Positions 1 to 64,000 of a stretch of DNA of 64,000 nucleotides are shown here, piece after piece. The stretch is from Candidatus Zixiibacteriota bacterium (GTDB lineage: Bacteria > Zixibacteria > MSB-5A5 > GN15 > FEB-12). Below the pieces are notes generated by a model. The model saw only the letters and a list, made by a program, of their open reading frames with translations, made no database searches and was not told the origin of the DNA. The first letter of the stretch is position 1, and every line of letters begins with the position of its first letter. The DNA lies in the NCBI GenBank assembly GCA_022571985.1, contig JACZWU010000001.1:219501-283500 (forward strand), in the 5' to 3' direction. A program made the position numbers and the translations under genes.

Positions 1-581
1 CAATTTTTCAGGAGTTTTACAGGGTCAATAAGTCTGCGCTGTTTTACCGGATGGAAAATAACTTTACGAGAATCTTCATCTTTTGATTCTAAATTCAGAA
101 AATCGCTTAATTTCATAACCGGTGAAATAACAGGACAATATGAACGCCGGCTCTGCTTCATGGCGCCAAGCGCCACCCTCTTAAGTCTTTTAAGCTTGTT
201 ATCAAATTTTGCTGACGCTCTAATTTTAATCCTGGATTTTTCAGTAACCAGTGGTACAAATTTCTTTATTCCCAGTTCGGTACATTTTTGAACAACCTCA
301 TCAAATTTGAAACCTTCAGACAGGCCTGCTGCCAGCGTTACCTTGGCAAACGGTTCACCAAAGCCTCGTATCTCATTTTGAATCTCAACAATGGTGACTG
401 TGCGACTGCTCAGTCTGGTGACTGTACCGCGGAAGGCTTTGCCAAGTCCGTCGACTACTATCACCTGAGAATTCTTTTTTATCCTGAGAACAGTTCTGGC
501 GTGATGGGCTTCTGCCGCAGGAAGTATTATAATTTTGCCTTGAACTGCACCTGGCGGTGCATAAAAAACTGGGATTTCCAT
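1..581 (-). CDS. rsmE: 16S rRNA (uracil1498-N3)-methyltransferase RsmE, 3' end cut by the window
   Basis: Reading the minus strand from an ATG at 581 gives an open frame of 193 codons that runs off the left edge. The start MEIPVFYAPPG, the motif AEAHHARTVLRI near residues 23-34, KCTELGIKKFVPL near 100-112 and MKQSRRS near 141 are RsmE hallmarks. The family methylates N3 of U1498 in 16S rRNA through a SPOUT-type knot; the C-terminal knot with the SAM site lies outside the window. The start is 3 nt after the prmA stop, so it is the last visible gene of the hrcA heat-shock operon. The prmA-rsmE pairing is common in bacteria and supports both calls. Confidence 0.93.
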   Translation of the reverse strand, partial: MEIPVFYAPPGAVQGKIIILPAAEAHHARTVLRIKKNSQVIVVDGLGKAFRGTVTRLSSRTVTIVEIQNEIRGFGEPFAKVTLAAGLSEGFKFDEVVQKCTELGIKKFVPLVTEKSRIKIRASAKFDNKLKRLKRVALGAMKQSRRSYCPVISPVMKLSDFLNLESKDEDSRKVIFHPVKQRRLIDPVKLLKN

Positions 582-584
582 AAA

Positions 585-1472
585 TTACTTTCTGATACCA
601 TAAGTCAGCCACATCTTACCTTGAATAAAATCAACCGTCTCAACATTGGCCAGCATTAATGCATTATCGATTTCTTCGAATTCATTAACAAGTATTCCCG
701 ATAAAACCAAATAACCACTTTCAATAGTATGTTCTATCAATGGCTTTAGATACTGCAAGATCGGTTTTGTGGCGATATTGGCACATATCATATCATACTT
801 TTCTTCCGGCTTAATTTCTGCTATAGAACCGTGTTGAATATCATGCTTAACAGCGACCGAATTCAACTCAAAATTTTCGAAGCAGCAATCTATCGCATCG
901 TGATTGTTATCTATCGCTTTGATATATGAGGCCCCTAATCTGTCCGCAAAAACCGATAGAATTCCGGAGCCGCAGCCAAAATCAAGAAATCTTTGGCCAC
1001 TGACAAAATATTTTTGGATAAGCTTCAGACAGTTACTGGTAGATTCATCATTACCGGTACCAAAAGCCATTTTCGGTTCTATAATGATTTCATACTTGTA
1101 ACGAGTTTCACTCTCTGCCCAGGGAGGACGAATCAAAAGTTCCGGGCTTATTTCTACCGGCTTGACCGACTTCCGATACTTTTCTTCCCAGTCAACAACT
1201 TCAACCACTCTTTCATGAATTTCTGGAATAGCGATGCTATTTATCTCTGCTATCTGAGCCAGGTAATGGCGCAGGGCGTTCATCCGATTTATATCTGCCG
1301 TCTCTTCGATGTAAAACTTTACGGCTGTAACATTCGAGTTTTCTGTTTCCTCAAGGACTACGCCGACCGCTATGTTTTCAGCGATGTAATCGCATACCGG
1401 GTCAGCTAAAGTTTCTGCAATGTAGATAAGAATTTCGAGATAGCTGCCGGTCTTGGATTTTTCCTTGTTCAT
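585..1472 (-). CDS. prmA: Ribosomal protein L11 methyltransferase PrmA
   Basis: 295 aa, usual family length. The class I SAM-binding core is visible: MAFGTGNDES near residue 134, FLDFGCGSGILSVFA near 162 and the catalytic-region motif ANIATKPI near 229, which stands where the family usually has NILA. PrmA methylates ribosomal protein L11. The N-terminal about 100 residues match the L11-binding part only loosely. The usual GTGTHxTT motif reads GTGNDEST here, a departure at the substrate loop. Its ATG overlaps the dnaJ stop (ATGA), implying translational coupling in the hrcA-grpE-dnaK-dnaJ-prmA-rsmE order. Confidence 0.92.
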   Translation of the reverse strand: MNKEKSKTGSYLEILIYIAETLADPVCDYIAENIAVGVVLEETENSNVTAVKFYIEETADINRMNALRHYLAQIAEINSIAIPEIHERVVEVVDWEEKYRKSVKPVEISPELLIRPPWAESETRYKYEIIIEPKMAFGTGNDESTSNCLKLIQKYFVSGQRFLDFGCGSGILSVFADRLGASYIKAIDNNHDAIDCCFENFELNSVAVKHDIQHGSIAEIKPEEKYDMICANIATKPILQYLKPLIEHTIESGYLVLSGILVNEFEEIDNALMLANVETVDFIQGKMWLTYGIRK

Positions 1473-2638
1473 ACACCGAGAGACTGGCGGAGTTTTTCAA
1501 AGAACGATTTACTGCCTTTCGGTGGAGTCATATTTTCCTGTTCAGATAACCTGGACAGCAGCTCTTTTTCGTCCGAGCTAAGCCGGGTTGGCACCCAGAC
1601 GACTAAGTGCACCAGTTGATCGCCGCGGCCGTGCCGGTTTAAGTGCGGAACGCCTTTGCCTTTGAGCTTTAGCACTTTGCCCGGCTGCGTACCTGATGGA
1701 ATTTTCAGCTGCTGCTCCCCGTCGATCGTACGCACGCTGACCGTGCCGCCTAAGGCTGCGGTTGTAAATGATATCGAAAGTTCACAAACAAGATGGTCAC
1801 CGTTACGAACAAAGTAGTCATGTTCTTTTTCATTAAATACAGCCAGCAAATCGCCCGGTTCTCCGCCGTGCGCAGCCATATTGCCCATGCCGTCAATCGT
1901 CATATAGTTGCCGCTGGAAACTCCGGCCGGAATGTTCACTTTGACATTACTTTCACCACGGATGCGTCCCTCACCGCGACAGCGTCTGCAGGGGTCAGCA
2001 ATAATTTCACCCGCGCCGCGGCAGACCTCGCAGGTAGCAATCTGCTGAACAGTGCCCAGAAAGGTTTTGGAAATTCTTCTGACCTGTCCGGCTCCCCGGC
2101 ATTGGCCGCAGGTCTTTTTTGATGAACCGGCCGCCACTCCCGAGCCGGAGCAGTCATCGCATTTCACCAGTCGCTTAACTTTGATTGACTTTTCAACACC
2201 GCTTGAAATTTCTTCAAGCGTCAGTTTGAGCGTAACCCGCAGGTCTTCACCGCGATTGCCGCGACGGCTGCCGGCGCCGCCACCCATGCCGAAGAGGTCA
2301 TCAAATACCGAACCTCCACCAAAATCACGCATGAAAGCTCTCAGGGCATCGCTGACATCAAAGCCTCCACCGAAGCCGCCAAAGCCACCCGTTCCAAAAC
2401 CGCCGCCCTGTCCAAGACCGGCATAACCAAACTGGTCATAAGTTGAACGCTTCTCAGGATTTTTTAAGATTTCGTAGGCTTGAGTAGCCTCTTTGAATTT
2501 ATCTTCGGCCGATTTGTCATTGGGGTTGCGGTCCGGGTGATATTTTAAAGCCAGCTTGCGATAAGCTGACTTTATTTCGGCTTCACCTGACTCCCGGCCG
2601 ATACCGAGAATTTCATAGTAATCTCTGGGTGTCGTCAT
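1469..2638 (-). CDS. dnaJ: Chaperone DnaJ (Hsp40)
   Basis: 389 aa, full length. The J domain (residues 1-70) holds the HPD tripeptide in KYHPDRNPND, which stimulates the DnaK ATPase. A Gly/Phe-rich linker follows (about 74-125). The zinc-binding domain has all four CxxCxGxG repeats (CDDCSGSG, CGQCRGAG, CEVCRGAG, CRRCRGEG, about 160-230). The C-terminal substrate-binding and dimer domain completes a type I DnaJ. It lies 9 nt after dnaK and overlaps prmA by 4 nt. Expression is expected under the HrcA/CIRCE control seen upstream of hrcA. Confidence 0.98.
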   Translation of the reverse strand: MTTPRDYYEILGIGRESGEAEIKSAYRKLALKYHPDRNPNDKSAEDKFKEATQAYEILKNPEKRSTYDQFGYAGLGQGGGFGTGGFGGFGGGFDVSDALRAFMRDFGGGSVFDDLFGMGGGAGSRRGNRGEDLRVTLKLTLEEISSGVEKSIKVKRLVKCDDCSGSGVAAGSSKKTCGQCRGAGQVRRISKTFLGTVQQIATCEVCRGAGEIIADPCRRCRGEGRIRGESNVKVNIPAGVSSGNYMTIDGMGNMAAHGGEPGDLLAVFNEKEHDYFVRNGDHLVCELSISFTTAALGGTVSVRTIDGEQQLKIPSGTQPGKVLKLKGKGVPHLNRHGRGDQLVHLVVWVPTRLSSDEKELLSRLSEQENMTPPKGSKSFFEKLRQSLGV

Positions 2639-2647
2639 CTACCTATA

Positions 2648-4579
2648 TTATTTCTTGTCGTCTTCAGCGTCGACGACTTCAAAATCAGCGTCTACCGCAC
2701 CGTCGGTCTTGGCGCTGCCGCCGGCCTCCGGCTCAGCTTCGGGCTGTGCCGTCCCTTCCTGAGCGCCATCCTGCTGCTGCTGAGCCTGCTTATACATCTC
2801 TTCTGCCAGCTTGTGTGACGCCGCCATCAACTCTTCTTTAGCTTTGTTGATAGTCTCAAGGCTATCGCCTGAGAGCGCCTCCTGAAGTTTCTTACTGGCT
2901 TCTTCAATTTTTGTCTTCTCTTCTTCAGATATTTTGTCGCCGGCTTCTTTAAGTGTCTTTTCGGTTGAGTACACCAGCTGGTCGGCTTCGTTTCGGGCGG
3001 CAATCAATTCCGCTTTCTTTTTGTCCTCATCGGAATGCTTTTCAGCATCCTGTACCATCTTATCAATCTCTTCATCCGACAATCCCGACGAAGACTCGAT
3101 TCGAATCGACTGTTCTTTGCCGGTGGCCATATCTTTGGCGCCGACATGGACGATGCCGTTGGCATCGATATCGAAAGTAACTTCTATCTGCGGAATGCCT
3201 CTGGCTGCTGGCGGAATGCCAACCAGATCGAACCGTCCCAGGGTACGGTTATCAATTGCTACTTTGCGCTCCCCTTGAAGCACATGAATCGAAACCGAAG
3301 GTTGATTATCTGAGGCCGTTGAAAAAACCTGTGACTTTTTGGTAGGTATGGTCGAGTTGCGCTCGATAAGCTGTGACATAACACCGCCCAGTGTTTCGAT
3401 ACCCAACGATAGCGGCGTGACGTCAAGCAGAACCACATCTTTCATATCACCGGCCAGTATGCCTCCCTGAATGGCAGCGCCAATAGCCACTACTTCATCC
3501 GGGTTGACTCCTTTGTGCGGCTCTTTACCGAATATTTCCTTGACAGTCTCGATAACTTTGGGCATTCGGGTCATGCCGCCGACAAGTACGACTTCGTCAA
3601 TATCCGAGGCTGACAATTTGGCGTCTGCCAGCGCAGTTTTGCAGGGACCGATAGTTCTTTCAATCAAGTCATCGGTCAGCTGCTCCAGCTTGGCTCTGGT
3701 TAAGGTCAGATCGAGATGCTTGGGGCCGGACTGGTCAGCCGTCACAAAAGGCAGATTAATATTGGTCTGCATGGTTGAAGAAAGTTCAATCTTTGCTTTT
3801 TCTGCAGCTTCTTTAAGTCTCTGCAGAGCCATGCGGTCTTTGCGAAGATCTATAGCCTGGGTTTTTTGGAATTCATCAGCCATCCACTCAATAATTGCCT
3901 GGTCGAAATCATCTCCTCCGAGATGGGTGTCACCATTGGTGGAGCGGACTTCGAAAACGCCATCGCCAATTTCTAAAATAGAAACATCAAAAGTACCGCC
4001 GCCCAAATCATAGACAGCTATTTTCTCGTTTGTCTTTTTGTCCAGACCATAGGCCAGTGAAGCTGCGGTCGGTTCATTGATTATTCTGAGTACTTCCAGC
4101 CCGGCAATTTTCCCGGCATCTTTGGTGGCCTGTCTCTGAGCATCGTTGAAATAAGCCGGTACGGTTATGACAGCCTGGGTTACTTCCTGTCCCAGATGTC
4201 TTTCGGCTGACTTTTTAAGATAGCCAAGAATCATAGCAGATATTTCGGGCGGGCTGTATTTTTTGTCATCTATTTTTACAACCACTCCGGCGCTTTCGGA
4301 AGTTGCTATTTTATACGGCACCATTCCGATTTCATGCGTTACTTCGTCAAAGCGACGCCCCATAAATCGCTTTATCGAAGAAATTGTATTCTCCGGATTA
4401 GTTACCGCCTGCCTTTTAGCCGATGCTCCGACTAATCTTTCGCCGTCTTTGGCAAAAGCTACCACCGATGGCGACGTCCGGGCTCCTTCCAAATTTGGAA
4501 TTACCGTAGGTTCCTGACCTTCAATTACTGCCACGCAGGAATTGGTTGTGCCTAAATCTATACCTATTATTTTACTCAT
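2648..4579 (-). CDS. dnaK: Molecular chaperone DnaK (Hsp70)
   Basis: 643 aa, normal length. The nucleotide-binding domain opens with [15 protein letters not shown] and contains [49 protein letters not shown] and [10 protein letters not shown]. The substrate-binding domain begins after the linker [16 protein letters not shown] (about 385), and the helical lid ends in the usual disordered tail [11 protein letters not shown] good ribosome-binding site (GAGGAG, 8 nt before the ATG) is present. It works with DnaJ and GrpE, its neighbours on either side, in protein folding in the cytoplasm. Confidence 0.99.
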
Positions 4580-4616
4580 GCTTTATCTCCTCAGATTATA
4601 TTGCAAAATTTATAAA

Positions 4617-5210
4617 CTATTTACCATCGTCTTTTTTATTGTCACTTTTCTTGCCGCTGCTGACACCAACTTTGGCATGGCGGATAACTCTTTTCCCCTT
4701 TTTATAGCCTCCTGAAAGTTCCTGAGCGATGACTCCCTCAGGCTGTTCATCGGTTTCTATTTGCATGACTGCTTCATGCAGTTCCGGATCAAAAGTCTTG
4801 CCGACCGTGGCTATTTGCGAAACGTTATGGTCATCCAGAATCTTTTTCATCTGCTCTAATATCATCTTGACGCCCTTTTTGAAGGCTTTAAAATCTTTTT
4901 TGTCAGCTGCCGACCCCAGCGCCCTTTCAAAATTGTCCAGTACTTCCAGCAAATCTATTAGAACCCCGGCTTCGGCATGATGAACCAGTTCTTCACTCTG
5001 ACGGAACATCCGCTTCTTATAATTTTCGAATTCAGCTGCCAGCCGGAGATACATATCTTCCTTTTGGGCTAACAGCTCTTTTATGTCAGAGCCATCTGTT
5101 ATTTCAGATGCGTCCGTCTCTTCGGGCTTCTCGTCTGAAACGGATTCTTCAACATCTATCTCCTGAGAAACTGATTGCTCGTTTAGTTTGTCTGCTTTGT
5201 TTTCTGGCAA
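4617..5210 (-). CDS. grpE: Nucleotide exchange factor GrpE, TTG start
   Basis: 197 aa. An acidic disordered N-terminus (about 1-45) leads into the long coiled coil (YLRLAAEFENYKKRMFRQ) and the compact C-terminal domain (FDPELHEAVMQIE, VIRHAKVGVS) that opens the DnaK nucleotide site. The frame is closed by a stop at 5217-5219 and has no ATG before Met53, so the TTG at 5210 is the only reasonable start; GAGGT lies 8 nt before it. It lies 18 nt after hrcA and 37 nt before dnaK in the heat-shock operon. Confidence 0.96.
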   Translation of the reverse strand: MPENKADKLNEQSVSQEIDVEESVSDEKPEETDASEITDGSDIKELLAQKEDMYLRLAAEFENYKKRMFRQSEELVHHAEAGVLIDLLEVLDNFERALGSAADKKDFKAFKKGVKMILEQMKKILDDHNVSQIATVGKTFDPELHEAVMQIETDEQPEGVIAQELSGGYKKGKRVIRHAKVGVSSGKKSDNKKDDGK

Positions 5211-5228
5211 TTCCTTTTACCTCTGCTA

Positions 5229-6287
5229 TTAATTTCTGGGCCGATCGTTCTTATCCATGCCGCTTAATGTTTCTGAAATAGTTCGGGCGGTGTACTCGAC
5301 CACCGAAACCAGTTGACTATAAGGCATCCGGGTCGGCCCGATTATACCTACTGTTCCTTTGATGTTACCCACCCGGTACGATGATGTTACCAGCGAACAG
5401 TTGAGCACTTCTGAAAACTTGCTCTCATTGCCGATTGTAATCAGCAGCCCTTCCTCTTCCTGCTGATTTAAAAAGTCCGACAGGATTTTACCATTTTCCA
5501 AAACTTTAAATAGCTCCGATAACTTCTCCCGGCTGGCAAACTCCGGTTTGGCAACCAATTGATCAGCGCCAGAGAGGTGCAGGCCCGATTCCTCGGACTC
5601 GGTCCAGATATTATCTTTTGAATCTATGAGCAGGTTAAGCAGCTTGCCATGACCGGAAACATCGGCCATTCTTTGAACGACCGTTTTTCTTATTTCGCCC
5701 AGTGTCAGTCCTGTCAGTCTTTCGTTTAATACCTGTTCCAGCTCACCAAGAATGCTGTCTGAGACAGCCGCTTCGATTTCTATTATCACAGACCTGGCCA
5801 GTCCCGAACGGACAACCACCACCGCCATCAGCCTGTCTTCGGCTATGGGGATCAGCTCAAATCGTTTCAGAATTCCGGCATCAAATCTTGGAGCCATGGT
5901 AACTCCCAGCTGCTTGGTGATATCACTTAAAACGCGGCAGGTCTGTCCCAGAATTTCGTTTATCCCCTGCCCCTCTTTTAAGATTTTACTTTTAATTTCA
6001 TCTTTAATTTCCTGAGACAGTTCTTCAGGCTGAAGTAAAAAATCAACGTAGAACCTGTAACCTAAATCTGTGGGTACCCTGCCGGCCGAGGTATGCGGCT
6101 GCTTAAGAAGTCCCTGCTCTTCCAGATCCTGCAGGGTATTTCTGATTGTCGCCGACGAAAGGTCGGTCATAAATTTATTGGCTATCAGTCGCGAACCGAC
6201 CGGGTCAGCCGAAGCGATATACTGAGTAATCAAACTTGCCAGGACTTCTTTTTCTCGCTCTGATAGTTTTTCAAATAATTTCGCCAT
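5229..6287 (-). CDS. hrcA: Heat-inducible transcription repressor HrcA
   Basis: 352 aa from the ATG at 6287 (MAKLFEKLSEREKEVL). The N-terminal winged helix includes DPVGSRLIANKF and SSATIRNTLQDLEEQGLLKQPHTSAGRVPT, typical of HrcA; a GAF-like regulatory region fills the rest, ending with GTVGIIGPTRMPYSQLVSVVEYTA. An in-frame ATG at 6314 would add nine residues, but the 6287 start has AGGT about 8 nt upstream and leaves the CIRCE-like operator (6316-6342) in the leader. HrcA represses class I heat-shock genes, including its own operon, and depends on GroEL for folding in species studied. Confidence 0.96.
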   Translation of the reverse strand: MAKLFEKLSEREKEVLASLITQYIASADPVGSRLIANKFMTDLSSATIRNTLQDLEEQGLLKQPHTSAGRVPTDLGYRFYVDFLLQPEELSQEIKDEIKSKILKEGQGINEILGQTCRVLSDITKQLGVTMAPRFDAGILKRFELIPIAEDRLMAVVVVRSGLARSVIIEIEAAVSDSILGELEQVLNERLTGLTLGEIRKTVVQRMADVSGHGKLLNLLIDSKDNIWTESEESGLHLSGADQLVAKPEFASREKLSELFKVLENGKILSDFLNQQEEEGLLITIGNESKFSEVLNCSLVTSSYRVGNIKGTVGIIGPTRMPYSQLVSVVEYTARTISETLSGMDKNDRPRN

Positions 6288-6315
6288 AATATCTACCTGC
6301 AATATAACTGCCATT

Positions 6316-6342
6316 TTGGCAGCATAGGTGCCATAGTGTTAA
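6316..6342 (-). promoter_or_regulatory. Degenerate CIRCE operator of the hrcA operon
   Basis: The plus-strand sequence reads TTGGCAGCA-N9-TAGTGTTAA. The CIRCE consensus is TTAGCACTC-N9-GAGTGCTAA: 5 of 9 and 7 of 9 bases agree, and the spacing of 9 is exact. It covers the predicted transcription start, 29 nt upstream of the hrcA ATG, where HrcA binding would block initiation. One arm is weak, so binding is inferred. Confidence 0.7.
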
Positions 6343-6343
6343 T

Positions 6344-6371
6344 AATTTACCTTATTTATAACAATAGTCAA
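6344..6371 (-). promoter_or_regulatory. Sigma-A-type promoter of the hrcA heat-shock operon
   Basis: On the minus strand TTGACT (6371-6366), a 16-nt spacer and TAAATT (6349-6344). It stands directly upstream of the CIRCE-like element, the expected arrangement for an HrcA-controlled vegetative promoter. Confidence 0.65.
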
Positions 6372-6421
6372 GATAAATGGTTTCAGGTTTGTCTGGTATT
6401 ACTATGATTAATATCAAATAA

Positions 6422-6441
6422 GGTCAGATTTGTATCTGACC
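6422..6441 (-). terminator. Hairpin downstream of the Lys-rich protein gene, possible terminator
   Basis: GGTCAGAT-4 nt-ATCTGACC is a perfect 8-bp stem. On the minus strand it is followed by TTATTTGATATT, only a loose T-rich run. It lies about 55 nt after the stop at 6495 and just before the hrcA promoter, so it may insulate that promoter. Confidence 0.45.
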
Positions 6442-6494
6442 CTAATATTGGGTCTGAAGCTTGAAATATTATATAAGGCGCAACGGCTAATCTG

Positions 6495-6833
6495 CTATGA
6501 GCCCTTCTTTTTCTTCTTAGTACTCTTTTTGGGCGTCTTGATCTTTTTGACAGTCTTTTTGGGTGGTGGCTTTTTCAGCTTCTTTTTCTCAACCCGGTCA
6601 TCGATTCCGTTCTTATTACGGTCGATAAAACTGTCATATTTCTTTTTCGAGCCGGCTTTCAGCTTTTTGGGAGGCTTTTTCTTGGTTACAGCCTTCTTCT
6701 TGCTTTCTTTCTTTTTCTCGATACTGGTCTTTTTCTTCTCTTTTTTCTCTTTCTTGTCAACTGCCAAAACCGGGACAGCTAGAGAGAAGGAAACAACCAC
6801 AGCTATCAGAAATGTCAATAATCTCTTAATCAT
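6495..6833 (-). CDS. Small secreted lysine-rich protein with a TSP3/EF-hand-like calcium motif
   Basis: 112 aa from the ATG at 6833 (a GTG at 6842 is also possible; AAGG stands 11 nt before the ATG). A signal peptide (IKRLLTFLIAVVVSFSLAVPVLA) is followed by an extremely Lys-rich, low-complexity chain. In its middle is one motif, FIDRNKNGIDDRVE, resembling the calcium loops of thrombospondin type 3 or dockerin repeats. The product should be exported and strongly basic, perhaps binding an anionic envelope polymer; this is inference. No family is recognised. Confidence 0.7.
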   Translation of the reverse strand: MIKRLLTFLIAVVVSFSLAVPVLAVDKKEKKEKKKTSIEKKKESKKKAVTKKKPPKKLKAGSKKKYDSFIDRNKNGIDDRVEKKKLKKPPPKKTVKKIKTPKKSTKKKKKGS

Positions 6834-6884
6834 AAGTACCACACCCTTAAAATAGGCATATTAAACTGATTTAAGCAAGACCAA

Positions 6885-8450
6885 TTATCGCCTGCCTCCT
6901 TTTTTGGTCTTGCCACCCGATGAGGATTTTTTACCACCGGAACTGCTGCTTTTAGAGCCGGAAGATTTTGGCTTGGAGTCACTTACTTTCTGAGCTTTCC
7001 CGCCAGATTTCTTACTGCCGCTGCTCCCTTTCTGGACAGAACCCTGCTTCGAAGCTGCTTTTGAGCCAGAGGACTTGCGGGGACTACTCTTTAAGGTACC
7101 ACTGCCGGAAGAGCCTTTCTTATTTGAGCCGCGGCTGCCTGAGTGATACGCTCCTGAGCGCTGGCTGCTTTTATAACTGCTCTTCTTGCTGCCGGATCTG
7201 GCCTCTCTCTTTTTATACGAAGAGCTGCGCTTTTTGTAGCCCGACGATTCATTGCTGCTCTTCTTATCATAGCTCCGGTATGATGAAGCTCTTTTGTCGG
7301 CTGTGGTTTTCGAATCACCTGAGCTTTTGCGATAAGATTCATAACTTCTTTTGTAAACCTTAGATTTTCCTATGGCCGCTTCCGAACCGGAGCCTCTGAC
7401 AAACTTCTTGGTGCCGCTATAAACAAACTGCGATTTTTTACTGACAGTTGTTTGAGAGCCTGACTGCGTGTAAGATTTTGTTTTCCAGGCACCGGAAGAC
7501 TTAATCGCTTTGACCTCTTTCTTATAATTCGGGTAACCGGCAGATGTTGGCACTCTGTACCCGGCCGCTCTTACTTTTTTGTACTTCGATCTCACCTGCG
7601 GCGAAGTGTTAATAATCGTATAGTCAAACACTACCGTACTATAGCGTGAGACGTGATGGTCATATTCCCAGACGTGTCCGTGTCTGTCATAGACAGTAAA
7701 AGTATGCCAGCCGACATAAATTCTGGGAATATACAGAGGTGCACAACCCCAGTAAATGCCGTCGATATATATCGAAGAACCATACCAGTAGTCAAAGTAA
7801 ATGTTGCCGCTGACAGTCCAGCTGGGGTAGTACGGCCGATAAATGGGACGGAAATAAGTCCTTTCCCATTCATTGATATACAAGGCAGTCCTGTCAAAGG
7901 CAAAGCGCTGGCCTTCGTACTTGACAAAATAACGGTCATTGAGCCAGTCCATGTAGTCATGCACGTCATCTGTTTCAGCAATCAAGCCCGAATTCGGATA
8001 CCAGTCGGGAATAGTGAATCTCTCGCGGGAAGCAATAATCTGAATATTCTCGACACCTTCAGGACCGCTTACCACCAGATCGTAATCATCATGGCCGCCC
8101 GGCAGCCGGTGTGTTTCACCGCCGGAAACAAAATTGTCCTGACCTGGGTTCGACGGAAAGAGCATGTTCACCCGGCCGCGAGAGTCGATGCTGTAGATAA
8201 CAACAAAGGCATCGCGGTTGACACGGTAAAACAAAGTAACTCTGTCTCCCTCGTAATACTCGCCGTCGCTGTGATCCGACCAGATTTCGACATCAAGATA
8301 GCGGTCGATTCTGATGCGGTCATAAGAGTTATCGGCGTTGTTATGATGGTCACGGGGTTGCTGCTGCAAGTTTTGTGACCATATGGTTGCCGTTGATGCC
8401 AGACTAAAAAGCAGCATCAGCATAATCGGTTTTAGTAATTTGTGTAACAT
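6885..8450 (-). CDS. Secreted DUF4384-like / PEGA-like protein with a Ser-Lys-Gly-rich tail
   Basis: 521 aa. A signal peptide (about 1-25) leads to a beta-rich domain at about 45-150 (EGDRVTLFYRVNRDAFVVIYSIDSRGRVNMLFPSN) matching the DUF4384 pattern. A PEGA-like segment follows (about 215-280; GSSIYIDGIYWGCAPLYIPRIYVGWHTFTVYD). The last about 230 residues are a low-complexity tail rich in Ser, Lys, Gly and Tyr. PEGA domains usually occur in envelope proteins; the basic tail may bind peptidoglycan or surface polymer (inference). It sits 11 nt after the upstream FN3 lipoprotein gene and should be co-transcribed with it. Confidence 0.75.
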   Translation of the reverse strand: MLHKLLKPIMLMLLFSLASTATIWSQNLQQQPRDHHNNADNSYDRIRIDRYLDVEIWSDHSDGEYYEGDRVTLFYRVNRDAFVVIYSIDSRGRVNMLFPSNPGQDNFVSGGETHRLPGGHDDYDLVVSGPEGVENIQIIASRERFTIPDWYPNSGLIAETDDVHDYMDWLNDRYFVKYEGQRFAFDRTALYINEWERTYFRPIYRPYYPSWTVSGNIYFDYWYGSSIYIDGIYWGCAPLYIPRIYVGWHTFTVYDRHGHVWEYDHHVSRYSTVVFDYTIINTSPQVRSKYKKVRAAGYRVPTSAGYPNYKKEVKAIKSSGAWKTKSYTQSGSQTTVSKKSQFVYSGTKKFVRGSGSEAAIGKSKVYKRSYESYRKSSGDSKTTADKRASSYRSYDKKSSNESSGYKKRSSSYKKREARSGSKKSSYKSSQRSGAYHSGSRGSNKKGSSGSGTLKSSPRKSSGSKAASKQGSVQKGSSGSKKSGGKAQKVSDSKPKSSGSKSSSSGGKKSSSGGKTKKGGRR

Positions 8451-8461
8451 AATTGGTTACC

Positions 8462-9346
8462 TCACTTTCCACTATTACTTTTAATAGAGACATTGTCCCC
8501 GTTGGGTCTTCTTAAATAATCAGAGCCGTGAACAGGCTTCTGAACTATATCACTACCGCCTACCAATTCAGGGTTATCCTGATCTAACTGATAAGCCCAC
8601 TCAAAATCTACAAAGTCTGCGCCGATAGTACTCACCCGCAGCTTGGCATAATGCAAATCACGGGTCCAGATGACATAAGTATGTCCGAGTATGATTTCTG
8701 ACCAGCCATTTGCCGACCAGCCGGTAGTAGGAGCATAACCGATGTCATCGAAAAATTCGGTGTAGCCCATATCTTGTAAGTCTGTCAAAGTATCAGTTGC
8801 GTTGATATAGAAAATCCCCGCTACCGTATCGAGATAGACATCGGCGTTGGGATCATTCCAGCTGACGCGACTCTGGGCAGACAGGTCAAGTCCGGCCAGT
8901 CCTGGCTGCGTAGCCATTTCGACTAATATTATTGAACCTTCCGGACGAGGAGTGTCGAATACATTTTCTGCCGACAGTTCCGAAACCTGCCCGGAAAAAT
9001 CTACACTGGCAACGGCATAGTAATAAGTCTGGCCGTTGACGACTGAACTGTCAGTATATTGATGAAGTACCAGGTCAAGATTGGGGTTTTCGTCGGCAAT
9101 AACCGTTCCAATAACCGCATAATTATTAACCGGGTCATTCGACCTGTAAACGAAGAATTCATTTATATCGGCTTCATAAGGAGCGTTCCAAAATATGTAT
9201 ACGGCATTATCACCAGTGATCGAAAAAACTCCCTGCGGCGCGGCCGGAATTTCGTTAATGATCAGAATTTCATCGTCTGAGCAGCCGCTTAAAGCTATTG
9301 CCAAAATTAAAAGAATTGGTAATACAATCAATTTCTTCAGTTTCAT
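8462..9346 (-). CDS. Lipoprotein with a fibronectin type III domain
   Basis: 294 aa from the ATG at 9346, preferred over the one at 9361 because GAGG stands 9 nt upstream of it. The N-terminus MKLKKLIVLPILLILAIALS is followed by the lipobox LSGC. A fibronectin type III fold covers about 35-140 (PAAPQGVFSITGDNAVYIFWNAPYEA, YTDSSVVNGQTYYYAVASVD). The C-terminal half is unassigned, with several Trp residues (WSANGWSEIILGHTYVIWTRD). It is first of a pair with the DUF4384-like gene. A sigma-54-like promoter and a palindrome lie upstream, next to the gene for an NtrC-type activator. Confidence 0.75.
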   Translation of the reverse strand: MKLKKLIVLPILLILAIALSGCSDDEILIINEIPAAPQGVFSITGDNAVYIFWNAPYEADINEFFVYRSNDPVNNYAVIGTVIADENPNLDLVLHQYTDSSVVNGQTYYYAVASVDFSGQVSELSAENVFDTPRPEGSIILVEMATQPGLAGLDLSAQSRVSWNDPNADVYLDTVAGIFYINATDTLTDLQDMGYTEFFDDIGYAPTTGWSANGWSEIILGHTYVIWTRDLHYAKLRVSTIGADFVDFEWAYQLDQDNPELVGGSDIVQKPVHGSDYLRRPNGDNVSIKSNSGK

Positions 9347-9390
9347 TTCAATTATCCTCATCCCTAAAAGTTAATTTCAATCTATATAGT

Positions 9391-9406
9391 ATCAAAAGCT
9401 GTGCCA
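9391..9406 (-). promoter_or_regulatory. Sigma-54-like (-24/-12) promoter for the lipoprotein gene
   Basis: Minus strand TGGCACAGCTTTTGAT compared with consensus TGGCACG-N4-TTGCW: the -24 element is perfect and the spacing exact, but the -12 element has TTGAT where TTGCT is expected. The start site would fall about 35 nt before the ATG at 9346. The adjacent sigma-54 activator gene makes it more credible; the missing -12 C lowers confidence. Confidence 0.45.
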
Positions 9407-9467
9407 AAGACATTAAGTTATTGTTATACAAGTGATTATGTTGATAATGAGCGTTTTACAGCTCAAA

Positions 9468-9492
9468 GAAATGCACAATTATTGTGCATTTC
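9468..9492. promoter_or_regulatory. 25-nt near-perfect palindrome, candidate activator site or terminator
   Basis: Twelve-base arms (GAAATGCACAAT and its complement) flank a single T. It lies 62 nt upstream of the sigma-54-like promoter, the usual distance for an enhancer-binding protein, and 18 nt after the stop of the NtrC-type regulator gene. A related half site (ATTGTGAATTT) overlaps that stop at 9513-9523. It could also be a terminator, although no long T run follows on the minus strand. Confidence 0.55.
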
Positions 9493-9509
9493 AAGACTAT
9501 GACGCCCGA

Positions 9510-10862
9510 TTATTGTGAATTTTCTGAGAGGCTGTATTCTTTGATTTTGGCGCTGAGAGTATTTCTATGGATTTTAAGAATTTCGGCGGTCTGGCCTATA
9601 TTCCAGTTATTAGCCATTAAGCAAAACTCGATATGTTTCTTTTCAACTTCAGCCAGAGGAATTTCTGAATGAGAAAAAGTCTGACTGCCAGATATGTCAC
9701 TCAAACCAGAAAGGTCCGAAGCGTTAATATTGGTAGTGGTCGAAAGTATGACAGCTCTTTCAAGCACGTTTTCAAGTTCTCTGACATTTCCCGGCCAATG
9801 ATATTTCGAAAGAATTTTAGCAGCGTCGCTGTCAATACCTTCCATCTTCTTGCTGTGTTTTTTTGCAAACTTCTCCAGAACATATCGGGCAATTAGAAGT
9901 ATGTCTCCGCCTCTTTCTTTTAGAGAAGGTAGTTTTATTTCTACGACGTTGAGCCTGTAATACAGGTCTTCCCTGAAAGTTTTTTCAGCAATCATTTCAG
10001 GAAGATCTCTGTTGGTGGCCGCAATTATTCTTATGTCCAGCGATATCGATTTGGTAGAACCCAGCCGCTCGATAGTGTGGTCTTCAATGACACGAAGCAG
10101 CTTAACCTGCATGGCAAGCGACATCTCACCGATTTCATCAAGAAAGATAGTGCCGCCTTCCGCCAGTTCAAACCTGCCCAGTTTAATTTTGTCGGCGCCG
10201 GTAAAGGCTCCTTTTTCATATCCAAAAAGTTCTGACTCCAGTAATGTCTCAGGCAGGGCGGCGCAGTTTAACGAAACCAGTTTTTTATCAGCCCGTCCAG
10301 ACAAGGCATGAATACCGCGCGCGACTAACTCCTTACCGGTGCCTGAAGCACCCGTAATCAAAACAGTGGTGTCTTTGGGGCCGACTGCAGCAATCATCCG
10401 TCCGACTTCTTTAATAACTTTTGATTCGCCGATTATATCCGTTTTCGGAAAGGCATCAGACAGACTTTCACGCATCACTTCAGCTTCTACGATAAGTTCG
10501 TTTTGCTGTGAAGCGCGATTCAATTTCAGCAGCAGTTCTTCTAAATCATTTATCGGCTTGGTGAGATAGTCCGAAGCGCCCGCCTTCATAGCCGCTACTG
10601 CTGTTTCAACCGAACCAAAAGCAGTTAACATGATTACCTGGATAAAGGGATTTATCTGTTTTAGCTCGGTGAGCAGCTCCAGCCCGTTCATTTTGGGCAT
10701 TTTCAAATCGACCAGAGCAACCGGAGCAAATATATTGCGATAAACTGCCAATGCCTCTTCGCCGTCACCGGCCAGAGTTACTTCGTAGCCGTTTTTGCTC
10801 AAATAACCACTCAGCAGTTCACGCTGACTTTGTTCGTCGTCTACAATTAGGATTTTTTTCAT
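9510..10862 (-). CDS. NtrC-family sigma-54-dependent response regulator, orphan
   Basis: 450 aa with three domains. Receiver (1-120): acidic pair in LIVDDE, phospho-acceptor Asp52 in VALVDLKMPKMNG. AAA+ ATPase (about 140-375): Walker A GASGTGKE, the sigma-54 contact loop GAFTGA in YEKGAFTGADK, Walker B GGTIFLDEIGEM. C-terminal Fis-type helix-turn-helix (about 405-445; NIGQTAEILKIHRNTLSAKI). The intact GAFTGA loop means it should activate sigma-54 holoenzyme. No histidine kinase is in the window. Palindrome and sigma-54-like promoter beyond its 3' end suggest it controls the lipoprotein-DUF4384 pair (inference). Confidence 0.93.
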   Translation of the reverse strand: MKKILIVDDEQSQRELLSGYLSKNGYEVTLAGDGEEALAVYRNIFAPVALVDLKMPKMNGLELLTELKQINPFIQVIMLTAFGSVETAVAAMKAGASDYLTKPINDLEELLLKLNRASQQNELIVEAEVMRESLSDAFPKTDIIGESKVIKEVGRMIAAVGPKDTTVLITGASGTGKELVARGIHALSGRADKKLVSLNCAALPETLLESELFGYEKGAFTGADKIKLGRFELAEGGTIFLDEIGEMSLAMQVKLLRVIEDHTIERLGSTKSISLDIRIIAATNRDLPEMIAEKTFREDLYYRLNVVEIKLPSLKERGGDILLIARYVLEKFAKKHSKKMEGIDSDAAKILSKYHWPGNVRELENVLERAVILSTTTNINASDLSGLSDISGSQTFSHSEIPLAEVEKKHIEFCLMANNWNIGQTAEILKIHRNTLSAKIKEYSLSENSQ

Positions 10863-10905
10863 AGTTAATTATTAAACAAATAAGCTGACTTATGAGCGCA
10901 AACAT

Positions 10906-10934
10906 AAAAAAAGTCCGCCGAAAAACGACGGACT
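10906..10934 (-). terminator. Rho-independent terminator after the beta-barrel gene
   Basis: Minus-strand stem AGTCCGTCG / CGGCGGACT with a TTTTT loop and one mismatch, followed by seven T. It ends the 10960-11616 transcript before the response-regulator gene. Confidence 0.85.
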
Positions 10935-10959
10935 CAATCCAAATTCATAGTTTTAGTTA

Positions 10960-11616
10960 TTACTCATTGGGAGCGATCAAAATTCTTACGCCCACATGAA
11001 TATCTATACGACCAAGGTCAGAGCCAAACTTGTAAATGTCGTCCTGATAGGTGGCTTCAGTATCGGCGGCAGAAACCGCAGCGCGGTAATTCGCTTCCAG
11101 AAACAGTCCGCTAAAATCTGAGACGAAGTAGAAAATTCCCGCTCCGGCTCCGTAAGCAAAGACCGGGTCATAAGAAATTTCGCGATAGCGACGACCTGCA
11201 GAATTATCTACAAAAGTAGTAAATTTGGCAAACTCGAGACCTGCTGAGGTTTTCAAATAAGGGATAAAATCTGATTCTCCGGTAAAATAATATTTCAGAT
11301 AAAAATTCGGACTATAGAGCTTATGGTTCAGGCTGCCGGTTCCGTCACTGTCTTTTATGGAAAATTGTGTGTGTGAAAAGTTAAAACCAAAAACCAGGTC
11401 ATTTGTCAAAAAATAGCCGATGTCCAAACCGTAGTTAAGACCGGTTTCAGCGCCCAGGGTGTCACTAAAATCGCTCAGGCTGCCGCTCGGAATACCAGCG
11501 CCGCCATAGAAATTGACTTCAAGAACATCCTTAACGAAAAAATCTTCGTCCTGCGCCAGAGCAGTACCACTTATCAGAAGCAGCGACAATCCGATTACAA
11601 ACAAATTCTTCATCAA
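10960..11616 (-). CDS. Outer-membrane beta-barrel protein
   Basis: 218 aa. Signal peptide (MKNLFVIGLSLLLISGTALAQ), then alternating amphipathic strands with Gly and aromatic girdles: VNFYGGAGIPSGSL, LNYGLDIGYFLTNDLVFGFNFSHTQF, YSPNFYLKYYFTG, PVFAYGAGAGIFYFVSDFSGLFLEANYRA, ending RIDIHVGVRILIAP. The pattern fits a small eight-stranded barrel of the OmpA/OmpW-like fold (porin-like superfamily). No specific function can be read. It appears to be a single-gene unit: a TTGACA promoter lies upstream and a strong terminator downstream. Confidence 0.82.
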   Translation of the reverse strand: MMKNLFVIGLSLLLISGTALAQDEDFFVKDVLEVNFYGGAGIPSGSLSDFSDTLGAETGLNYGLDIGYFLTNDLVFGFNFSHTQFSIKDSDGTGSLNHKLYSPNFYLKYYFTGESDFIPYLKTSAGLEFAKFTTFVDNSAGRRYREISYDPVFAYGAGAGIFYFVSDFSGLFLEANYRAAVSAADTEATYQDDIYKFGSDLGRIDIHVGVRILIAPNE

Positions 11617-11677
11617 AACCTCTATTGCCTAAAAATTTAACTAATCAAAACCTATATTCCCAAATTGGAAAGCATTA

Positions 11678-11706
11678 AGTTAAGCGCCAGAAAGACGATT
11701 TGTCAA
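11678..11706 (-). promoter_or_regulatory. Possible promoter of the beta-barrel gene
   Basis: Perfect -35 TTGACA (minus strand, 11706-11701), 17-nt spacer, poor -10 TTAACT. Located 62-90 nt before the ATG at 11616. The weak -10 keeps this tentative. Confidence 0.4.
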
Positions 11707-11773
11707 CCGATTATGTTCAATTCGATTCCCTTTCGGGACAAAAAACCTTATCAGCAGCCAATTAGCATTCTTT

Positions 11774-13945
11774 CTAAGTACAGTCTGGTATGAGACCTCC
11801 CCTGAAAATATAGTCCACCAGATAGGTCAGGTCGAGAATATTGCTGCTATCATCGCAATTGGCATCACCAGCCAAAAAGGGTTCCGGAGCCGGACCGGAC
11901 CTGAAAATATAGTCAACCATATATGTCAAATCCAGAATGTTAATATCCCCGTCATTGTTGGCATCCCCTTTTACGAAGGCGTCTGCTACTGAAACCAGGG
12001 CCAATTCTGACAGGCGGCTCTCCTGAGCTTCAGCATCTGTGGCCGTCAAGCGATACCAGTAGTCTCCTCCCGGAATGCTGTCAAAACTGTACAAAGTATC
12101 TGTGATGCCGGAATCTACCAGTATTTCGCTTGAGAAAAAATCAACGTTTTCAATATCATCTAAATAAACACCTTCAAAAGTGACTGAAAAGTCGGTAAAA
12201 TAGGTTAACCTGAAAATAATCTGCTGTCCGGCATAAGCCGATAGATCGAACTTGGCCTGGACCCAGTCGCCGGACGAACCGGTTATGCCGTTGCCCAAAT
12301 TGGTCCCATGAGGATTTGTATTGGTAGTCATATTATTGGGCAGATTAAAATAGTCGTAGCCACCATCGGTGGAAATTTGGACATAAAAATAGTCCCAATC
12401 AGTTTCAATAGCGTACCAGATCCAGAATTTCAAGGTGTCATCCGGCTGAACCAGATATGGCGTCTGAGCTAAAAGCCAGTGGTTGGCACGGTTCCAATTA
12501 AAGGTATGCCATGAAGAAAGACCTGTGTGCTGTCTGGCGGTTGTTAAAGAGAATTTTTCCGGCCTCCAATGACCGTTGTCTGCTTCGGCGCTGTCTGTTA
12601 TAGTTTGCTTACCGGTCAGTTCATAAAGTTTGTATAAAACAGCCGGGTTGATTGAATCTTCCAGATTCCACTCAACAGTATAATCAAGTACAACTGTCGT
12701 TTCGGGAGTGCTGACAGTGGGCGGAATCGGCGGGCTGAATTTATAAGGATTGTCGGCAATCTTAGCCAGAAAAAGATTTGGCCAGATATTTTCAGCATTT
12801 AAAGCCGGAATCCTGAACGGGTCGGGCCAGAATCCATCTGAGAAACTGCCGACTTCGGCAGTATATGAAATGATTCTGGGCTTTAAAATTGTATCCCCCC
12901 AGGCCCAGCCATCTGCTTCGCCATTGGTAGGATACAATTCCCAGCCGATCTGTGGTGCATAGCCGTTATACTTGGTCAATGAATCTCCAATAGTGCGAAA
13001 CATATCGTCATACGTACTGAAAACCCGGTCGTAGCCCGGAGGCCAAAGCTCGAGATTTGAATAGCTGTGGCTGTTATGAATGATTTTTATATCTTTTGAA
13101 ATAATAAAGTCCCGCATGGCTTGATTTTCTGGCTCAGAGAACGGTCCGGTGCCGCGATATGTCTGGCCATCCATTACTGGCGATGAACCTAAGTCATCAT
13201 AGCCCCACTTAAAGCCCCAGTTGCGATTCATGTCAACCCCAAAGCTTGTGCTGTCGCCGTTTGGCCGGCGATTCTTACGCCACAAGCCGCCGCCCAGCGG
13301 GTCAGTAATTTCATTCCAAACGTAGCCATCAGCATTAAAGACCGGAACGAAATATAATTCACGGTTGTCTACAATATGAGCAATGTCAGTATCTAAATTG
13401 TAGTTTAATAGCAAGTGATTCATGAAGTTCATCAATACTTCGCTGGCAGCAGGCTCGCGGGCATGAGTTAAACCCACGTAAAGAACTGCCGGCTCGCCTT
13501 CATCGACGTTTGGATTATCTGATATTTTCATAGCCCAGATATCCCGGCCTTCAAATGTTGTGCCTATTGAAAATTTTGCAGTAATAATACTCGGATAGGC
13601 AGCAGCCAGAGAGTCCAAAAATGATTCTATCTCAGAAAAAGTCTTAAAGCCACCCATTGTCATATTGCTCTTGTTCTTTGAGCGATAGTGAGCTTTGAGG
13701 TCAGGGATATCTACTCGATAAGTTATGCCGCGGCTGTCAAACCATTCCAGATCAGCCTGACTGGCAATCATTTCAATGCTGTCGCCTTTATAGCCCAGAA
13801 CATCCAGGCCCAAACGGTGTATTTCCAGAAAATCGCTCTTGTCTAATTTGAGCACTGTGACCTGAGAAAGCTGCTCGGCACCAGCGAAAGCTGTCGAAAT
13901 AATCAATATCAGGGCAATCGCAATAAATGGCTTACTAAATTTCAA
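11774..13945 (-). CDS. Secreted M14 zinc carboxypeptidase with a C-terminal dockerin-like tail
   Basis: 723 aa. Signal peptide at 1-23. The M14 catalytic domain (about 100-400) shows the zinc motif HxxE in GLTHAREPAASE, the substrate Arg/Asn region DMNRNWGFKWG, the third zinc His in HSHSYSNLELWPPGY, and the catalytic Glu in TAEVGSFSDGFWPDP. A beta-sandwich of the MAM/jelly-roll kind (about 450-610) follows. The last 60 residues hold two F-hand repeats (GDANNDGDINILDLTYMVDY; GDANCDDSSNILDLTYLVDY) like dockerins. Such tails are frequent on secreted proteins of Zixibacteria-like lineages; whether a cohesin partner exists is unknown. Role: extracellular peptide degradation. Confidence 0.93.
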   Translation of the reverse strand: MKFSKPFIAIALILIISTAFAGAEQLSQVTVLKLDKSDFLEIHRLGLDVLGYKGDSIEMIASQADLEWFDSRGITYRVDIPDLKAHYRSKNKSNMTMGGFKTFSEIESFLDSLAAAYPSIITAKFSIGTTFEGRDIWAMKISDNPNVDEGEPAVLYVGLTHAREPAASEVLMNFMNHLLLNYNLDTDIAHIVDNRELYFVPVFNADGYVWNEITDPLGGGLWRKNRRPNGDSTSFGVDMNRNWGFKWGYDDLGSSPVMDGQTYRGTGPFSEPENQAMRDFIISKDIKIIHNSHSYSNLELWPPGYDRVFSTYDDMFRTIGDSLTKYNGYAPQIGWELYPTNGEADGWAWGDTILKPRIISYTAEVGSFSDGFWPDPFRIPALNAENIWPNLFLAKIADNPYKFSPPIPPTVSTPETTVVLDYTVEWNLEDSINPAVLYKLYELTGKQTITDSAEADNGHWRPEKFSLTTARQHTGLSSWHTFNWNRANHWLLAQTPYLVQPDDTLKFWIWYAIETDWDYFYVQISTDGGYDYFNLPNNMTTNTNPHGTNLGNGITGSSGDWVQAKFDLSAYAGQQIIFRLTYFTDFSVTFEGVYLDDIENVDFFSSEILVDSGITDTLYSFDSIPGGDYWYRLTATDAEAQESRLSELALVSVADAFVKGDANNDGDINILDLTYMVDYIFRSGPAPEPFLAGDANCDDSSNILDLTYLVDYIFRGGLIPDCT

Positions 13946-14059
13946 GTCCTTCTCCTGGCTTTAAACTTACGGCGGTAAATTTTAGATATTCAGAAAGCTG
14001 GGTGAGTATTACATCTTGCTTGAAAGTAATCATTTTTTCGTTTTGAGCAACTACAATTA

Positions 14060-14087
14060 TTGAACCTTAAATTTCCGCTTTTATAAA
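14060..14087 (+). promoter_or_regulatory. Probable promoter of purD-purE
   Basis: TTGAAC (14060-14065), 16-nt spacer, TATAAA (14082-14087), about 40 nt before the purD ATG. It lies in the 189-nt divergent region with the carboxypeptidase gene. No purine-type riboswitch fold was recognised there. Confidence 0.5.
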
Positions 14088-14134
14088 AAACATCTTGAAT
14101 TTTCCATCCGAAAAGCCATAATTACGCTTCCAAT

Positions 14135-15436
14135 ATGAATAAGCCCAGACCCAGACCAAAAGGTGCCCGAGTCCTCATTATAGGCAGCGGCGGCAGAGAG
14201 CATGTAATTGCCTGGAAACTTAAACAGTCACGCAAAGTCGACCGTTTAATTTGTGCCCCCGGCAACGCCGGCATTGCCAAGATTGCCCGCTGCGTCGATA
14301 TAAATCCGCTCAAAACCAGAAACTTAGCCGATCTGGCTGTCAAGAACAGAATAGATCTGGCCGTGGTAGGGCCCGAAGTCGCATTAGAGGCGGGCATCGT
14401 TGACGAGTTTCAGAAACATCGTATAAAAATATTCGGTCCGAACAAAAATGCCGCCAGACTTGAAAGCAGCAAAGTTTACGCCAAAGAGTTCATGCGTAAA
14501 TATCACATTCCGACAGCACCCTTTAAGAAATTTTCAGCCTCGGGAGCCGCCATTGGCTTCTGTAAATCGGTGGAATATCCGGTTGTTATAAAAGTAGATG
14601 GTCTGGCGGCCGGCAAAGGTGTCTTTGTGGTCGATAGTTTTGACCAAGCCTCAGATACAATTACGAAACTTATGGAGACTAAGACATTTGGTGACGCCGG
14701 CAAAAATATAATAGTTGAATCATATTTGCGCGGGCAGGAAGTTTCTATTATGGCCTTTTGCGACGGCAAGACTATAATCCCAATGCTGCCCAGTCAGGAC
14801 CATAAGCAGGCCTACGAAGGAGATAAAGGACCCAATACCGGCGGCATGGGTGCTTATTGTCCGACATCTTTTGTAACTCCGGAAATTATGGAACAAATTG
14901 AGGCCCATGTCTTAAACCCATTCTTGAAGGGTCTCGAAAAAGAGGGCTTGGTATTTAGGGGCGTCATATACGCCGGCATAATGCTGACTTCCTCAGGTCT
15001 GAAAGTTCTCGAATTCAACTGCCGTTTCGGCGACCCGGAGACGCAGGTGGTGCTGCCCCTCTTGCGCACTGACTTTTTTGATATATTGATGGCTACTGCC
15101 ACCGGCAAGCTTCAGTCTATAGGCAAACTCAGCTGGCGGGAGCAGACATCGGCTTGCGTTGTTATGGCCTCCAAGGGTTATCCCGGAAAATATCCGACAG
15201 GCTTAACAATACGGGGTCTGGATATTAAACTCGGTAATGGCAATTATATTTTCCACGCCGGTACTGTTAAAAAAGGCAATAACTGGGTAACTGCCGGAGG
15301 CAGAGTCTTAAATGTTGTTGGACTTGAAAGCGATTTAAAGCTTTCTTTGGATAAAGCTTACCGGATGGTTAAAAATATTAAGTTTGATGGCGCCATGTAT
15401 AGAAAGGATATTGGCTTCAGAAGCCTGCAGGCTTAA
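14135..15436 (+). CDS. purD: Phosphoribosylamine-glycine ligase PurD
   Basis: 433 aa, full length. It makes GAR from phosphoribosylamine, glycine and ATP, the second step of purine synthesis. Seen: N-terminal RVLIIGSGGREHVIAWKL, the central VVGPEVALEAGI and IFGPNKNAARLE, the ATP-grasp fold with PVVIKVDGLAAGKGVFVV, the signature QDHKQAYEGDKGPNTGGMGA and LEFNCRFGDPETQVVLPLL. No clear Shine-Dalgarno precedes the ATG; the first seven residues (MNKPRPR) are extra and basic. purE follows 15 nt later, so the two are one operon. Confidence 0.97.
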   Translation: MNKPRPRPKGARVLIIGSGGREHVIAWKLKQSRKVDRLICAPGNAGIAKIARCVDINPLKTRNLADLAVKNRIDLAVVGPEVALEAGIVDEFQKHRIKIFGPNKNAARLESSKVYAKEFMRKYHIPTAPFKKFSASGAAIGFCKSVEYPVVIKVDGLAAGKGVFVVDSFDQASDTITKLMETKTFGDAGKNIIVESYLRGQEVSIMAFCDGKTIIPMLPSQDHKQAYEGDKGPNTGGMGAYCPTSFVTPEIMEQIEAHVLNPFLKGLEKEGLVFRGVIYAGIMLTSSGLKVLEFNCRFGDPETQVVLPLLRTDFFDILMATATGKLQSIGKLSWREQTSACVVMASKGYPGKYPTGLTIRGLDIKLGNGNYIFHAGTVKKGNNWVTAGGRVLNVVGLESDLKLSLDKAYRMVKNIKFDGAMYRKDIGFRSLQA

Positions 15437-15451
15437 AAGCAGTAAGTAAGT

Positions 15452-15901
15452 ATGGCAAAAGTAATAATTATAATCGGTTCAAAGTCAGACATGGAATATG
15501 CAGACAAATGCAAAGCTCAGCTGGATGTTTTTGACATTGAGTCAATAATTGAAGTTTCTTCGGCCCACAGAGATCCGCAGAAAACTGAAAAGCTGACTGC
15601 CGGCGCCGAAGCCGGCGGCTTTGAAGTTATCATAGCCATGGCCGGCTTAGCAGCCGCCCTGCCGGGCGTAGCAGCCGCCCATTCAAACCTGCCTGTTATA
15701 GGAGTCCCTCTCCCGGCCGCCTTAAACGGCATGGATGCTCTGCTGGCAACTGTACAGATGCCTCCCGGAATTCCGGTGGCCGCTGTGGCTATCGGCTCTC
15801 CCGGCGCCAAAAATGCGGCTGTTCTGGCTGCGCGGATTCTGGCCTTAAAACATAATGATGTAAAGAAAAAGTTGATTGCCCACCGAGAGTCCCTTAAATA
15901 A
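15452..15901 (+). CDS. purE: 5-(carboxyamino)imidazole ribonucleotide mutase PurE, variant active-site loop
   Basis: 149 aa. The phosphate and His motifs are present: IIIGSKSDMEYA and VSSAHRDPQKT (His and Arg of SAHR). The second conserved loop, GAGGAAHLPG in class I PurE, reads AMAGLAAALPG, without the His. Downstream, VPLPAALNGMDALLATVQMPPGIPVAAVAIGSPGAKNAAVLAARIL is class I in style. Class I converts N5-CAIR to CAIR and needs PurK; class II uses CO2 and AIR directly. No purK is visible here. PurE assignment is firm; the class is less so. Confidence 0.93.
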   Translation: MAKVIIIIGSKSDMEYADKCKAQLDVFDIESIIEVSSAHRDPQKTEKLTAGAEAGGFEVIIAMAGLAAALPGVAAAHSNLPVIGVPLPAALNGMDALLATVQMPPGIPVAAVAIGSPGAKNAAVLAARILALKHNDVKKKLIAHRESLK

Positions 15902-15965
15902 TCCGGGAACAATTCAGCCTTAAATTTTGTAACAAGATAGAGTAAAACACAAAAAGGATATGATT

Positions 15966-16859
15966 ATGCAGAAAGAGAACAAAACATACTTTTCGATTAT
16001 TCTAATTTTCATTTTAGGCTTTGCTGTCTCGGCTGTTATGGCTGATACGGAAAAGGCCAAAGAACATTTTAACACCGGCCTGACGGCTGAACAGAACAGT
16101 AATTCCGATGAAGCGATTTTATCCTATAAAGCAGCTATTTCCGAGAATGCTGATTTCATTGATGCCTATATTAATCTGGGCGCTATTTATTTTAAGCAAA
16201 AAGATTACAAGAATGCTCTCGACATGTACCGCACTGCCGTCGAAAAAGATAAAAAGAATGTTACCGCCCTCTCTAACTTAGGCAATGTCGAATATAAACT
16301 GAAAAAATATGCCGAAGCCGAAATAAATTTTAAGGCTGCCATCTCTATTACTCCTGTTGATGCTAAATTATTTAAAGATCTGGGCAAAGTCTATTATGCC
16401 AAACGTGATTACAAAGAGCTTGTCAAGACCTTGAATAAATGCCACGCTCTTGGCGGCGGCAGTCATCTGACCCACTATATGCTCGGCAAAGGCTACCAGA
16501 AAACCGATAAAAGTGGCCAGGCTATCAAAGCTTTCAAGAAATCAGTTACACTTAAGAAAAAGAACTACAATGCCCAGTTTGCCATGGGGCAGATTTACTT
16601 AAGCCAGCAGAAATTTCAGTCGGCAGCAGGAGCTTTCAACAAAGCACTCAAAGCCAATCCTAAAAAACATAGAGCAGCCTATAACTATGCGGTGGCAGTA
16701 GAGTCTAATGACCCGGACAATTATGTAAAGAACATTTCGGCCTGGGAAAGATTTATTAAGATTGCCAGGAAAAACCCCAGAGCGCGCAAAGAAATGTCCA
16801 GCGCCGAAGGACATCTCAAAGAATTAAAAGAAGCCAAACGACAGGCCGACTTACAGTAG
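15966..16859 (+). CDS. Secreted or membrane-anchored TPR protein
   Basis: 297 aa from the ATG at 15966, chosen over 15960 because AAGG stands 8 nt before it and only 2 nt before the other. N-terminal export signal (FSIILIFILGFAVSAVMAD) then six to seven tetratricopeptide repeats, for example AIYFKQKDYKNALDMYRTAVEKDKKN and LGNVEYKLKKYAEAEINFKAAI. TPR arrays bind partner proteins; nothing narrows the partner. It follows purE by 64 nt and ends at a strong terminator, so it may be carried on the pur transcript, although the functional link is unclear. Confidence 0.85.
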   Translation: MQKENKTYFSIILIFILGFAVSAVMADTEKAKEHFNTGLTAEQNSNSDEAILSYKAAISENADFIDAYINLGAIYFKQKDYKNALDMYRTAVEKDKKNVTALSNLGNVEYKLKKYAEAEINFKAAISITPVDAKLFKDLGKVYYAKRDYKELVKTLNKCHALGGGSHLTHYMLGKGYQKTDKSGQAIKAFKKSVTLKKKNYNAQFAMGQIYLSQQKFQSAAGAFNKALKANPKKHRAAYNYAVAVESNDPDNYVKNISAWERFIKIARKNPRARKEMSSAEGHLKELKEAKRQADLQ

Positions 16860-16882
16860 CAGTTTTGTTCGCTGACAAAATT

Positions 16883-16910
16883 AAAAGCCCGCCACAAGCG
16901 GGTTTTTTTT
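16883..16910 (+). terminator. Rho-independent terminator after the TPR gene
   Basis: Stem GCCCGC / GCGGGT with loop CACAA, followed by a run of T and preceded by AAAA; it ends the purD-purE-TPR unit. Confidence 0.9.
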
Positions 16911-16917
16911 GTATTGC

Positions 16918-16986
16918 ACTCCTGACATTCGCGGTTGAAGCGTCAGGACCACGCCAAGGAGGCGGGTCCTGACCTACAGGAACTGC
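16918..16986. repeat. Interspersed hairpin repeat, copy A
   Basis: Contains GAAGCGTCAGGACCAC (16937-16952) and ACAGGAACTGC (16976-16986), both repeated in the same order at 20051-20066 and 20084-20094. Within it GTCAGGACC and GGTCCTGAC form a 9-bp hairpin. The stretch 16911-17243 holds no credible gene, only this and the following repeat. Confidence 0.75.
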
Positions 16987-16990
16987 CTAT

Positions 16991-17087
16991 TTGTCATTCC
17001 CGCTTTAGTCCCGTGTATTCACGGGGAGTGCCGTTGTCGGGAATCCATCTTGCCGTCATTCCGGACTTGTTCCGGAATCCAGTCGGT
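16991..17087. repeat. Interspersed GTCATTCC...GGAATCCA repeat elements
   Basis: TTGTCATTCCCGC (16991-17003) and GGGAATCCATCTTG (17039-17052) bound a 35-nt insert; the same two blocks recur with a 6-nt insert at 43002-43034. A second related hairpin follows at once (GTCATTCCGGA...TCCGGAATCCA, about 17055-17081). Repeats of this look are common between genes of many bacteria. Confidence 0.7.
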
Positions 17088-17243
17088 AATACGAGCACAA
17101 ATAATCGAGTGATTTTCTCTTATCTGTTATGATCCCACAGCCCGCTTAGGCGGGTGGGCAACCCGGCCAAAAATATCATTGGACAATCTGGACTTCTTAT
17201 TCGTCATTATAGATAATTAAATATTACGCGGCGTTTGATTCGT

Positions 17244-19874
17244 ATGTACAAAATAAAATATAGCTTCTATTTAGCACTAATTATGACATTTTGCTCTTAC
17301 AGTTGGTGCTATTCACGGCACCCGGATTTATGCTTTGTTCGTCACGATATCGGTAAGATCGCCCTGGTTCGCAGCAATTATCCGTACTTCGGAGGCAGCA
17401 ATAACGCTGATTTTCCGTCAATTGATTGTCTAACCGGTTTTCAAATACCCCTGGGAAGCTGTTTATACCCCAAAAATTCTCTGGTAACATATCTTGACTT
17501 CGGTTTTGCCTGGGTGGGTGGAATTGTGAAAGGCGATACGCTGGTTTCTGCGCGCTCTATGTGGCCGTCATTTTATGTCTATCCAAATGGTGACGGCTTG
17601 GAGTTCCATTCACACGACTACCCCCTCGGCCACATTGAAACCCGCTCTAATGTAGACCCCTCATCGGATGAATTTGAAGGTTCAATTTCCGAGCAGGATT
17701 TTATTTCAGTTTCAACTGACACAATTACCAGAGGTGTCAATATTATTCCGGACTATTTCAAATCCCGAGCGCACAAGCCAATGGGTCTGGAGTTTGTTAA
17801 CCGGTCTTATGCCTGGTCGCTTAGTCACACCGAGGACATCGTCATGTTTGACTGGCTTATAAGAAACATTGGTAAGGATGTTATCAATGATGTTTATGTA
17901 GGCATCGAACTCAAAGTCGCTGTGGGGGACCTTTATGTTGCGGATCCCTTTGAAGAGAATTTCCGGTATTATGACGAATTTGGGGGATTTCTATCTGTGG
18001 TTAACTCTCCACAAGGATGTGGTTTTTTGGACACAGTATTCGTCGTTTGGGGCGCTGATAATGATGGTGATCCCGTACAGGGTAATTTTGTGGAAAGGCC
18101 TACTGTTGATCCCAATACTGGTAATTTAGTTGCATCTTGTCGCCACGTGAGTGCACTTGAACTAATTTCGGCACCTATAGATTTAATTGCCGGCAATACC
18201 GTCTCCTATAATTGGTGGGATGGCTACTTCTTGCCCGTCTATAACTTCGGGCCGCGAAAGAAGGGTAATTTCAGAGAGTTCCATACTGGCGGACTTGGGG
18301 TACCATGGGGAGATGTGAATAAGTATTACGTAATGCAAAACCGTGAGATTGACTATGACCTCGCTTATATTTCAACTATCAGACAGTACGATCTCAATTG
18401 GATTTATCCTCCGCAGGATATAGTGCCCGATATTTCTGCCGGTACAATCTTGACCCAACTCTTATCTGTCGGTCCATTTGACCTGGCACCGGGAAGCGAA
18501 TTGCCAATCGTACTCGCCTTCGTTATGGGAGAGAACTTTCATACCAACCCCCGAAATTTGGCGAATATTTATAGGGGCGATGTTGATGCCTACTATGCTA
18601 ATCTCGATTTTTCTGATTTAATCAAGAACGCCCAATGGGCCAGATGGATTTATGATAATCCCGGCATTGATACCGACAACGATGGCTACGCCGGGGAGTT
18701 CCGGGTTTGTGTTTTTGATTCTGTGCTTGATGCAAACTCTAACTGGATTGCGACTGTAGCTGAGACTACCTGGTACAAAGGTGACGGCGTGCCCGACTGG
18801 CGGCCGGCCCTGCCACCGCCGGCGCCAAAAATGTGGGTGACGCCGACATTTAAAGGCATAAATATCAGATTTAACGGGCAGGAGTCAGAAAATACTCCTG
18901 ATATATTTACCAGGTTATTGGATTTTGAAGGGTACAGAATATATATCGCCCGTGATGACCGCGAGACAAGTTATTCTTTGCTGGCATCGTATGATATTGA
19001 AAACTATGACAAGTATATCTGGAACTACGAGAAGCAGCCAGAGCCCGGCTGGGAGCTGCTTAACTTTCCCATGACCCTTGAAGAAATCCGCTGTGCTTAT
19101 GGTTCGACTTCGCTCACCACAGGTGCCACAGCCTGCGACGATAGTCTCTTTGATTTCTTGAGATTCCGCCCGAGCTTCCCCTATTCTCCGCCGAACTTCC
19201 CCGAATCACTCTTTTACTTTGTGAAGCATGAATACAATGTCTCTGAATTCGGCGTTACCACTCCAATCACCAAACGATTCCCCAATGCCCCCGACCCGCG
19301 CGGACTTCCGACAGATTCAATCACGGCAGACTTCTACACCGCTGACGGTTATCTTAAATTTTTTGAGTATGAGTTTACCATCGAAAATATCATTCCGACT
19401 GTGGCCTATTATGTCAGCGTGACTGCCATGGATTTTGGCTGGCCGAAATCAGGACTCGAGCCACTGGAGACCTCGATAACAGAGAACGCTCAACAAGTTT
19501 ATGCCAAAATAGTTGACCCGGCAGTCGGCGCCGACAGTTTACGGATAGTCGTCTACCCTAATCCGTATCGTATCGATGCCAACTATCGTTCACGCGGCTT
19601 CGAAGGTTTAAATCAGGATGACCGCTGGAGCGAGAGGGTAAGAAGAATTCATTTTGCCAATATACCGCCCAAGTGCACTATCAGCATATTTTCACTTGAT
19701 GGCGACTTGATCAGAGAGATTCGTCACGACAAAGACCCTGGCGACCCGACAGCAAGACATGCCGAGTGGGGGCTTATCAGCCGCAACGGACTGAGAGTAG
19801 TCTCCGGCTTGTACTACTGGGTGGTCGAGTCCGACAGCCGCACCGAGATGGGCAAGTTAGTGATAATTATGTAG
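17244..19874 (+). CDS. Large secreted protein with a T9SS/FlgD-like C-terminal module, function unknown
   Basis: 876 aa from the ATG at 17244 (a TTG at 17235 adds three residues; neither has a clear ribosome-binding site). Signal peptide MYKIKYSFYLALIMTFCSYS. The body is rich in Trp, Tyr, Asp and Pro, as in beta-rich extracellular proteins, with no catalytic motif seen. A possible FN3-like segment lies near 530-760. The last about 100 residues (VVYPNPYRIDANYRSRG, RIHFANIPPKCTISIFSLDG, GLRVVSGLYYWVVES, GKLVII) match the C-terminal module common on secreted proteins of FCB-type phyla. It stands alone between two copies of an interspersed repeat. Confidence 0.85.
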   Translation: MYKIKYSFYLALIMTFCSYSWCYSRHPDLCFVRHDIGKIALVRSNYPYFGGSNNADFPSIDCLTGFQIPLGSCLYPKNSLVTYLDFGFAWVGGIVKGDTLVSARSMWPSFYVYPNGDGLEFHSHDYPLGHIETRSNVDPSSDEFEGSISEQDFISVSTDTITRGVNIIPDYFKSRAHKPMGLEFVNRSYAWSLSHTEDIVMFDWLIRNIGKDVINDVYVGIELKVAVGDLYVADPFEENFRYYDEFGGFLSVVNSPQGCGFLDTVFVVWGADNDGDPVQGNFVERPTVDPNTGNLVASCRHVSALELISAPIDLIAGNTVSYNWWDGYFLPVYNFGPRKKGNFREFHTGGLGVPWGDVNKYYVMQNREIDYDLAYISTIRQYDLNWIYPPQDIVPDISAGTILTQLLSVGPFDLAPGSELPIVLAFVMGENFHTNPRNLANIYRGDVDAYYANLDFSDLIKNAQWARWIYDNPGIDTDNDGYAGEFRVCVFDSVLDANSNWIATVAETTWYKGDGVPDWRPALPPPAPKMWVTPTFKGINIRFNGQESENTPDIFTRLLDFEGYRIYIARDDRETSYSLLASYDIENYDKYIWNYEKQPEPGWELLNFPMTLEEIRCAYGSTSLTTGATACDDSLFDFLRFRPSFPYSPPNFPESLFYFVKHEYNVSEFGVTTPITKRFPNAPDPRGLPTDSITADFYTADGYLKFFEYEFTIENIIPTVAYYVSVTAMDFGWPKSGLEPLETSITENAQQVYAKIVDPAVGADSLRIVVYPNPYRIDANYRSRGFEGLNQDDRWSERVRRIHFANIPPKCTISIFSLDGDLIREIRHDKDPGDPTARHAEWGLISRNGLRVVSGLYYWVVESDSRTEMGKLVIIM

Positions 19875-19907
19875 GAGCTGAATATATTCAGCCCGATGAT
19901 AGACTGA

Positions 19908-20026
19908 CCCTTCGACTCCCTCGGCTCCCACGGGACTTCGTACGCTTTGGGACTTTGCTGCAAGGCTCAGGTTGATAGGTGTGGCTCTTGTAGGTCAGAA
20001 GGCCTGTCCTGAGCGAAGTCGAAGGG
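19908..20026. repeat. Inverted-repeat element bounded by CCCTTCGACT / AGTCGAAGGG
   Basis: Ten-base inverted arms at 19908-19917 and 20017-20026 enclose about 100 nt without a gene. The right part contains GCCTGTCCTGAGCGAAG (20002-20018), which recurs inside the coding sequence at 45316-45987. It may act as the 3' end of the secreted-protein transcript; no T run marks a classical terminator. Confidence 0.65.
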
Positions 20027-20031
20027 CTTGT

Positions 20032-20094
20032 ACTCCTGACTGTTTTCCTAGAAGCGTCAGGACCACTAAAGGGTCACTGACTTACAGGAACTGC
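20032..20094. repeat. Interspersed hairpin repeat, copy B
   Basis: Second copy of the element at 16918-16986, same orientation: ACTCCTGAC, GAAGCGTCAGGACCAC and ACAGGAACTGC in the same order, with the interior diverged. The two copies flank the 17244-19874 gene. Confidence 0.75.
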
Positions 20095-20147
20095 AACCCA
20101 CAATAAATGGAAAAGTCCCATGGGGTGAGGCACCCGGACACAGCAAT

Positions 20148-21380
20148 TTACTTAAACTCAACCCTGTCGAACTCGTCCCATTCAACTAGTTCAACATCGC
20201 CGTTTACAAGCGTAATAAATATGCCCTTATTGTCCTGATCAACATCGTTGGAACCTCGCAGGCGAAATGTCCGGCCATCTTTGACTGTCACCATTGCACT
20301 GCGTCGGGATCTTTTTTCAATCGATTTAATCAGTCCCATTTCAATATAAAAGTCGGCACCGCGATAGTTGCCGTTTAAAAATTCCCAGGTGTACTCTTCG
20401 TCATTGTCCCAGCGGATATCGCCGGTGTATGATTCATCATCGTCGGTAAAAACCGTTCCCTGCAGTTTCCTGCCGCCGTCGAATTGATTATAGTCTACTG
20501 CTTTTCCCATCGGAGAAAAATCGAGTCGTTCAAATTCATCCCAGCTGACTCGAACTTGTCCGAAACCCGGGTCACTGATTATAATTCCACGGTTGTCGTC
20601 GTCGACATCGTTGGTTCCCCGCAGGACAATTTCTTCGTTGTCATGAAAAATAACCGTGGCCGCGCTGGAACTGTATCTTTCAATAGCCTTTATATCTTTG
20701 AATTCAATTTTCCGGCGCCGCTTGCGAGAATCACCATCAAGGATGTCTTTTGACAAAGTTTCATCAATGTCCCAGCAGACAAATCCTTTATATTCATCTC
20801 CGCGCCTGGTAGTCAGGGTTCCATAAAGTCTGTAGCCGAGCTTTGATTTCAGGTTCTTCTTTGTGGCCGAAAACTCAATTCTTTCTATATCATCCCAGAC
20901 AAATTCAATTTCACCTTCGCTTCTGTCTTCTATGATAATCTCCCTGATATCATCACCGATATCAGTTGAGCCGCCTTCAAGCTCCAGTTCTTCGCCGGAT
21001 TTAAGAATCAACAAGACCCGGTCGTCATCTATTACTTCCATGGTTTTAATATGTCCGAAGCGAATTCCGGACTGGGCGCTTGATGACCAGAAGCTAACGC
21101 CCTTGCTTTTAAACTTTAGACCAAATATCTCAAAAGAAGTCTCCCGGCCTCTGCCCCGCTTTGCCCTGCGAGACTCTCTCAGATTTTTCCTGGAAATATC
21201 TTTACTGCCATCGAGCACATCGACCCAGCTGACTTCGTTTCTGTCCCAGCGTATGAGTCCTTCGTATACTTCATCATCTAAAGTATAAATTTTGCCGTAA
21301 ATGCGGCCAGTGTCGGCGTTGGCTATTAGCGCCACTGCTATAATTACCAAGATAATTAAAACTATTTTCAAGAAATCCAT
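20148..21380 (-). CDS. Exported or anchored protein of three internal repeats, function unknown
   Basis: 410 aa from the ATG at 21380, fixed by GGAGG 5 nt upstream (an ATG at 21398 lacks one). N-terminal hydrophobic segment LKIVLIILVIIAVALIANA. Three repeats of about 110-140 residues follow. Each opens with a strand such as RLYGTLTTRRGDEYKGFVCWD, passes LDG and an IKxIE motif, and closes with a block like LRGTNDVDDDNRGIII...VSWDEFERLDF. Repeats 2 and 3 are the most alike; repeat 1 carries an insert with the basic stretch RRAKRGRGR. The Asp-rich NDVDxDN blocks could bind metal (inference). No family recognised. Confidence 0.85.
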   Translation of the reverse strand: MDFLKIVLIILVIIAVALIANADTGRIYGKIYTLDDEVYEGLIRWDRNEVSWVDVLDGSKDISRKNLRESRRAKRGRGRETSFEIFGLKFKSKGVSFWSSSAQSGIRFGHIKTMEVIDDDRVLLILKSGEELELEGGSTDIGDDIREIIIEDRSEGEIEFVWDDIERIEFSATKKNLKSKLGYRLYGTLTTRRGDEYKGFVCWDIDETLSKDILDGDSRKRRRKIEFKDIKAIERYSSSAATVIFHDNEEIVLRGTNDVDDDNRGIIISDPGFGQVRVSWDEFERLDFSPMGKAVDYNQFDGGRKLQGTVFTDDDESYTGDIRWDNDEEYTWEFLNGNYRGADFYIEMGLIKSIEKRSRRSAMVTVKDGRTFRLRGSNDVDQDNKGIFITLVNGDVELVEWDEFDRVEFK

Positions 21381-21447
21381 TATTCCTCCAGTTGTCATTC
21401 ACTTTTACTGACCCTAATAGTTACGCAGCTTGAGGATTTAGGTTGCG

Positions 21448-21477
21448 ATTTTACCCCTAAAATTTGCTCTAAATCAA
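21448..21477 (-). promoter_or_regulatory. Possible promoter of the three-repeat protein gene
   Basis: TTGATT (21477-21472), 18-nt spacer, TAAAAT (21453-21448) on the minus strand, about 70 nt before the ATG at 21380. Confidence 0.45.
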
Positions 21478-21629
21478 TCGTATATCGTTAATTCTGTGAC
21501 CAGAGTGGGACGGGCAGAAGTCACCATCAGGCTGCTATTTTAGTAATAGCTCCTAATCATTAAAACAGGGGAAAACTGGCCGGAAAATTAAGAAAATTGA
21601 AACTCTAATCGGCTAAAAACAGAGATTAA

Positions 21630-21722
21630 TTATTTCTTCTTTTTGTGACGATTAGCGCGCCTGCGCTTTTTTCGCTTGTGAGTATTGATTTTATGACGTT
21701 TACGCTTTTTTCCGCAGGGCAT
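21630..21722 (-). CDS. 30-aa AURKAIP1/COX24-like (mS38-type) basic protein
   Basis: Too short for usual gene calls. From the ATG at 21722 the frame reads MPCGKKRKRHKINTHKRKKR and ends RRANRHKKKK, stop at 21630. The pattern KKRKRHKxxTHKRKKRxRxNRHKKK is that of the AURKAIP1/COX24 domain family, tiny proteins of Bacteroidetes-type genomes related to the mitochondrial ribosomal protein mS38. GGAGG lies 4 nt before the ATG. It follows the HU gene by 24 nt and is probably co-transcribed with it. A role on the ribosomal small subunit is inferred from the mitochondrial relative. Confidence 0.88.
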   Translation of the reverse strand: MPCGKKRKRHKINTHKRKKRRRANRHKKKK

Positions 21723-21746
21723 TCATCCTCCATTAATCTCCATTTA

Positions 21747-22031
21747 TCATATCGCGAGTTTCGTTATCATATTTTTGAATTCATTCGACGGCTTAAAAAC
21801 AGGGACTTTGCGGTCCGGTACCGGGACAACTTCGCCTGTACGGGGGTTGCGCGCTTTGCGGGCTTTACGAAGTTTCACCTTAAAAGTACCAAATCCTCTG
21901 ATTTCAATGTTGTGGCCGTTTTCCAGTGATTTCTTGACTGTGTCCAGAAAAGAATCAACTACGACTGCCACATCGGTTCTTGTCAAACCTGTTTTCTCCG
22001 CCACCCTTTCAACTAAATCAGCTTTAGTCAC
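21747..22031 (-). CDS. HU/IHF-family DNA-binding protein
   Basis: 94 aa from the GTG at 22031. An upstream in-frame GTG at 22055 would give 102 aa, but the strong GGGAGG site lies between the two GTGs and points to 22031; the protein then starts MTKADLVERVAEKTG, as HU proteins do. The dimer core and the DNA-binding arm (IEIRGFGTFKVKLRKARKARNPRTGE) are intact, with the arm-tip Pro in RNPRTGE. It binds and bends DNA in the nucleoid. HU versus an IHF subunit cannot be settled from sequence alone. Confidence 0.95.
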   Translation of the reverse strand: MTKADLVERVAEKTGLTRTDVAVVVDSFLDTVKKSLENGHNIEIRGFGTFKVKLRKARKARNPRTGEVVPVPDRKVPVFKPSNEFKNMITKLAI

Positions 22032-22225
22032 AACAACCTCCCTCGGCTTTGTCACTATCTATATTCATGTTATTTTTCAATTTTTCCACTTTCGTTATAT
22101 CCTTCCACTTCAATTCACTTAGTGATTTGAGAAGATAACTTCTTGTAGGTGGGGAAGATACAATATAAGCAAGCGATTGAAAAGCAAAAAAATGAAACCT
22201 TAGCATTTAAATTATTAGGATTAAG

Positions 22226-23128
22226 TCACTTATAAAGATAGAGCAGTCTGGGACCTGACAATTCCTGTTCAACCGCGATATTTAGTTTTTCCGAAAATTT
22301 GCTCAAAACATCCCAAAAACCGCCTTTTTTGCGCTTCAATGGCCTTACCACGTGCGGGTCTCCTTCAATTTCAGCAAGATCAGCGGCCAGCTCGATTGCT
22401 TCATATAAGCCGCCCAGCGTGTCAATCAGGCCCAGATTATAGGCCTGAAGACCGGTATAAATTGAGCCATCGGCTAAGGGATAAATCTCTTCTTTGGACT
22501 TAGAACGTCCTTCTGCCACGGCTTCAACAAATTGCTCATAGGTATCCATTACTACTGCCTGAAGCATCAGCCCTTCGTCTTCAGTCATCTCTCTGGAGTA
22601 GTTGCCAACATCTTTGAGCTTGCCTGATTTGATAGTCTCAGTTTCCAGACCAATTTTTTTCAGGAGAACTTCAGCTGTATGAAACTGGAGAATGACCCCT
22701 ATTGAGCCTGTCAGGGTGCCTTTGTTGGCTATGATTTTATCGGCCGCACAGGCAATATAATAGCCGCCTGAAGCAGCGACAGAAGCCATCGAAGCAACTA
22801 CAATCTTTTCTTCACGGGTTCGCAAGATAGCATCGTACAATTCCTGTGAAGCTGACACTCCCCCACCGGGGGAATTAATATGAATGACTATTGCCTTTAT
22901 TGAGCTGTTGTCAGTCCATTTTTTGAGCTGTTTTATGACCGGTCGGCTGCTGGCATCGGTGATAGTTCCATAGACTTCAATAACACCTATACTCTCACCA
23001 AGTCCGGCAAAAGCAAAATCTCCGGAGCCACCCATGAAACCGACCATCATCAGAGCAAAAAAGCCGAAAGCTGCTATGAATGAGCCGGCGATGATGACGC
23101 CTATTATTATATCTCTTTTTTTGGCCAT
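22226..23128 (-). CDS. sppA: Signal peptide peptidase SppA (short form)
   Basis: 300 aa. One N-terminal transmembrane segment (IIIGVIIAGSFIAAFGFFALMMVGF), then the S49 protease domain. The nucleophile Ser lies in SVAASGGYYIACAADKI and the general-base Lys in the ETIKSGKLKDVGNYSREMT region, with IHINSPGGGVSASQELYDAI before them. Short SppA forms act as membrane-bound oligomers clearing signal peptides. The ATG is next to the stop of the MltD-like gene with no gap, so the two should be co-transcribed. Confidence 0.93.
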   Translation of the reverse strand: MAKKRDIIIGVIIAGSFIAAFGFFALMMVGFMGGSGDFAFAGLGESIGVIEVYGTITDASSRPVIKQLKKWTDNSSIKAIVIHINSPGGGVSASQELYDAILRTREEKIVVASMASVAASGGYYIACAADKIIANKGTLTGSIGVILQFHTAEVLLKKIGLETETIKSGKLKDVGNYSREMTEDEGLMLQAVVMDTYEQFVEAVAEGRSKSKEEIYPLADGSIYTGLQAYNLGLIDTLGGLYEAIELAADLAEIEGDPHVVRPLKRKKGGFWDVLSKFSEKLNIAVEQELSGPRLLYLYK

Positions 23129-25354
23129 CTATCTGGTATAAATCCTTAGTCTCGACCCGATAGAAATTTGATTGGGGTTATCAATATTATTGTGTGCCAT
23201 AATTTTGGCTATTGAGGTTGAATACTTTCGGGCTATAGTACTCAAGGTTTCACCCCGTTTTATCCTGTGGGATATATAATCAGAACTTCCTCGAATTTCA
23301 AGTATTTGTCCGGGATAAATTCTGCTCGAGCGACCCAGCCCGTTTAAGGCTCTGATGGTGGCAGTAGTGGTGCCATACTTTCTGGCTATATCCCAGAGAG
23401 TGTCCCCCCGGCGAACTTTGTAGCTGGCAGTTTTTTTGCTGGATGTGGATCGCTGTTTGGCTGCTATTTGCGGCTGCGACGAAATTGAGTTTTTCTTCCT
23501 GAGCTTTGTGGCATTGGACGGAATTCTTAATTTCTGCCCGACATAAATTCTTGAACCGCGGCCGATAGAGTTGGATCTGCGAAGCGCCGAGACAGTTGTT
23601 CCGAATGCCCTGGCAATATCCCACATAGTATCCCCGGAACGGACGACGTAAATAGAATTGTTCGAAGAGTATTCCGTATAGCTTCGTTTTTTAGAGGATC
23701 TATAGCTGCGGCCGAGCGGCACAGGTACGATAAGAGTTTTCCCGGAATAAATTCTTGAGCTGCGCAAGTTGTTAGCTTCAAGTATAGCATACTGCGAGAC
23801 GCCGTAGCGGGAGGCGATAGTCGAGACTGTTTCGCCTCTTCTAATTTTGTGCCTGACCCAGCTGGTCTCTTTGGGCGACTTCATCGTGGGATAGGCTTTC
23901 CAGAATTTAGCTGACTTTCCGACAGGGATTTTCAAAGTGTAATGCTTGGCACTGGGCGGCGTATAATTTCTGAGCAGTTCCGGATTGAGCGTTTTCATTT
24001 CGCCGAGCGAACAGCCTACCCCTTTGGCGACGGTTTTGAGATCAAGGCAGCGGTCGATTTTAACTTCTTCCCAGACAATCTCCGCTTCAAAATCGCTGAC
24101 ATAGAAGCCGTATTTTTCGGGGTTCTTGGCGATTATCGTCGCGGCCATTATCAGCGGCACATAATCCATCGTCTGGCGGCGCAGTTTCAATTTCCAGAAA
24201 TCTCTGGTCTTTTGTTTTTTAATGGTTCTGCTGACCCGTCCCGGTCCGCCGTTGTAAGCGGCCATAGCCAGCTCCCAGCTGCCGTATTTGGTATACAATT
24301 CTTTTAAGAATACGCAGGCCGCATGAGTTGACTTAATCGGGTCTTTGCGCTCATCAATCCACCAGCTTCTTTTAAGACCATACATCCTGCCGGTTGAAGA
24401 TATAAACTGCCACAGCCCCATCGCTCTGGCCCAGGAATAAGCATTGGGATTATAACCCGATTCAACCAGTGACAGGTAAATCAAATCATCGGGAAGTCCG
24501 TGCTCTCTCAGTATTCTCTTCATCATCGGCGTATATTTTTTAGAGCGCTTCAGATATTTCACGAAAGCATCGTGGGCCACAGTCTGAAAGTAAACAATAG
24601 ATTTCCTGACTCTGTCATTAAGTACTACCGGTATGTCATACTTTACTCTATGAGTTTCTGTACTGTAAACAGCGATGGTATCTTTAAGATTGGCCCCCAA
24701 ATCTCCGAAACGTTCAACTAATACCGAGGCTGAAACGTTTTCTTCTAAGCGTCCCAGTGAACGCAAAGCCACCCGGTAATCGGCAACAGTATTATTCAGA
24801 ATCTCAGTGTACTTGGTTGCTTCCGGTGATGGCTCCCGGTCAGCTTCAATATCTAAAGTTGCCAGAATTTTAAAGCCTTTTTCAAAATAGTACTGAGCTT
24901 CTTCCCAGCTGCCTTCACGATTGGCAATTACTCCCAGAGCATGGTACTCATCGGCCAGATCAAGCTGACGCCAGATGTCATCATCTACAGCCGAGGCCAA
25001 ATCTTCGCTATCGGCCAGATCGAACTCCTGATAAGGGACTGTCGGGGGCTGCTGCTGGTGAGTTCGTAGTTTCGCCGAGGCAGTCAATTTATCTAAACCG
25101 GAAGTGTCAGCGATTGTCTGCGAATCCGCTGCAGCAGTCTGGCGGCTATCCCCTCTGGGCACTACTACGGTTTTCTTATTAACCTGCTCCTGCCCGGCAG
25201 ATTTCTCTTTATCTACTGAGCTCTTGTTCTCTGTCTTGGGCTTGGCGTAAAGAGTTGGTGACGATTTGGACTTGGCCCCGCCACAGCCTGAAATCAGAGC
25301 TGCTGCCAATATTGAGGCTGCAAAATATATCAAGAGTCTTTGGAAAATTCTCAT
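23129..25354 (-). CDS. mltD: Membrane-bound lytic murein transglycosylase (MltD-like) with four LysM domains
   Basis: 741 aa from the ATG at 25354 (AAAGG just upstream; GTG at 25360 also possible). Lipoprotein signal with lipobox LISGC. A disordered and helical region (about 30-270) precedes the SLT domain (about 275-400): catalytic Glu in SLVESGYNPNAYS, then AMGLWQFISSTGRMYGL and AMAAYNGGPGRV. Four LysM repeats (about 505-741), such as YKVRRGDTLWDIARKYGTT and RIKRGETLSTIARKYSTS, bind peptidoglycan. MltD enzymes cleave the glycan with formation of 1,6-anhydro ends, in the periplasm. Confidence 0.93.
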   Translation of the reverse strand: MRIFQRLLIYFAASILAAALISGCGGAKSKSSPTLYAKPKTENKSSVDKEKSAGQEQVNKKTVVVPRGDSRQTAAADSQTIADTSGLDKLTASAKLRTHQQQPPTVPYQEFDLADSEDLASAVDDDIWRQLDLADEYHALGVIANREGSWEEAQYYFEKGFKILATLDIEADREPSPEATKYTEILNNTVADYRVALRSLGRLEENVSASVLVERFGDLGANLKDTIAVYSTETHRVKYDIPVVLNDRVRKSIVYFQTVAHDAFVKYLKRSKKYTPMMKRILREHGLPDDLIYLSLVESGYNPNAYSWARAMGLWQFISSTGRMYGLKRSWWIDERKDPIKSTHAACVFLKELYTKYGSWELAMAAYNGGPGRVSRTIKKQKTRDFWKLKLRRQTMDYVPLIMAATIIAKNPEKYGFYVSDFEAEIVWEEVKIDRCLDLKTVAKGVGCSLGEMKTLNPELLRNYTPPSAKHYTLKIPVGKSAKFWKAYPTMKSPKETSWVRHKIRRGETVSTIASRYGVSQYAILEANNLRSSRIYSGKTLIVPVPLGRSYRSSKKRSYTEYSSNNSIYVVRSGDTMWDIARAFGTTVSALRRSNSIGRGSRIYVGQKLRIPSNATKLRKKNSISSQPQIAAKQRSTSSKKTASYKVRRGDTLWDIARKYGTTTATIRALNGLGRSSRIYPGQILEIRGSSDYISHRIKRGETLSTIARKYSTSIAKIMAHNNIDNPNQISIGSRLRIYTR

Positions 25355-25495
25355 AAACACCTTTAATTATTAAAGTTACATCCTGTAATCAGTTAAAGTA
25401 TTTATCGGTGCGGCCGGCTCAGACCTTGACGTCTTTTAGCTAAGCCGTTACGATACACCACATAATGGTTATTGGGATAGGCTGGTTTTGGGCTG

Positions 25496-26428
25496 CTATT
25501 GTTCAAAATTTGCATAGTCGCTATTAAACTGTGCTATCAGGCTCTTGCTATCCACAAAAAACTCTCCCTCCAATTGGTTTTTAAACCAGGTGAACTGTCG
25601 CTTGGCGTATCTGCGGCTGTTTTGTTTTATCATTTCCAGAGCTTCTTCTAATGAGAACACACCATCCTGATACTTTATGAGCTCATCATAACCTATTACG
25701 TTCATATTTCTGACAGGTTCTATAAAATTTTTGGCTGCTAAACTCTTTATCTCATCTAAAAGGCCGTCTGTTATCATCTTCTCTACTCTTTTTTCAATCT
25801 TTTTGTAGAGCTCTTCTCTGTCAGGCAACAGACAGTAATGCTTAAAATCATATGAACTCTTTTTATAGTCCGAACTTTTGACAAGCTCCGACTTCGGCCG
25901 CCCGGTAAGTCTGTATATTTCCAAAGCTCTCAAAATGCGGACTTTGTTATGGGGATGAAATTTTTCTGCTTCGGGCGCATCAATTTCACAAAGCTGGCGG
26001 TACATCTCTTCGGTCCCTTTTTCTGTAAGCTCCTTTTCAAGTTCGGCTCTGATTTCAGAATTCTCGTTTTCTATCTTCAAGATCCCGACTGTCAGCGCTT
26101 TTAGATACAATCCGCTGCCGCCTACTAAAACAGGCAATTTGTTTCTGCTCAGAATATCAGAGATTGCTTTTTCGGCGTCTTCTATAAATTTAAAGGCCGT
26201 ATATTTTTCTCCAGGATCGATTATATCAATTAAATGAAAAGGAACGAACTCTTGTTCTTCTTTGGTTGGTTTGGCAGTGCCGATATCAAGATTACGAAAA
26301 ACCTGCCGTGAATCTGCTGAAACGATTTCAACAGGAAATTTTCCGGCTAACTTCAGCGCTATCGCCGTCTTGCCGGAGCCGGTCGGCCCGCAGATTATCG
26401 GAATTATTATGCCGCTGGATTTTGACAT
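25496..26428 (-). CDS. miaA: tRNA dimethylallyltransferase MiaA
   Basis: 310 aa. P-loop ICGPTGSGKTAIALKL, then SADSRQVFRNLDIGTAKPT, FHLIDIIDP, VLVGGSGLYLKAL, VRILRALEIYRLTGRP and C-terminal RRYAKRQFTWFKNQ are MiaA signatures. It adds the isopentenyl group to A37 of tRNAs reading UNN codons. It starts 16 nt after mutL; the mutL-miaA order is widespread. It is the last gene of the run, followed by 141 nt without a gene or clear terminator. Confidence 0.97.
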   Translation of the reverse strand: MSKSSGIIIPIICGPTGSGKTAIALKLAGKFPVEIVSADSRQVFRNLDIGTAKPTKEEQEFVPFHLIDIIDPGEKYTAFKFIEDAEKAISDILSRNKLPVLVGGSGLYLKALTVGILKIENENSEIRAELEKELTEKGTEEMYRQLCEIDAPEAEKFHPHNKVRILRALEIYRLTGRPKSELVKSSDYKKSSYDFKHYCLLPDREELYKKIEKRVEKMITDGLLDEIKSLAAKNFIEPVRNMNVIGYDELIKYQDGVFSLEEALEMIKQNSRRYAKRQFTWFKNQLEGEFFVDSKSLIAQFNSDYANFEQ

Positions 26429-26444
26429 GAAAACGAAGCGGCCT

Positions 26445-28286
26445 CTATGTACGGCCGAATTGTCTGTCTAAATCTTTGCGACTGAAACGCAAAAAAGTAG
26501 GCCGGCCGTGCGGACAGCTGTAAGGGTCTTTGCATTTTAAGAGCTGTTCCATCAGTCCGAGAGATTCAGCTTCGGTTAGAAAGTCGCCGGCCATGACTGC
26601 CGAGCGACAGGCGATTGACTGCGCCATCGCTTTTTTGATATCGTAGCCGGTTTTACGAAGCGACATGATGTCGTCGATTACTTTGCCGAACATTTTCTCC
26701 GGAGATTTTTTTGACATTATGGCCGGCACCGCTTCGATATTTACCATGCGGCCACCGAAAGGGGATACGCTGAAACCGCTGCCGTTTAACAGTCCGAGCG
26801 AATCTTCAAAAACAGCGTACTGCTCCGGGTCAAGTTCTACCTGTACCGGGAATAACAGATTCTGGGCATTGACCGCTTGTTTATCAACTTTCTCAAGCAT
26901 CTCTTCGTACAAGACTCGCTCGTGGGCAGTATGCTGGTCTATTATAAATAGCGCATCGCCTGTTGCAATTAACAAATAGAGATTGTCAAATCTGCCTATA
27001 AATCTAAATCCGGAAGCAGGACCGAAGTCGGCTTGAGCAGCAATTGAGGGAGTGATGACCTCACCGGTATTTTTGTCAATTTCTACCTGTCGATTTGAAT
27101 CAACAACTGAATTTTCATCAGCGACTGAGATAGTTTTATATAGCTGCGATATCAAGCCGGGTGTGGCAGCAGCATTGTTGGCGATTCCGGGAATCGGACT
27201 ATGATCTTTCTGAATTAAGTCTGAGCTTAAGTTTGAAAAACCACGTGGTTGTGCTGGCGGTCTAAAATTAGGAATAATGCCGTCCTGTCTTAAAGATTCC
27301 GCCACAAGTTTTTTGACCGCGTCATAAACTTCCCGTTCTTGCGCTAGGCGAACTTCGGTTTTTGAAGGGTGCACGTTGACATCAACCTGCGCAGGGTCGA
27401 TAGTCAAGAGCAGCGCCCCTACAGGAAAAAGACCACGCGGAATCAATTCGCCATAACCGGAAACCCAGGCGTGTGATATCGTAGGCGATGAAATAAAGCG
27501 GCCATTAATAAAAAGATACTGACCGTAGCGATTGTTACGCGCGTTTTCCGGAACACATAGAGCGCCTTCAAGGCGCACCGCTCCCAGCTGTCCCTTGACT
27601 GCAATAAAATTGTCATTTTTCCCCAATAGAACTGTGGCCCGGTCGCTTAGAGAATTATCCGGCCTGAGAGTGAAAATCTTTTTGCCATTAATTGTTGCTG
27701 AAAAAGCAATGCGGTAACTGCTGATAGCCATAGCCGTAGCGATACGGGCCAAATGCCTAGTTTCGGTTGATTGTGACTTAAGAAATTTCCGGCGGGCGGG
27801 CGTATTAAAAAATAAGTCTTCGACTTCGATTGTTGTCCCCACCTGAGCGGCAATCGGTTTTTTCGACTGCAGAATGCCTCCTTCGATAATTATCTCGGTA
27901 CCTGAATCAGATTCAGGCGTACGGGATACCATGCGCAGTCTTGAGACTGATGCAATAGACGGCAGCGCTTCGCCGCGAAAGCCGTAACTTGAAAGACGGT
28001 CCAAATCTGCGAAATTGGTTATTTTCGAAGTGGCGTGGCGCGAAAAAGCGATCTCTAACTGCTCTTCGTCTATGCCGCAGCCGTTGTCAACTACCCGTAT
28101 CAAAGTAGAGCCGGATTTTTCAATGACAATGTCAATTCGATCCGAGCCGGCATCGACTGCGTTTTCGACCAGCTCTTTTAAGACCGAGGCCGGCCGTTCG
28201 ACTACTTCGCCGGCCGCGATCTTATTGATTACGTTTTTAGGAAGCGGCTTTATCCAGCGTTTTTTTAACGTTTTAACTTCGGCCAT
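26445..28286 (-). CDS. mutL: DNA mismatch repair protein MutL with an endonuclease-type C-terminus
   Basis: 613 aa. GHKL ATPase motifs in the N-terminus: IAAGEVVERPASVLKELVENA, DNGCGI, RHATSKI, YGFRGEALPSIASVS. The C-terminal domain has DQHTAHERVLYE, matching the nuclease motif DQHAxxExxxxE with Thr for Ala, plus ACRSAVMAGD and CPHGRPTFLRF. These mark the nicking-type MutL of bacteria that lack MutH. It lies 5 nt after mutS, so the mismatch repair pair is one transcript. Confidence 0.97.
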   Translation of the reverse strand: MAEVKTLKKRWIKPLPKNVINKIAAGEVVERPASVLKELVENAVDAGSDRIDIVIEKSGSTLIRVVDNGCGIDEEQLEIAFSRHATSKITNFADLDRLSSYGFRGEALPSIASVSRLRMVSRTPESDSGTEIIIEGGILQSKKPIAAQVGTTIEVEDLFFNTPARRKFLKSQSTETRHLARIATAMAISSYRIAFSATINGKKIFTLRPDNSLSDRATVLLGKNDNFIAVKGQLGAVRLEGALCVPENARNNRYGQYLFINGRFISSPTISHAWVSGYGELIPRGLFPVGALLLTIDPAQVDVNVHPSKTEVRLAQEREVYDAVKKLVAESLRQDGIIPNFRPPAQPRGFSNLSSDLIQKDHSPIPGIANNAAATPGLISQLYKTISVADENSVVDSNRQVEIDKNTGEVITPSIAAQADFGPASGFRFIGRFDNLYLLIATGDALFIIDQHTAHERVLYEEMLEKVDKQAVNAQNLLFPVQVELDPEQYAVFEDSLGLLNGSGFSVSPFGGRMVNIEAVPAIMSKKSPEKMFGKVIDDIMSLRKTGYDIKKAMAQSIACRSAVMAGDFLTEAESLGLMEQLLKCKDPYSCPHGRPTFLRFSRKDLDRQFGRT

Positions 28287-28291
28287 AATTT

Positions 28292-30901
28292 TTAGTTTAA
28301 CTCTTCTTTTAATTCCTGCAACAGATTAAAAGCCTCAACAGGTGTCATGGTCTCAATTTCCGTATCTTTCAGTCTTGATTCCACTCTGGAGCTGGGTCTG
28401 TCAAAAAGCGATGTCTGCATTTTTGCCTGATATATTTCGCGGCCAAGTTCGCTCTTGATAAATTTGCCTGACTCTAACAGTTTCAAAATTTGTCTGGCCC
28501 GGCTGAGAGCTTTTCGGGGCAGACCGGCCAGCCTGGCGACTTCGATACCATACGAGTCGTCACAGCCCCCTTCGATAATCTTGTGCAAAAAGATGACTTT
28601 ATCTTCCCACTTTTTTACCGCCACCTGATAATTGTGAATCTTTTTATAAATCTGAGCCAGGCCGGTCAGTTCATGATAATGGGTGGCAAAAATTGTCCGC
28701 GAATTAAGTTCGTCATTTATGAATTCGGCCACTGCCCAGGCGACCGAGAGACCATCGAAAGTCGAAGTTCCCCGGCCAACTTCGTCTAAAAGAACAACCG
28801 ACTTGTCTGTCGCATTGTTTAAAATATTAGCGGCTTCTATCATTTCGACCAAGAAAGTCGACTGCCCTCTGGCAAGATTATCCATTGTACCGACTCTGGT
28901 GAAAACCCGGTCTACCAGACCAATTTCTGCCGAATCGGCTGGTACGAATGATCCGATCTGAGCCATAATGATTATATGCCCGATTTGCCGTAAGTAAGTT
29001 GATTTGCCGGACATATTGGGACCGGTAAGAATTATCTGTCTCCTGCTGGAGCTGTTTAGAAAAAGGTCATTGGCCACAAACGAGCCTGAGGGCATGACGG
29101 CTTCGATTACCGGATGCCGTCCGTTTTTTATTTCCAGCCTAGTGTCTTCAAAAATCTCCGGGCGACAGTAGTTATTGGAAACCGCCAAATCTGCCAGAGC
29201 TGAAACCAAATCAATCTCTGCTAACAGTTCTGCGCTGAGCATGATATCGGCCATGTGAGTCTCGGCATAATCTAAAAGCTCCTGATAAAGTCTGGATTCG
29301 AGCGCAAAGATTTTTTCTTCTGCGGAAAATATCAGGCTCTCTTTTTCTTTTAGCTCAGGAGTTATATAGCGCTCGGCATTAACCAGCGTTTGTTTTCTGA
29401 TATAATCGTCAGGCACCAGATGCGAATTTAAGCGGGTGACTTCCAGATAATATCCAAAGACTTTATTAAAACCTACTCTCAACGTATTGATGCCGGTTTT
29501 TACTCTTTCGATTTTCTGAAGTGAAGCAATATACAGCCTGGCTTCTTTGATCGAATCGTTTAAGTCGTCAAGCTCGCTCGAAAATCCGCGCCTTATGATT
29601 TTGCCGCCGGAAGATAAAAGCGGCGGTTCATCAGTTAGAGCTGCGCTGACTTTCCTGATAAGCTCAGTACAATCCGGCAGCGAAGGACCAATCATGATAA
29701 GATGCGGGCTTGATGCCTTTTCCAGTGTGCTCTTTAGTTCAAGCGCTATTTCAAGGGCGTCTTTAATGGCCGACATCTGGCGGGGATTGAGTTTGCCAAT
29801 GCCAAGTTTTCCGCCAAGTTTTTCAAGGTCCGGAAGTCCTTTGGTAAGATTTCTGATTTCTGTCTGGAGCTTATTGTTTTTTAAAAGTTCGGCAACGCCT
29901 GACAGGCGACGTTCTATTTTTGCCTTTACTATAAACGGACGCAGCAGCGCCGACTGCAGCCTGCGCGCGCCTGCCGCAGTATAGCAGCGGTTCATCACCG
30001 CAAAGAGAGTGTTTTCTTCGGTGGAGTCAGAAATATTTTTAATCAGTTCAAGATTTCTTACGGTAGAATAATCAAGAGCCATCAGCTGGTTATTATCGAA
30101 GCGCGTGATTTTGTTGATATGCGAAAGCTGCTGCCTGTGATTTTCTTTTAAATAGCGGAATATCGCTCCGGCCGCGCCGACAGCCAGCCGGGCGTTTTCC
30201 AGCCCAAAGCCATCGAGCGAACTGGTTCCAAAATGCTCGGTCAATTCTCTCATGGCAGTTTTGTTTTCAAAATTCCAGCTGGCCAGTTTGGTGAAATTAG
30301 CTGAACCGTCGGTTAAACCAAACTCCCGCTTGAACTGCTCCAGATCGTAGTCGTCTGGATAAAGAATCTCGGAGGGTTCCAGAACTTTGAGCCTCTCGGA
30401 AAGATCGCCGATGTTTCCTTCGTCCACAAAAAACGTGCCGGTCGAAATGTCCAGCGCCGCCAGGCCTATTTTATTTCTGTCACTCTTGCACAAGGCCACC
30501 AGACAGAGTGAAGCGGTAGTTTCTGATATCCCGACTGCGGCTGTGCCGGGAGTCAGAATTTCAACAATCTCTCTTTTGACCAGGCCTTTGGCCTCTTTGG
30601 GGTCTTCGACCTGCTCGACTATTACGACTTTTTCCCCATGCTCAAGCAGCTTCGCCAGATATTTTTCATAGGAATGGTAAGGCACGCCTGCCAGCGGAAT
30701 TTTTTCTGAATTTCCTTTTGACCTCGATGTCAGCGCTATACCCAGAATAGGCGCAGCTTTGATGGCGTCCTCACCAAACATCTCATAAAAATCCCCCATT
30801 CTGAAAAAAAGAATTTTATCCGGATGTTTCTCTTTGATGGCCTGAAACTGCCTCATCATCGGAGAATCTTTAGAGTTTGAACTGTCTGCAGTTGGTCTCA
30901 T
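28292..30901 (-). CDS. mutS: DNA mismatch repair protein MutS
   Basis: 869 aa, full length. Mismatch recognition motif FFRMGDFYEMFGEDA with the conserved Phe-x-Glu, clamp and lever domains, then the ABC ATPase: Walker A LTGPNMSGKSTYLRQ, STFLVEMIEAANIL, Walker B VVLLDEVGRGTSTFDG and THYHELTGLA. The C-terminal tail is typical (MQTSLFD, helical end). It binds mispairs and recruits MutL, encoded just downstream. Its ATG overlaps the stop of the SPOR-domain gene (ATGA). Confidence 0.98.
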   Translation of the reverse strand: MRPTADSSNSKDSPMMRQFQAIKEKHPDKILFFRMGDFYEMFGEDAIKAAPILGIALTSRSKGNSEKIPLAGVPYHSYEKYLAKLLEHGEKVVIVEQVEDPKEAKGLVKREIVEILTPGTAAVGISETTASLCLVALCKSDRNKIGLAALDISTGTFFVDEGNIGDLSERLKVLEPSEILYPDDYDLEQFKREFGLTDGSANFTKLASWNFENKTAMRELTEHFGTSSLDGFGLENARLAVGAAGAIFRYLKENHRQQLSHINKITRFDNNQLMALDYSTVRNLELIKNISDSTEENTLFAVMNRCYTAAGARRLQSALLRPFIVKAKIERRLSGVAELLKNNKLQTEIRNLTKGLPDLEKLGGKLGIGKLNPRQMSAIKDALEIALELKSTLEKASSPHLIMIGPSLPDCTELIRKVSAALTDEPPLLSSGGKIIRRGFSSELDDLNDSIKEARLYIASLQKIERVKTGINTLRVGFNKVFGYYLEVTRLNSHLVPDDYIRKQTLVNAERYITPELKEKESLIFSAEEKIFALESRLYQELLDYAETHMADIMLSAELLAEIDLVSALADLAVSNNYCRPEIFEDTRLEIKNGRHPVIEAVMPSGSFVANDLFLNSSSRRQIILTGPNMSGKSTYLRQIGHIIIMAQIGSFVPADSAEIGLVDRVFTRVGTMDNLARGQSTFLVEMIEAANILNNATDKSVVLLDEVGRGTSTFDGLSVAWAVAEFINDELNSRTIFATHYHELTGLAQIYKKIHNYQVAVKKWEDKVIFLHKIIEGGCDDSYGIEVARLAGLPRKALSRARQILKLLESGKFIKSELGREIYQAKMQTSLFDRPSSRVESRLKDTEIETMTPVEAFNLLQELKEELN

Positions 30902-31893
30902 CGAGCAACGACCTGAAATACTTCCTTATGCTCAGTTTCTAATTTTTGTTCGAATCTGGCCGCCTCTTCATAGGAACTGAAGCGGCCGACAAATACAACG
31001 CGGTAAGTTCTGCCTGAAATATACTTTGATTTAATTTCTACTTTATGTCCATACTTTTCAAATTTCTTGGAAAAGCGCGCAGCATTTTTCTTATCAGCAA
31101 AAACACCAAGCTGAACCGAATAATAGGTGCCGGTTCTCTGGTCTGCAATCCTTTCTCTTTTGGAGTAGCTGCTCAGACCGGACATATTATCTAAAAGAGC
31201 ATCGAGACCGATTGAGGCCGGGTAGCCTTCTTTGAGTAAGTTATAGAAAAAGACAGCGTCATCGGTGCGCTTTCTGCTGGTTGCATCAAGAGTAAGATAA
31301 TACAGGGCCGGGGCTACTCCCTCGCCTGATTTCTGGCTGGATAATTTGCGAAGCAAAGCACGGGCTGCAATTGTTTTCCGGTGCGACATCATTATGCGGG
31401 CTTTGTCGATTTGCCCCAGCGTCTGCAGATTGTCAGAATCATACTGTAATAAGAATCTGTCAATTTGTCTGACGGCCGCATCGTAGCGCTTATCCTGCTC
31501 ATCTATCAATGCCGAATATCTCATGAACTGCGGGCGGCGCTTGCCTCCCTCATGCTGAGTCAAATAGTCTGTGGTGATTTTTGAAGCCTGCCTGGTATTG
31601 CCGCTTAGTATCATGAACTGAACCAGCCGGTATTTGATTTCTTCACGATAAATGGCCGAGACACCTGCTTTTTGGGCTGCTTCCATCAGTTCGACTGACT
31701 TCAGAGCCCGGCGCTCAACCAAAGACAAATAGAAAAGATAATTACCGTCACGTTGTGCCGCTGTGGAAAGTTTTGAAAGGGAGTCGCGAGCAGCATCAAT
31801 GTCCCCGCTTACTATCATAGTGTAAATGTCACCGGAGCTTACAGGCGCTGCGGAAATAAGTATTACTGCGCAGCTTAAAAAGAATTTTCTCAT
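30898..31893 (-). CDS. Secreted helical-repeat protein with a C-terminal SPOR domain
   Basis: 331 aa. Signal peptide (RKFFLSCAVILISAAPVSS), a TPR-like helical region (about 25-240), then a SPOR domain at about 255-331 (YYSVQLGVFADKKNAARFSKKFEKYGHKVEI, YRVVFVGRFSSYEEAARFEQKL). SPOR domains bind denuded glycan at division septa, so a periplasmic role in division or wall processing is likely. It overlaps mutS by 4 nt and follows the LapB-like gene by 28 nt; its place ahead of mutS looks like a local operon arrangement. Confidence 0.88.
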   Translation of the reverse strand: MRKFFLSCAVILISAAPVSSGDIYTMIVSGDIDAARDSLSKLSTAAQRDGNYLFYLSLVERRALKSVELMEAAQKAGVSAIYREEIKYRLVQFMILSGNTRQASKITTDYLTQHEGGKRRPQFMRYSALIDEQDKRYDAAVRQIDRFLLQYDSDNLQTLGQIDKARIMMSHRKTIAARALLRKLSSQKSGEGVAPALYYLTLDATSRKRTDDAVFFYNLLKEGYPASIGLDALLDNMSGLSSYSKRERIADQRTGTYYSVQLGVFADKKNAARFSKKFEKYGHKVEIKSKYISGRTYRVVFVGRFSSYEEAARFEQKLETEHKEVFQVVAR

Positions 31894-31921
31894 ATTCGAG
31901 TCTCAGATAAATTAAAAAGTT

Positions 31922-33019
31922 CTACCCTGAGGTAGAAGCAGCCTTAAGATTATTGTCCTGAGCAGATTGACCGGCTGCTGCTTTTGTCTGCTTCTCTATG
32001 TTTCTAAAGAGACGGTCCAATTTTTCGTTTTCGTCTTTTTCTAAGTAAAGGCGCACCAGCTGCATTACAATTTTAACATCTTTGGGGGACTCTTCGACCA
32101 AATCAAATAACAGTCGTTCGGCAGAATCCAATTCACCTTTTTTCTTATGAAGTTCCGCCAGAGTTAATTTTGCTTTTCTGTCGGCGGGCACCTGCTCCAG
32201 TATCTTTTCGCAGATAGATTCTATATCACCAAATCTGCCAAGATCAAACAGAGACCTTTTCAGTCTGTCAATTACCCGGCCGCCATCGGACGGAACCGCT
32301 TCTATGAGTTTTTCCCAAAAATTTACCGCGTCTTCATAACGTTCTTCCTGAGCATAAGAATCTCCGATCGCTATAAAGGCGTCGCTGTATTTGGGGTCAA
32401 GCCCCAGCGCTTCTTTGAAAAGAATCCGTGCTTTGTGGTAATCACGTTTCTTGGTAAGTTCCATACCGATATTATACTTAAAGACAGCCAGAGGCTTTTT
32501 TGATTTATCTGATTCAAGTTTTAAAATCGTCACGGCGCTGTCGTAGGCATCTTCCCATTTTGATTCTTCCTTCTGAAGTTCCATGAGTTTAGTATGTCCC
32601 CAGCGATTACCGGAGTCATAAGAAAGAAGTTCTTTCAAGGCAGCTTCGGCCATATCTGCATCTTTTAACGAACTGTAATCTAAAAAAAGTTCTTTTAAGA
32701 CTGTAGCTTTTTGAGTAGCTGTTAAACCCTCTCTCAGGGTCAGGTCTTTATGAACCTGAAGCGCCCTCTCCGGCTTGCCATGTTCACGCAGTATTTTACC
32801 CAGACGGAGGTAGGCATCGATATTTCCCGAATCTTCGCTTACCGCCTGGCGGAGATTTGAGAAGGCCGACTCTATGCGGCCATCAAGCAGATCCTGCAAA
32901 GCTTTAACATAAACTCCGGACTCATTACTAGATTTCTTGTCAACATATTTGCTGTACAAAGCATAGAGACCGACTGTAACTACAAAAAGAAGTACAAAAA
33001 TGAGGGTATATTCTATCAT
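31922..33019 (-). CDS. LapB-like membrane-anchored TPR protein lacking the rubredoxin-like tail
   Basis: 365 aa. N-terminal transmembrane helix (YTLIFVLLFVVTVGLYALYSKYV), then about eight TPR motifs (DGRIESAFSNLRQAVSEDSGNIDAYLRLGKILREHGKPERALQVH is the usual LapB opening). In E. coli LapB/YciM controls lipopolysaccharide synthesis via FtsH and LpxC and has a C-terminal zinc rubredoxin-like domain. Here the C-terminus ends in a Gln/Ala/Ser tail with no CxxC pairs. The pairing with a LapA-like gene (ATGA overlap) supports the family call; function without the metal domain is uncertain. Confidence 0.8.
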   Translation of the reverse strand: MIEYTLIFVLLFVVTVGLYALYSKYVDKKSSNESGVYVKALQDLLDGRIESAFSNLRQAVSEDSGNIDAYLRLGKILREHGKPERALQVHKDLTLREGLTATQKATVLKELFLDYSSLKDADMAEAALKELLSYDSGNRWGHTKLMELQKEESKWEDAYDSAVTILKLESDKSKKPLAVFKYNIGMELTKKRDYHKARILFKEALGLDPKYSDAFIAIGDSYAQEERYEDAVNFWEKLIEAVPSDGGRVIDRLKRSLFDLGRFGDIESICEKILEQVPADRKAKLTLAELHKKKGELDSAERLLFDLVEESPKDVKIVMQLVRLYLEKDENEKLDRLFRNIEKQTKAAAGQSAQDNNLKAASTSG

Positions 33020-33387
33020 TGATCTTCCGACTCTACCAGATTTGAGCTGACTCCCGAGGCTTTTTCATCTTCCCCTTTAAGAAGCTCAGCAGACTCTTCA
33101 ATGGGCCTGTTACGCAAAGCGGTAACTTCAGACTCAAGCCCCCTGACATTTTTATGAAGGCCGTGAATCTGAACAGACTGCCGTAAATAAACTAAAATGA
33201 ATATCAATAGTGATACCAAAAGCCCTGACATAAACGACCAGAAGACAACTATAACCAGCGGTACTTCAATGTATTTGGCAAAAACCAGGTCGACGTTGAC
33301 TGTTTCAGCCGGACTTGAATTATAAAACGCGAATGCGACAACACAAACTATTACAAAAACTATTAGAATCGCTCTAAGTGCCCACAT
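33016..33387 (-). CDS. LapA-domain (DUF1049) membrane protein
   Basis: 123 aa. Two transmembrane helices (LRAILIVFVIVCVVAFAFYN and PLVIVVFWSFMSGLLVSLLIFILVYL) joined by a short loop, then a coiled coil (QIHGLHKNVRGLESEVTALRNR) and an acidic tail. This is the LapA/DUF1049 plan, and the neighbour is LapB-like. GGAGG stands 4 nt before the ATG. It is the first gene of the probable lapA-lapB-SPOR-mutS-mutL-miaA operon. Confidence 0.87.
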   Translation of the reverse strand: MWALRAILIVFVIVCVVAFAFYNSSPAETVNVDLVFAKYIEVPLVIVVFWSFMSGLLVSLLIFILVYLRQSVQIHGLHKNVRGLESEVTALRNRPIEESAELLKGEDEKASGVSSNLVESEDQ

Positions 33388-33426
33388 GATTCCTCCGGAA
33401 ATTCCTTAAGTATATGACAGAGTTTT

Positions 33427-33455
33427 AGGATACGGCGACCCTGCCTGAGGGTCAA
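33427..33455 (-). promoter_or_regulatory. Probable promoter of the lapA-to-miaA operon
   Basis: TTGACC (33455-33450), 17-nt spacer, TATCCT (33432-33427) on the minus strand, about 35 nt before the lapA-like ATG. The spacer contains GACCCT/AGGGTC, an inverted repeat overlapping the -35 that might be an operator. Confidence 0.55.
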
Positions 33456-33497
33456 TTAAAAAGAAAATCACCAGTAGACAATCACAATTTCAGGCGG

Positions 33498-34214
33498 TTA
33501 ACCCTCGCTTTTATCAGACTTTTCTTTGTCGCTTTCGCTTGTAAATTCAAAGGTGGAAATTATGTTCAGGGTTTCTTTTAAATTGTTTTCAAAATAGGAC
33601 CACTCAGTCATCAGGTGAAAGACAAAGACCCTGTTTCCTTTTTTGACCACAACAATTGCCCCGCCATATGCTCCATAAACTCTCTTACTGGCCAGGCCCG
33701 AAGAGGAAACGGCCACTTCCTTAACATAAGTAGATTTTGCCTGCCACAAGATGGCCTGCTCTCCGCTGAGCACTACCGGCTTGCGGCCTCTGGGAATAAA
33801 TCTTTCCCGCCGGGACCCGGATGAAATATCCGAAGCAATAATTTCACACTCTTTAAGCAGCTCTTTTTTCTGCTTGGTATTCCAGGTCTCGCTGACCAGC
33901 GAATCAAGGAAAGCGAATGTGGGCAGAGAAGTGGTGTCTGTCCAGATAATGATTCTCGGAATCTGGGTATAATCAGGAGCGTTGGTATAATCAGACGGAA
34001 TCTCGTATTTCCTCTTGGTCAAAAGAAGACGGTAATTGTCATTTTCTTTACGAAGCGAATGCTTCCAGCCTTTATTTAAGGTAATCTTGAAGCCGTATTT
34101 ACTGTCTACATAGACATTATCTTTAACTTTACCTGATCGCGGTCTACGGCGGCCGGCCTCGGCGATACTAGCCGCAAAAATTAGAAGAAAGCAAGCGATG
34201 ACTATTCGCTTCAT
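33498..34214 (-). CDS. Secreted protein of unknown function with a PsbP/DcrB-like pattern
   Basis: 238 aa. Signal peptide (KRIVIACFLLIFAASIAEA), then an opening typical of the PsbP/DcrB/Mog1-type fold (VYVDSKYGFKITLNKGWK), a central part with an Arg-rich loop (SSGSRRERFIPRGRKP), and a closing segment VFVFHLMTEWSYFENNLKETLNIISTFEF. The last motif (failure-prone residual-fit style end, ILxTFxF) is common in such domains. A charged tail rich in Ser, Asp and Lys follows. No catalytic residues are evident. Its gene stands apart, with 164 nt of apparently empty sequence upstream. Confidence 0.72.
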   Translation of the reverse strand: MKRIVIACFLLIFAASIAEAGRRRPRSGKVKDNVYVDSKYGFKITLNKGWKHSLRKENDNYRLLLTKRKYEIPSDYTNAPDYTQIPRIIIWTDTTSLPTFAFLDSLVSETWNTKQKKELLKECEIIASDISSGSRRERFIPRGRKPVVLSGEQAILWQAKSTYVKEVAVSSSGLASKRVYGAYGGAIVVVKKGNRVFVFHLMTEWSYFENNLKETLNIISTFEFTSESDKEKSDKSEG

Positions 34215-34378
34215 GTTAAGCTCCCGATTTGATGAATTTCCTATCGCTTCAGTCTACACTTATACATCGGAGAGTCAAGAATATTCTATGACGATTAATG
34301 GAGTGAGATTCGTCAGACTAAGGTTCAGCCAATTTCTGACTAAGGGTAATAACTGAAAGTGTTACTTTAAGGGAGTAC

Positions 34379-35500
34379 TCAGGAGCGCGCTGCAATAATA
34401 TCCAGAGAATTGCAAATCTCTCCGTATTTCTTTTCCGCCTCTTCCAGACAACGCCTGGCACTGCCATAGCCCGGGTTCAGTTTCAGCGTTTTACGGTACA
34501 TAGATATGCCTCTCTGCCAGTTTTTCTTCGACTGCTCCAGATATGATTTGGCAAGTTCGGCATACAAATCAACGTAGGATGGATTCTTATTAATCTCAGA
34601 TTCGAGATATCGGATGCGGGATTCAACCGAAGCATCTGCGGCCGCATCTCTTAAGACAATAAAGTGCATGTAATATGAAGCCTGGTCAGCTCTGATTTTC
34701 TCTTTTACCTTCTGCCCTACTGCCAGAAACTGCTCTAAAGCACTGGAATACTGGGAATCTTCGAGAGCTTTAAAAGCCTGTCCATAAGGAGAGATGGCAT
34801 ACTCGCTGTCTATCATGGCTGATTTGCGGAAAGCGTCCAGGCAGCGACTCGTTTCATTTGAAGCAGTTTCAGATTTGGAGTCTGAAACTATTCTATGCAG
34901 CATGCTGAGCCCCAGATTAAAATAGGCTCGGGAGTAATAGAGATTGATTTTTATTGCTTCGCTGAAAGCCGCAACTGCCTTTTTATAGTCTTCCTGGACC
35001 AGATGAATCTCCCCTAAAGTGTTTTGATAATCGGCGTAAGTGGGACACTGCAAAACCGACTCGGCGGCATTTTTTTCAGCGCTCTCTAAATTGCCCAGCT
35101 CCATTTCAACTAATGCCAGAGTCTGCCGGGCAGAGTGGAATTCCGGATCAAGGGTAACTGCCGAACGAAGCAGGTCTTTGGCTTCCACATAAAATCTCTT
35201 GAAATAAAGTGCCAGTCCCAGTTCACTTATCTCCTTGGCTTCGCTGCTGGAGAGCGCTCCCCGATAGGCCGCCAGCAGAGCCTCAAGTTCTTCTTTTCTT
35301 TCGCTGTGAGTAGACCTGACTAATGACATGATCTTGTCGGGGTTTTCCTCTATGGGGTGAGGCAACTTAAAAAGCTCAGTTAAGACACCATTGATATAGA
35401 TGGTCGAAGATATGGTACCTTCGGCAGGATTATTTGATGTCTGGATAAGAATCTCTTTTTCGTTTTCGATCAGCTTACTATTGATTCTAAAGGTTTCCAT
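34379..35500 (-). CDS. Cytoplasmic TPR protein with an N-terminal beta-rich domain
   Basis: 373 aa, no signal peptide. Residues 1-60 form a small strand-rich region (IENEKEILIQTSNNPAEG, SSTIYINGVLTELFKLPHP), followed by about six TPR units (LGLALYFKRFYVEAKDLLRSAV, LGEIHLVQEDYKKAVAAFSEAI). The N-terminal part is not recognised. It lies 123 nt from the GGDEF gene upstream and may belong to that signalling cluster as a scaffold (inference). Confidence 0.78.
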   Translation of the reverse strand: METFRINSKLIENEKEILIQTSNNPAEGTISSTIYINGVLTELFKLPHPIEENPDKIMSLVRSTHSERKEELEALLAAYRGALSSSEAKEISELGLALYFKRFYVEAKDLLRSAVTLDPEFHSARQTLALVEMELGNLESAEKNAAESVLQCPTYADYQNTLGEIHLVQEDYKKAVAAFSEAIKINLYYSRAYFNLGLSMLHRIVSDSKSETASNETSRCLDAFRKSAMIDSEYAISPYGQAFKALEDSQYSSALEQFLAVGQKVKEKIRADQASYYMHFIVLRDAAADASVESRIRYLESEINKNPSYVDLYAELAKSYLEQSKKNWQRGISMYRKTLKLNPGYGSARRCLEEAEKKYGEICNSLDIIAARS

Positions 35501-35622
35501 TTTGCCTGCCTATATTCTGATCCCTGTTTGGGGATATTTGCTTAAAGCTCATTCTCCTTTATAAAATCGGCAATTCGCAGCAAAGAGTTTAACGAAGCAG
35601 GCTAATCAATGGCAAAGATTTT

Positions 35623-37284
35623 TCAGGAGATGTTTTCGGAGAATTCGGCAGTATACATGATATAGCGGTTACGACCGCTGTTTTTGGCCTTCAAAAGGGC
35701 CATATCAGCCTTAAAAACAAGGCTTTTCCCACCTGAGGCATGCATCGGAAATACTGCTCCTCCCAGGGAAACAGTACAATAAAGAGGCTCAGATGAATTC
35801 TCCAGCAGAATTTTGGTCTTGGCGATAGTTTTAAGGATTCTGTCCATGAATTTGGCGCAGGTCTGGCTATCGGCTTCGGGCATAATCACACAAAATTCAT
35901 CGCCGCCGTAACGGGCTATGATATCGATTTCTCTTATTGACTTTTTGAGTGACTTTCCGACCTGTCTTAAAACCGCATCACCGGCCTGATGACCAAAGGT
36001 ATCGTTGACCGTTTTTAGTTCATCCAGATCAAAAAGAACGAAAGCCAGATGTCTCTTGAATCGTTTGGCGCGGCTTATCTCTTCTCTCAGGCGCTTGTAC
36101 AAATATCTTTGATTAGCCAGACCTGTCAGAGCATCTGTAAAAGAAAGCTCCTCTGCCGTTTCGTAGGCCTTGGCGTTGGTCATCAGATCTGAGGCATAAG
36201 CCTTAAACTGAATCAGCTGAGTTTCGGCCTGACTGGACTGTCCCCGGCATTCCCATAACAAAACAGATTTCCGGCCTGGATCCAGATTGAACTCAAGAGC
36301 ATGAGTAAAGCCGCTGCTTTGTACTTCCTCAAGCCAGCCGGCCAATGTTTCGCTTTGACTATTAATTTCATTCAGAGGCTGCGGGCTTTTACCTTTGACC
36401 AGCTTGATCAAATTTTCGAGAACAGAATCTGTCGGTGTGGAAATTGAATTCTTCGTTTTAGGGGGACGCTGCAATGTTGAACTATTGTTCTTGCCGGAAA
36501 TATGCGCCAGCAGAACTTTGCTGGTACCGAGTCTTTTACTGAGCGGCTCCATGACCGCCTTTAACAGTTTATCAGAATTTCTGATTTTCGCCAGTAACAA
36601 CAAATCTTCGGTAACTAAGCCCGGGCTTCTTTCTATCGGGCTCGTTTTTACTTTTATGAGAGTGTTTGTTTCCAATTTCTTTTCGAGATTCAAATATCTT
36701 GATTCGTGCCATTTGATATGGTAAGCGGCAGACAGAGAATGCGCCAGACTGGCCACCAGTAAAGTAAACGAGGGCGATTTGGTTTCAAAATTACTGCTGA
36801 CAAAATATACGCCGTAGAGGTTGCTGCGCCAGTAAACAGGGAAATAGGTGTCCAGCCCTAAATCGTCAAGCATCATCAGAAACTCTTTAGAAACAATTGT
36901 TTTCAGCTTGTTGATGTTTCGCGGCAGAAAATCTTCGCTGAAAAGTTCGCCCAATTTACTGTTGAAATGAATACGAAAATCTGAACGGTTAAAATTCTTG
37001 AGGCCGTGATAATAGTTGAGTTCTAAAATTCCCCTTTTCTTTCTTAAGAAAATTATCTTGCTGCAGCCAAAGAGAGTAGTCAAAAGTGTGGATACTTTGC
37101 CGGCCACCGCCTGAATATTGCCGACTGAACTATTGCTGCGCAGGAAATCAGAAAACTCCGGCAGGTTCATTTTACCCAGCAGACCCAGCTGCCTTCTCTC
37201 TCTTTTTATGCGCCTAAGCAGAAAAACTGAAAGCAGCATAACTGCAACAGCTAAAGCTATAATCAGGATAATTTCTATTCTCAT
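35623..37284 (-). CDS. GGDEF diguanylate cyclase with an N-terminal GAF-like region
   Basis: 553 aa. One N-terminal transmembrane helix (IEIILIIALAVAVMLLSVFLL). Residues about 45-190 resemble a GAF sensor, and a second divergent sensor-like part precedes the catalytic domain (about 385-545: LSFTDALTGLANQRYLYKRL, FVLFDLDELKTVNDTFGHQAGD, RYGGDEFCVIMPEA). The active-site GGDEF is intact, and REID five residues before it is an intact inhibitory I-site (RxxD). It should make cyclic di-GMP with product feedback. Next to STAS and SpoIIE-type genes, it looks like the output or a partner of a signalling cluster. Confidence 0.92.
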   Translation of the reverse strand: MRIEIILIIALAVAVMLLSVFLLRRIKRERRQLGLLGKMNLPEFSDFLRSNSSVGNIQAVAGKVSTLLTTLFGCSKIIFLRKKRGILELNYYHGLKNFNRSDFRIHFNSKLGELFSEDFLPRNINKLKTIVSKEFLMMLDDLGLDTYFPVYWRSNLYGVYFVSSNFETKSPSFTLLVASLAHSLSAAYHIKWHESRYLNLEKKLETNTLIKVKTSPIERSPGLVTEDLLLLAKIRNSDKLLKAVMEPLSKRLGTSKVLLAHISGKNNSSTLQRPPKTKNSISTPTDSVLENLIKLVKGKSPQPLNEINSQSETLAGWLEEVQSSGFTHALEFNLDPGRKSVLLWECRGQSSQAETQLIQFKAYASDLMTNAKAYETAEELSFTDALTGLANQRYLYKRLREEISRAKRFKRHLAFVLFDLDELKTVNDTFGHQAGDAVLRQVGKSLKKSIREIDIIARYGGDEFCVIMPEADSQTCAKFMDRILKTIAKTKILLENSSEPLYCTVSLGGAVFPMHASGGKSLVFKADMALLKAKNSGRNRYIMYTAEFSENIS

Positions 37285-37335
37285 AAATGCCCCGCCTATC
37301 CCTCTCGGGGATAGGTTTATAAAATTGTGTCCGGC

Positions 37336-38007
37336 CTAGCTGAGATATTGCTTCTGCCTGGTCAGCCTGAAGCGGGAGCGCTTCGATAACAGCTTGTTTT
37401 TCCTCAAGAGTTTGAAGACCCTCCACCAACTTACCTGGCTCGTATTAGAATCAATATTTATCTGCTCGGCCAGCTCGCCTATCGTCTGAAAGGGGTCACG
37501 CAAAATAGCGCTGACTAAAAGTTTGTCTTCAGAATCTTGTTTAACTTCTCCAATGCCAAGAAACTCAGCTCTGTTTCCATTATTACTTAAGCTTTCTATA
37601 ACCTTCAGACGGTTTACTTGCGGCTCTTTTTTTTTTGACGTCTCTCTCTCGCTTATAACTCCCAGAGAGCTGCGGGCGCTTTCAACAGTTTCGAAATGCT
37701 TCAGGACACTGTCAAATTCCAGAAGCTCGTAGACCTCTAAGACATTAGTTACCATTCCGGCCAGCAGAATGTCGCCGTCATTGTCGCGTATATCCCCAAT
37801 CTTTGAGATTAACACTCCCCAGCCTGCCGAAGAAATATAATCGACACCAGCCAGATCCAGAATAATCTGATAACGCCCGCGATTTAAGAGCGACTCTATG
37901 GTTTCTTCGAGCTCCGTTGAGGTGGTCGTGTCAATAACGCCATCAACCCGTATCTCAGAAACTTTATTCTTGTCAGACTCTGACAATGATATTGAAAGAT
38001 TTGCCAT
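37336..38007 (-). CDS. STAS-domain anti-anti-sigma-like protein with a C-terminal winged helix
   Basis: 223 aa. The STAS domain (about 1-115) has the phospho-acceptor region VDYISSAGWGVLIS, as in SpoIIAA/RsbV. A linker (about 115-160) follows, then a winged-helix-like segment (LLVSAILRDPFQTIGELAEQIN and SWWRVFKLLRKNKLLSKRSRFRL). Anti-anti-sigma factors normally consist of STAS alone, so the DNA-binding-like tail is unusual. The gene is 72 nt after the HATPase-SpoIIE gene, whose kinase and phosphatase domains could phosphorylate and dephosphorylate this protein. Confidence 0.85.
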   Translation of the reverse strand: MANLSISLSESDKNKVSEIRVDGVIDTTTSTELEETIESLLNRGRYQIILDLAGVDYISSAGWGVLISKIGDIRDNDGDILLAGMVTNVLEVYELLEFDSVLKHFETVESARSSLGVISERETSKKKEPQVNRLKVIESLSNNGNRAEFLGIGEVKQDSEDKLLVSAILRDPFQTIGELAEQINIDSNTSQVSWWRVFKLLRKNKLLSKRSRFRLTRQKQYLS

Positions 38008-38079
38008 AACTACCTATGAATATATCCCAAAACCCATAAATTTGAAACACAAAAATGTCTATCTGTCTCCAGAAACTGC

Positions 38080-40098
38080 TCAGGCACGATTTTCTGCCAG
38101 CGCTCTTAAGATAATCTTCTTTGAGTCAATTTTCTTTCTAGGAATATTTCCAAAACGGCCCAGCAGCATTGTTATATCATCAGAAAACGGTTTGTCACCC
38201 GAATATTTCTTGAGCTTCCGTATAATCTTCGATGACAGCTTACTGACCGAGTTGCCGTTGATACCCACCGTTATACCGTCAAAAGTTTCCAGCAGCCGCT
38301 CTATGCCGAACTGAACCCCTTCGCTATCGGAAGTTTCGGTGACTCCGTCGGTGTATAACAGGAAGGTGTCGCCTTTGCCGATTTCAAGTTTTACTTCTTT
38401 GAGACTTCCGGCAAAATCATCTTCGGATTTGCCCGGCATCCCCAGCGGCATTCCTCCCGGATTGATTCGCTCAATTTTTCCGCTTTTGCCGCTGCGGTAG
38501 AGCATCGGGTTATGACCGGCAGAAACTGCAGTCATGACTTTTTTATCGGCTTCATAAAGTATGACAAAGGCCGTAATGAAAATCCCCGGAGGGATGTTGT
38601 CCCTTAAGTAAGCATTGGTTTTAAGCAGAACTTTTTTGGCTGAAGACTGCCCTTGAGCATATATGCGAAGAACCGTACGGAGCATCGACATGACCATGGA
38701 AGCCGGCACCCCTTTTCCGGAGACATCGGCTATGACCAGGCAGTACTTGTTATTGCCTACTTCCATAACATCATAAAGGTCGCCGCCTACCTGCGAGGCT
38801 GATTTGTAGTAGGCATCAAGTTCCAGCCAGGGCAGCTCTGGAAGTCTTTTGGGCAGCAGTGCCTTTTGAATCTGCGAGGCAACCTCTATTTCTTTGGCCA
38901 CTCTCTCCTGCTCTATGGCGGTTTTGCGGTCCCGGTTGATACGGGTTATCATCTGATTAAAAGCTCTGGAGATTTCAAAAAATTCCTCGGCGCCTTCCAG
39001 TGGCAGCTCTGATTCGGATTCGCCCGATGTAAACCGTTTCACCCGGCGGGTGATTCGGGCGATAGGGTCTACAAAGTAATTTGACAGTAAGTATATGCCC
39101 AGCATTCCGAACAAAAGCAGAACCATCGTCAGTCTGACAATGGCTACCCTGGCGTTTAACAGCTGTTCGGCGACAGCCGCGGTACTGAAAGTAACGTGCA
39201 CCGTTCCTAATCTGTTCTGTCCGGCCATAACCGGCATGCTCATATAGTTTAAGTCGGCCGAATGCTTGAGAGGTTTGCTTTCTGTGACAATGGCGCTGGT
39301 GGTCATGGACTCAGGCGGCTGGAAACTCTTGCGAATATTTCTGATATCTTCGGAGTGAGCTAAAACAATACTGTTGGTGTCGGTGATTACAATTAGTTTT
39401 AGTTCGGGGTTGGCCCGCAGGTAGCTAACTATCAGCTCATCAAATTCTACATCCGAGCGGCTGTTTAGCATATAGCCGGCTGTCTGGTCGGCGATGGTAG
39501 TACCTAAGGCGACCACTTTGTCGTTGAGATTTGAGTATACCTGACGGGTAGTCTGATGATTTATAAAGTAATACGAGACCCCTATTATGGCCGCCAGTAT
39601 GATAAATGTAGAAACCGAGAATTTTACCCTGAGAGGCATCATTCTGCCCAGGGCGCCGCTTCTTTCCGGCTCCGGCTTGAGACGCTTGACCATGCGCATC
39701 TCGTTCTTGCTGGGAGTTGAGATATACTCAACCGAGTCCATAATTTTCTGAACCATGTAAAAGCCGAGTCCGCCTTTACGGCCGGTCTCGATAAGTTTTT
39801 TTAAGTCAATTGAACCGGCAAAATCCGGCTGGAATGAACGGCCAAAATCTGTCAGAGAGAGCACTAACTTGTTTTTATATATTACCAGTTTGAGGGCGAT
39901 TTTCCCTTTTTCATACTTATATGAATGTCTGATAATATTGGTGGCTACTTCTTCGACAACCAGCTGCAGCGCATGAATATCGCGGCTGGAATAATCGGCA
40001 GCCAGACAGTTCTCTTTGACCACCCGCTTCATTTCATCAAGCTGCGATAAATCGGCCGGATAGGCGGCATTGATCTCTTTTATGGCACCCCAAAACAT
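38080..40098 (-). CDS. Fused anti-sigma-type HATPase, HAMP and SpoIIE/RsbU phosphatase sensor
   Basis: 672 aa. Residues 10-140 are an RsbW-like kinase fold: N box LQLVVEEVATNIIRHSY, G1 LTDFGRSFQP, G2 GRKGGLGFYMV. Transmembrane helices at about 158-179 and 330-350 flank an extracytoplasmic sensor region. A HAMP domain (about 350-405) and a PP2C phosphatase of SpoIIE type follow (430-655: VGGDLYDV, ADVSGKGVPAS, SAGHNPML, YTDGVTE, DDITML). Opposing kinase and phosphatase functions thus share one membrane chain. The STAS gene downstream is the likely substrate; no sigma factor is adjacent. Confidence 0.92.
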   Translation of the reverse strand: MFWGAIKEINAAYPADLSQLDEMKRVVKENCLAADYSSRDIHALQLVVEEVATNIIRHSYKYEKGKIALKLVIYKNKLVLSLTDFGRSFQPDFAGSIDLKKLIETGRKGGLGFYMVQKIMDSVEYISTPSKNEMRMVKRLKPEPERSGALGRMMPLRVKFSVSTFIILAAIIGVSYYFINHQTTRQVYSNLNDKVVALGTTIADQTAGYMLNSRSDVEFDELIVSYLRANPELKLIVITDTNSIVLAHSEDIRNIRKSFQPPESMTTSAIVTESKPLKHSADLNYMSMPVMAGQNRLGTVHVTFSTAAVAEQLLNARVAIVRLTMVLLLFGMLGIYLLSNYFVDPIARITRRVKRFTSGESESELPLEGAEEFFEISRAFNQMITRINRDRKTAIEQERVAKEIEVASQIQKALLPKRLPELPWLELDAYYKSASQVGGDLYDVMEVGNNKYCLVIADVSGKGVPASMVMSMLRTVLRIYAQGQSSAKKVLLKTNAYLRDNIPPGIFITAFVILYEADKKVMTAVSAGHNPMLYRSGKSGKIERINPGGMPLGMPGKSEDDFAGSLKEVKLEIGKGDTFLLYTDGVTETSDSEGVQFGIERLLETFDGITVGINGNSVSKLSSKIIRKLKKYSGDKPFSDDITMLLGRFGNIPRKKIDSKKIILRALAENRA

Positions 40099-40157
40099 GC
40101 CAAAAAGAAGCCTATGAGGAAACCTTGAGTCTACTAAAAATTACAGCTAAAGCTATG

Positions 40158-41036
40158 TCAATTCTTTTCTTCGGCCTTAAGCCTGAGACTGGCCTGATTG
40201 ATATTGTTTAGCGTATTAGGGTTGTCAGGATAGGCCGTGAGAACCCTTTGCCAGGCAGCGATGGCATCACCGTATTTCTTATCGCGCATATGCTTTAATC
40301 CTTCAAGATAAAGCGGCCAGATTTCTTTGTCGGCCTGAAGAGTTTCCAGAGTTGCCGGCTCTGTATTAACCTGGGCTCTTACCTGAGAACTGCTCCTGTC
40401 TAAGCGCCGGAGATAACCAAGAGCTAACTGGTTGTCCGGTTCAATTGCCACAGCGCTCTCAAAAAGCGTTCTGGCTCTGCTCTTTTTGCCCTGCTGATAG
40501 CTTTTAATTGCCAGATTAAGCTGCTCGTTACGGCTTAGTTTTTTGAAAAGTTTCCGGCGGTAGTCGATAGCTGCTTTATTGAAAGGGTTGAGCTCTAAGA
40601 CTTTGTAATATGAATCGAGCGCAGCCGCATAATCGAATTTATGCTCGGCAAATGTTGCTGACTGGATATACTTTTTGATATCTATTTCACGCTCGCTTTT
40701 GATGCGCTGTTCCAGAGCGAAGGCTTTCTTGTTGGAGCTGTCGAGATTCTTGACAAAGTCCAGCAGCGACAAAGCCGCTACATAATATTTCTTTTTAATA
40801 AACGAGTCGGCCTGCAAAATATAGGCATCTATCAAAATTTTCTGTTCGCTGGTCTTGAATTTAGTTTCTGGTTTCTCTTTTTCTGCCGACTTATCCTTTT
40901 CCACTTTATCAATTAAAAGCTCCCCCGCCTTAATTGACACTTGAACTGACAGCAGCAAAGCTAATACAAGACAATAGATTGAAAAATAACAACTTAAGCC
41001 TGAACGATTCCATACCAATTTATTCTTTAGATTCAT
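40158..41036 (-). CDS. Secreted TPR protein
   Basis: 292 aa. An N-terminal hydrophobic export signal at about 17-37 (CYFSIYCLVLALLLSVQVSIKA) is preceded by a longer-than-usual polar stretch (MNLKNKLVWNRSGLS). Helical repeats follow: LLDFVKNLDSSNKKAFALEQRI, ALDSYYKVLELNPFNKAAIDYR, ARTLFESAVAIEPDNQLALGYL, AIAAWQRVLTAYPDNPNTLNNI. No other domain is seen. It precedes the HATPase-SpoIIE gene by 59 nt and may be the first gene of that unit, perhaps supplying a periplasmic partner for the sensor (inference). Confidence 0.82.
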   Translation of the reverse strand: MNLKNKLVWNRSGLSCYFSIYCLVLALLLSVQVSIKAGELLIDKVEKDKSAEKEKPETKFKTSEQKILIDAYILQADSFIKKKYYVAALSLLDFVKNLDSSNKKAFALEQRIKSEREIDIKKYIQSATFAEHKFDYAAALDSYYKVLELNPFNKAAIDYRRKLFKKLSRNEQLNLAIKSYQQGKKSRARTLFESAVAIEPDNQLALGYLRRLDRSSSQVRAQVNTEPATLETLQADKEIWPLYLEGLKHMRDKKYGDAIAAWQRVLTAYPDNPNTLNNINQASLRLKAEEKN

Positions 41037-41153
41037 ATATTCCCTGCCTTTGTTTTTGAGCCGGGGGGTTCTGATTTGTACTTAAAGTATATTTGCAACT
41101 ACTTAGAGTAAAGTTAAGCAAGGCTTGCTGTTTTGGCAACCCAGTTTGAGCTT

Positions 41154-42035
41154 TTAAGAACCGATATTTTCAGCGGCGGTGACGGTATTGGACAGCAGCA
41201 TAGCGATAGTCATCGGCCCCACCCCACCCGGAACCGGCGTGATATACGAGGCTTTTTCTTTGACCGCCTCAAAATCGACATCGCCCACCAGCCTGTAGCC
41301 CTTTTCTGTATCAGGGTCGTCAACGCGATTGATGCCGACATCGATAACAACCGCCCCCTCTTTGACCATATCCGCGCTGATGAAATTAGGCCGGCCGATA
41401 GCCGCAATTAGAATATCAGCCCGCTTGCAGACCTCGCTTAAATTACTTGTCCGGGAATGAGCGATAGTAACCGTAGCATTGGCCATCTTCCCTTTTTGCA
41501 TCAAAAGCGCAGCTACCGGCTTTCCCACAATATTTGAGCGGCCGACCACGACTGCCTCTTTCCCCTCGGTGCTGATGTCATAATATTCTAAAAGTTTTAT
41601 GATGCCGTGCGGCGTACAGGGCAGCAGTTTCCCCCGGCCGATAAGCATCTGACCGACATTAAACGGATGAAAGCCATCGACATCTTTTTCAGGGCTGATA
41701 TGAACTGTGATTTCAGGCTCATCTATCTGCTCAGGCAGCGGCGACTGTACTAAAAAGCCGTGAATTTTCGGGTTGGCGTTGAGACTTTCTATTATTTCAA
41801 CAAGCTCCTCTTGCGAGAGCGAAGCCGGCTGTCTGATGACTTCAGAATACATGCCCAGTCTATCGCAGGCTTTGGCTTTAGAATTTACATAAGTCTGCGA
41901 GGCCGGGTTGTCACCTACTAAAACCGCCGCCAGACCCGGAACGATGCCTTTTTCTTTCAAGGCTGCAATGCGGGGTTTCAAGCTAAGCTTGATTGATTTG
42001 GCAACTTCTTTGCCGTCTATAATTTTGGCCGACAT
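41154..42035 (-). CDS. folD: Bifunctional methylenetetrahydrofolate dehydrogenase/cyclohydrolase FolD
   Basis: 293 aa, normal length. Motifs: VGDNPASQTYVNSKAKACDRLGM with the catalytic Lys, GFLVQSPLPEQID, PEKDVDGFHPFNVGQM, PCTPHGIIKLLEYYDI, VVVGRSNIVGKPVAALLM and YITPVPGGVGPMTIAMLL. It converts methylene-THF to methenyl- and formyl-THF, supplying purine and initiator-tRNA formylation. Its ATG shares a base with the ymdB stop (TAATG), so translation is coupled. Confidence 0.98.
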   Translation of the reverse strand: MSAKIIDGKEVAKSIKLSLKPRIAALKEKGIVPGLAAVLVGDNPASQTYVNSKAKACDRLGMYSEVIRQPASLSQEELVEIIESLNANPKIHGFLVQSPLPEQIDEPEITVHISPEKDVDGFHPFNVGQMLIGRGKLLPCTPHGIIKLLEYYDISTEGKEAVVVGRSNIVGKPVAALLMQKGKMANATVTIAHSRTSNLSEVCKRADILIAAIGRPNFISADMVKEGAVVIDVGINRVDDPDTEKGYRLVGDVDFEAVKEKASYITPVPGGVGPMTIAMLLSNTVTAAENIGS

Positions 42036-42976
42036 TACACCCCATCCTCTTGTTCAGGTGTGGGGTGTGTCGCCTCTTCGGTCTTATCATTCCCATTGTC
42101 ACCGCCATTTTTCGGGTCGTCTTCGAGATCCTGCGTTTCTGTTTTGTCTCTTTTGAAAATCGCGTCTCTGCTGGCTTCGGCATCTTCAATATCAAAACTA
42201 TACTGGTAACGTTCGATGCTAATCGCCCTGCCCGTCTCTGTTTCTACTCTGACAATCACGCCGGTAATTTTAACATCATCTTTGGCAGTGGTAAAGCGCT
42301 TGGGCATGCCGGTCACAAAACGACCGAGACTGGGGCCGACTTCCATACCGATCACCGAATCATAAGGACCGGTCATACCGGCGTCACTGATATAAGCGGT
42401 GCCTTTGGAGGTCACCTTTTCGTCGGCGGTCGGTACATGAGTATGAGTGCCGACAAGCGCCGAAACTTTGCCGTTTAGGTGATACATCATAGCCTGTTTT
42501 TCAGAAGTAGCTTCGGCGTGGAAATCGACAAAGATGATTTTCGCCTGCTCACTCATGGCTGTCAGCTGACGGCTGGCTTTCTTGAATGGACAGTCGATGT
42601 TGGCCATATAAGTCCGGCCCATCAGGTTTAAGACACCGATTTTGACGCCATTTACATGATCAACAAACACACCCGAACCGGGCACCCCGTGGGGGTAATT
42701 ATCCGGTCTCAGAAGTCTCGGCTCCTGGGCAATATATTCGAGTATATCTACCCTGTCCCAGATATGGTTGCCCGAAGTTTGCAGGTCGACTCCATAGGTG
42801 AAAATCTTCTGAGACATCTCAGGCGTAATCCCGAAACCGCCGGCAGAGTTTTCGACATTGGCGATAACATAATCGGCGCCGAATTTTTCTTTGATAGGGA
42901 TTGTCAGATGTGCGGTCGCCTGCCTGCCGGCCTTGCCGCAAATGTCAGCAATAAAGAGAATTGTGAATACGGACAT
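42035..42976 (-). CDS. ymdB: YmdB-family metallophosphoesterase (TIGR00282 type)
   Basis: 313 aa. Metal-binding motifs of calcineurin-like phosphoesterases: LFIADICGKAGRQA, VIANVENSAGGFGIT, TSGNHIWDR, FVDFHAEATSEKQA, LVGTHTHVPTADE and YISDAGMTGPYDSVIG. In Bacillus YmdB is a cyclic-nucleotide and RNA-related phosphodiesterase and is encoded after rny. Here rny is 3.8 kb upstream, with an accessory interval between. The C-terminal about 45 residues form an acidic, low-complexity tail absent from most relatives. Confidence 0.93.
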   Translation of the reverse strand: MSVFTILFIADICGKAGRQATAHLTIPIKEKFGADYVIANVENSAGGFGITPEMSQKIFTYGVDLQTSGNHIWDRVDILEYIAQEPRLLRPDNYPHGVPGSGVFVDHVNGVKIGVLNLMGRTYMANIDCPFKKASRQLTAMSEQAKIIFVDFHAEATSEKQAMMYHLNGKVSALVGTHTHVPTADEKVTSKGTAYISDAGMTGPYDSVIGMEVGPSLGRFVTGMPKRFTTAKDDVKITGVIVRVETETGRAISIERYQYSFDIEDAEASRDAIFKRDKTETQDLEDDPKNGGDNGNDKTEEATHPTPEQEDGV

Positions 42977-43001
42977 TACCCGTACTTTCTAAGGCGAATA
43001 T

Positions 43002-43034
43002 TTGTCATTCCCGCGGAGGCGGGAATCCATCTTG
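43002..43034. repeat. GTCATTCCCGC...GGGAATCCATCTTG repeat
   Basis: TTGTCATTCCCGC (43002-43014) and GGGAATCCATCTTG (43021-43034) match the two blocks at 16991-17003 and 17039-17052. It sits immediately upstream of ymdB. Confidence 0.75.
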
Positions 43035-43060
43035 TGGGCGGCAGACGTCTCGTCTGCCCC
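43034..43060. repeat. Hairpin repeat, left end of the accessory interval
   Basis: GTGGGCGGCAGACG-TCT-CGTCTGCCCC forms a stem. The same element with few changes lies at 46606-46633 in the same orientation, at the far end of the accessory genes. Confidence 0.75.
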
Positions 43061-43305
43061 TAATTCGGTGCCTCGCCATACACCAAACCATTAGCTTAAT
43101 ATAACTCAGTGAGGAGTCTAATATATCCCTACTTTCAACGCAATAGAATTGATTGAATCAAGAGTTGGATGTGATCATCGGCGAGGAATCCGCCATGCTG
43201 AAAAGACACGGTCCCCAACGTAGTCGAGGGAAAGGCGAGAATTCATGAAGTATAGAATCTATCTAAAAGTTGCCTCAAATTCTTTTTTACTAAGAAAAGT
43301 CTCTA
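43061..43305. other. Gene-free stretch between repeat and YwgA-like gene
   Basis: No frame with coding character, RNA gene or clear terminator was recognised in these 245 nt. The composition is mixed and looks like decayed sequence. Confidence 0.5.
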
Positions 43306-43830
43306 TTATACTAACTCTTTAGAAATTCGGTTAATTGCGCTTAATGCTTCATCTTTGCTTATGTGAGGTTTAATTTGGTGAATTCTGTCTGCTAATTCAA
43401 CATGAGTACCTTCAAAATTTTTCAAAGCATAAAGAGCTGTTGCATACCTTTCGAGCTCCGAAACATTATCATGATCTCTGAAAAAAGTATCTATCGTCCA
43501 GGCAATATCTCTTTCATACCCCTGAGCATGCGCTGAAACAAGACTTCTGAATGATGACGCATGCTTCCCATTTGAAAAGTGGGAGCCATATGGTGGAGAT
43601 TCTTTCCTCTCGAGAATTCCTGTTGCTTCAAGAAACGTCAGTTCACTTTTCAAATCGAATGAATAGGGACCATATTTATATAAGACAAATGAATAACCGA
43701 GGTCAAGATTGCGCAAAATTGACAGAAAATATATTGCTTTTTGAATATGTGTTTCACCAGTCCAAGAGCCAGCCCGATTCAGTTTTTCAACTAAATCTAG
43801 CAGCAAAACCCGTCTCTCATCGTTATTCAT
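43306..43830 (-). CDS. YwgA-like protein, partner of an HD-domain hydrolase
   Basis: 174 aa. The sequence GETHIQKAIYFLSILRNLDLGYSFVLYKYGPYSFDLKSELTFLEATGILER matches the YwgA / Panacea-like pattern, in which a winged-helix-like domain carries YGPYS. In Bacillus ywgA lies beside the HD-domain gene ywfO; here the start overlaps the HD gene by 8 nt in the same order. Function is unknown; Panacea-type proteins elsewhere serve as antitoxins, so neutralising the HD partner is one option (inference). A+T content is higher than in the flanking housekeeping genes. Confidence 0.75.
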   Translation of the reverse strand: MNNDERRVLLLDLVEKLNRAGSWTGETHIQKAIYFLSILRNLDLGYSFVLYKYGPYSFDLKSELTFLEATGILERKESPPYGSHFSNGKHASSFRSLVSAHAQGYERDIAWTIDTFFRDHDNVSELERYATALYALKNFEGTHVELADRIHQIKPHISKDEALSAINRISKELV

Positions 43831-45196
43831 TATCTTCCTCCAAAAACTCTTTCCCCATTTTAGTAATTATGAATTCCTCAATACAAGTTTTAATATCATT
43901 TTTCTTTTGGCGGTCGGCAATCACAAAGTCTTGGCTTGGACTCACAAGTTCGTCAAGAATCTTACTATAAGTCTTACCAAATTCTATTTTGTCAGGTTCG
44001 ACTCTTCGATTCCATACAGAAAAATCGTCTTTTAATGCAGGAGTTCTTTTACCACCCTGATTCCTACTCAATCGAACAGAGTAGTCAGTTTCGGCAAAAT
44101 CGTTGGCAAGTTTATCCTCAAGCTCAGCTTTAACACTATCTACCGCAAACATGTGAATTTCTTTAGGCCTAAATTCATATGCCAATTGAAAGTGGTTTCT
44201 ATCTTGAATCCTCTTAGCCTCCAAATAACCAACAGCTAAACTATTTTGAGAGGCTTTATAGATTTCGGAAAATATTTCGTTATCTGTAAACTTTATGAAA
44301 TTATCCGGGTCTATTGGCCAGAATCCGCCATTCTGCACATTGAGAAATGCTTTCACAAATCTCTCGCAATGAGTGTTGTACGCAGTTGAAACCCGGTGAA
44401 AATACACTTGCATATACATAAAGTATCTTGCCACCAAAAGGGCTTCTGTAGGATGAATCCCACCATGCTCGATCCCAATCGAAATCTCGCTTCTCTCACC
44501 AATTTTTCTCGGAGGCAGGAGTATTCTCAATGTTTGTATCAAACGATCATGGTCAAATTTTCCCGCGACCGCTCCGCAATGATGAGCATCTCGCAATAAA
44601 TAATCCATACGGTCAACACCGAATGCATCCCCAACAATAATTTCATTCAATAATAGTTGCCAATTTTTGAATGGCTCCGACTGAAAATACTTAGGACCAA
44701 CAGCCAATTTAGCAATCAATGAAGGGTTATAAGGAATATCGCAACCATTTTGCAACATGTCTGTTAATTCGGATTTCATAATAATTCTCTTGGTCATAGT
44801 CTCATGATTTTCACCCACAGGAAATAACGATTCAGTCGCATGTGAAAAGGGAGGGTGACCTACATCATGAAGTAATGCAGCCATCCTTAAATGACATCTC
44901 CAGTTAACCAGAATATTGTCATCTAGTTGTTCCTTGAGCTGCTCCACAGATTTAGAGTGGCGATTTTTGTGGTCAAATAGAACATCGAAAGCACGTCCTG
45001 CCAGTTCCATTGTTCCAATGCTGTGTTCAAATCTCGTGTGTACGGCGCCTGGATAAACGAAGTTTGTCATCGACAGCTGCTTAATATGTCGAAGTCGTTG
45101 AAAATAGCGAGACCCAATAACTTTTTTTTCATCATTGTTGAAGTATACAAACGTATGAATTACATCTCTTATTTCATGTTGTACTTTTTTACTCAT
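43823..45196 (-). CDS. HD-domain phosphohydrolase of the SAMHD1/YwfO type (COG1078-like)
   Basis: 457 aa. Signature motifs: FQRLRHIKQLSMTNFVYPGAVHTRFEHSIG, the metal HD pair in RMAALLHDVGHPPFSHATES, and the distal Asp in GDAFGVDRMDYLLRDAHHCG. These define the SAMHD1-like branch of HD hydrolases, which includes dNTP triphosphohydrolases. Substrate here cannot be told. The coupled YwgA-like gene suggests a two-component unit. No Shine-Dalgarno of note; a gene on the opposite strand starts 120 nt upstream. Its position in an accessory interval admits a nucleotide-depletion defence role (inference). Confidence 0.85.
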   Translation of the reverse strand: MSKKVQHEIRDVIHTFVYFNNDEKKVIGSRYFQRLRHIKQLSMTNFVYPGAVHTRFEHSIGTMELAGRAFDVLFDHKNRHSKSVEQLKEQLDDNILVNWRCHLRMAALLHDVGHPPFSHATESLFPVGENHETMTKRIIMKSELTDMLQNGCDIPYNPSLIAKLAVGPKYFQSEPFKNWQLLLNEIIVGDAFGVDRMDYLLRDAHHCGAVAGKFDHDRLIQTLRILLPPRKIGERSEISIGIEHGGIHPTEALLVARYFMYMQVYFHRVSTAYNTHCERFVKAFLNVQNGGFWPIDPDNFIKFTDNEIFSEIYKASQNSLAVGYLEAKRIQDRNHFQLAYEFRPKEIHMFAVDSVKAELEDKLANDFAETDYSVRLSRNQGGKRTPALKDDFSVWNRRVEPDKIEFGKTYSKILDELVSPSQDFVIADRQKKNDIKTCIEEFIITKMGKEFLEEDNE

Positions 45197-45315
45197 AATT
45201 CTACTTTGGTCGTTCTATTGTATAGTCTCAAAGATAGTTCCCGCGAAAGTCAAATTCCCTACCAAATCACCCCAAAATACTCGTTGGCCCTTGATAAGTA
45301 AAGAGGTCTATTACT

Positions 45316-45987
45316 ATGTCCACGTCAGAGAAACAATTAAACGCCAACCGGCAAAATGCCCAAAAGTCAACCGGTCCCATTACCGAAACCGGCAAAAAGG
45401 CCTCAAGCCAAAATGCCGTCAAGCATGGCCTCCACAGCTGCCAAATCGCCATCAATTCCCCTCGCCTGAAAGAAGACGCCACTGAATACGAAATTCTCGT
45501 GGCATCCTTATTCGATGAACACCAGCCCCGCTCTCCCCTGCAGGAACACTTAGTTTACAAAATCGCCAACTGTATGTGGCGCTACCGCCGCCTCATCTCT
45601 GCCGAAACCGCCGAAATCAACAGACAGCTCCAGCCCCACGACACATTTTTAATCGACAAAGAAAATTACTTCGAGCATTTTGAAAACTCCGGTGAACTCG
45701 AAGACCTGCTCAATTCGAGAACAATCCCAACTGGAGAGACCGCAAATCGTTTCCTCCGCTACGAATGGCGCCTGAATCGTGAACTCCACCACGCTTACAC
45801 CCTATTGCGTTTGCTCAAAATAATGGAAAAAGCCGAAGCGAAATCAGAAAACGCCCTCACCGTCTTATCCCAAACCGAGCCTGTCCTGAGCGAAGCTTTA
45901 GTCCCAAATCTGACTTGTCGGATGGGGGACGAAGGGCCGATCGAATCGGATTCACCACAAAACCACTACAACCACAAGCAAATATGA
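45316..45987 (+). CDS. Protein of the ANRxNAQKSTGP family, unknown function
   Basis: 223 aa. It opens with EKQLNANRQNAQKSTGPITETGKKASSQNAVKHGLHS, a motif (ANRxNAQxSTGPxTxxGK...NAxKHGL) seen in short proteins present in several copies in many uncultured and soil bacteria; the role is not known to me. The middle is helical and rich in Arg, Glu and Leu. The C-terminus reads through an interspersed repeat (GCCTGTCCTGAGCGAAG, about 45880-45896), so the last about 35 residues may be read-through of inserted repeat. It is the only plus-strand gene within 28 kb and uses many C-ending codons, unlike its neighbours. Confidence 0.7.
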   Translation: MSTSEKQLNANRQNAQKSTGPITETGKKASSQNAVKHGLHSCQIAINSPRLKEDATEYEILVASLFDEHQPRSPLQEHLVYKIANCMWRYRRLISAETAEINRQLQPHDTFLIDKENYFEHFENSGELEDLLNSRTIPTGETANRFLRYEWRLNRELHHAYTLLRLLKIMEKAEAKSENALTVLSQTEPVLSEALVPNLTCRMGDEGPIESDSPQNHYNHKQI

Positions 45988-46020
45988 CAAAACGAACCCA
46001 TTCGCGCGAAGCGTCGCCGT

Positions 46021-46050
46021 CCCGCGGGCTTTGGCCCCGCGGGGCATTTT
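46021..46050 (+). terminator. G+C-rich hairpin after the ANRxNAQKSTGP gene
   Basis: CCCGCGGG (46021-46028) pairs with CCCGCGGG within 46035-46044 around CTTTGGC; ATTTT follows. It is a plausible terminator for the plus-strand gene that ends at 45987, or a repeat hairpin. Confidence 0.5.
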
Positions 46051-46101
46051 GCAGAAACGCGACACCCGACAGCACGAAGCCCTGTTTCATTTGTGTTTGT
46101 C

Positions 46102-46551
46102 TTATCGGAAGAGCACCAGCTCTCCGCTTCTATGGATGTTTTTCCAGAATAGAGATAACCTTTTGCTATCTAATTCGTAGGCATATACGTCTTTCAATTT
46201 CAACGCAAAGCCATCCACAATATCCATGAATTTGCATCCCATCATAGTCGTGCTACCTAAACTAATCGTCATCAGGTTCTCTGTTAAGCTCGTAATGGCC
46301 GCAGAGTAAGTGTTACAGTCAGCCCTGGCTGAGATTCTCCCTGAATCATCAATAGTTAAAGTCAATTCTGGAAAATTACGTAATTGAGGGTGAGGAGGTG
46401 AGTTCGCCCAGGTCCAAATACCTGCCAATTTGGAATGATAAGGTGTAAGGTTAATGTTCTCATTACGGATGTTTTGATGGATTTCACTACACGAAATTTG
46501 AATTAGACTAATCCAAACGATAAAGAATGTGAATTGGAGAAAGCGTTTCAT
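46102..46551 (-). CDS. META/HslJ-like domain lipoprotein
   Basis: 149 aa from the ATG at 46551; an upstream start at 46635 would place the signal peptide inside the chain. The N-terminus KRFLQFTFFIVWISLIQISC fits a lipoprotein signal with a weak lipobox. The META fold follows: LAGIWTWANSP, LTLTIDDSGRISARADCNTYSAAI, MTISLGSTTMMGC, LKLKDVYAYELDSKRLSLFW. META/HslJ proteins are envelope proteins linked to stress or novobiocin resistance in E. coli; the role here is open. The gene lies in the accessory interval beside rny. Confidence 0.8.
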   Translation of the reverse strand: MKRFLQFTFFIVWISLIQISCSEIHQNIRNENINLTPYHSKLAGIWTWANSPPHPQLRNFPELTLTIDDSGRISARADCNTYSAAITSLTENLMTISLGSTTMMGCKFMDIVDGFALKLKDVYAYELDSKRLSLFWKNIHRSGELVLFR

Positions 46552-46605
46552 AACAGTTTTACAAACAAAAGATGAATTTCTTCCGGGTTCGCACTTAATA
46601 TTTAC

Positions 46606-46633
46606 GTGGGCAGCAGATGTCCTCGTCTGCCCC
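46606..46633. repeat. Hairpin repeat, right end of the accessory interval
   Basis: GTGGGCAGCAGATG-TC-CTCGTCTGCCCC, same orientation as the copy at 43034-43060, with a few substitutions and one extra base. The HD/YwgA, ANRxNAQKSTGP and META genes lie between the two copies. Confidence 0.75.
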
Positions 46634-46650
46634 AAAGACCCGAGGCAGCT

Positions 46651-46716
46651 CTATCTCGCGTACTCGGTGGCGCGGGTCTCTCTTATAACTGTAACTTTTA
46701 TCTGCCCCGGATACTG
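46651..46716 (-). pseudogene. Truncated second copy of the 3' end of rny
   Basis: The minus strand encodes 21 residues and a TAG that are identical in protein to the end of rny (QYPGQIKV...ATEYAR) but differ in 12 of 21 codons, every one synonymous (CAG/CAA, TAT/TAC, GGG/GGA, GTT/GTC, ACA/ACG, ATA/ATC, AGA/CGC, GAG/GAA, ACC/ACG, AGA/AGG and others). Identity stops at the codon before Gln. It lies 63 nt past the real stop and has no start or body. A recent tandem copy would not look like this; it derives from a diverged rny. Confidence 0.9.
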
Positions 46717-46736
46717 TGCAAGCGTAGCGAAGCCAT

Positions 46737-46761
46737 CCCACGGAGCTTCAGCTCCTGTGGG
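46737..46761. repeat. Hairpin between the two rny 3' ends
   Basis: CCCACGGAGCT / AGCTCCTGTGGG forms an 11-bp stem with one bulged T and a 2-nt loop. It lies between the rny stop and the pseudo-3'-end and may be the working terminator of rny, although no T run follows. Confidence 0.5.
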
Positions 46762-46779
46762 GCATCACCGCCCGGCCCC

Positions 46780-48345
46780 CTACCTCGCATACTCCGTGGC
46801 GCGGGTTTCGCGGATGACCGTGACTTTTATCTGTCCCGGGTATTGCATCTCACCTTCGATTTTTTCGGCAATATCGCTGGCCAGAATTTCTGCAGCCAGA
46901 TCATCAAGCTCGTGATTTTCGACTATCACACGAATTTCGCGGCCGGCCTGAATAGCATAGGCTTTGGCCACGCCTTTGAAACTGTCGGCCAGTTCTTCAA
47001 GCTGTTTCAGCCGCTTGATATAAGCTTCCAGCGGCTCTCGGCGGGCGCCCGGTCTGGAGCCAGAGATAGCATCTGCCGCCTGCACCAGCACCGGATAAGG
47101 AGAAATCATGGGTACATCGTCGTGGTGCGACTCGGCCGCGTTTACTACAAACTCATGCTCTTTATAGCGGCGTAAATACTCGGCGCCAATCTGGGTATGC
47201 GTTCCTTCTGTCTCGCGGTCTATGGCCTTGCCTAAATCGTGAAGCAGTCCGCAGCGTTTGGCCATGACGGCGTCAAGCCCGAGTTCAGCTGCCATCAGTC
47301 CGCAAAGCATCGAGACTTCTTTGGAGTGGGCCAGCACGTTTTGACCATAGGAAGTTCGATAGTGAAGTTTGCCCAGTTGATAGACTATTTCCTCGTGAAG
47401 GCCATGGATAGAGAGTTCGAAACAAGCCTGCTCGCCGGCCTCGCGGACTTTTACTTCCATCTCCTGCTTTGATTTTTCGACGACTTCTTCGATTCTGGTC
47501 GGGTGGATGCGGCCGTCAGAAACAAGTTTTTCCAGAGACATCCGGGCAATCTCGCGACGAACCGGGTCGTAGCCTGACAAAATTACAGCTTCAGGAGTAT
47601 CATCAACAATGACATCGATACCGGTCAGGGTTTCAAACGAACGGATATTGCGTCCTTCGCGGCCGATAATCCGGCCTTTCATTTCTTCGCTGGGCAGGTT
47701 GACTACCGAGACAGTAGTCTCGGCAGTATGGTCGGCAGCGCAGCGGTAGATGGAGCCTAAAATTATTTCCTTGGCTTCTTTTTCAGCATCTTTTTCAGCT
47801 TTTTCTTTTATCTCTTTTATATGCGAAGCAGCCTCCATTTTGGCGGCGCTGACCATATTTTCCATCAGCTGCTTCTTGGCTTCTTCGGGGGTCATCTGAG
47901 CAATTTTTTGCAAACGTTCGTTCTGCTGCGAGATAATTTTCTCCAGCTCTTCTTGCCTTATTTCCAGCCCCTTTTCTTTGCCCTGAATGGTAGACTCGCG
48001 GCCGGACATTTCGTTATCTCTTAGATCAAGAAATTCAAGGCGCTTGTTGACATCAGCTTCTTTGTCGCTGCTTCTTTTTTCAGAAGATTCTACTTCGCGT
48101 CTTCTGGTTTCGATCTCTTTTTCGAAATCGAGTTTGACCTTCATCCATTCTTCACGGGCCTCTAAAATCGCTTCTTTCTTTTTGATTTCAGCGTCTTTTT
48201 CCCCCTGCTCTATCAGCCGTTTGGACTGGCTTTCGGCATCATTGAGTTTATGAGAAATACTTTTGAGCGCCAGCATTCTGGCTACAAAAAACGAGGCCAC
48301 CCCGATTATTAAGGCGACAACTATATACAGGACAGGATTTTCCAT
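46780..48345 (-). CDS. rny: Ribonuclease Y
   Basis: 521 aa from the ATG at 48345, fixed by GGAGG 5 nt upstream; a farther in-frame start at 48384 is less likely. N-terminal membrane helix (ENPVLYIVVALIIGVASFFVARML), a long coiled coil (about 35-200), a KH domain (GRIIGREGRNIRSFETLTGIDVIVDDTPEA) and the HD nuclease domain (RCGLLHDLGKAIDRETEGTHTQIGAEYL, ESHHDDVPM). RNase Y starts mRNA decay at the membrane. It follows zapA; ymdB, its usual next neighbour, is displaced by the accessory interval. Confidence 0.98.
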   Translation of the reverse strand: MENPVLYIVVALIIGVASFFVARMLALKSISHKLNDAESQSKRLIEQGEKDAEIKKKEAILEAREEWMKVKLDFEKEIETRRREVESSEKRSSDKEADVNKRLEFLDLRDNEMSGRESTIQGKEKGLEIRQEELEKIISQQNERLQKIAQMTPEEAKKQLMENMVSAAKMEAASHIKEIKEKAEKDAEKEAKEIILGSIYRCAADHTAETTVSVVNLPSEEMKGRIIGREGRNIRSFETLTGIDVIVDDTPEAVILSGYDPVRREIARMSLEKLVSDGRIHPTRIEEVVEKSKQEMEVKVREAGEQACFELSIHGLHEEIVYQLGKLHYRTSYGQNVLAHSKEVSMLCGLMAAELGLDAVMAKRCGLLHDLGKAIDRETEGTHTQIGAEYLRRYKEHEFVVNAAESHHDDVPMISPYPVLVQAADAISGSRPGARREPLEAYIKRLKQLEELADSFKGVAKAYAIQAGREIRVIVENHELDDLAAEILASDIAEKIEGEMQYPGQIKVTVIRETRATEYAR

Positions 48346-48451
48346 TTCAGCCTCCGCTCCGGTCATTCTGACCGAATTCAGCAAGGATGTTTTTATTGAA
48401 ACGGATTAAAAATTAATAAAAGAGTATTCGAGCCAGGCTAAGCAAGAGGAC

Positions 48452-48748
48452 TTAAGTCCTCAGCGCATTATCCAACCGGGCAATGACAGAATCCAGCTGT
48501 TCATTATACTGCTGGTCACCCTGGCTAACGATATCGGCCTTCTCATGAAGTTCCGAAGCTATGGATAATGACGTTAGTATAGCCAGTTTGTCTCTTGACT
48601 GAATGCGACTGGTTTTGGCTATGTCATTCATCTTCATGTCAACGTAATCGGCGACTTTTGAAATATGGGCCGTGTCAGACACTCCTGTAATGGGATAATC
48701 TTCCCCAAAAATTTTCACAATCACCTTATTATCTTTATCTAATGACAT
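48452..48748 (-). CDS. zapA: Cell division protein ZapA
   Basis: 98 aa. N-terminal globular part VIVKIFGEDYPITGVSDTAHISKVADYVDMKMNDIA, then a C-terminal coiled coil, the standard ZapA plan. It binds and bundles FtsZ at mid-cell. It stands between a ZapB-like coiled-coil gene and rny, a common grouping after pheT. The 67-nt gap to rny has no room for a 6S RNA gene, which often lies beside zapA. Confidence 0.93.
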   Translation of the reverse strand: MSLDKDNKVIVKIFGEDYPITGVSDTAHISKVADYVDMKMNDIAKTSRIQSRDKLAILTSLSIASELHEKADIVSQGDQQYNEQLDSVIARLDNALRT

Positions 48749-48848
48749 CTCTAAAAAATAAACGAATACAAATTCTTATTAAAATTCTTATTCCGATTTT
48801 TACTTATAATAAGTATCGGTATAACTGCGTTGCAGTCAAGAAAAAAAG

Positions 48849-49091
48849 TCAGCCTGCCAGAGATTCCAGCTCGTCGAGGCGATTTAAGACCAAATTCAGC
48901 TTGGTTTTGACGGCATCTTTGCGGTCTACGTTGTCCAGACCGGCTGCTTTGGATTCTTTCAGGAGGCGGTTTATCTGAGTTTTGAGTGTTTGGTTATCCC
49001 TGGACAGCTCAACGATTTCGGTTCTAAGCCGCTCTACAAGAGCTACTACGTCGTCAACTTTTTCACTAATTAGGTTCAGCTTTTCTTTCAT
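48849..49091 (-). CDS. Short coiled-coil protein, ZapB-like
   Basis: 80 aa from the ATG at 49091; a GTG at 49097 overlapping the pheT stop (GTGA) would add two residues and is also plausible. The chain is almost wholly heptad coiled coil (LISEKVDDVVALVERLRTEIVELSRDNQTLKTQINRLL), with a short break near GLDNVDRKD. Size, coiled coil and position between pheT and zapA suggest a ZapB-like division factor; sequence alone is not decisive. Confidence 0.7.
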   Translation of the reverse strand: MKEKLNLISEKVDDVVALVERLRTEIVELSRDNQTLKTQINRLLKESKAAGLDNVDRKDAVKTKLNLVLNRLDELESLAG

Positions 49092-49093
49092 AG

Positions 49094-51496
49094 TCACTTG
49101 TCCCGTATCTCAGCGTTAAACTCTTTCTTTAGGCTGCCCACCACAAGCCGCTGTCTTTCATCCACTTGATTACTCTCCAAGCTCGACTCTGACGAGCGGT
49201 AGCTGATTGATATGGCCAAAGACTTTTTCCCTTTGGCTATCTGCTTGCCTTGATAAAGGTCAAAGATTGAGACATGCTCTGCCAGCTTGCCTGCAGCCTC
49301 TCTTACCGTGCTTACAATATCGCCTGCTTTTACCGTTTCGTCAACCACTATGGCCAAATCTCTTGAAGAGGCCGGATAAATAGGCAAAGCTTCAAAGAGC
49401 CTGCTATTGTCGCATAGTTTAAGCAAGTCTGGAATTGGCAGCTCCGCTATATACACCGCTTGCTTTATGTCGAACCTGGCGGCAATGGCCTTGTCTATCT
49501 TTCCAATTTTGCCAATGACCTTTTGGTCGCACTTGACTTCAAAGGATAGCTCGCTGTCAAAGCATTTGATACTGCTGCCAGTAAATTCTAATTTTGGCAT
49601 CTTAAAACGGGAACTTAAATTTTCAAGAACACCCGTCAGGTCATAGTAATCATATCTGCGAGATTTGTCTCGCCAGGTCTGCTGGGTCTGACCGGTGACA
49701 AGAATTAGCAGCCTGTATTCTTCGCGCCAGTTACCTCTGGCATCCGGGGGGAAATAAACTTTGCCGTACTCAAACAGACAGAGGTCAAGGTTTCTCTGGG
49801 CTATGTTATTTTTCATAACTGTCAGAGCGAAAGGAATCAACGAATTGCGCATGACATTTAGTTCAACAGAATTTGGATTGGATATTTTAAGAAGCGGCTG
49901 GCCGGGGTTTACAAGTGCGGCCAGACGGCTGTCATCAAAACCATGCCCCATTATTTCATCAAACCCCTGCCCGGTCATTAATCTGCGAATATCTTCTTTG
50001 AATTTGTCCTGGGGATGAATGGGTGTAAAAAGCGGCCCGATATTGCCGACTTGGTCAGGTATTTCTGCGTATCCCCGGATACGAACGATTTCTTCTATCA
50101 GGTCAACTTCCCTTTCAATGTCGGGGCGGAATGTCGGCACAACTACCATTAGCTTTTTGTCATTTGTGCCTGCATTTGAGCCTGCAATTGTGAAGCCTAA
50201 ATCTTTAAAGACTTTTTTCATAAGTGAGGTTTTGTAGTCGGTGCCCAGCAGGTCGTTACATCTTTGAGGCCGGAACGCAACTTTGCGGGGCGCAATCTTT
50301 TTGGGGTAGCAATCAACCATGCCGCTCAAGACACTCCCGCCACAAAGTTCCTGAAATAGATAAGCGGCTCTGTCGATGGCGTATTCAAGGCCGTTGGGGT
50401 CGATTCCCTTTTCAAATCGAGCCTGTGATTCCGAAGTCATATTCAAAAACTTGCGGCTTCTGCGAATAACCGCAGGATTAAAATAAGCAGCCTCTAACAA
50501 TATATCAGTAGTGTCTGGCCTGACTTCAGAATCGAATCCGCCCATTACTCCGGCGGCGGCTACTCCGTTTTTACCGTTGGTGATCAGCAGAACTTCGGGG
50601 CTGAGCTTATGTTCTTTTTCGTCGAGGGTCTTGAACATTTCATTTTTTCTGGCACGGCGCACGACTACTTTATTTGAGCCGAAACGATTTAAATCAAAAG
50701 CATGGAGCGGCTGGCCGCATTCCAGCATTACAAAGTTACTGATATCGACAACATTGTTAATCGGTCTGATACCGCACATCAGCAGCTTTTTCTTAAGCCA
50801 CCAGGGGGACTCAGCTATCTTGATATCTTTGATAATACGGGCGGCGTATCTCGGGCAGGCAGACTTGTCTTCGATTTCAACTTTCAGATATTTGCCGGCT
50901 TTTTCTTTGGACGGTTTGATTTTGAATTTAGGACGGCTGATTTTTGATGAAGACAGCGCTGCAATATCGCGGGCCACGCCGATGGCGGACATAGAATCAC
51001 CGCGGTTGGGAGTCAGTTCAAAAGTCATTATATAGTCGTCGTAATCCAGGGCTTTGACCAGAGACTTGCCGACTCTACAGCTGTCATCAAGAACTAAAAT
51101 TCCGGCGTGGTCCTGTGAAATACCGAGTTCGGATTCGGAGCAGATCATTCCCGATGATTCTATCCCCCTGATGCGGGCTTTTTTTATTTCTATGCCCCCG
51201 GCTAGTCTGGCGCCAATTACAGCGACCGCTACTTTTTGACCTACTTCAAGATTGGGGGCGCCACAGACCAGATTGAGCTTTTCTTTGCCGATATCGACAG
51301 TTGCCTGTCTTATTTTGTCGGCGCCGGAAATCGGTTTGATATCCAGAACTTTGCCGACTACAATTTTATCAAAATACCTGGCAGTCGGTTCTATGTCTTC
51401 GCAGGCGGTACCGCACAGAGTCAAACGGTCGCCCATCTCTTCGGCGGGCCACTTGGAGCCGCTGAGTTCGACCAGCCAGCTATAAGGAAGTTTCAT
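49094..51496 (-). CDS. pheT: Phenylalanyl-tRNA synthetase beta subunit PheT
   Basis: 800 aa, full bacterial length. An EMAP-II-type tRNA-binding domain (about 40-150: VVGKVLDIKPISGADKIRQATVDIG), B3/B4 editing domain (RYAARIIKDIKI, NNVVDISNFVMLECGQPLHAFD), B5 domain, catalytic-like core and the C-terminal anticodon-binding FDX-ACB domain (LPIYPASSRDLAIVVDETVK, SIFDLYQGKQIAKGKKSLAISISYR). It pairs with PheS, whose gene ends 1 nt before. Confidence 0.98.
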   Translation of the reverse strand: MKLPYSWLVELSGSKWPAEEMGDRLTLCGTACEDIEPTARYFDKIVVGKVLDIKPISGADKIRQATVDIGKEKLNLVCGAPNLEVGQKVAVAVIGARLAGGIEIKKARIRGIESSGMICSESELGISQDHAGILVLDDSCRVGKSLVKALDYDDYIMTFELTPNRGDSMSAIGVARDIAALSSSKISRPKFKIKPSKEKAGKYLKVEIEDKSACPRYAARIIKDIKIAESPWWLKKKLLMCGIRPINNVVDISNFVMLECGQPLHAFDLNRFGSNKVVVRRARKNEMFKTLDEKEHKLSPEVLLITNGKNGVAAAGVMGGFDSEVRPDTTDILLEAAYFNPAVIRRSRKFLNMTSESQARFEKGIDPNGLEYAIDRAAYLFQELCGGSVLSGMVDCYPKKIAPRKVAFRPQRCNDLLGTDYKTSLMKKVFKDLGFTIAGSNAGTNDKKLMVVVPTFRPDIEREVDLIEEIVRIRGYAEIPDQVGNIGPLFTPIHPQDKFKEDIRRLMTGQGFDEIMGHGFDDSRLAALVNPGQPLLKISNPNSVELNVMRNSLIPFALTVMKNNIAQRNLDLCLFEYGKVYFPPDARGNWREEYRLLILVTGQTQQTWRDKSRRYDYYDLTGVLENLSSRFKMPKLEFTGSSIKCFDSELSFEVKCDQKVIGKIGKIDKAIAARFDIKQAVYIAELPIPDLLKLCDNSRLFEALPIYPASSRDLAIVVDETVKAGDIVSTVREAAGKLAEHVSIFDLYQGKQIAKGKKSLAISISYRSSESSLESNQVDERQRLVVGSLKKEFNAEIRDK

Positions 51497-51497
51497 A

Positions 51498-52511
51498 TTA
51501 GGTAAACTGCCTTAAAAATCTGATGTCGTTATTAAAGAACATACGGATGTCGGTTATTTTATGTTTTAGCATGGCCGGCCGCTCGACGCCGGTGCCAAAA
51601 GCATACCCCGTGTATTTTTCGCTGTCTATGCCGGCGTGCTCTAAAACACTGGGGTCAATCATACCGCAACCAAGTATTTCCAGCCAGCCCGAATACTTAC
51701 AAAGCTGGCAGCCTTTTCCATTACAGAGGAAACAGGAGATATCAAGCTCTGCCGATGGTTCGGTAAAGGGAAAATACGAAGGCCGGAACTTGTATTTCAG
51801 ACCCTCTCCAAAATACTCTCTGCAAAAAGCCACCAGAGCGCCTTTGAGATCAGCCATGGTCACTCCCTCGTCGACCATGAAACCGTCTACCTGATGAAAG
51901 GCTACATGGGAGCGGGTAGTGATTGTTTCATAACGGAAACAGAGGCCGGGAGTAATTATTTTTATGGGAGGTTTTCTCTCAGCCAGTATTCTTGACTGCA
52001 CCGGGGTGGTATGAGTACGAAGAAGCCGTCCGCCTTCGACAAAAAAAGTATCCTGCATATCCCGGGCGGGATGGTCGGGCGGAAAGTTCAATGCTGCAAA
52101 ATTAAAATAGTCGGTTTCAACATGAGGTCCGTGGGCAATTTCAAAACCCATGCCGTAAAAGATCTGGCAGATTTCCCCCATGACCTGATTTATAATATGA
52201 GGAGCGCCTGCTCTGGAGGCTGTGCCGGGCAAGGTCGGGTCAAAGATTGTCTTTGGCCCCAAATCAGCAAATGATGTCTGTTTTTCTTTGAGTAAACTTT
52301 CGAGTTTTACTCTGAGTTTGTTAGCGGCAGCGCCTATCTGCTGGCGTTTTTCGGGGGGGACATCTTTTAGCTGTTTTAGTACAGCCGTTACTTTTCCTTT
52401 TCGTCCCAGATATTCAACCTGAATGGCATTAAGTAAATCGAGCGAATCGGAGTTTCCGATTCGCTCAAGAGCTTCTTTTTCTAACTGAATAATCTGTTCA
52501 AGAAGCGGCAT
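51498..52511 (-). CDS. pheS: Phenylalanyl-tRNA synthetase alpha subunit PheS
   Basis: 337 aa. An N-terminal coiled coil (about 1-90) and a class II core: DYFNFAALNFPPDHPARDMQDTFF, LRTHTTPVQSR, FRYETITTRSHVAFHQVDG, LEILGCGMIDPSVLEHAGID and GTGVERPAMLKH. It also carries a small cysteine cluster, CFLCNGKGCQLCKYSGW, probably a zinc knuckle, found in a subset of bacterial PheS. It lies 20 nt after rplT. Confidence 0.97.
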   Translation of the reverse strand: MPLLEQIIQLEKEALERIGNSDSLDLLNAIQVEYLGRKGKVTAVLKQLKDVPPEKRQQIGAAANKLRVKLESLLKEKQTSFADLGPKTIFDPTLPGTASRAGAPHIINQVMGEICQIFYGMGFEIAHGPHVETDYFNFAALNFPPDHPARDMQDTFFVEGGRLLRTHTTPVQSRILAERKPPIKIITPGLCFRYETITTRSHVAFHQVDGFMVDEGVTMADLKGALVAFCREYFGEGLKYKFRPSYFPFTEPSAELDISCFLCNGKGCQLCKYSGWLEILGCGMIDPSVLEHAGIDSEKYTGYAFGTGVERPAMLKHKITDIRMFFNNDIRFLRQFT

Positions 52512-52531
52512 TTATATATTCGAGTTTTCGT

Positions 52532-52882
52532 TTATTTGACTGTAGCCATCTCTGCCAGATTTTTGAAGGTAGTCATATCGCGGGCGGCGATATCTGCCAG
52601 CATCTTTCTATTTAAGTTAACGCCGGCCTGTTTTAGTCCGAACATGAGCTTAGAATAATTCGTACCGCAGATTTTTGCGGCGGCTGAAATACGGATAATC
52701 CATAAAGCACGGAATTCCCGTTTTTTATTTCTTCTGTCACGATAGGCGTATTTTAAGCCTTTGTTAACTGTTTCTACAGCTGTTCTATACAGGCGGCTGC
52801 GAGCGCCATAGTTGCCCCGGGCATGTTTGAGAACTTTCTTATGTCTCTTCTGACCGGCAACCGTATTTCTGGATCTTGGCAT
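52532..52882 (-). CDS. rplT: 50S ribosomal protein L20
   Basis: 116 aa, usual length. Starts MPRSRNTVAGQKRHKKVLKHARGNYG, then RLYRTAVETVNKGLKYAYRDRRNKKREFRALWIIRI, all L20 signatures. L20 is required early in 50S assembly and represses the infC-rpmI-rplT unit in several bacteria. It follows rpmI by 31 nt. Confidence 0.98.
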   Translation of the reverse strand: MPRSRNTVAGQKRHKKVLKHARGNYGARSRLYRTAVETVNKGLKYAYRDRRNKKREFRALWIIRISAAAKICGTNYSKLMFGLKQAGVNLNRKMLADIAARDMTTFKNLAEMATVK

Positions 52883-52913
52883 TAAATTTTACTCCTGAAT
52901 CAATTCCAATAAG

Positions 52914-53105
52914 CTATTGAATTAATCTATCTACTCTCTTGTAATCAGCTTTGGACACCAGAGTTGACTTACGCAGCTTGCGTTTGCGCTTTGGTGATTT
53001 CTTAGTCAGTATATGCCCTTTGTAGGCACGATTTCTCTTTATTTTACCGGAGGCCGTTCTCTTAAATCTTTTGGCAGCCGCTCGGCGTGTTTTCATCTTT
53101 GGCAT
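52914..53105 (-). CDS. rpmI: 50S ribosomal protein L35
   Basis: 63 aa. [45 protein letters not shown] is diagnostic. It lies 42 nt after infC in the conserved infC-rpmI-rplT order. Confidence 0.98.
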
Positions 53106-53147
53106 ATCTAAAATTTCCTTCCTAGCTGCCTAATATAGTAAATTTTT

Positions 53148-53765
53148 TCACTCTTCGCTTGATGTTTTTTCAACTTTTTCGGAATCAGCCTGTTCGGTCC
53201 TTTTGCCGTCCGGCTTATCGGCATGGGCTTTCTTCAACTCGTTCATTATCTGAGAGTTAGGGGAAACAACCATGCTCATGGTGCGGCCTTCCATCTTGGG
53301 GGCTGACTCAACATCGGCAATTTCCGATATATCTTCAACCAGCCTTTGCAGGAGTTTCCTGCCCATTTCGGTATAAGCCATTTCGCGGCCGCGAAACATG
53401 ACAAAAGCCCGGACTTTGCTGCCTGAGCTTAGAAACTCTTTGACATGCTTGGTTTTAAACTGATAGTCATGCTCGTCAATTTTTGGCCGATAGCGCATCT
53501 CTTTCATCTGGAAAGAGTGCTGTTTCTTTTTTGAAATACGCTCTTTTTTGGATTGCTCATACTTGTATTTTCCGTAGTCGAGAATCCGGCAGACAGGAGG
53601 ACGGCTGGTTGGCGCAACTTCGACTAAATCAAGTCCGGCATCTTTGGCTCTTTGAATGGCCTCGTTGGTTGGAATTATTCCTACCTGCTCTCCTTCAAGG
53701 CCGATAAGCCTTATGGGAGAGATTCTAATAGTTTCATTTACGCGCAGTTTCTTTTTGCTTGTTAT
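53148..53765 (-). CDS. infC: Translation initiation factor IF-3 with an ATA start codon
   Basis: 205 aa. No ATG, GTG or TTG opens the N-terminal domain; the in-frame ATG at 53507 is Met87 and lies inside the protein. Reading upstream of it gives the full N-domain (NETIRISPIRLIGLEGEQVGI, AKDAGLDLVEVAPTSRPPVCR, DYGKYKYEQSKKE) back to an ATA at 53765, with AGGAGG exactly 5 nt before it. infC is known for AUU, AUC or AUA starts, which let IF3 limit its own synthesis. A Ser/Glu-rich tail follows the C-domain. The ribosome-binding site overlaps the thrS stop. Confidence 0.93.
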   Translation of the reverse strand: MTSKKKLRVNETIRISPIRLIGLEGEQVGIIPTNEAIQRAKDAGLDLVEVAPTSRPPVCRILDYGKYKYEQSKKERISKKKQHSFQMKEMRYRPKIDEHDYQFKTKHVKEFLSSGSKVRAFVMFRGREMAYTEMGRKLLQRLVEDISEIADVESAPKMEGRTMSMVVSPNSQIMNELKKAHADKPDGKRTEQADSEKVEKTSSEE

Positions 53766-53774
53766 AAGTTCCTC

Positions 53775-55709
53775 CTAGTCAACATTTTCCTGTAAGCCTT
53801 TTCCAGCTATTTCTGTGGCAAATTTTTCGATTGCTTTATCAATTGTCATAGGTCCCTGGTCGCCATGGCCATGTTTTCTGACCGACACCGTTTTGGACTC
53901 TACTTCCTTGCCCCCCACTATAAACATATATGGCACTTTCATCAACTCCGCATTGCGAATTTTTGCCCCAATCTTTTCAGAGCGGTCGTCTACTTCTGCT
54001 CTAATATCGGCGGATTTGAGCTTTTTCGAAATTTCTTCAGCATACTCTATGAAATTATCTGTTATCGGCAGAATCTTGACCTGAACCGGCGCCAGCCAGA
54101 GCGGGAAATTGCCACCATAGTGCTCCAGCAACACCCCGAAAAATCTCTCGATTGAGCCCAAGAGAGCCCGGTGAATCATATACGGGCGCTTCTGCTTGCC
54201 GTCTGAATCGATATAATTCATATCAAATCGCTCCGGCAGCGAGAAATCGAACTGTATGGTAGAACATTGCCAGGAGCGATTTAAGGAATCTTTAATCAAA
54301 ATGTCAATTTTGGGGCCATAGAAAGCACCGCCGCCTTCGTCTATTTCATATTTTAAGCCGGCCTTGTCGAGAGCCATCTTGAGTCCGGCTTCGGCTCGCA
54401 ACCAGTCGGCCGGGTCGCCTATCGCTTTTTCCGGTCTGGTCGATAACATTATATCATAGTTCTTAAAGCCGAAGGCAGCCAGAATGTGAATGCAAAAATT
54501 AAGTGTCCAGTCTAATTCTTCTTCCATCTTGTCCTGCGCCACAAAGTGGTGGGCATCATCCTGGGTAAAGCCGCGTACTCTCATCAAACCGTGCAGGACT
54601 CCGGGGCGCTCGTAGCGATAGACAGTACCCAGCTCCGCCCAGCGCAGCGGCAAATCCCGATATGACCAGAGACGGGACTTATACATAATAATATGGAAAG
54701 GACAGTTCATCGGCTTGAGCTGATACTGGTGCTGGTCGACATCCATCGGACCAAACATACTCTCACTGTAGAAATCAGTATGGCCGCTTCGCTCCCATAG
54801 AGAACGATGGGCTATATGAGGAGAATAGAGCAGCTCATAGCCATATTTTAAGTGTTCCTGCCGCCAGAAGTTTTCGATTTCATTTCGGATACGGGCGCCC
54901 TTGGGCATCCAAAGTACTAAACCGGCGCCTACCTCCTCTGAAAAATGAAACAGCTCCAGTTGTTTGCCGAGCAGCCGATGGTCGCGCTTTTTGGCTTCTT
55001 CTAAAAGTTCAAGGTGTTCGTCCAAAAGAGATTTCTTGGGAAAAGATACTCCGTAAATTCTCTGGAGCATCTGTCTTTTTTCATCTCCGCGCCAGTAAGC
55101 TCCGGAAGTTGAAGTCAGCTTGAAAGCCTTGACGATGCCGGTGTTGGGAATATGCGGCCCGCGGCAGAGGTCTTCAAATTTTGACTGATAATAGAAAGTA
55201 ACAGTTTCGCCTTCAATTCCTTCTAATAGCTCTACTTTATAAGGCGCGTCTTTTGACTTGAAATATTCAATTGACTCTAACCGGTTTTTTACCTGGCAGC
55301 TGAATGCGGCCTTTTCGGCAACGATTTCTTTCATTCGCTTTTCTATACGCTCGAGGTCTTCGGGAGTAAAAGGCTTATCGACTTCGAAGTCGTAGTACCA
55401 GCCGGTATCAATTGGCGGGCCTATGGCCAGCTTTACCTCCGGGAAAAGTTCCTGTACCGCCTGTGCCATTATGTGCGAACTGGAATGCCAGAAAACTTCA
55501 CGGCCTTCGGGATCATTAAAAGTAAGTATTTGAATCGGTGCGCTGTCTGCTACCGGCCGGCTTAGGTCTGTAACTATGCCGTCAACTTTTATAGCCACCG
55601 CTTCTTTGGCCAGTCGGGGCGAAATTGACTTGGCCACATCAAAACCGGTAACGCCGGATTCGAAATCTCTTACCGAGCCGTCCGGAAATTTTATCTGCAC
55701 ATTTGACAT
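53775..55709 (-). CDS. thrS: Threonyl-tRNA synthetase
   Basis: 644 aa. An N-terminal TGS domain (1-62), the editing domain with HSSSHIMAQAVQELFP (HxxxH) and RGPHIPNTG, the class II core with QYQLKPMNCPFHIIMYKS (motif Cys), YRYERPGVLHGLMRVRGFTQDDAH and IHRALLGSIERFFG, and the anticodon-binding C-terminus (PVQVKILPITDNFIEYAEEI). It heads the thrS-infC-rpmI-rplT-pheS-pheT order. It starts 82 nt after the tRNA-Val gene and likely shares its promoter. Confidence 0.98.
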   Translation of the reverse strand: MSNVQIKFPDGSVRDFESGVTGFDVAKSISPRLAKEAVAIKVDGIVTDLSRPVADSAPIQILTFNDPEGREVFWHSSSHIMAQAVQELFPEVKLAIGPPIDTGWYYDFEVDKPFTPEDLERIEKRMKEIVAEKAAFSCQVKNRLESIEYFKSKDAPYKVELLEGIEGETVTFYYQSKFEDLCRGPHIPNTGIVKAFKLTSTSGAYWRGDEKRQMLQRIYGVSFPKKSLLDEHLELLEEAKKRDHRLLGKQLELFHFSEEVGAGLVLWMPKGARIRNEIENFWRQEHLKYGYELLYSPHIAHRSLWERSGHTDFYSESMFGPMDVDQHQYQLKPMNCPFHIIMYKSRLWSYRDLPLRWAELGTVYRYERPGVLHGLMRVRGFTQDDAHHFVAQDKMEEELDWTLNFCIHILAAFGFKNYDIMLSTRPEKAIGDPADWLRAEAGLKMALDKAGLKYEIDEGGGAFYGPKIDILIKDSLNRSWQCSTIQFDFSLPERFDMNYIDSDGKQKRPYMIHRALLGSIERFFGVLLEHYGGNFPLWLAPVQVKILPITDNFIEYAEEISKKLKSADIRAEVDDRSEKIGAKIRNAELMKVPYMFIVGGKEVESKTVSVRKHGHGDQGPMTIDKAIEKFATEIAGKGLQENVD

Positions 55710-55790
55710 TTTTTTTCAGTTCCTAAAACAGGAAAGCAAATACTCAAAATTCCTTTCAATTACGGTTTCCTTAACAACACACCAGCATAA

Positions 55791-55867
55791 TGGTGGGCGA
55801 TAGTGGATTTGAACCACTGACCCCTTGCATGTCAAGCAAGTACTCTAACCAACTGAGCTAATCGCCC
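55791..55867 (-). tRNA. tRNA-Val, anticodon GAC
   Basis: 77 nt including an encoded CCA. Acceptor GGGCGAT pairs with ATCGCCC; D-arm GCTC/GAGT (three pairs and a G-T wobble); anticodon stem CTTGC/GCAAG with loop TTGACAT (anticodon GAC at loop positions 3-5); T-arm AGTGG/CCACT with loop TTCAAAT. All canonical. Confidence 0.97.
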
Positions 55868-55919
55868 ATATGCTGTTTATGGTCGAAACTAACAAACGGC
55901 CTATGGCCGCCAGGGCTAA

Positions 55920-55948
55920 TTCATATAATTTTATATCGATAATGTCAA
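55920..55948 (-). promoter_or_regulatory. Promoter of the tRNA-Val / thrS operon
   Basis: Perfect -35 TTGACA (55948-55943), 17-nt spacer, -10 TATGAA (55925-55920) on the minus strand, about 50 nt before the tRNA. No T-box leader was seen before thrS. Confidence 0.65.
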
Positions 55949-56082
55949 GGCTAAGTTTAGCCTAAGATAAAGTTATGACCAAAGTTAGCAAGATTTTCTG
56001 ATTATCAGATGGTTCTTGAAAAGATTCATGACATTCGCCTCATCCGATAAGGAAGTTCCGTGCACCGGCAGAGCCGAGAGCT

Positions 56083-56964
56083 TTAGACACCGGCTATCTG
56101 AACAAATGTTTCGGCTTTCAGGTACTCTTCTTTAAGCCGTTCACACAGGTCAGGTATCATGTCTTCGGTGATTCCGAGCTTTTCTAAGGCTCCGTCTTCA
56201 AGTCTGTCGTTAAACAATTTTGCATCATCATCAAAGAAAGACTTCTTGGCGATGAAGTTACCGACGTGAACTACGAATGGGGCCAGCAGTTCAACCGGGC
56301 ATGTGCTCGGATGGTGGTGATAGACAATGGCGTGCTGAAGTTTTCTAGGCAGTTTCCATTGGCTACCCAAAAACCCGCCAATCTGGGCATGATTGTATCC
56401 GAAGACCATTTCTTCGAGATCGTAATCCGAAGTTGTAGTATCGGTTTGTCGACGTTCAATTAATTGCTTAAACTCGTCAGGCAGATAGCAGGCAATTACG
56501 ATTTTACCTATATCGTGAAGAAGGCCTGCTGAAAATGAAGAATCAATATCAATCGGTTCATTTGTATCGGACTTAGCGGCAACCAGTCGGCTGGCCGAAG
56601 CCACCGCCAGCGAGTGCCGCCAAAAATGGTCCTGGTACTGGCGGTCGAGAGCATCGCCATGGAACATGTCGAGGACTGAAGCTGACAGGACAAGATTACG
56701 CACGGCTTCCATACCAATAATTACTACGGCCTGTTTTACAGTCTCAATTTCACGGGGTAAACCGTAGAAAGCAGAGTTGGTAAGTTTGAGCACTTTGGCA
56801 GAGATGGCCGGGTCTTCCATAAGAATTGCAGCAACCGTTGCGGCGCTGGCATCATCTTCGTTCAAAGCTTTTTGAATTTGTTGAAAAACAAGAGGAGGAG
56901 TCGGCAAGTTATTAATATTTGAAATAACCTGTTTGACTTTGTTGTCTATAGCTACTGCTTCCAT
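56083..56964 (-). CDS. HDOD-domain signalling protein
   Basis: 293 aa. The HDOD core covers about 15-230: LPTPPLVFQQIQKALN, LMEDPAISAKVLKLTNSAFYGLPREIETVKQAVVIIGMEAVRNLVLSASV, FSAGLLHDIGKIVIACYLPDEFKQL and HAIVYHHHPSTCP. HDOD proteins are HD-fold relatives that act in signalling, often in motility and cyclic-di-GMP circuits. The second half keeps the GLLHDIGK HD pair, which many HDOD proteins have lost. It follows the flagellar filament cluster by 20 nt, after the FlgM-like gene, fitting a motility role. Confidence 0.9.
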   Translation of the reverse strand: MEAVAIDNKVKQVISNINNLPTPPLVFQQIQKALNEDDASAATVAAILMEDPAISAKVLKLTNSAFYGLPREIETVKQAVVIIGMEAVRNLVLSASVLDMFHGDALDRQYQDHFWRHSLAVASASRLVAAKSDTNEPIDIDSSFSAGLLHDIGKIVIACYLPDEFKQLIERRQTDTTTSDYDLEEMVFGYNHAQIGGFLGSQWKLPRKLQHAIVYHHHPSTCPVELLAPFVVHVGNFIAKKSFFDDDAKLFNDRLEDGALEKLGITEDMIPDLCERLKEEYLKAETFVQIAGV

Positions 56965-56983
56965 ATGTTTACCATCTGTTGTT

Positions 56984-57172
56984 TTAGAATTCCTCTGTCA
57001 GCCTCTTGACAACCTTTTCAATAACATCATCACTATTGTAAAAGCCTGACTGAACCCGTCTTTTTAGCATCTCAATTTTTTCGTTTCTATCTGCATTTCT
57101 GGATTGAGCTGACTTTTCCCGCCTACTCATTTTCTTCAGATTTTCATCCTGATGTTGGCTTCCCATAAGCAT
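56984..57172 (-). CDS. FlgM-like anti-sigma-28 factor
   Basis: 62 aa from the ATG at 57172, fixed by AAGGAGGT 6 nt upstream. The C-terminal half, RNEKIEMLKRRVQSGFYNSDDVIEKVVKRLTEEF, follows the FlgM pattern (REKIxxLKxxIxxGxYxxDxxxIAxxL) that binds sigma-28; the N-terminal half is polar and disordered, as in FlgM. FlgM is exported when the hook is finished, freeing sigma-28 for filament genes. The neighbours are FlgN-like, fliS, fliD and fliC, and fliC has a sigma-28 promoter. The homology is weak in the N-terminus. Confidence 0.78.
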   Translation of the reverse strand: MLMGSQHQDENLKKMSRREKSAQSRNADRNEKIEMLKRRVQSGFYNSDDVIEKVVKRLTEEF

Positions 57173-57238
57173 ATCTGCACCTCCTTCTTCCCATGCGGCA
57201 GTGCTTCCCGCTTTTATTCCACTTACCTTTTCAGCCGG

Positions 57239-57700
57239 TCAATTATTCCCATCCACAAAATATGGAGAACTGTCCGGCTCACCCATATAGTTTATAATTT
57301 TATGACTATTCTTGAGCTTGTTTAGCTCCTCTCTGATTCTGTCGTATCTTCCCTGCAAATATTCTTCACATTCGCTGACAATTCCTATGCTCCTCTTAAT
57401 CAGAGTGGCAATACTATTAGTCAGCTTTTTGACTTCAGGCAAAGTTGAGGCCATATCAAAGATATCCGGGTTACGGGCTTTTAAGAGCGCTACCTTTTCG
57501 TCTGATTGCTTGATTCGAGCGTGAAACCTTTGAATCTCAGCGAAAAGATCAAGCAAACGGTCATCTTTGTTAAATTTTATCTGATCTCTTTGTTTATCAA
57601 GCATAATATAGAGTGACTGATAAAACGTATATTCTTTCTTTAAAACGGACAAAAGTTCCTGTTCCAACTGATTGAGCGCCTTGTAGTCCATTGATCCCAT
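57239..57700 (-). CDS. FlgN-like flagellar export chaperone
   Basis: 153 aa, starting at the ATG at 57700 (another at 57691 is possible). A long helical coiled-coil chain: YKALNQLEQELLSVLKKEYTFYQSLYIMLDKQRDQIKF, then a second helix pair and a flexible end SPYFVDGNN, like the C-terminal peptide of FlgN that binds hook-filament proteins. FlgN chaperones FlgK and FlgL. The identification rests on fold pattern and position after fliS. Confidence 0.78.
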   Translation of the reverse strand: MGSMDYKALNQLEQELLSVLKKEYTFYQSLYIMLDKQRDQIKFNKDDRLLDLFAEIQRFHARIKQSDEKVALLKARNPDIFDMASTLPEVKKLTNSIATLIKRSIGIVSECEEYLQGRYDRIREELNKLKNSHKIINYMGEPDSSPYFVDGNN

Positions 57701-57705
57701 ATAAT

Positions 57706-58143
57706 TTAAGCCGACGTTACAAATTCTGGTTTTGCACCGTTATTGCCTGATTCGGCTTTGTTACCGGCGCCGTTCTTTTGCTGATCTTTTAGCCCCTGCC
57801 AGCCTTCCCTGACATTCTTGAGCACACTTATGTTATCGTCAATAATTTTCAAATCTTTTGTAGCCTGAGCAATATCGGTCTGATTCAGCACGAAGGCATA
57901 AATCTTACCTAATCTCTCGGCAATTTCTCCGCCGTTTTTGGGGTCCAAAGTAGTATATAGATGAGTTACAAATTTCTTGGCTTTTTCCATCTTTTCGTAA
58001 CCGGCGTTCAGGTCGTTTTTTTTATACAACTCGGCGGCCTCTGTGAAAGCTGCGATTGCTCCATCATATACTTTTAAGATTAAATCTACCTGCGACAGTC
58101 CCAGGGTACTGGTAGACTCGTAGGCTTTTAAGTTTTTGTTCAT
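57706..58143 (-). CDS. fliS: Flagellin chaperone FliS
   Basis: 145 aa. Helical protein with LKAYESTSTLGLSQVDLILKVYDGAIAAFTEAAELYKK, LDPKNGGEIAERLGKIYAFVLNQ and VLKNVREGWQGL, typical of FliS. It holds the flagellin C-terminus unfolded for export. A Gly/Asn/Lys-rich tail follows. It lies 12 nt after fliD. Confidence 0.95.
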   Translation of the reverse strand: MNKNLKAYESTSTLGLSQVDLILKVYDGAIAAFTEAAELYKKNDLNAGYEKMEKAKKFVTHLYTTLDPKNGGEIAERLGKIYAFVLNQTDIAQATKDLKIIDDNISVLKNVREGWQGLKDQQKNGAGNKAESGNNGAKPEFVTSA

Positions 58144-58155
58144 AGGCTGTGGTTT

Positions 58156-60501
58156 CTAATTTCTACTTCTGCCAATAACCCAGTTTGCGTTTAGTGAAGC
58201 AAGTTGGGTAGTAAGAAATTGGCCAATGCTGTTTAGTTGTCCCAGTGAAGTTTCCAGTTCAATGAATTGCTCTATTAAGGAATGCCTCCTGAGTTCCAGT
58301 CTTTCGTCTATTTCACCAATTCTTTTGTTAAGATCCGCGATCTGGTTTTCTGTCGCCTTGATTCTGCGGTCAAATGTTCCTTCACCGACAGCTATAACTG
58401 AATCGACGAATTCATCAAGCTGTGAGGCAATGCCGCGGGTAACGGTAACTATTGCTTCGGCACCGGCTGTTAGCTGCGTAGAGTCCAGGTCAATTATGAG
58501 CTTCAGCCCGTCTGTCTTGAGATTGCCTTCTTCGCCGGTAAGAAACTGCCCCGAACCTTCGGCCTTTTCACCATTGATAGTCCCTTCGACATCAACGCCG
58601 GCATAAGAAGTTCCAGCGATCAGACCTAAAATACTGTGGGCTGAGTTAGACTGCGAAGCTACGATTTCAATTTTGGAAGTCGTTCCATAGGTGCTGCTTG
58701 TGAACTGGACATAACCGGTACTGCCACCAGTAGAGACCCATTCTACTTCAATTCCCTGCTTCCCAATTTTCGCATCGGCCTGTATCTTTTCATTGATTTC
58801 ATTAATCAATTCTGCACTTGTATCATAGGTGGCTTGGGTCAGGATAATTTCATTTGATTCAAGTTTATTGACTTTGATTTTAATGCGGCTATTGCTGCTG
58901 TCGATGACAATCGGAGTAGAGGCCGGGTCGGTAATTACTGCTCCCTGAAAGCGGCCGTGGGTGGCAACCTGGGTTATATCCACTTCAAATGATTCACCTG
59001 TAACAGTTTCAGGCTGAGCCGAAAAAAACGTCACAAATGACGAACTCGACGAAGCGCCATCTGTAAAGAGAGTAATGACATCATCAAGATTATTTTCGAG
59101 GGCATCATTAAGTCTGCTGGAATCTGCAATTGCTAAGACTCCCGCGCCCAGAGTACGAATTCCAATAGAAAACAGTTGATTGAAATTAGTCTCAATGCCC
59201 TTGATTCTGGCCCCGAGAGTCCTTCGCAGTGTGTTTTGAACAGTCTGGACAGTCAAGTCGCCAAATAGTGTTCCGGATACGCCAGTATCCTGGTTGAAAG
59301 AGTTCTGGTCATCGATAAACTCGTTAATATCATTATATGTTCTTATGAATTCATTAATGCTATTACGAATCGCCGAGGTGTTGATGGATGTAGTTATAGT
59401 AACGCTGCTTCCGGCTGATGTTTTTTCTAAAACAGTAAACTCCAGTCCGGCTAATACATCTTTAAAAGTATTGTTACTTGAGGTAACAGTAATGGCAGAA
59501 CCACTGCCTCCTGTAGAACCTAAGGCGATTTTTGCATCGGAACCTTCCTGCAGCAGCGGCGAAAATGTCTGTACTTGAAAAGTATCACCGGCATTGAGTT
59601 TTCCGGCGGAAAAACTTAGTTTCAGCCCGTCTGAGCCGGTTCCTGTCAGAGTAACTTCAGTCGCAGCTGCAGAGACTGTGATTGTTCCGGAATTTGTACC
59701 ATCGGTCCAGTCAATAGTAATAGTATCCGTACCGACTGTCTGCTCGCCGGTTCCCTGAACTGTAAAAGTATAAATTTTGTTTTCACTTCCGGAATATGAA
59801 GCGGTAGCTCCCAGGGTTACGATTGAATCGGAGCCGCTGGCAAATGAAATGGTTTCCGGCACATCAAACGAGGAATTTGTGAAGTCGAGGTTGGTGCCGC
59901 CTGTTAATGATGTCGAGATAGTGACTTTGCTTTGCAGGCCGGTTTTGTTAGAAGTGAGCAGCAATCTGTATTCATTTTCAGATGAGCCGTCGTTTATAAT
60001 AGAGGCAGTAACTCCGAGTCCGGCGTCGTTAATGGCGCTTTTTATTCCTGTTAGAGAGTTGTTGGTAGAATCAATTGTAACGATTGCAGAAGTGCCGTCG
60101 CCGACCTGTATTGAAATTGTGCCAGTTCCGAATGACGCTACTGAAGCATCGGAAATTCCCTGGCTGGCCATCTGATGATTACGGGCCAGTTCCAGGACCT
60201 GCAGGCTGTAAGAGCCGCTGCCGAGTCTTCCGGTAGACGTCGCTGATAATATAGTGTCATCGGACACTTTTACCGATGAAGCTTCAAAGGTGCTGACTCT
60301 CTTTAGATTTGCTATTTGAGTGCTTAATGCTAAGAATTTTGCCTGCAGCGCTTTGAGTGTGGAAACTTCGTTAGTTTTGTCTTGAACTTGAAATTCCAGC
60401 AGAAAAGCGTTACTGCGCTGGGACTGGATAATTGCATCGATAATTTCGGTGGTGTTGAGGCCTGAATTTATTCCGTCAATGGAACCTACAACGTGACTCA
60501 T
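58156..60501 (-). CDS. fliD: Flagellar hook-associated protein 2 (filament cap) FliD
   Basis: 781 aa, longer than the usual 450-650. N-terminal FliD domain: SIDGINSGLNTTEIIDAIIQSQR and VQDKTNEVSTLKALQAKFLAL. The C-terminal helical domain is at about 650-781: LNKRIGEIDERLELRRHSLIEQFIELETSLGQLNSIGQFLTTQLASLN. The central Ser/Thr/Gly-rich part is the expanded, surface-exposed portion of the cap. AGGAG lies 6 nt before the ATG. It caps the growing filament and directs flagellin polymerisation. Confidence 0.95.
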   Translation of the reverse strand: MSHVVGSIDGINSGLNTTEIIDAIIQSQRSNAFLLEFQVQDKTNEVSTLKALQAKFLALSTQIANLKRVSTFEASSVKVSDDTILSATSTGRLGSGSYSLQVLELARNHQMASQGISDASVASFGTGTISIQVGDGTSAIVTIDSTNNSLTGIKSAINDAGLGVTASIINDGSSENEYRLLLTSNKTGLQSKVTISTSLTGGTNLDFTNSSFDVPETISFASGSDSIVTLGATASYSGSENKIYTFTVQGTGEQTVGTDTITIDWTDGTNSGTITVSAAATEVTLTGTGSDGLKLSFSAGKLNAGDTFQVQTFSPLLQEGSDAKIALGSTGGSGSAITVTSSNNTFKDVLAGLEFTVLEKTSAGSSVTITTSINTSAIRNSINEFIRTYNDINEFIDDQNSFNQDTGVSGTLFGDLTVQTVQNTLRRTLGARIKGIETNFNQLFSIGIRTLGAGVLAIADSSRLNDALENNLDDVITLFTDGASSSSSFVTFFSAQPETVTGESFEVDITQVATHGRFQGAVITDPASTPIVIDSSNSRIKIKVNKLESNEIILTQATYDTSAELINEINEKIQADAKIGKQGIEVEWVSTGGSTGYVQFTSSTYGTTSKIEIVASQSNSAHSILGLIAGTSYAGVDVEGTINGEKAEGSGQFLTGEEGNLKTDGLKLIIDLDSTQLTAGAEAIVTVTRGIASQLDEFVDSVIAVGEGTFDRRIKATENQIADLNKRIGEIDERLELRRHSLIEQFIELETSLGQLNSIGQFLTTQLASLNANWVIGRSRN

Positions 60502-60551
60502 TTTAACTCCTGTATCATATCAAATGACTTCAATGTCTTTCATCGTTGTCT

Positions 60552-60585
60552 CAAAAATACCGGAGGAGGAGTGCTCCTCCTCCGG
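60552..60585 (-). terminator. Strong terminator between fliC and fliD
   Basis: A perfect 12-bp inverted repeat (CCGGAGGAGGAG and its complement) with a 2-nt centre, followed on the minus strand by TATTTTTGA. It should end most fliC transcripts, keeping FliD low relative to flagellin. Confidence 0.9.
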
Positions 60586-60602
60586 ATTTCTCTTTATATA
60601 TA

Positions 60603-62768
60603 TTAACCAAAGAGCGACAGAATAACCTGCGGCACCTGATTAGCCTGAGCCAGCATAGCAGTACCGGCCTGAAGCAGAATCTGGTGCTTGGTGAATTCTG
60701 ACATTTCTTTAGCCATATCAGTATCACGAATCTGAGACTCGGCGGCTGTCAAGTTCTGAGCCGCAACTCTCAGGTTTCTCAGGTTGGATTCCAGAGTATT
60801 CTTCTGGAAACTACCCAAAGTACCACGTGCAGTAGATACTTCGTTAATGGCTGCATCAATAACAGACTGCGAGTCCTGAGCGCCATCTGCTGTGGTCACG
60901 TCGATTTGCGACAGCGACCGGAACGAATTGCCCTGGAGTCCTGTACCAAGTGTGGAAGCGGACATATTTCTCATACCGATACTGGCTGTCTGGCCAACGT
61001 TGGCGCCGATCTGGAAGACCAGCGAACGATCAAAGTTATTGATTGTCTCTGTTCCACCCTGTGACGTAAGAGAATAGACAACCTTCAGCGACTCAGAGCG
61101 GTCGGCGTTAAAGATTGTGAATTCTTTACCGGCAGTTACAGAAGTAGCCGGACCACCATTCAGACGAACGTCAAATTTGGCAGCTTTAACATCAAGCAGC
61201 AAGTTACCCAGGTTGATACCGTTAAGAGCGGTGCTGACAATCATGTCAACAGTACCCTGTCCGACATCACCGTCAACTTTGTTCTTCAAAGTAACGATAC
61301 CGGTTGTACCATAGTTAACTTTGGTAATGGTATTGGTAAAATTATCGAATGAAACCAAAGCATCGAGACCAGTACTGGCAATCGGGTCTTCGGTCATGTT
61401 CAAAGCGTTACGAAGGTTACCAGAACCTGCAAGACCAGCGTTCAGCTTAATTGAGTATGCTGAACCTTCGTCATTTGAATGGAATTCCAGCTGATTGTTA
61501 TTGTATACGGCAACATCAAAGTCAGAGACTGCTGCATCGCCGGCAACTTTACCAAAAGCCGTGTCCATAGCGGTATCAATCGCTGTGGCCAGAGCTGTCA
61601 TTGAGGTATATGTAGCCGCAGCAATAGTAATGTCGGCGGTAGTGTTGGACTGTGTAGCCGATGTTACAGTATAGTTCAATACGTTAGCTGAAGAACCACG
61701 GGATGATGTGGCGCTAAACGAGAACAAGCTCACTGAAGCGGTAGTGCTTGAAGCCTGAGTCTGGACAGAGAACTGGGCGCCAAGGCTGGCGGATTTAATT
61801 CTCAAAGCACCGGCAGTAGTACCGGTTACAACAACTTTACCAGCCAGACCAGCGTTGAGATTGATTTCTGTCTGGAGTTTAGCTGCGATTGTAGATGTTG
61901 TATCACCTGAGACAACCGCGACTACGAAGGTCTGGTTGCCGCTTGGTGATTCACCATTTTCCTGATAATTAATGGTGATTGTGTAATTACCGGCATGAGA
62001 GGCGGTAGCTGTGGCGACTGCACCCGAAGAAATCATGCCTACGGTAGCGGCGGCAGCAAGTGTCAGGTTGTTACCGAAGGCGTCGGCCAATGTAACGGTG
62101 CCTGAACGCTTGCGGGCTACATCGGAGGCCTGCACAACGTCAACGTTGTGGATTGCTTCAGTCAGGTTGACCGGATCGCCTGTAGTATTGAGCAGGCTGA
62201 GTCCGAGTGAGGTGGTGTTCAGCGAAGCAGTTGAGCTTGCTGTCTTGGTGGCGGTGATGGAATGCTGACCGTCAGTCAAGAATGATTCTTTGATAGTGAT
62301 ACCGGAGCTGTTTGAGCTGGTGATGGTAGCGGTATTGGCATTTGAACCGTCAATCAATTTCTTCGAACCGAACTGCGTATTGGCAGCGATACGATCGATT
62401 GTTTTGACAGCATTGTCAATTTCCGCCTGGTCAGCAGCAAGCTGGTCGGCTGAGTTGAAACCCTCGTTGGCCGCATGAATGGCCAGTTCTCTCATCGAAA
62501 TCAACAGACTGCTGATTTCGGTCAGAGCGCCTTCAGCGGTCTGGATCATGCTGATAGAACCTTCCGAGTTCTGGATGGCACGGTTAAGACCGGCAATCTG
62601 AGCACGGAACTGTTCTGAAATCACCAGACCGGCAGGATCATCTGAAGCTTTGTTGATCCGAAAACCGGACGACAATCTCTGCATTGACTGCTGCAACGAA
62701 TTTGTTGTGTTCAACAAATTACGATGCGCATTCAGAGCCGCAATGTTGTGGTTAATTGCTAGTGACAT
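60603..62768 (-). CDS. fliC: Flagellin, large form with an expanded variable region
   Basis: 721 aa, against about 280-500 in many species. Conserved D0/D1 N-terminus (LAINHNIAALNAHRNLLNTTNSLQQSMQRLSSGFRINKASDDPAGL, residues 3-48) and C-terminus (SQIRDTDMAKEMSEFTKHQILLQAGTAMLAQANQVPQVILSLFG). Between them about 480 residues of Ser/Thr/Ala-rich, surface-exposed sequence carry strand repeats. AAGGAGG lies about 6 nt before the ATG, implying heavy translation. A sigma-28 promoter lies 200 nt upstream and a strong terminator follows the stop. Confidence 0.97.
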   Translation of the reverse strand: MSLAINHNIAALNAHRNLLNTTNSLQQSMQRLSSGFRINKASDDPAGLVISEQFRAQIAGLNRAIQNSEGSISMIQTAEGALTEISSLLISMRELAIHAANEGFNSADQLAADQAEIDNAVKTIDRIAANTQFGSKKLIDGSNANTATITSSNSSGITIKESFLTDGQHSITATKTASSTASLNTTSLGLSLLNTTGDPVNLTEAIHNVDVVQASDVARKRSGTVTLADAFGNNLTLAAAATVGMISSGAVATATASHAGNYTITINYQENGESPSGNQTFVVAVVSGDTTSTIAAKLQTEINLNAGLAGKVVVTGTTAGALRIKSASLGAQFSVQTQASSTTASVSLFSFSATSSRGSSANVLNYTVTSATQSNTTADITIAAATYTSMTALATAIDTAMDTAFGKVAGDAAVSDFDVAVYNNNQLEFHSNDEGSAYSIKLNAGLAGSGNLRNALNMTEDPIASTGLDALVSFDNFTNTITKVNYGTTGIVTLKNKVDGDVGQGTVDMIVSTALNGINLGNLLLDVKAAKFDVRLNGGPATSVTAGKEFTIFNADRSESLKVVYSLTSQGGTETINNFDRSLVFQIGANVGQTASIGMRNMSASTLGTGLQGNSFRSLSQIDVTTADGAQDSQSVIDAAINEVSTARGTLGSFQKNTLESNLRNLRVAAQNLTAAESQIRDTDMAKEMSEFTKHQILLQAGTAMLAQANQVPQVILSLFG

Positions 62769-62967
62769 TCTTCTCCTCCTTGGAGATTTGCGGGATTACC
62801 CTATCCCGTCCGTTTAATGTTCTTTCGTTTCTTCCTTGTATATGTCACTTCCAATGTTTTTGACTATCCTGTCGGAGTAGAAATCCTGTGTACCCCTCTC
62901 GAGCTTTGGTGCCCTTTCCTATTCGTGTGAAGTCTAACTTGAGAGACTTCTTGCTATTACAAGAATT

Positions 62968-62994
62968 TAATCGGCAGATATGCCCGTATCTTTA
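62968..62994 (-). promoter_or_regulatory. Sigma-28 (FliA) promoter of fliC
   Basis: Minus strand TAAA (62994-62991), exactly 15 nt, GCCGATTA (62975-62968) against the consensus TAAA-N15-GCCGATAA: only one base differs. The leader to the ATG is about 190 nt. The rest of 62769-63037 has no gene. Confidence 0.88.
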
Positions 62995-63037
62995 TGAAAA
63001 TGGTCAAGAAAAATGAGAAAAGTTGCGATGTCTTGGG

Positions 63038-64000
63038 CTATACTTCGACCGCCACCTCGGTGATTTCGAACAGCCGTTTTTGGGCCTGTTTAAAATCTGG
63101 AGCAAGTCTCAAAACGCGCTCAAAACCAAGCCTGGCTGAGTCTATGTGACCCATTTGCAGGTAGCATTCGGACAAATTGTAAAGAGATTCATGATCTGAG
63201 GGATCTGATGCGAGTACTGTTTCATAATGAGACACTGCTGAGGAATATTGACCAGCGTTGGCGTGAAGATTTGCTGCCATGCGAGCAATCTGCTGGTCTT
63301 GTCGGTTGGTCTCAAGATATTTGTCTAAATAGGTGACTGATTCTGAAAGCTGACCTGCGCCAATAAGAGTTAGTCCAAGATTTCTGTATACAATGTCAGG
63401 GGCGTTTTCAAGTTTTGCTGCTTTGAGATAAAATCGTTCGGCTTCTTCATACTGTTTCATTTTGAAATAGCAGTTGGCCAGGTCATTTAGGATGGCAGGG
63501 TCACTATTATCTATTTCTATCGCCTTTCGGTAGCACTTAATAGCCTGCTCTTGATTGCCATTGGACAAAAACAGATTTGCAGCAGAAGCAAAGATCTCCT
63601 TTGGTGAGTCTGAGCGACCGGCAGCATCTTCGATAAGCTTAACAGCGCTTTCGAGCTGATTGCCGCTTATAAGACCAGGCAGCTCGTCCATAAGTTCTTT
63701 TTGATGTTCGGACGGTTTTGTACTTAGGGCCTCCATCAATGTTTCTATTCTTTTTTGAACGTCAAGATGGCTGCTGTTGACATCTGCGGTTTTACGATAA
63801 TACTCCAGAGCAGTTTCGAATTTTTCAGTTAGTTCATAAATCAGCGCCAGCCCGTAGAATGCCGCTGCCCGGCTGTCCGGGTTGAGAAGAATGATATTAT
63901 CAGTTTCTGAAGTCGGCTTGTATTTGGCCTGTCTGTCCAGATATGTTTTGTATGAATCTATGGCTTTATCAATTTCCTGAGTATGCGTGTATATATGGCC
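63038..64000 (-). CDS. TPR protein, 5' end cut by the window
   Basis: The frame has no stop from 63040 to the right edge (320 codons), so the gene begins beyond the window; the TTG at 63739 is only an internal codon. The whole visible chain is TPR repeats, for example YGLALIYELTEKFETALEYYRKTA, LFLSNGNQEQAIKCYRKAIEIDNSDPAILNDLANCYFKMKQYEEAERFYLKAAKLE and ALYNLSECYLQMGHIDSARLGFERVL-like units, ending ITEVAVEV. TPR proteins near fliC occur in some flagellar glycosylation loci, but no glycosyltransferase domain is visible here. Confidence 0.85.
   Translation of the reverse strand, partial: GHIYTHTQEIDKAIDSYKTYLDRQAKYKPTSETDNIILLNPDSRAAAFYGLALIYELTEKFETALEYYRKTADVNSSHLDVQKRIETLMEALSTKPSEHQKELMDELPGLISGNQLESAVKLIEDAAGRSDSPKEIFASAANLFLSNGNQEQAIKCYRKAIEIDNSDPAILNDLANCYFKMKQYEEAERFYLKAAKLENAPDIVYRNLGLTLIGAGQLSESVTYLDKYLETNRQDQQIARMAANLHANAGQYSSAVSHYETVLASDPSDHESLYNLSECYLQMGHIDSARLGFERVLRLAPDFKQAQKRLFEITEVAVEV

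Follow-up and report, generated by a model that had tools for sequence, protein, structure and literature searches.

The window analysed here, a stretch of 64 kb, contains the genes ymdB (42035..42976, minus strand) and rny (46780..48384, minus strand) as the left and right flanks of an interval of 3806 bp. Both flanks were confirmed by family models: the product of ymdB matched PF13277 (E 3.5e-98) and scored above the cut-off of the metallophosphoesterase model TIGR00282, and that of rny, RNase Y, matched TIGR03319 with 710 bits. Four ORFs fill the interval. An earlier note, made from the letters of the sequence, had described 3.8 kb and four genes between rny and ymdB, and this description was borne out. 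Its statement that the genes have no housekeeping role was also right, although their defence character, which we consider probable for two of them, had not been recognised.

The two genes nearest to ymdB lie on the minus strand and overlap by 8 nt. They encode a protein of 174 amino acids, called the partner below (43306..43830), and an HD-domain phosphohydrolase of the SAMHD1/dNTPase superfamily, the predicted effector (43823..45196; PF01966 and PF19276). The next ORF, on the plus strand (45316..45987), encodes a protein that we call STGP after its sequence (NRQNAQKSTGP..GKKASSQNAVKHGLHS). It found no match in PADLOC, NCBIfam or PHROGs and none above the cut-off in Pfam, and it belongs to a dispersed family that no family model covers, present in about half of the relatives with one to seven matches each, many of them truncated. 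STGP may be a passenger, or else a gene of mobile-like character. The fourth gene, with an ATG start, encodes a META-domain lipoprotein (46102..46551, minus strand; PF03724, E 8.8e-10). A non-coding block at 43064..43167 is 83% identical to a sequence in the sister species, where it occurs twice, around a beta-propeller gene. A family scan recognised no integrase or recombinase among the interval genes of either the window or the sister species, and no transposase was recognised in the window interval.

We surveyed the distance between rny and ymdB in this genome and its relatives, using the 64 genomes in which both genes lie on one contig. A gap of 239 bp or less was found in 59 of these (median 94 bp), from which we conclude that the adjacency of rny and ymdB is ancestral. 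The five exceptions were the window genome (3806 bp), its genus-mate G002 (5119 bp), G017 (6653 bp), G027 (4336 bp) and G075 (901 bp). In five further genomes rny and ymdB lie on different contigs. In G019, where both stand near contig ends, a gene for an Mrr-type restriction endonuclease follows rny and the contig stops before ymdB.

The window genome and its sister species, G002, are colinear over the whole 64 kb at 87-90% save at three places, and the rny-ymdB interval is one of these gross differences. No gene-end duplications were seen at the other two variable sites. The interval of the sister (locus L144) holds an STGP homologue, a caspase-domain protein (PF00656), a TIR protein of the ThsB type (PF08937, ThsB_TIR) and a beta-propeller protein. 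The TIR and caspase-like genes are adjacent (4165-5124 and 5124-5504 of L144), and by their domains they constitute a type IV Thoeris-like pair. The HD gene of the window found no match in either genus-mate, and the same genes are thus not found throughout the group. The comparison of this interval among related genomes that the earlier note had proposed therefore showed variable content, with other genes in the sister species. Its description of the locus as mobile or recombination-prone stands in its second part, since the cargo differs between sisters, but we saw no sign of a self-mobile element.

The intervals of G017 and G027 (L145 and L146) carry non-defence genes, and among the relatives a signal peptidase, an oxidoreductase, a methyltransferase or a beta-helix protein is encoded at the junction. 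The junction therefore tolerates insertions in general and is not a dedicated defence hotspot. Defence cargo at this place is clear only in the genus of the window.

Short palindromes occur near both ends of the interval. A hairpin of the TTCCCGC type, TTCCCGCGGAGGCGGGAA, lies at 43004..43029, and a second one, GGGCGGCAGACGTCTCGTCTGCC, at 43034..43060. A repeat and pattern search found a second copy of the latter, GGCAGACG-type hairpin at 46606..46633, in the same orientation, as had been noted earlier; the two copies agree at 87% over 31 nt, where 0.02-0.04 chance matches would be expected in the window. The earlier note had taken these hairpins for repeat boundaries, that is, for the ends of a composite mobile unit, and had suggested a search for further copies. 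Such copies are numerous. Two patterns for palindromes of the GGCAGACG type gave 10 and 19 matches, together about 28 distinct sites in 2.93 Mb, and the TTCCCGC-type family occupies 29 genomic sites; reversed-pattern controls gave 0 matches. The hairpins are therefore REP-like dispersed repeats, spread over the genome and not specific to the interval or marking its ends. The presence of two copies in the same orientation near both ends is what a hairpin-bounded element would show, but the dispersed copies, the different arrangement of hairpins in the sister interval and the lack of a recognised transposase in the interval make this reading very improbable, and we rejected it as largely refuted. 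A cognate RAYT (Y1) transposase of REP-like repeats would stand beside the same palindrome. The genome has three Y1_Tnp transposase genes, and the one of these loci that was read letter by letter has another palindrome at its sides.

The true end of rny (46780-46845) is repeated at 46651..46716 on the minus strand, with 80% identity over 66 nt. The copy comprises 22 codons with the stop, and no other repeat in the 64 kb window reached significance. Between the displaced copy and rny lies a spacer of 63 bp (46717..46779), in which a third palindrome, CCCACGGAGCTTCAGCTCCTGTGGG (46737-46761), was read from the sequence. The displaced and the true end differ at 13 of 66 positions; 12 of these are third codon positions and all 13 changes are synonymous. 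Since random change would leave about a quarter of the differences synonymous, the chance of such an outcome is about 1e-8. Compared with the true rny end of the sister, the displaced copy has 12 changes, again all synonymous. The copy therefore diverged while it still terminated a functional rny of a different lineage. It differs by 9-22 nt from the ends in other genera, as against 12 from the sister, and 66 nt are too few to name a donor. The displaced end is xenologous, and is evidence of DNA joining rather than of an element bounded by rny copies. The gene-end duplication that the earlier note had reported on one side of the interval is thus present, but it does not bracket the cargo, because it adjoins rny itself at a distance of 63 bp and the cargo lies beyond it.

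Integration into the 3' end of a gene classically leaves a restored gene end together with a displaced end that has diverged synonymously, and this is the arrangement seen here. An element with an rny end of its own could have inserted site-specifically at the 3' end of rny, providing the gene with a foreign end and pushing the native end downstream; the element would later have been lost save for 63 bp, and the cargo would be the remnant of an earlier tandem insertion. Some features of rny agree with this. Its last 66 nt show 14 changes against the sister, whereas the four preceding 66-nt windows show 3, 4, 3 and 4; GC3 is 0.73 in this stretch and 0.53 in the gene; and the break falls near the edge of the duplicated stretch. 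A decayed displaced copy is also present in the sister, where 48 nt, frame-shifted, lie 258 bp behind its own rny. The divergence of the rny end is only suggestive, however, because the excess is modest when tested over the whole gene (p 0.004) and other windows of rny reach 13 and 17 changes per 66 nt. Integration is further opposed by the absence of a recognised integrase from both intervals, by the mere 63 bp between the two ends with the cargo outside, and by the scarcity of such ends: among 80 genomes of the order the copy in the window is the one clear displaced end, and the rny-end pattern occurs in none of the viral contigs searched. We regard such an integration as unlikely. The position of the cargo beyond the displaced end in both species, we think, favours the joining of a donor fragment over an element that integrated in rny and was then lost.

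We then analysed the gene pair next to ymdB. The HD protein groups by sequence with PDB entries 2hek and 2o6i and with SAMHD1, and the catalytic residues of the HD motif are kept in 46-51 of 51 sequences. In the family-model search the partner matched only the C-terminal half of DarG models, and a profile search of the PDB found 7yk3, the DarTG complex. When an AlphaFold model of the partner (pLDDT 94.3) was compared with known structures by Foldseek, a single entry, again 7yk3, matched strongly (TM 0.74, E 4e-5). The modelled partner is thus folded like the C-terminal domain of DarG, and from this fold and the gene order it is predicted to act as a restrainer, or in an antitoxin-like manner.

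A scan of the genome collection with a profile of the partner found 206 relatives, of which the best 80 loci were kept; a single-sequence scan of genomes with the HD protein gave no relatives. In 65 of these 80 best loci, which belong to other bacteria and archaea, an HD gene lies just upstream of the partner gene on the same strand, mostly at a distance of -8 to +8 nt. The hosts include Methanosarcinales, Halanaerobiales, Acidobacteria, Latescibacteria, Planctomycetota, Deltaproteobacteria and Pelotomaculum genomes. Within the order of the window genome, six relatives carry a small gene beside an HD gene, and three of these small genes match the partner clearly by sequence. In the window genome itself a second, distant HD gene adjoins a small gene whose sequence pattern appears similar by eye. 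Broken HD frames outnumber broken partner frames in a set of loci that had been chosen by an intact partner, and the excess was for this reason given no weight. No match to the pair was found on plasmids or phages in the collections searched, and five viral contigs carry relatives of the partner. A partial literature search found no paper on the pair.

Ten loci show the order HmaA, HD, partner, HmaB on one strand; L267, an eleventh locus, combines HmaA, partner and HmaB but lacks an HD match. The 119 neighbour genes included 9 HmaA and 8 HmaB, and neither family was listed for the 115 control genes; the comparison is a rough one, as the controls came from relatives of the window genome and from other phyla than most of the HD-partner loci.

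These data bear on a simpler account, in which unrelated genes gathered in the ordinary way at a tolerant intergenic site behind rny, and the HD pair forms an operon for metabolism or regulation, with no part in defence. COG1078-type HD proteins are common. The assorted genes at the junction of other relatives, and the second pair of an HD gene and a small partner elsewhere in the window genome, would be expected on this account. It does not readily accommodate the nesting of the pair inside HmaA/HmaB operons in ten loci, the DarG C-terminal fold predicted for the partner, or the presence of a Thoeris-like pair in the sister's interval, and we consider it improbable.

Taken together, our results suggest, with a probability of roughly 0.6, that the rny-ymdB junction is an accessory site that in this genus takes up small defence cassettes by recombination, with no self-mobile element seen. 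The ancestral adjacency of the flanks, the differing cargo of the sister, the dispersed REP-like hairpins and the xenologous rny end support this reading. The cargo may have come on DNA of a related bacterium that already had these genes downstream of its own rny, and a foreign rny tail would thereby have been joined just behind the native gene; recombination of this kind may be aided by the conserved flanks and by the hairpins scattered over the genome. The cargo of the window is probably a two-gene defence or toxin-antitoxin-like module. Two of the four window genes, those for STGP and the META lipoprotein, as well as the beta-propeller gene of the sister, are not recognisable as defence genes, and this counts against a defence reading.

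The partner could silence the HD enzyme, by analogy with Clover and with DarG, whose C-terminal domain is seen attached to DarT in the structure of their complex. The DarG-C-like partner would bind the enzyme directly and keep it inactive, as the C-terminal domain of DarG holds DarT. Infection would free the enzyme from its partner and permit nucleotide hydrolysis, and the degradation of deoxynucleotides or of a nucleotide signal would stall phage replication or the infected cell. More broadly, the HD phosphohydrolase and its DarG-C-like partner could represent a portable immune module, so far undescribed, that bacteria and archaea carry either alone or plugged into HmaA/HmaB (BREX-related) operons and whose dNTPase-type effector is held in check through protein binding. 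We put this forward tentatively, and would not quite give it even odds. What is gained is a named and testable two-gene module, with an effector family that includes enzymes of the SAMHD1 type and a partner folded like a known toxin-neutralising domain. The pair occurs across bacteria and archaea, also inside larger defence operons. The locus further suggests how, from one sister species to the other, defence cassettes can be exchanged at a conserved gene junction where no recombinase is recognisable, with a foreign gene tail left as a trace.

Several known systems resemble parts of this arrangement. In Clover, the toxic dGTPase CloA is restrained by its partner CloB, a nucleotidyltransferase that makes p3diT (PMC12265719). 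The window module likewise would place an HD-fold effector of predicted dNTPase type beside a small partner, but this partner resembles the DarG C-terminal domain and is no CloB nucleotidyltransferase, and restraint would therefore be by binding. The partner shares the fold of the toxin-binding C-terminal domain of DarG (PDB 7yk3) according to its model, whereas the DarT ADP-ribosyltransferase and the DarG macrodomain are absent from the window and the neighbouring gene encodes an HD phosphohydrolase. Of the Hma or Type-1 BREX-related systems (PMC8565338, PMC12839542), the genes for the HmaA helicase and the HmaB methylase flank the HD-partner pair in the ten loci described above, and text searches of both papers found no mention of an HD gene. 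In the window the pair stands alone, without HmaA helicase, HmaB methylase or HmaC ATPase in the interval.

In type IV Thoeris, N7-cADPR signals to the protease. The TIR protein and the caspase-like protease are encoded in one operon (PMC12847820), and the sister species has such a gene pair at the rny-ymdB site, while the window lacks it. Integrative elements in gene 3' ends also restore the host end and leave a displaced, diverged end, but here an integrase is missing, the cargo lies outside both ends, and the arrangement hardly recurs in the order. Conserved junctions with variable cargo are as such already known. In comparison with defence hotspots between conserved genes, the junction has no mobility gene, other families mostly lack cargo, and the comparison is of two genus members; it resembles such hotspots in that predicted defence cargo varies at one fixed place between conserved genes.

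The gene at 45316-45987 of the window encodes a protein which we call STGP after its motif NRQNAQKSTGP..GKKASSQNAVKHGL; members of the same family are found in the rny-ymdB interval of the sister species (L144), at locus L163 and at further loci. The family is scattered, being present in about half of the relatives with one to seven matches per genome, and many of these matches are truncated or contain stop codons. None of the family libraries tried gave a match to it. STGP looks like an undescribed dispersed gene that is possibly mobile.

Palindromes (GTCGAAACC) lie on both sides of a Y1 transposase gene elsewhere in the genome carrying the window (L171; G000:C2 near 121763), and several other hairpin families occupy the space between this gene and the next. 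The transposase is likely a RAYT having its own REP family.

The other two sites in the 64 kb with gross differences between this genome and the sister species are at 16912-20155 and at around 6400. At one, an 879-aa secreted-type protein is encoded here versus an IS30-like transposase in the sister; at the other, the sister carries a 3.6 kb insertion with repeated small lipoprotein genes. In G019, another relative, the contig ends downstream of rny with genes for a DUF885 protein and a restriction endonuclease of the Mrr type (L147, 96-1157).

The genome carrying the window has a second HD-domain gene (G000:C11:21057-21791; L164, 2976-4861), distant from the first. The small gene behind it encodes 152 aa and has a K.VYLIQ..FVFHHYG pattern resembling that of the gene beside the first HD gene.

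Among loci L201-L280, approximately 12 of 68 have an intact partner gene and an apparently broken HD gene (several frames or internal stops), an imbalance that may reflect bias, since these loci were chosen by their intact partner. At L213, L215, L239, L252, L272 and others, the HD-partner pair is nested between the helicase and methylase genes of HmaA/HmaB (BREX-related) operons.

Follow-up and report, generated by a model that had tools for sequence, protein, structure and literature searches.

The element e14 lies in the icd gene of Escherichia coli, where the displaced end (icd') is kept as a 163-bp duplicate (PMC6379469), and ten synonymous and two non-synonymous changes are reported in connection with the loss of e14 from icd (PMC2973815). 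Many genomic islands reconstitute the genes that they enter (PMC12884075), restoration of the target gene is common for islands (PMC4383910), and for SGI1 elements the site is the trmE 3' end (PMC8409611). A similar arrangement was found at the 3' end of rny, the gene for RNase Y, within a stretch of 64,000 nucleotides (the window) from an uncultured Zixibacterium. Two rny endings lie side by side here, and it is considered probable that DNA bringing its own rny tail was inserted into the 3' end of the gene and that the element was lost thereafter, the site-specific (integrase-type) character of the insertion being the more conjectural part of this reading.

The source genome of the window (G000) amounts to 2.93 Mb in 17 contigs, with the window located on a contig of 675 kb. 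Its nearest relatives, titled Candidatus Zixiibacteriota, are metagenome-assembled genomes (MAGs), namely JACZXB (L066; G002), JADFPZ (L067 and L077) and JADFLZ (L078, which matches G001). The genus members compared were G000, its sister species G002 and L077. The JADFPZ MAG mixes strains or species, as its two versions of rny (L067 and L077) are only 93% identical across their 459-nt overlap, and G001 is without the 3' half of rny and without ymdB. The features of the locus are as follows.

42035–42976, minus strand: ymdB, the usual next gene after rny in the family (PF13277, E 3.5e-98).
42977–46779, no strand assigned: expanded rny–ymdB interval of 3803 bp, while 37 of the 41 family genomes measured have 54–236 bp.
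43306–43830, minus strand: 174-aa protein resembling part of DarG (PADLOC DarG model, E 8.2e-10; no Pfam match; unmatched at the DNA level in the loci of G002 and L077).
43823–45196, minus strand: HD-domain, dGTPase-like protein (PF01966, PF19276; PADLOC dGTPase model, E 2.8e-8; likewise unmatched in DNA at the G002 and L077 loci).
45316–45987, plus strand: 223-aa protein without a Pfam match, with a 73% DNA-identical relative in G002 in the same place and orientation.
46102–46635, minus strand: META-domain protein (PF03724, E 8.8e-10; apart from a 32-nt piece, the loci of G002 and L077 contain no matching DNA).
46651–46716, minus strand: putative displaced former rny end of 21 codons plus stop, detached from rny (60/66 nt identity to the single L077 tail).
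46717–46779, minus strand: spacer of 63 nt, unrelated to rny; in the insertion reading it would be the sole non-rny remainder of the inserted DNA.
46780–46845, minus strand: working rny codons 514–534 plus stop, probably a tail brought by the insertion (judged from codon divergence against L077 and G002).
46846–48384, minus strand: rny codons 1–513, the native gene body (534-aa ORF; 96% amino acid identity to G002 rny).

Translation of the minus strand at 46651–46716 gives QYPGQIKVTVIRETRATEYAR followed by a stop, which is identical to RNase Y residues 514–534 as encoded at 46780–46845. At the DNA level the two 66-mers differ at 13 of 66 nucleotides (80% identity; E 1.1e-10 in a whole-genome DNA search). 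Twelve of the 21 sense codons differ between the fragment and the working end, every one of them synonymously, and the stop codon is the same in both. The first-pass annotation had described a second rny 3' end, protein-identical and synonymously different in 12 of 21 codons, and both the translation and the DNA comparison bear this out. The interval which it gave for this end, 46651–46800, does contain it but is composite, being made up of the displaced end, the unrelated 63-nt spacer and part of the working end. The two stop codons are 129 nt apart. Searching all of G000 with the tail peptide gave matches at the two rny ends only, and the whole-genome DNA search with the tail returned three more weak matches to part of the query (E 0.1–0.7), which were taken as chance. 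No second copy of the spacer was found in 463.5 kb of G000. The spacer could form a hairpin with a fold z of −1.63, but 10 of 200 shuffled sequences were equally good, so that this fold is not clearly better. An Rfam search of 42900–46900 gave no match, and a terminator scan of 46500–46900 detected none on the rny strand.

Two endings would also be obtained if contigs of two strains had been joined at the rny end during assembly. This is suggested by the relatives being metagenome-assembled and by the L067/L077 MAG holding two rny versions 93% alike, yet such a join is regarded as extremely unlikely. The longest identical runs between the fragment and the working end are 11 nt (two such, at codons 518–521 and 527–530), so the copies offer no long shared word to cause it. 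The 675-kb length of the contig also argues against a join, as does the separate assembly of the sister species, which has a second and already frameshifted rny end of its own.

To place the two endings relative to each other, they were compared with the genus member L077, for which a single rny end was detected. The fragment differs from the L077 tail at 6 of 66 nucleotides, while the working tail differs from it at 16 (50/66 identical), compared with the 13 that separate the working tail from the fragment. In terms of codons, 15 of 22 differ between the working tail and L077, all of them synonymously, against 54 of the preceding 242 (Fisher 1.8e-5), whereas the 6 of 22 that differ between the fragment and L077 are in line with the upstream background (p 0.60). 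Compared with G002, the working tail differs in 14 of 22 codons, again all synonymous, and the upstream part in 64 of 242. Counted by site, the remnant agrees with L077 at 11 positions and with its own rny at four, and L077 agrees with the G000 rny at one. In nucleotide trees of both 3' ends, a comparison proposed at the first pass, the displaced copy pairs with the only tail of L077 (support 99/89 with 38 rows and 97/82 with 36 rows). Grouping of the fragment with the rny of its own strain, which had been named as evidence against an origin in different genomes, is absent from the best trees; however, a sister relationship of the fragment and the working end is not rejected by an AU test (p 0.405 and 0.38), the 66 columns carrying little signal. 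On account of the divergence counts and the tail trees, the fragment is taken to be the probable old native ending of rny and the working ending to be a newcomer of foreign origin.

The divergence of the rny ending was also set against that of other genes. For this, the last 22 codons were compared in 187 ortholog pairs, with one member in 463.5 kb of G000 and the other on a 304-kb contig of G002. Only rny has 14 of 22 end codons changed with zero amino acid changes. One pair is higher, with 17 changed end codons and 10 amino acid changes, and the two pairs that follow rny reach 11 changed codons, accompanied by 3 and 5 amino acid changes. Four of the 187 pairs, rny included, show at least eight end changes and no upstream window as high. 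Within rny, none of the 137 upstream 22-codon windows reaches the divergence of the tail in any of the three genus pairs. In L060/L022, an equally close pair of another genus among the 30 closest pairs listed, the end of rny is unremarkable (tail 0.227, upstream 0.196, 66/137 windows).

Relatives that carry both copies but no accessory interval had likewise been named at the first pass as evidence against insertion. When the tail was searched in 132 genomes of the phylum, 118 gave a match at E 0.01, and two matches were found in G000 only; these searches are blind to decayed ends, and such ends may have been missed elsewhere because the frameshifted end of G002 went unreported. Relaxing the threshold to E 0.1 brought up a weak second match in one family genome, G035 (E 0.06, with 63% across 19 residues). 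A same-strand scan for echoed ends in 463.5 kb of G000 detected the rny pair with a score of 72, along with twelve further pairs at 54 or higher; a 50-kb-shifted control gave 25–30, with one pair at 81. Tail echoes as a genome-wide habit were considered and rejected, and the motifs and spacing of the twelve further pairs were taken to indicate tandem paralogs or recent repeats. It should also be noted that two open-frame ends, at G000:C1:204986 and 205223, share their last 20 residues and lie 237 nt apart; these probably represent a recent tandem repeat.

The six codons preceding codon 514 agree between G000 and L077, and most differ from codon 514 onward. The homology of the fragment to rny also starts at codon 514, with the DNA before the fragment being unrelated. 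The same boundary for the jump in divergence and for the start of the fragment homology is what one insertion with a carried tail would give. It is considered probable that DNA was inserted into the rny 3' end at or near codon 514, carrying its own last 21 rny codons and stop. The native codons 1–513 would then have been read into the incoming tail, leaving the RNase Y protein unchanged, and the native tail would have ended up beyond the insert. The remainder of the element would since have been lost, with 63 nt remaining between the new and the old end and the 129-bp repeat unit representing the scar. The insertion was probably site-specific and of the integrase type, as with e14 in icd. One event would explain both the tail and the remnant, and most of the element would have been deleted. 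The first-pass annotation had proposed that an element entering rny near its 3' end brought a copy of that end, thereby restoring the reading frame, and later decayed. This proposal gains support from the L077-type displaced copy and from a working tail whose divergence departs from that of the gene upstream of it (the Fisher value above). Its alternative, plain gene replacement, fits less well, as allelic replacement would be expected to remove the old end.

For a conservative crossover, the two junctions would have to share an identical core. At codon 514 the left junction reads ATGCA/ATA and the right junction TTGCA/CAGTA (a slash marks the junction), with no identical overlap at both. A crossover in the first 11-nt run, at codons 518–521, would require three of the four G000 codons 514–517 to have changed independently. 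Because there is no identical core at codon 514 and the 11-nt runs lie further in, the crossover is placed only roughly, within codons 514–521.

The lack of a shared core at the two codon-514 junctions would be accounted for by insertion without an integrase, in which a fragment or circle from a related bacterium, consisting of an rny end and downstream DNA, entered by one short-homology crossover and one illegitimate join and left the native end behind. It would also agree with the lack of a recombinase among the interval proteins scanned and with the presence of other rny tails of the same kind in family genomes, although none of these is close; a donor search among the family tails found none, the closest to the working tail being that of G019 at 11 of 66 nucleotides. 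The remnant starts, however, at the codon where the working tail turns foreign, which a random second join would not give, and the sister species also has a second end, so this route is considered unlikely.

Regarding the site-specific insertion that is preferred here, a search was made for the element and its integrase. The DNA between the two rny ends is 63 nt only and holds no element body with an integrase. No integrase or recombinase was detected in a Pfam scan of the four G000 interval proteins, and the nine tyrosine-recombinase matches and one resolvase match of G000 are all on other contigs. In view of the 63 nt between the ends and the location of the integrases, the feature is described as a scar acting like an integrative element of the e14/icd kind rather than as a proven member of that class. 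Within the genomes compared, no intact element, shared crossover core at codon 514 or pristine empty site was found, and no element carrying the rny tail without the gene was found among phages, plasmids and viral contigs. Phage records were examined as free carriers of the tail and rejected, as 17 of 18 also match the rny body (88–100% of a 206-aa query), with MT839429 being cut by the end of the record. Plasmid records were rejected likewise, all 15 matching the rny body over 99–100% of the query. The viral contigs contained no rny tail.

An rny tail was found in 46 family genomes, with rny and ymdB on one contig in 41. The gap between the two genes is 54–236 bp in 37 of these, all belonging to other genera, and the exceptions are G000 (3803 bp), G027 (4333 bp), G002 (5116 bp) and G017 (6650 bp). 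The two genes are on different contigs in G019, G033, G075, G005 and G015, with one tail in the examined stretches of the first three. In L077 the gap is 1865 bp, for which reason it is not a pristine empty site. The interval is thus opened in all three readable genus members (G000, G002 and L077) and in two other genera (G027 and G017). G027 and G017 each show a single detected tail, so that a tail swap does not follow from an enlarged interval by itself; three and five proteins were scanned in their intervals, with no recombinase match.

The interval of G002 encodes a relative of the 223-aa protein, a caspase-domain protein, a ThsB-type TIR protein and a beta-propeller protein, and that of L077 holds a gene 93% DNA-identical to the propeller region of G002. 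The caspase-domain and TIR genes of G002 are plausible island cargo. They adjoin one another at L066:12799–14138 and, judged by domain matches only, look like type IV Thoeris, in which a TIR product activates a caspase-like protease (PMC12847820); this likeness concerns cargo in G002, outside the window. Within the window, at 43306–45196, the HD dGTPase-like gene overlaps the gene for the DarG-like 174-aa protein, and the two may form a defence or toxin-antitoxin pair. The 223-aa family, of which the G002 member is located at L066:12109–12675 and contains NRQNAQKSTGP...NAITHGL, is present in 23 of 54 family genomes in at most four copies. A G-rich repeat, GGGGATTTGGTGGGG, was found at L066:12711–12740 and 14685–14714 and at 45251–45280 of the window, next to genes of the 223-aa family and, in G002, also beyond the caspase–TIR pair, and may mark a cassette border. 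As for the 223-aa family being the mover, 29 loci around relatives of the protein were scanned for echoed ends. Repeats turned up in five, and among them no displaced end of a conserved gene was recognised. Such a scan picks up only ends whose frame is intact, and the known decayed end of G002 inside L125, one of the five, was not flagged, so a role as mover is unsupported rather than excluded.

The second rny end of G002 is located at L066:11863–11911 (49 nt, profile E 1.1e-9), approximately 258 nt past its rny stop, and carries an extra base which breaks the frame. The working tail of G002 differs from L077 in 10 of 22 codons (p 0.012), the tail swap being weaker than in G000. With the extra base omitted, the G002 remnant differs from L077 at 11 of 48 positions, from the G000 remnant at 12, from the G000 working tail at 9 and from its own tail at 7; it is not of the L077 type. 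One reading of these comparisons is that G002 may have had two visits, with the native end lost, which is a weaker case than that of G000.

That G000 and G002 both keep a second end close downstream would also follow if the rny end, or the whole gene, had long ago been duplicated in tandem within the genus. Of the second copy only the tail would have survived, and the tail of the working copy would later have been overwritten through gene conversion by foreign DNA. The AU test, which allows the remnant and the working tail as sisters, is compatible with such a history. It would nevertheless require two events sharing one boundary, a single end was found in L077, and the 48-position comparison above sets the second end of G002 apart from the G000 remnant type, all of which makes it very unlikely. 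If insertion with a carried tail is the correct reading, the rny 3' end could be a standing attachment site in the genus for an unseen family of elements with protein-identical, synonymously diverged tails and sometimes defence cargo. These would land on one another, so that stacked old ends record their visits (one in G000 and perhaps two in G002). This wider proposal is put forward tentatively.

While the kind of event is known, the rny site and the Zixibacteria host look new. No paper on rny as an attachment site was found in a literature search, most subscription journals being outside its coverage, and none was found on such islands in this phylum. PMC9703825 and PMC8950961 concern other ribonucleases and PMC9694928 concerns Sa3int phages, which use hlb. 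RNase Y, the product of a central RNA-decay gene, is added here as a likely target of elements that rewrite a gene end without a change to the protein. The locus also suggests a route to elements that have vanished, in that a sharp rise in synonymous divergence at a gene end together with a displaced old end would indicate an insertion of which the body has disappeared.

Islands that restore their target gene are known from tRNA and tmRNA genes and also from protein genes; at rny the island body and integrase are gone, and the endpoints are placed by sequence divergence alone. Compared with e14 in icd, the target is rny, the tail measures 66 nt, no element or integrase is left and the host is an uncultured Zixibacterium. 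On the insertion reading, the two cases are alike in that the insert lies at the 3' end of a housekeeping protein gene, the incoming DNA supplies the end of that gene and the displaced end is retained. They are also alike in the differences between the two ends, which are mostly synonymous in icd (ten against two) and all synonymous in rny.
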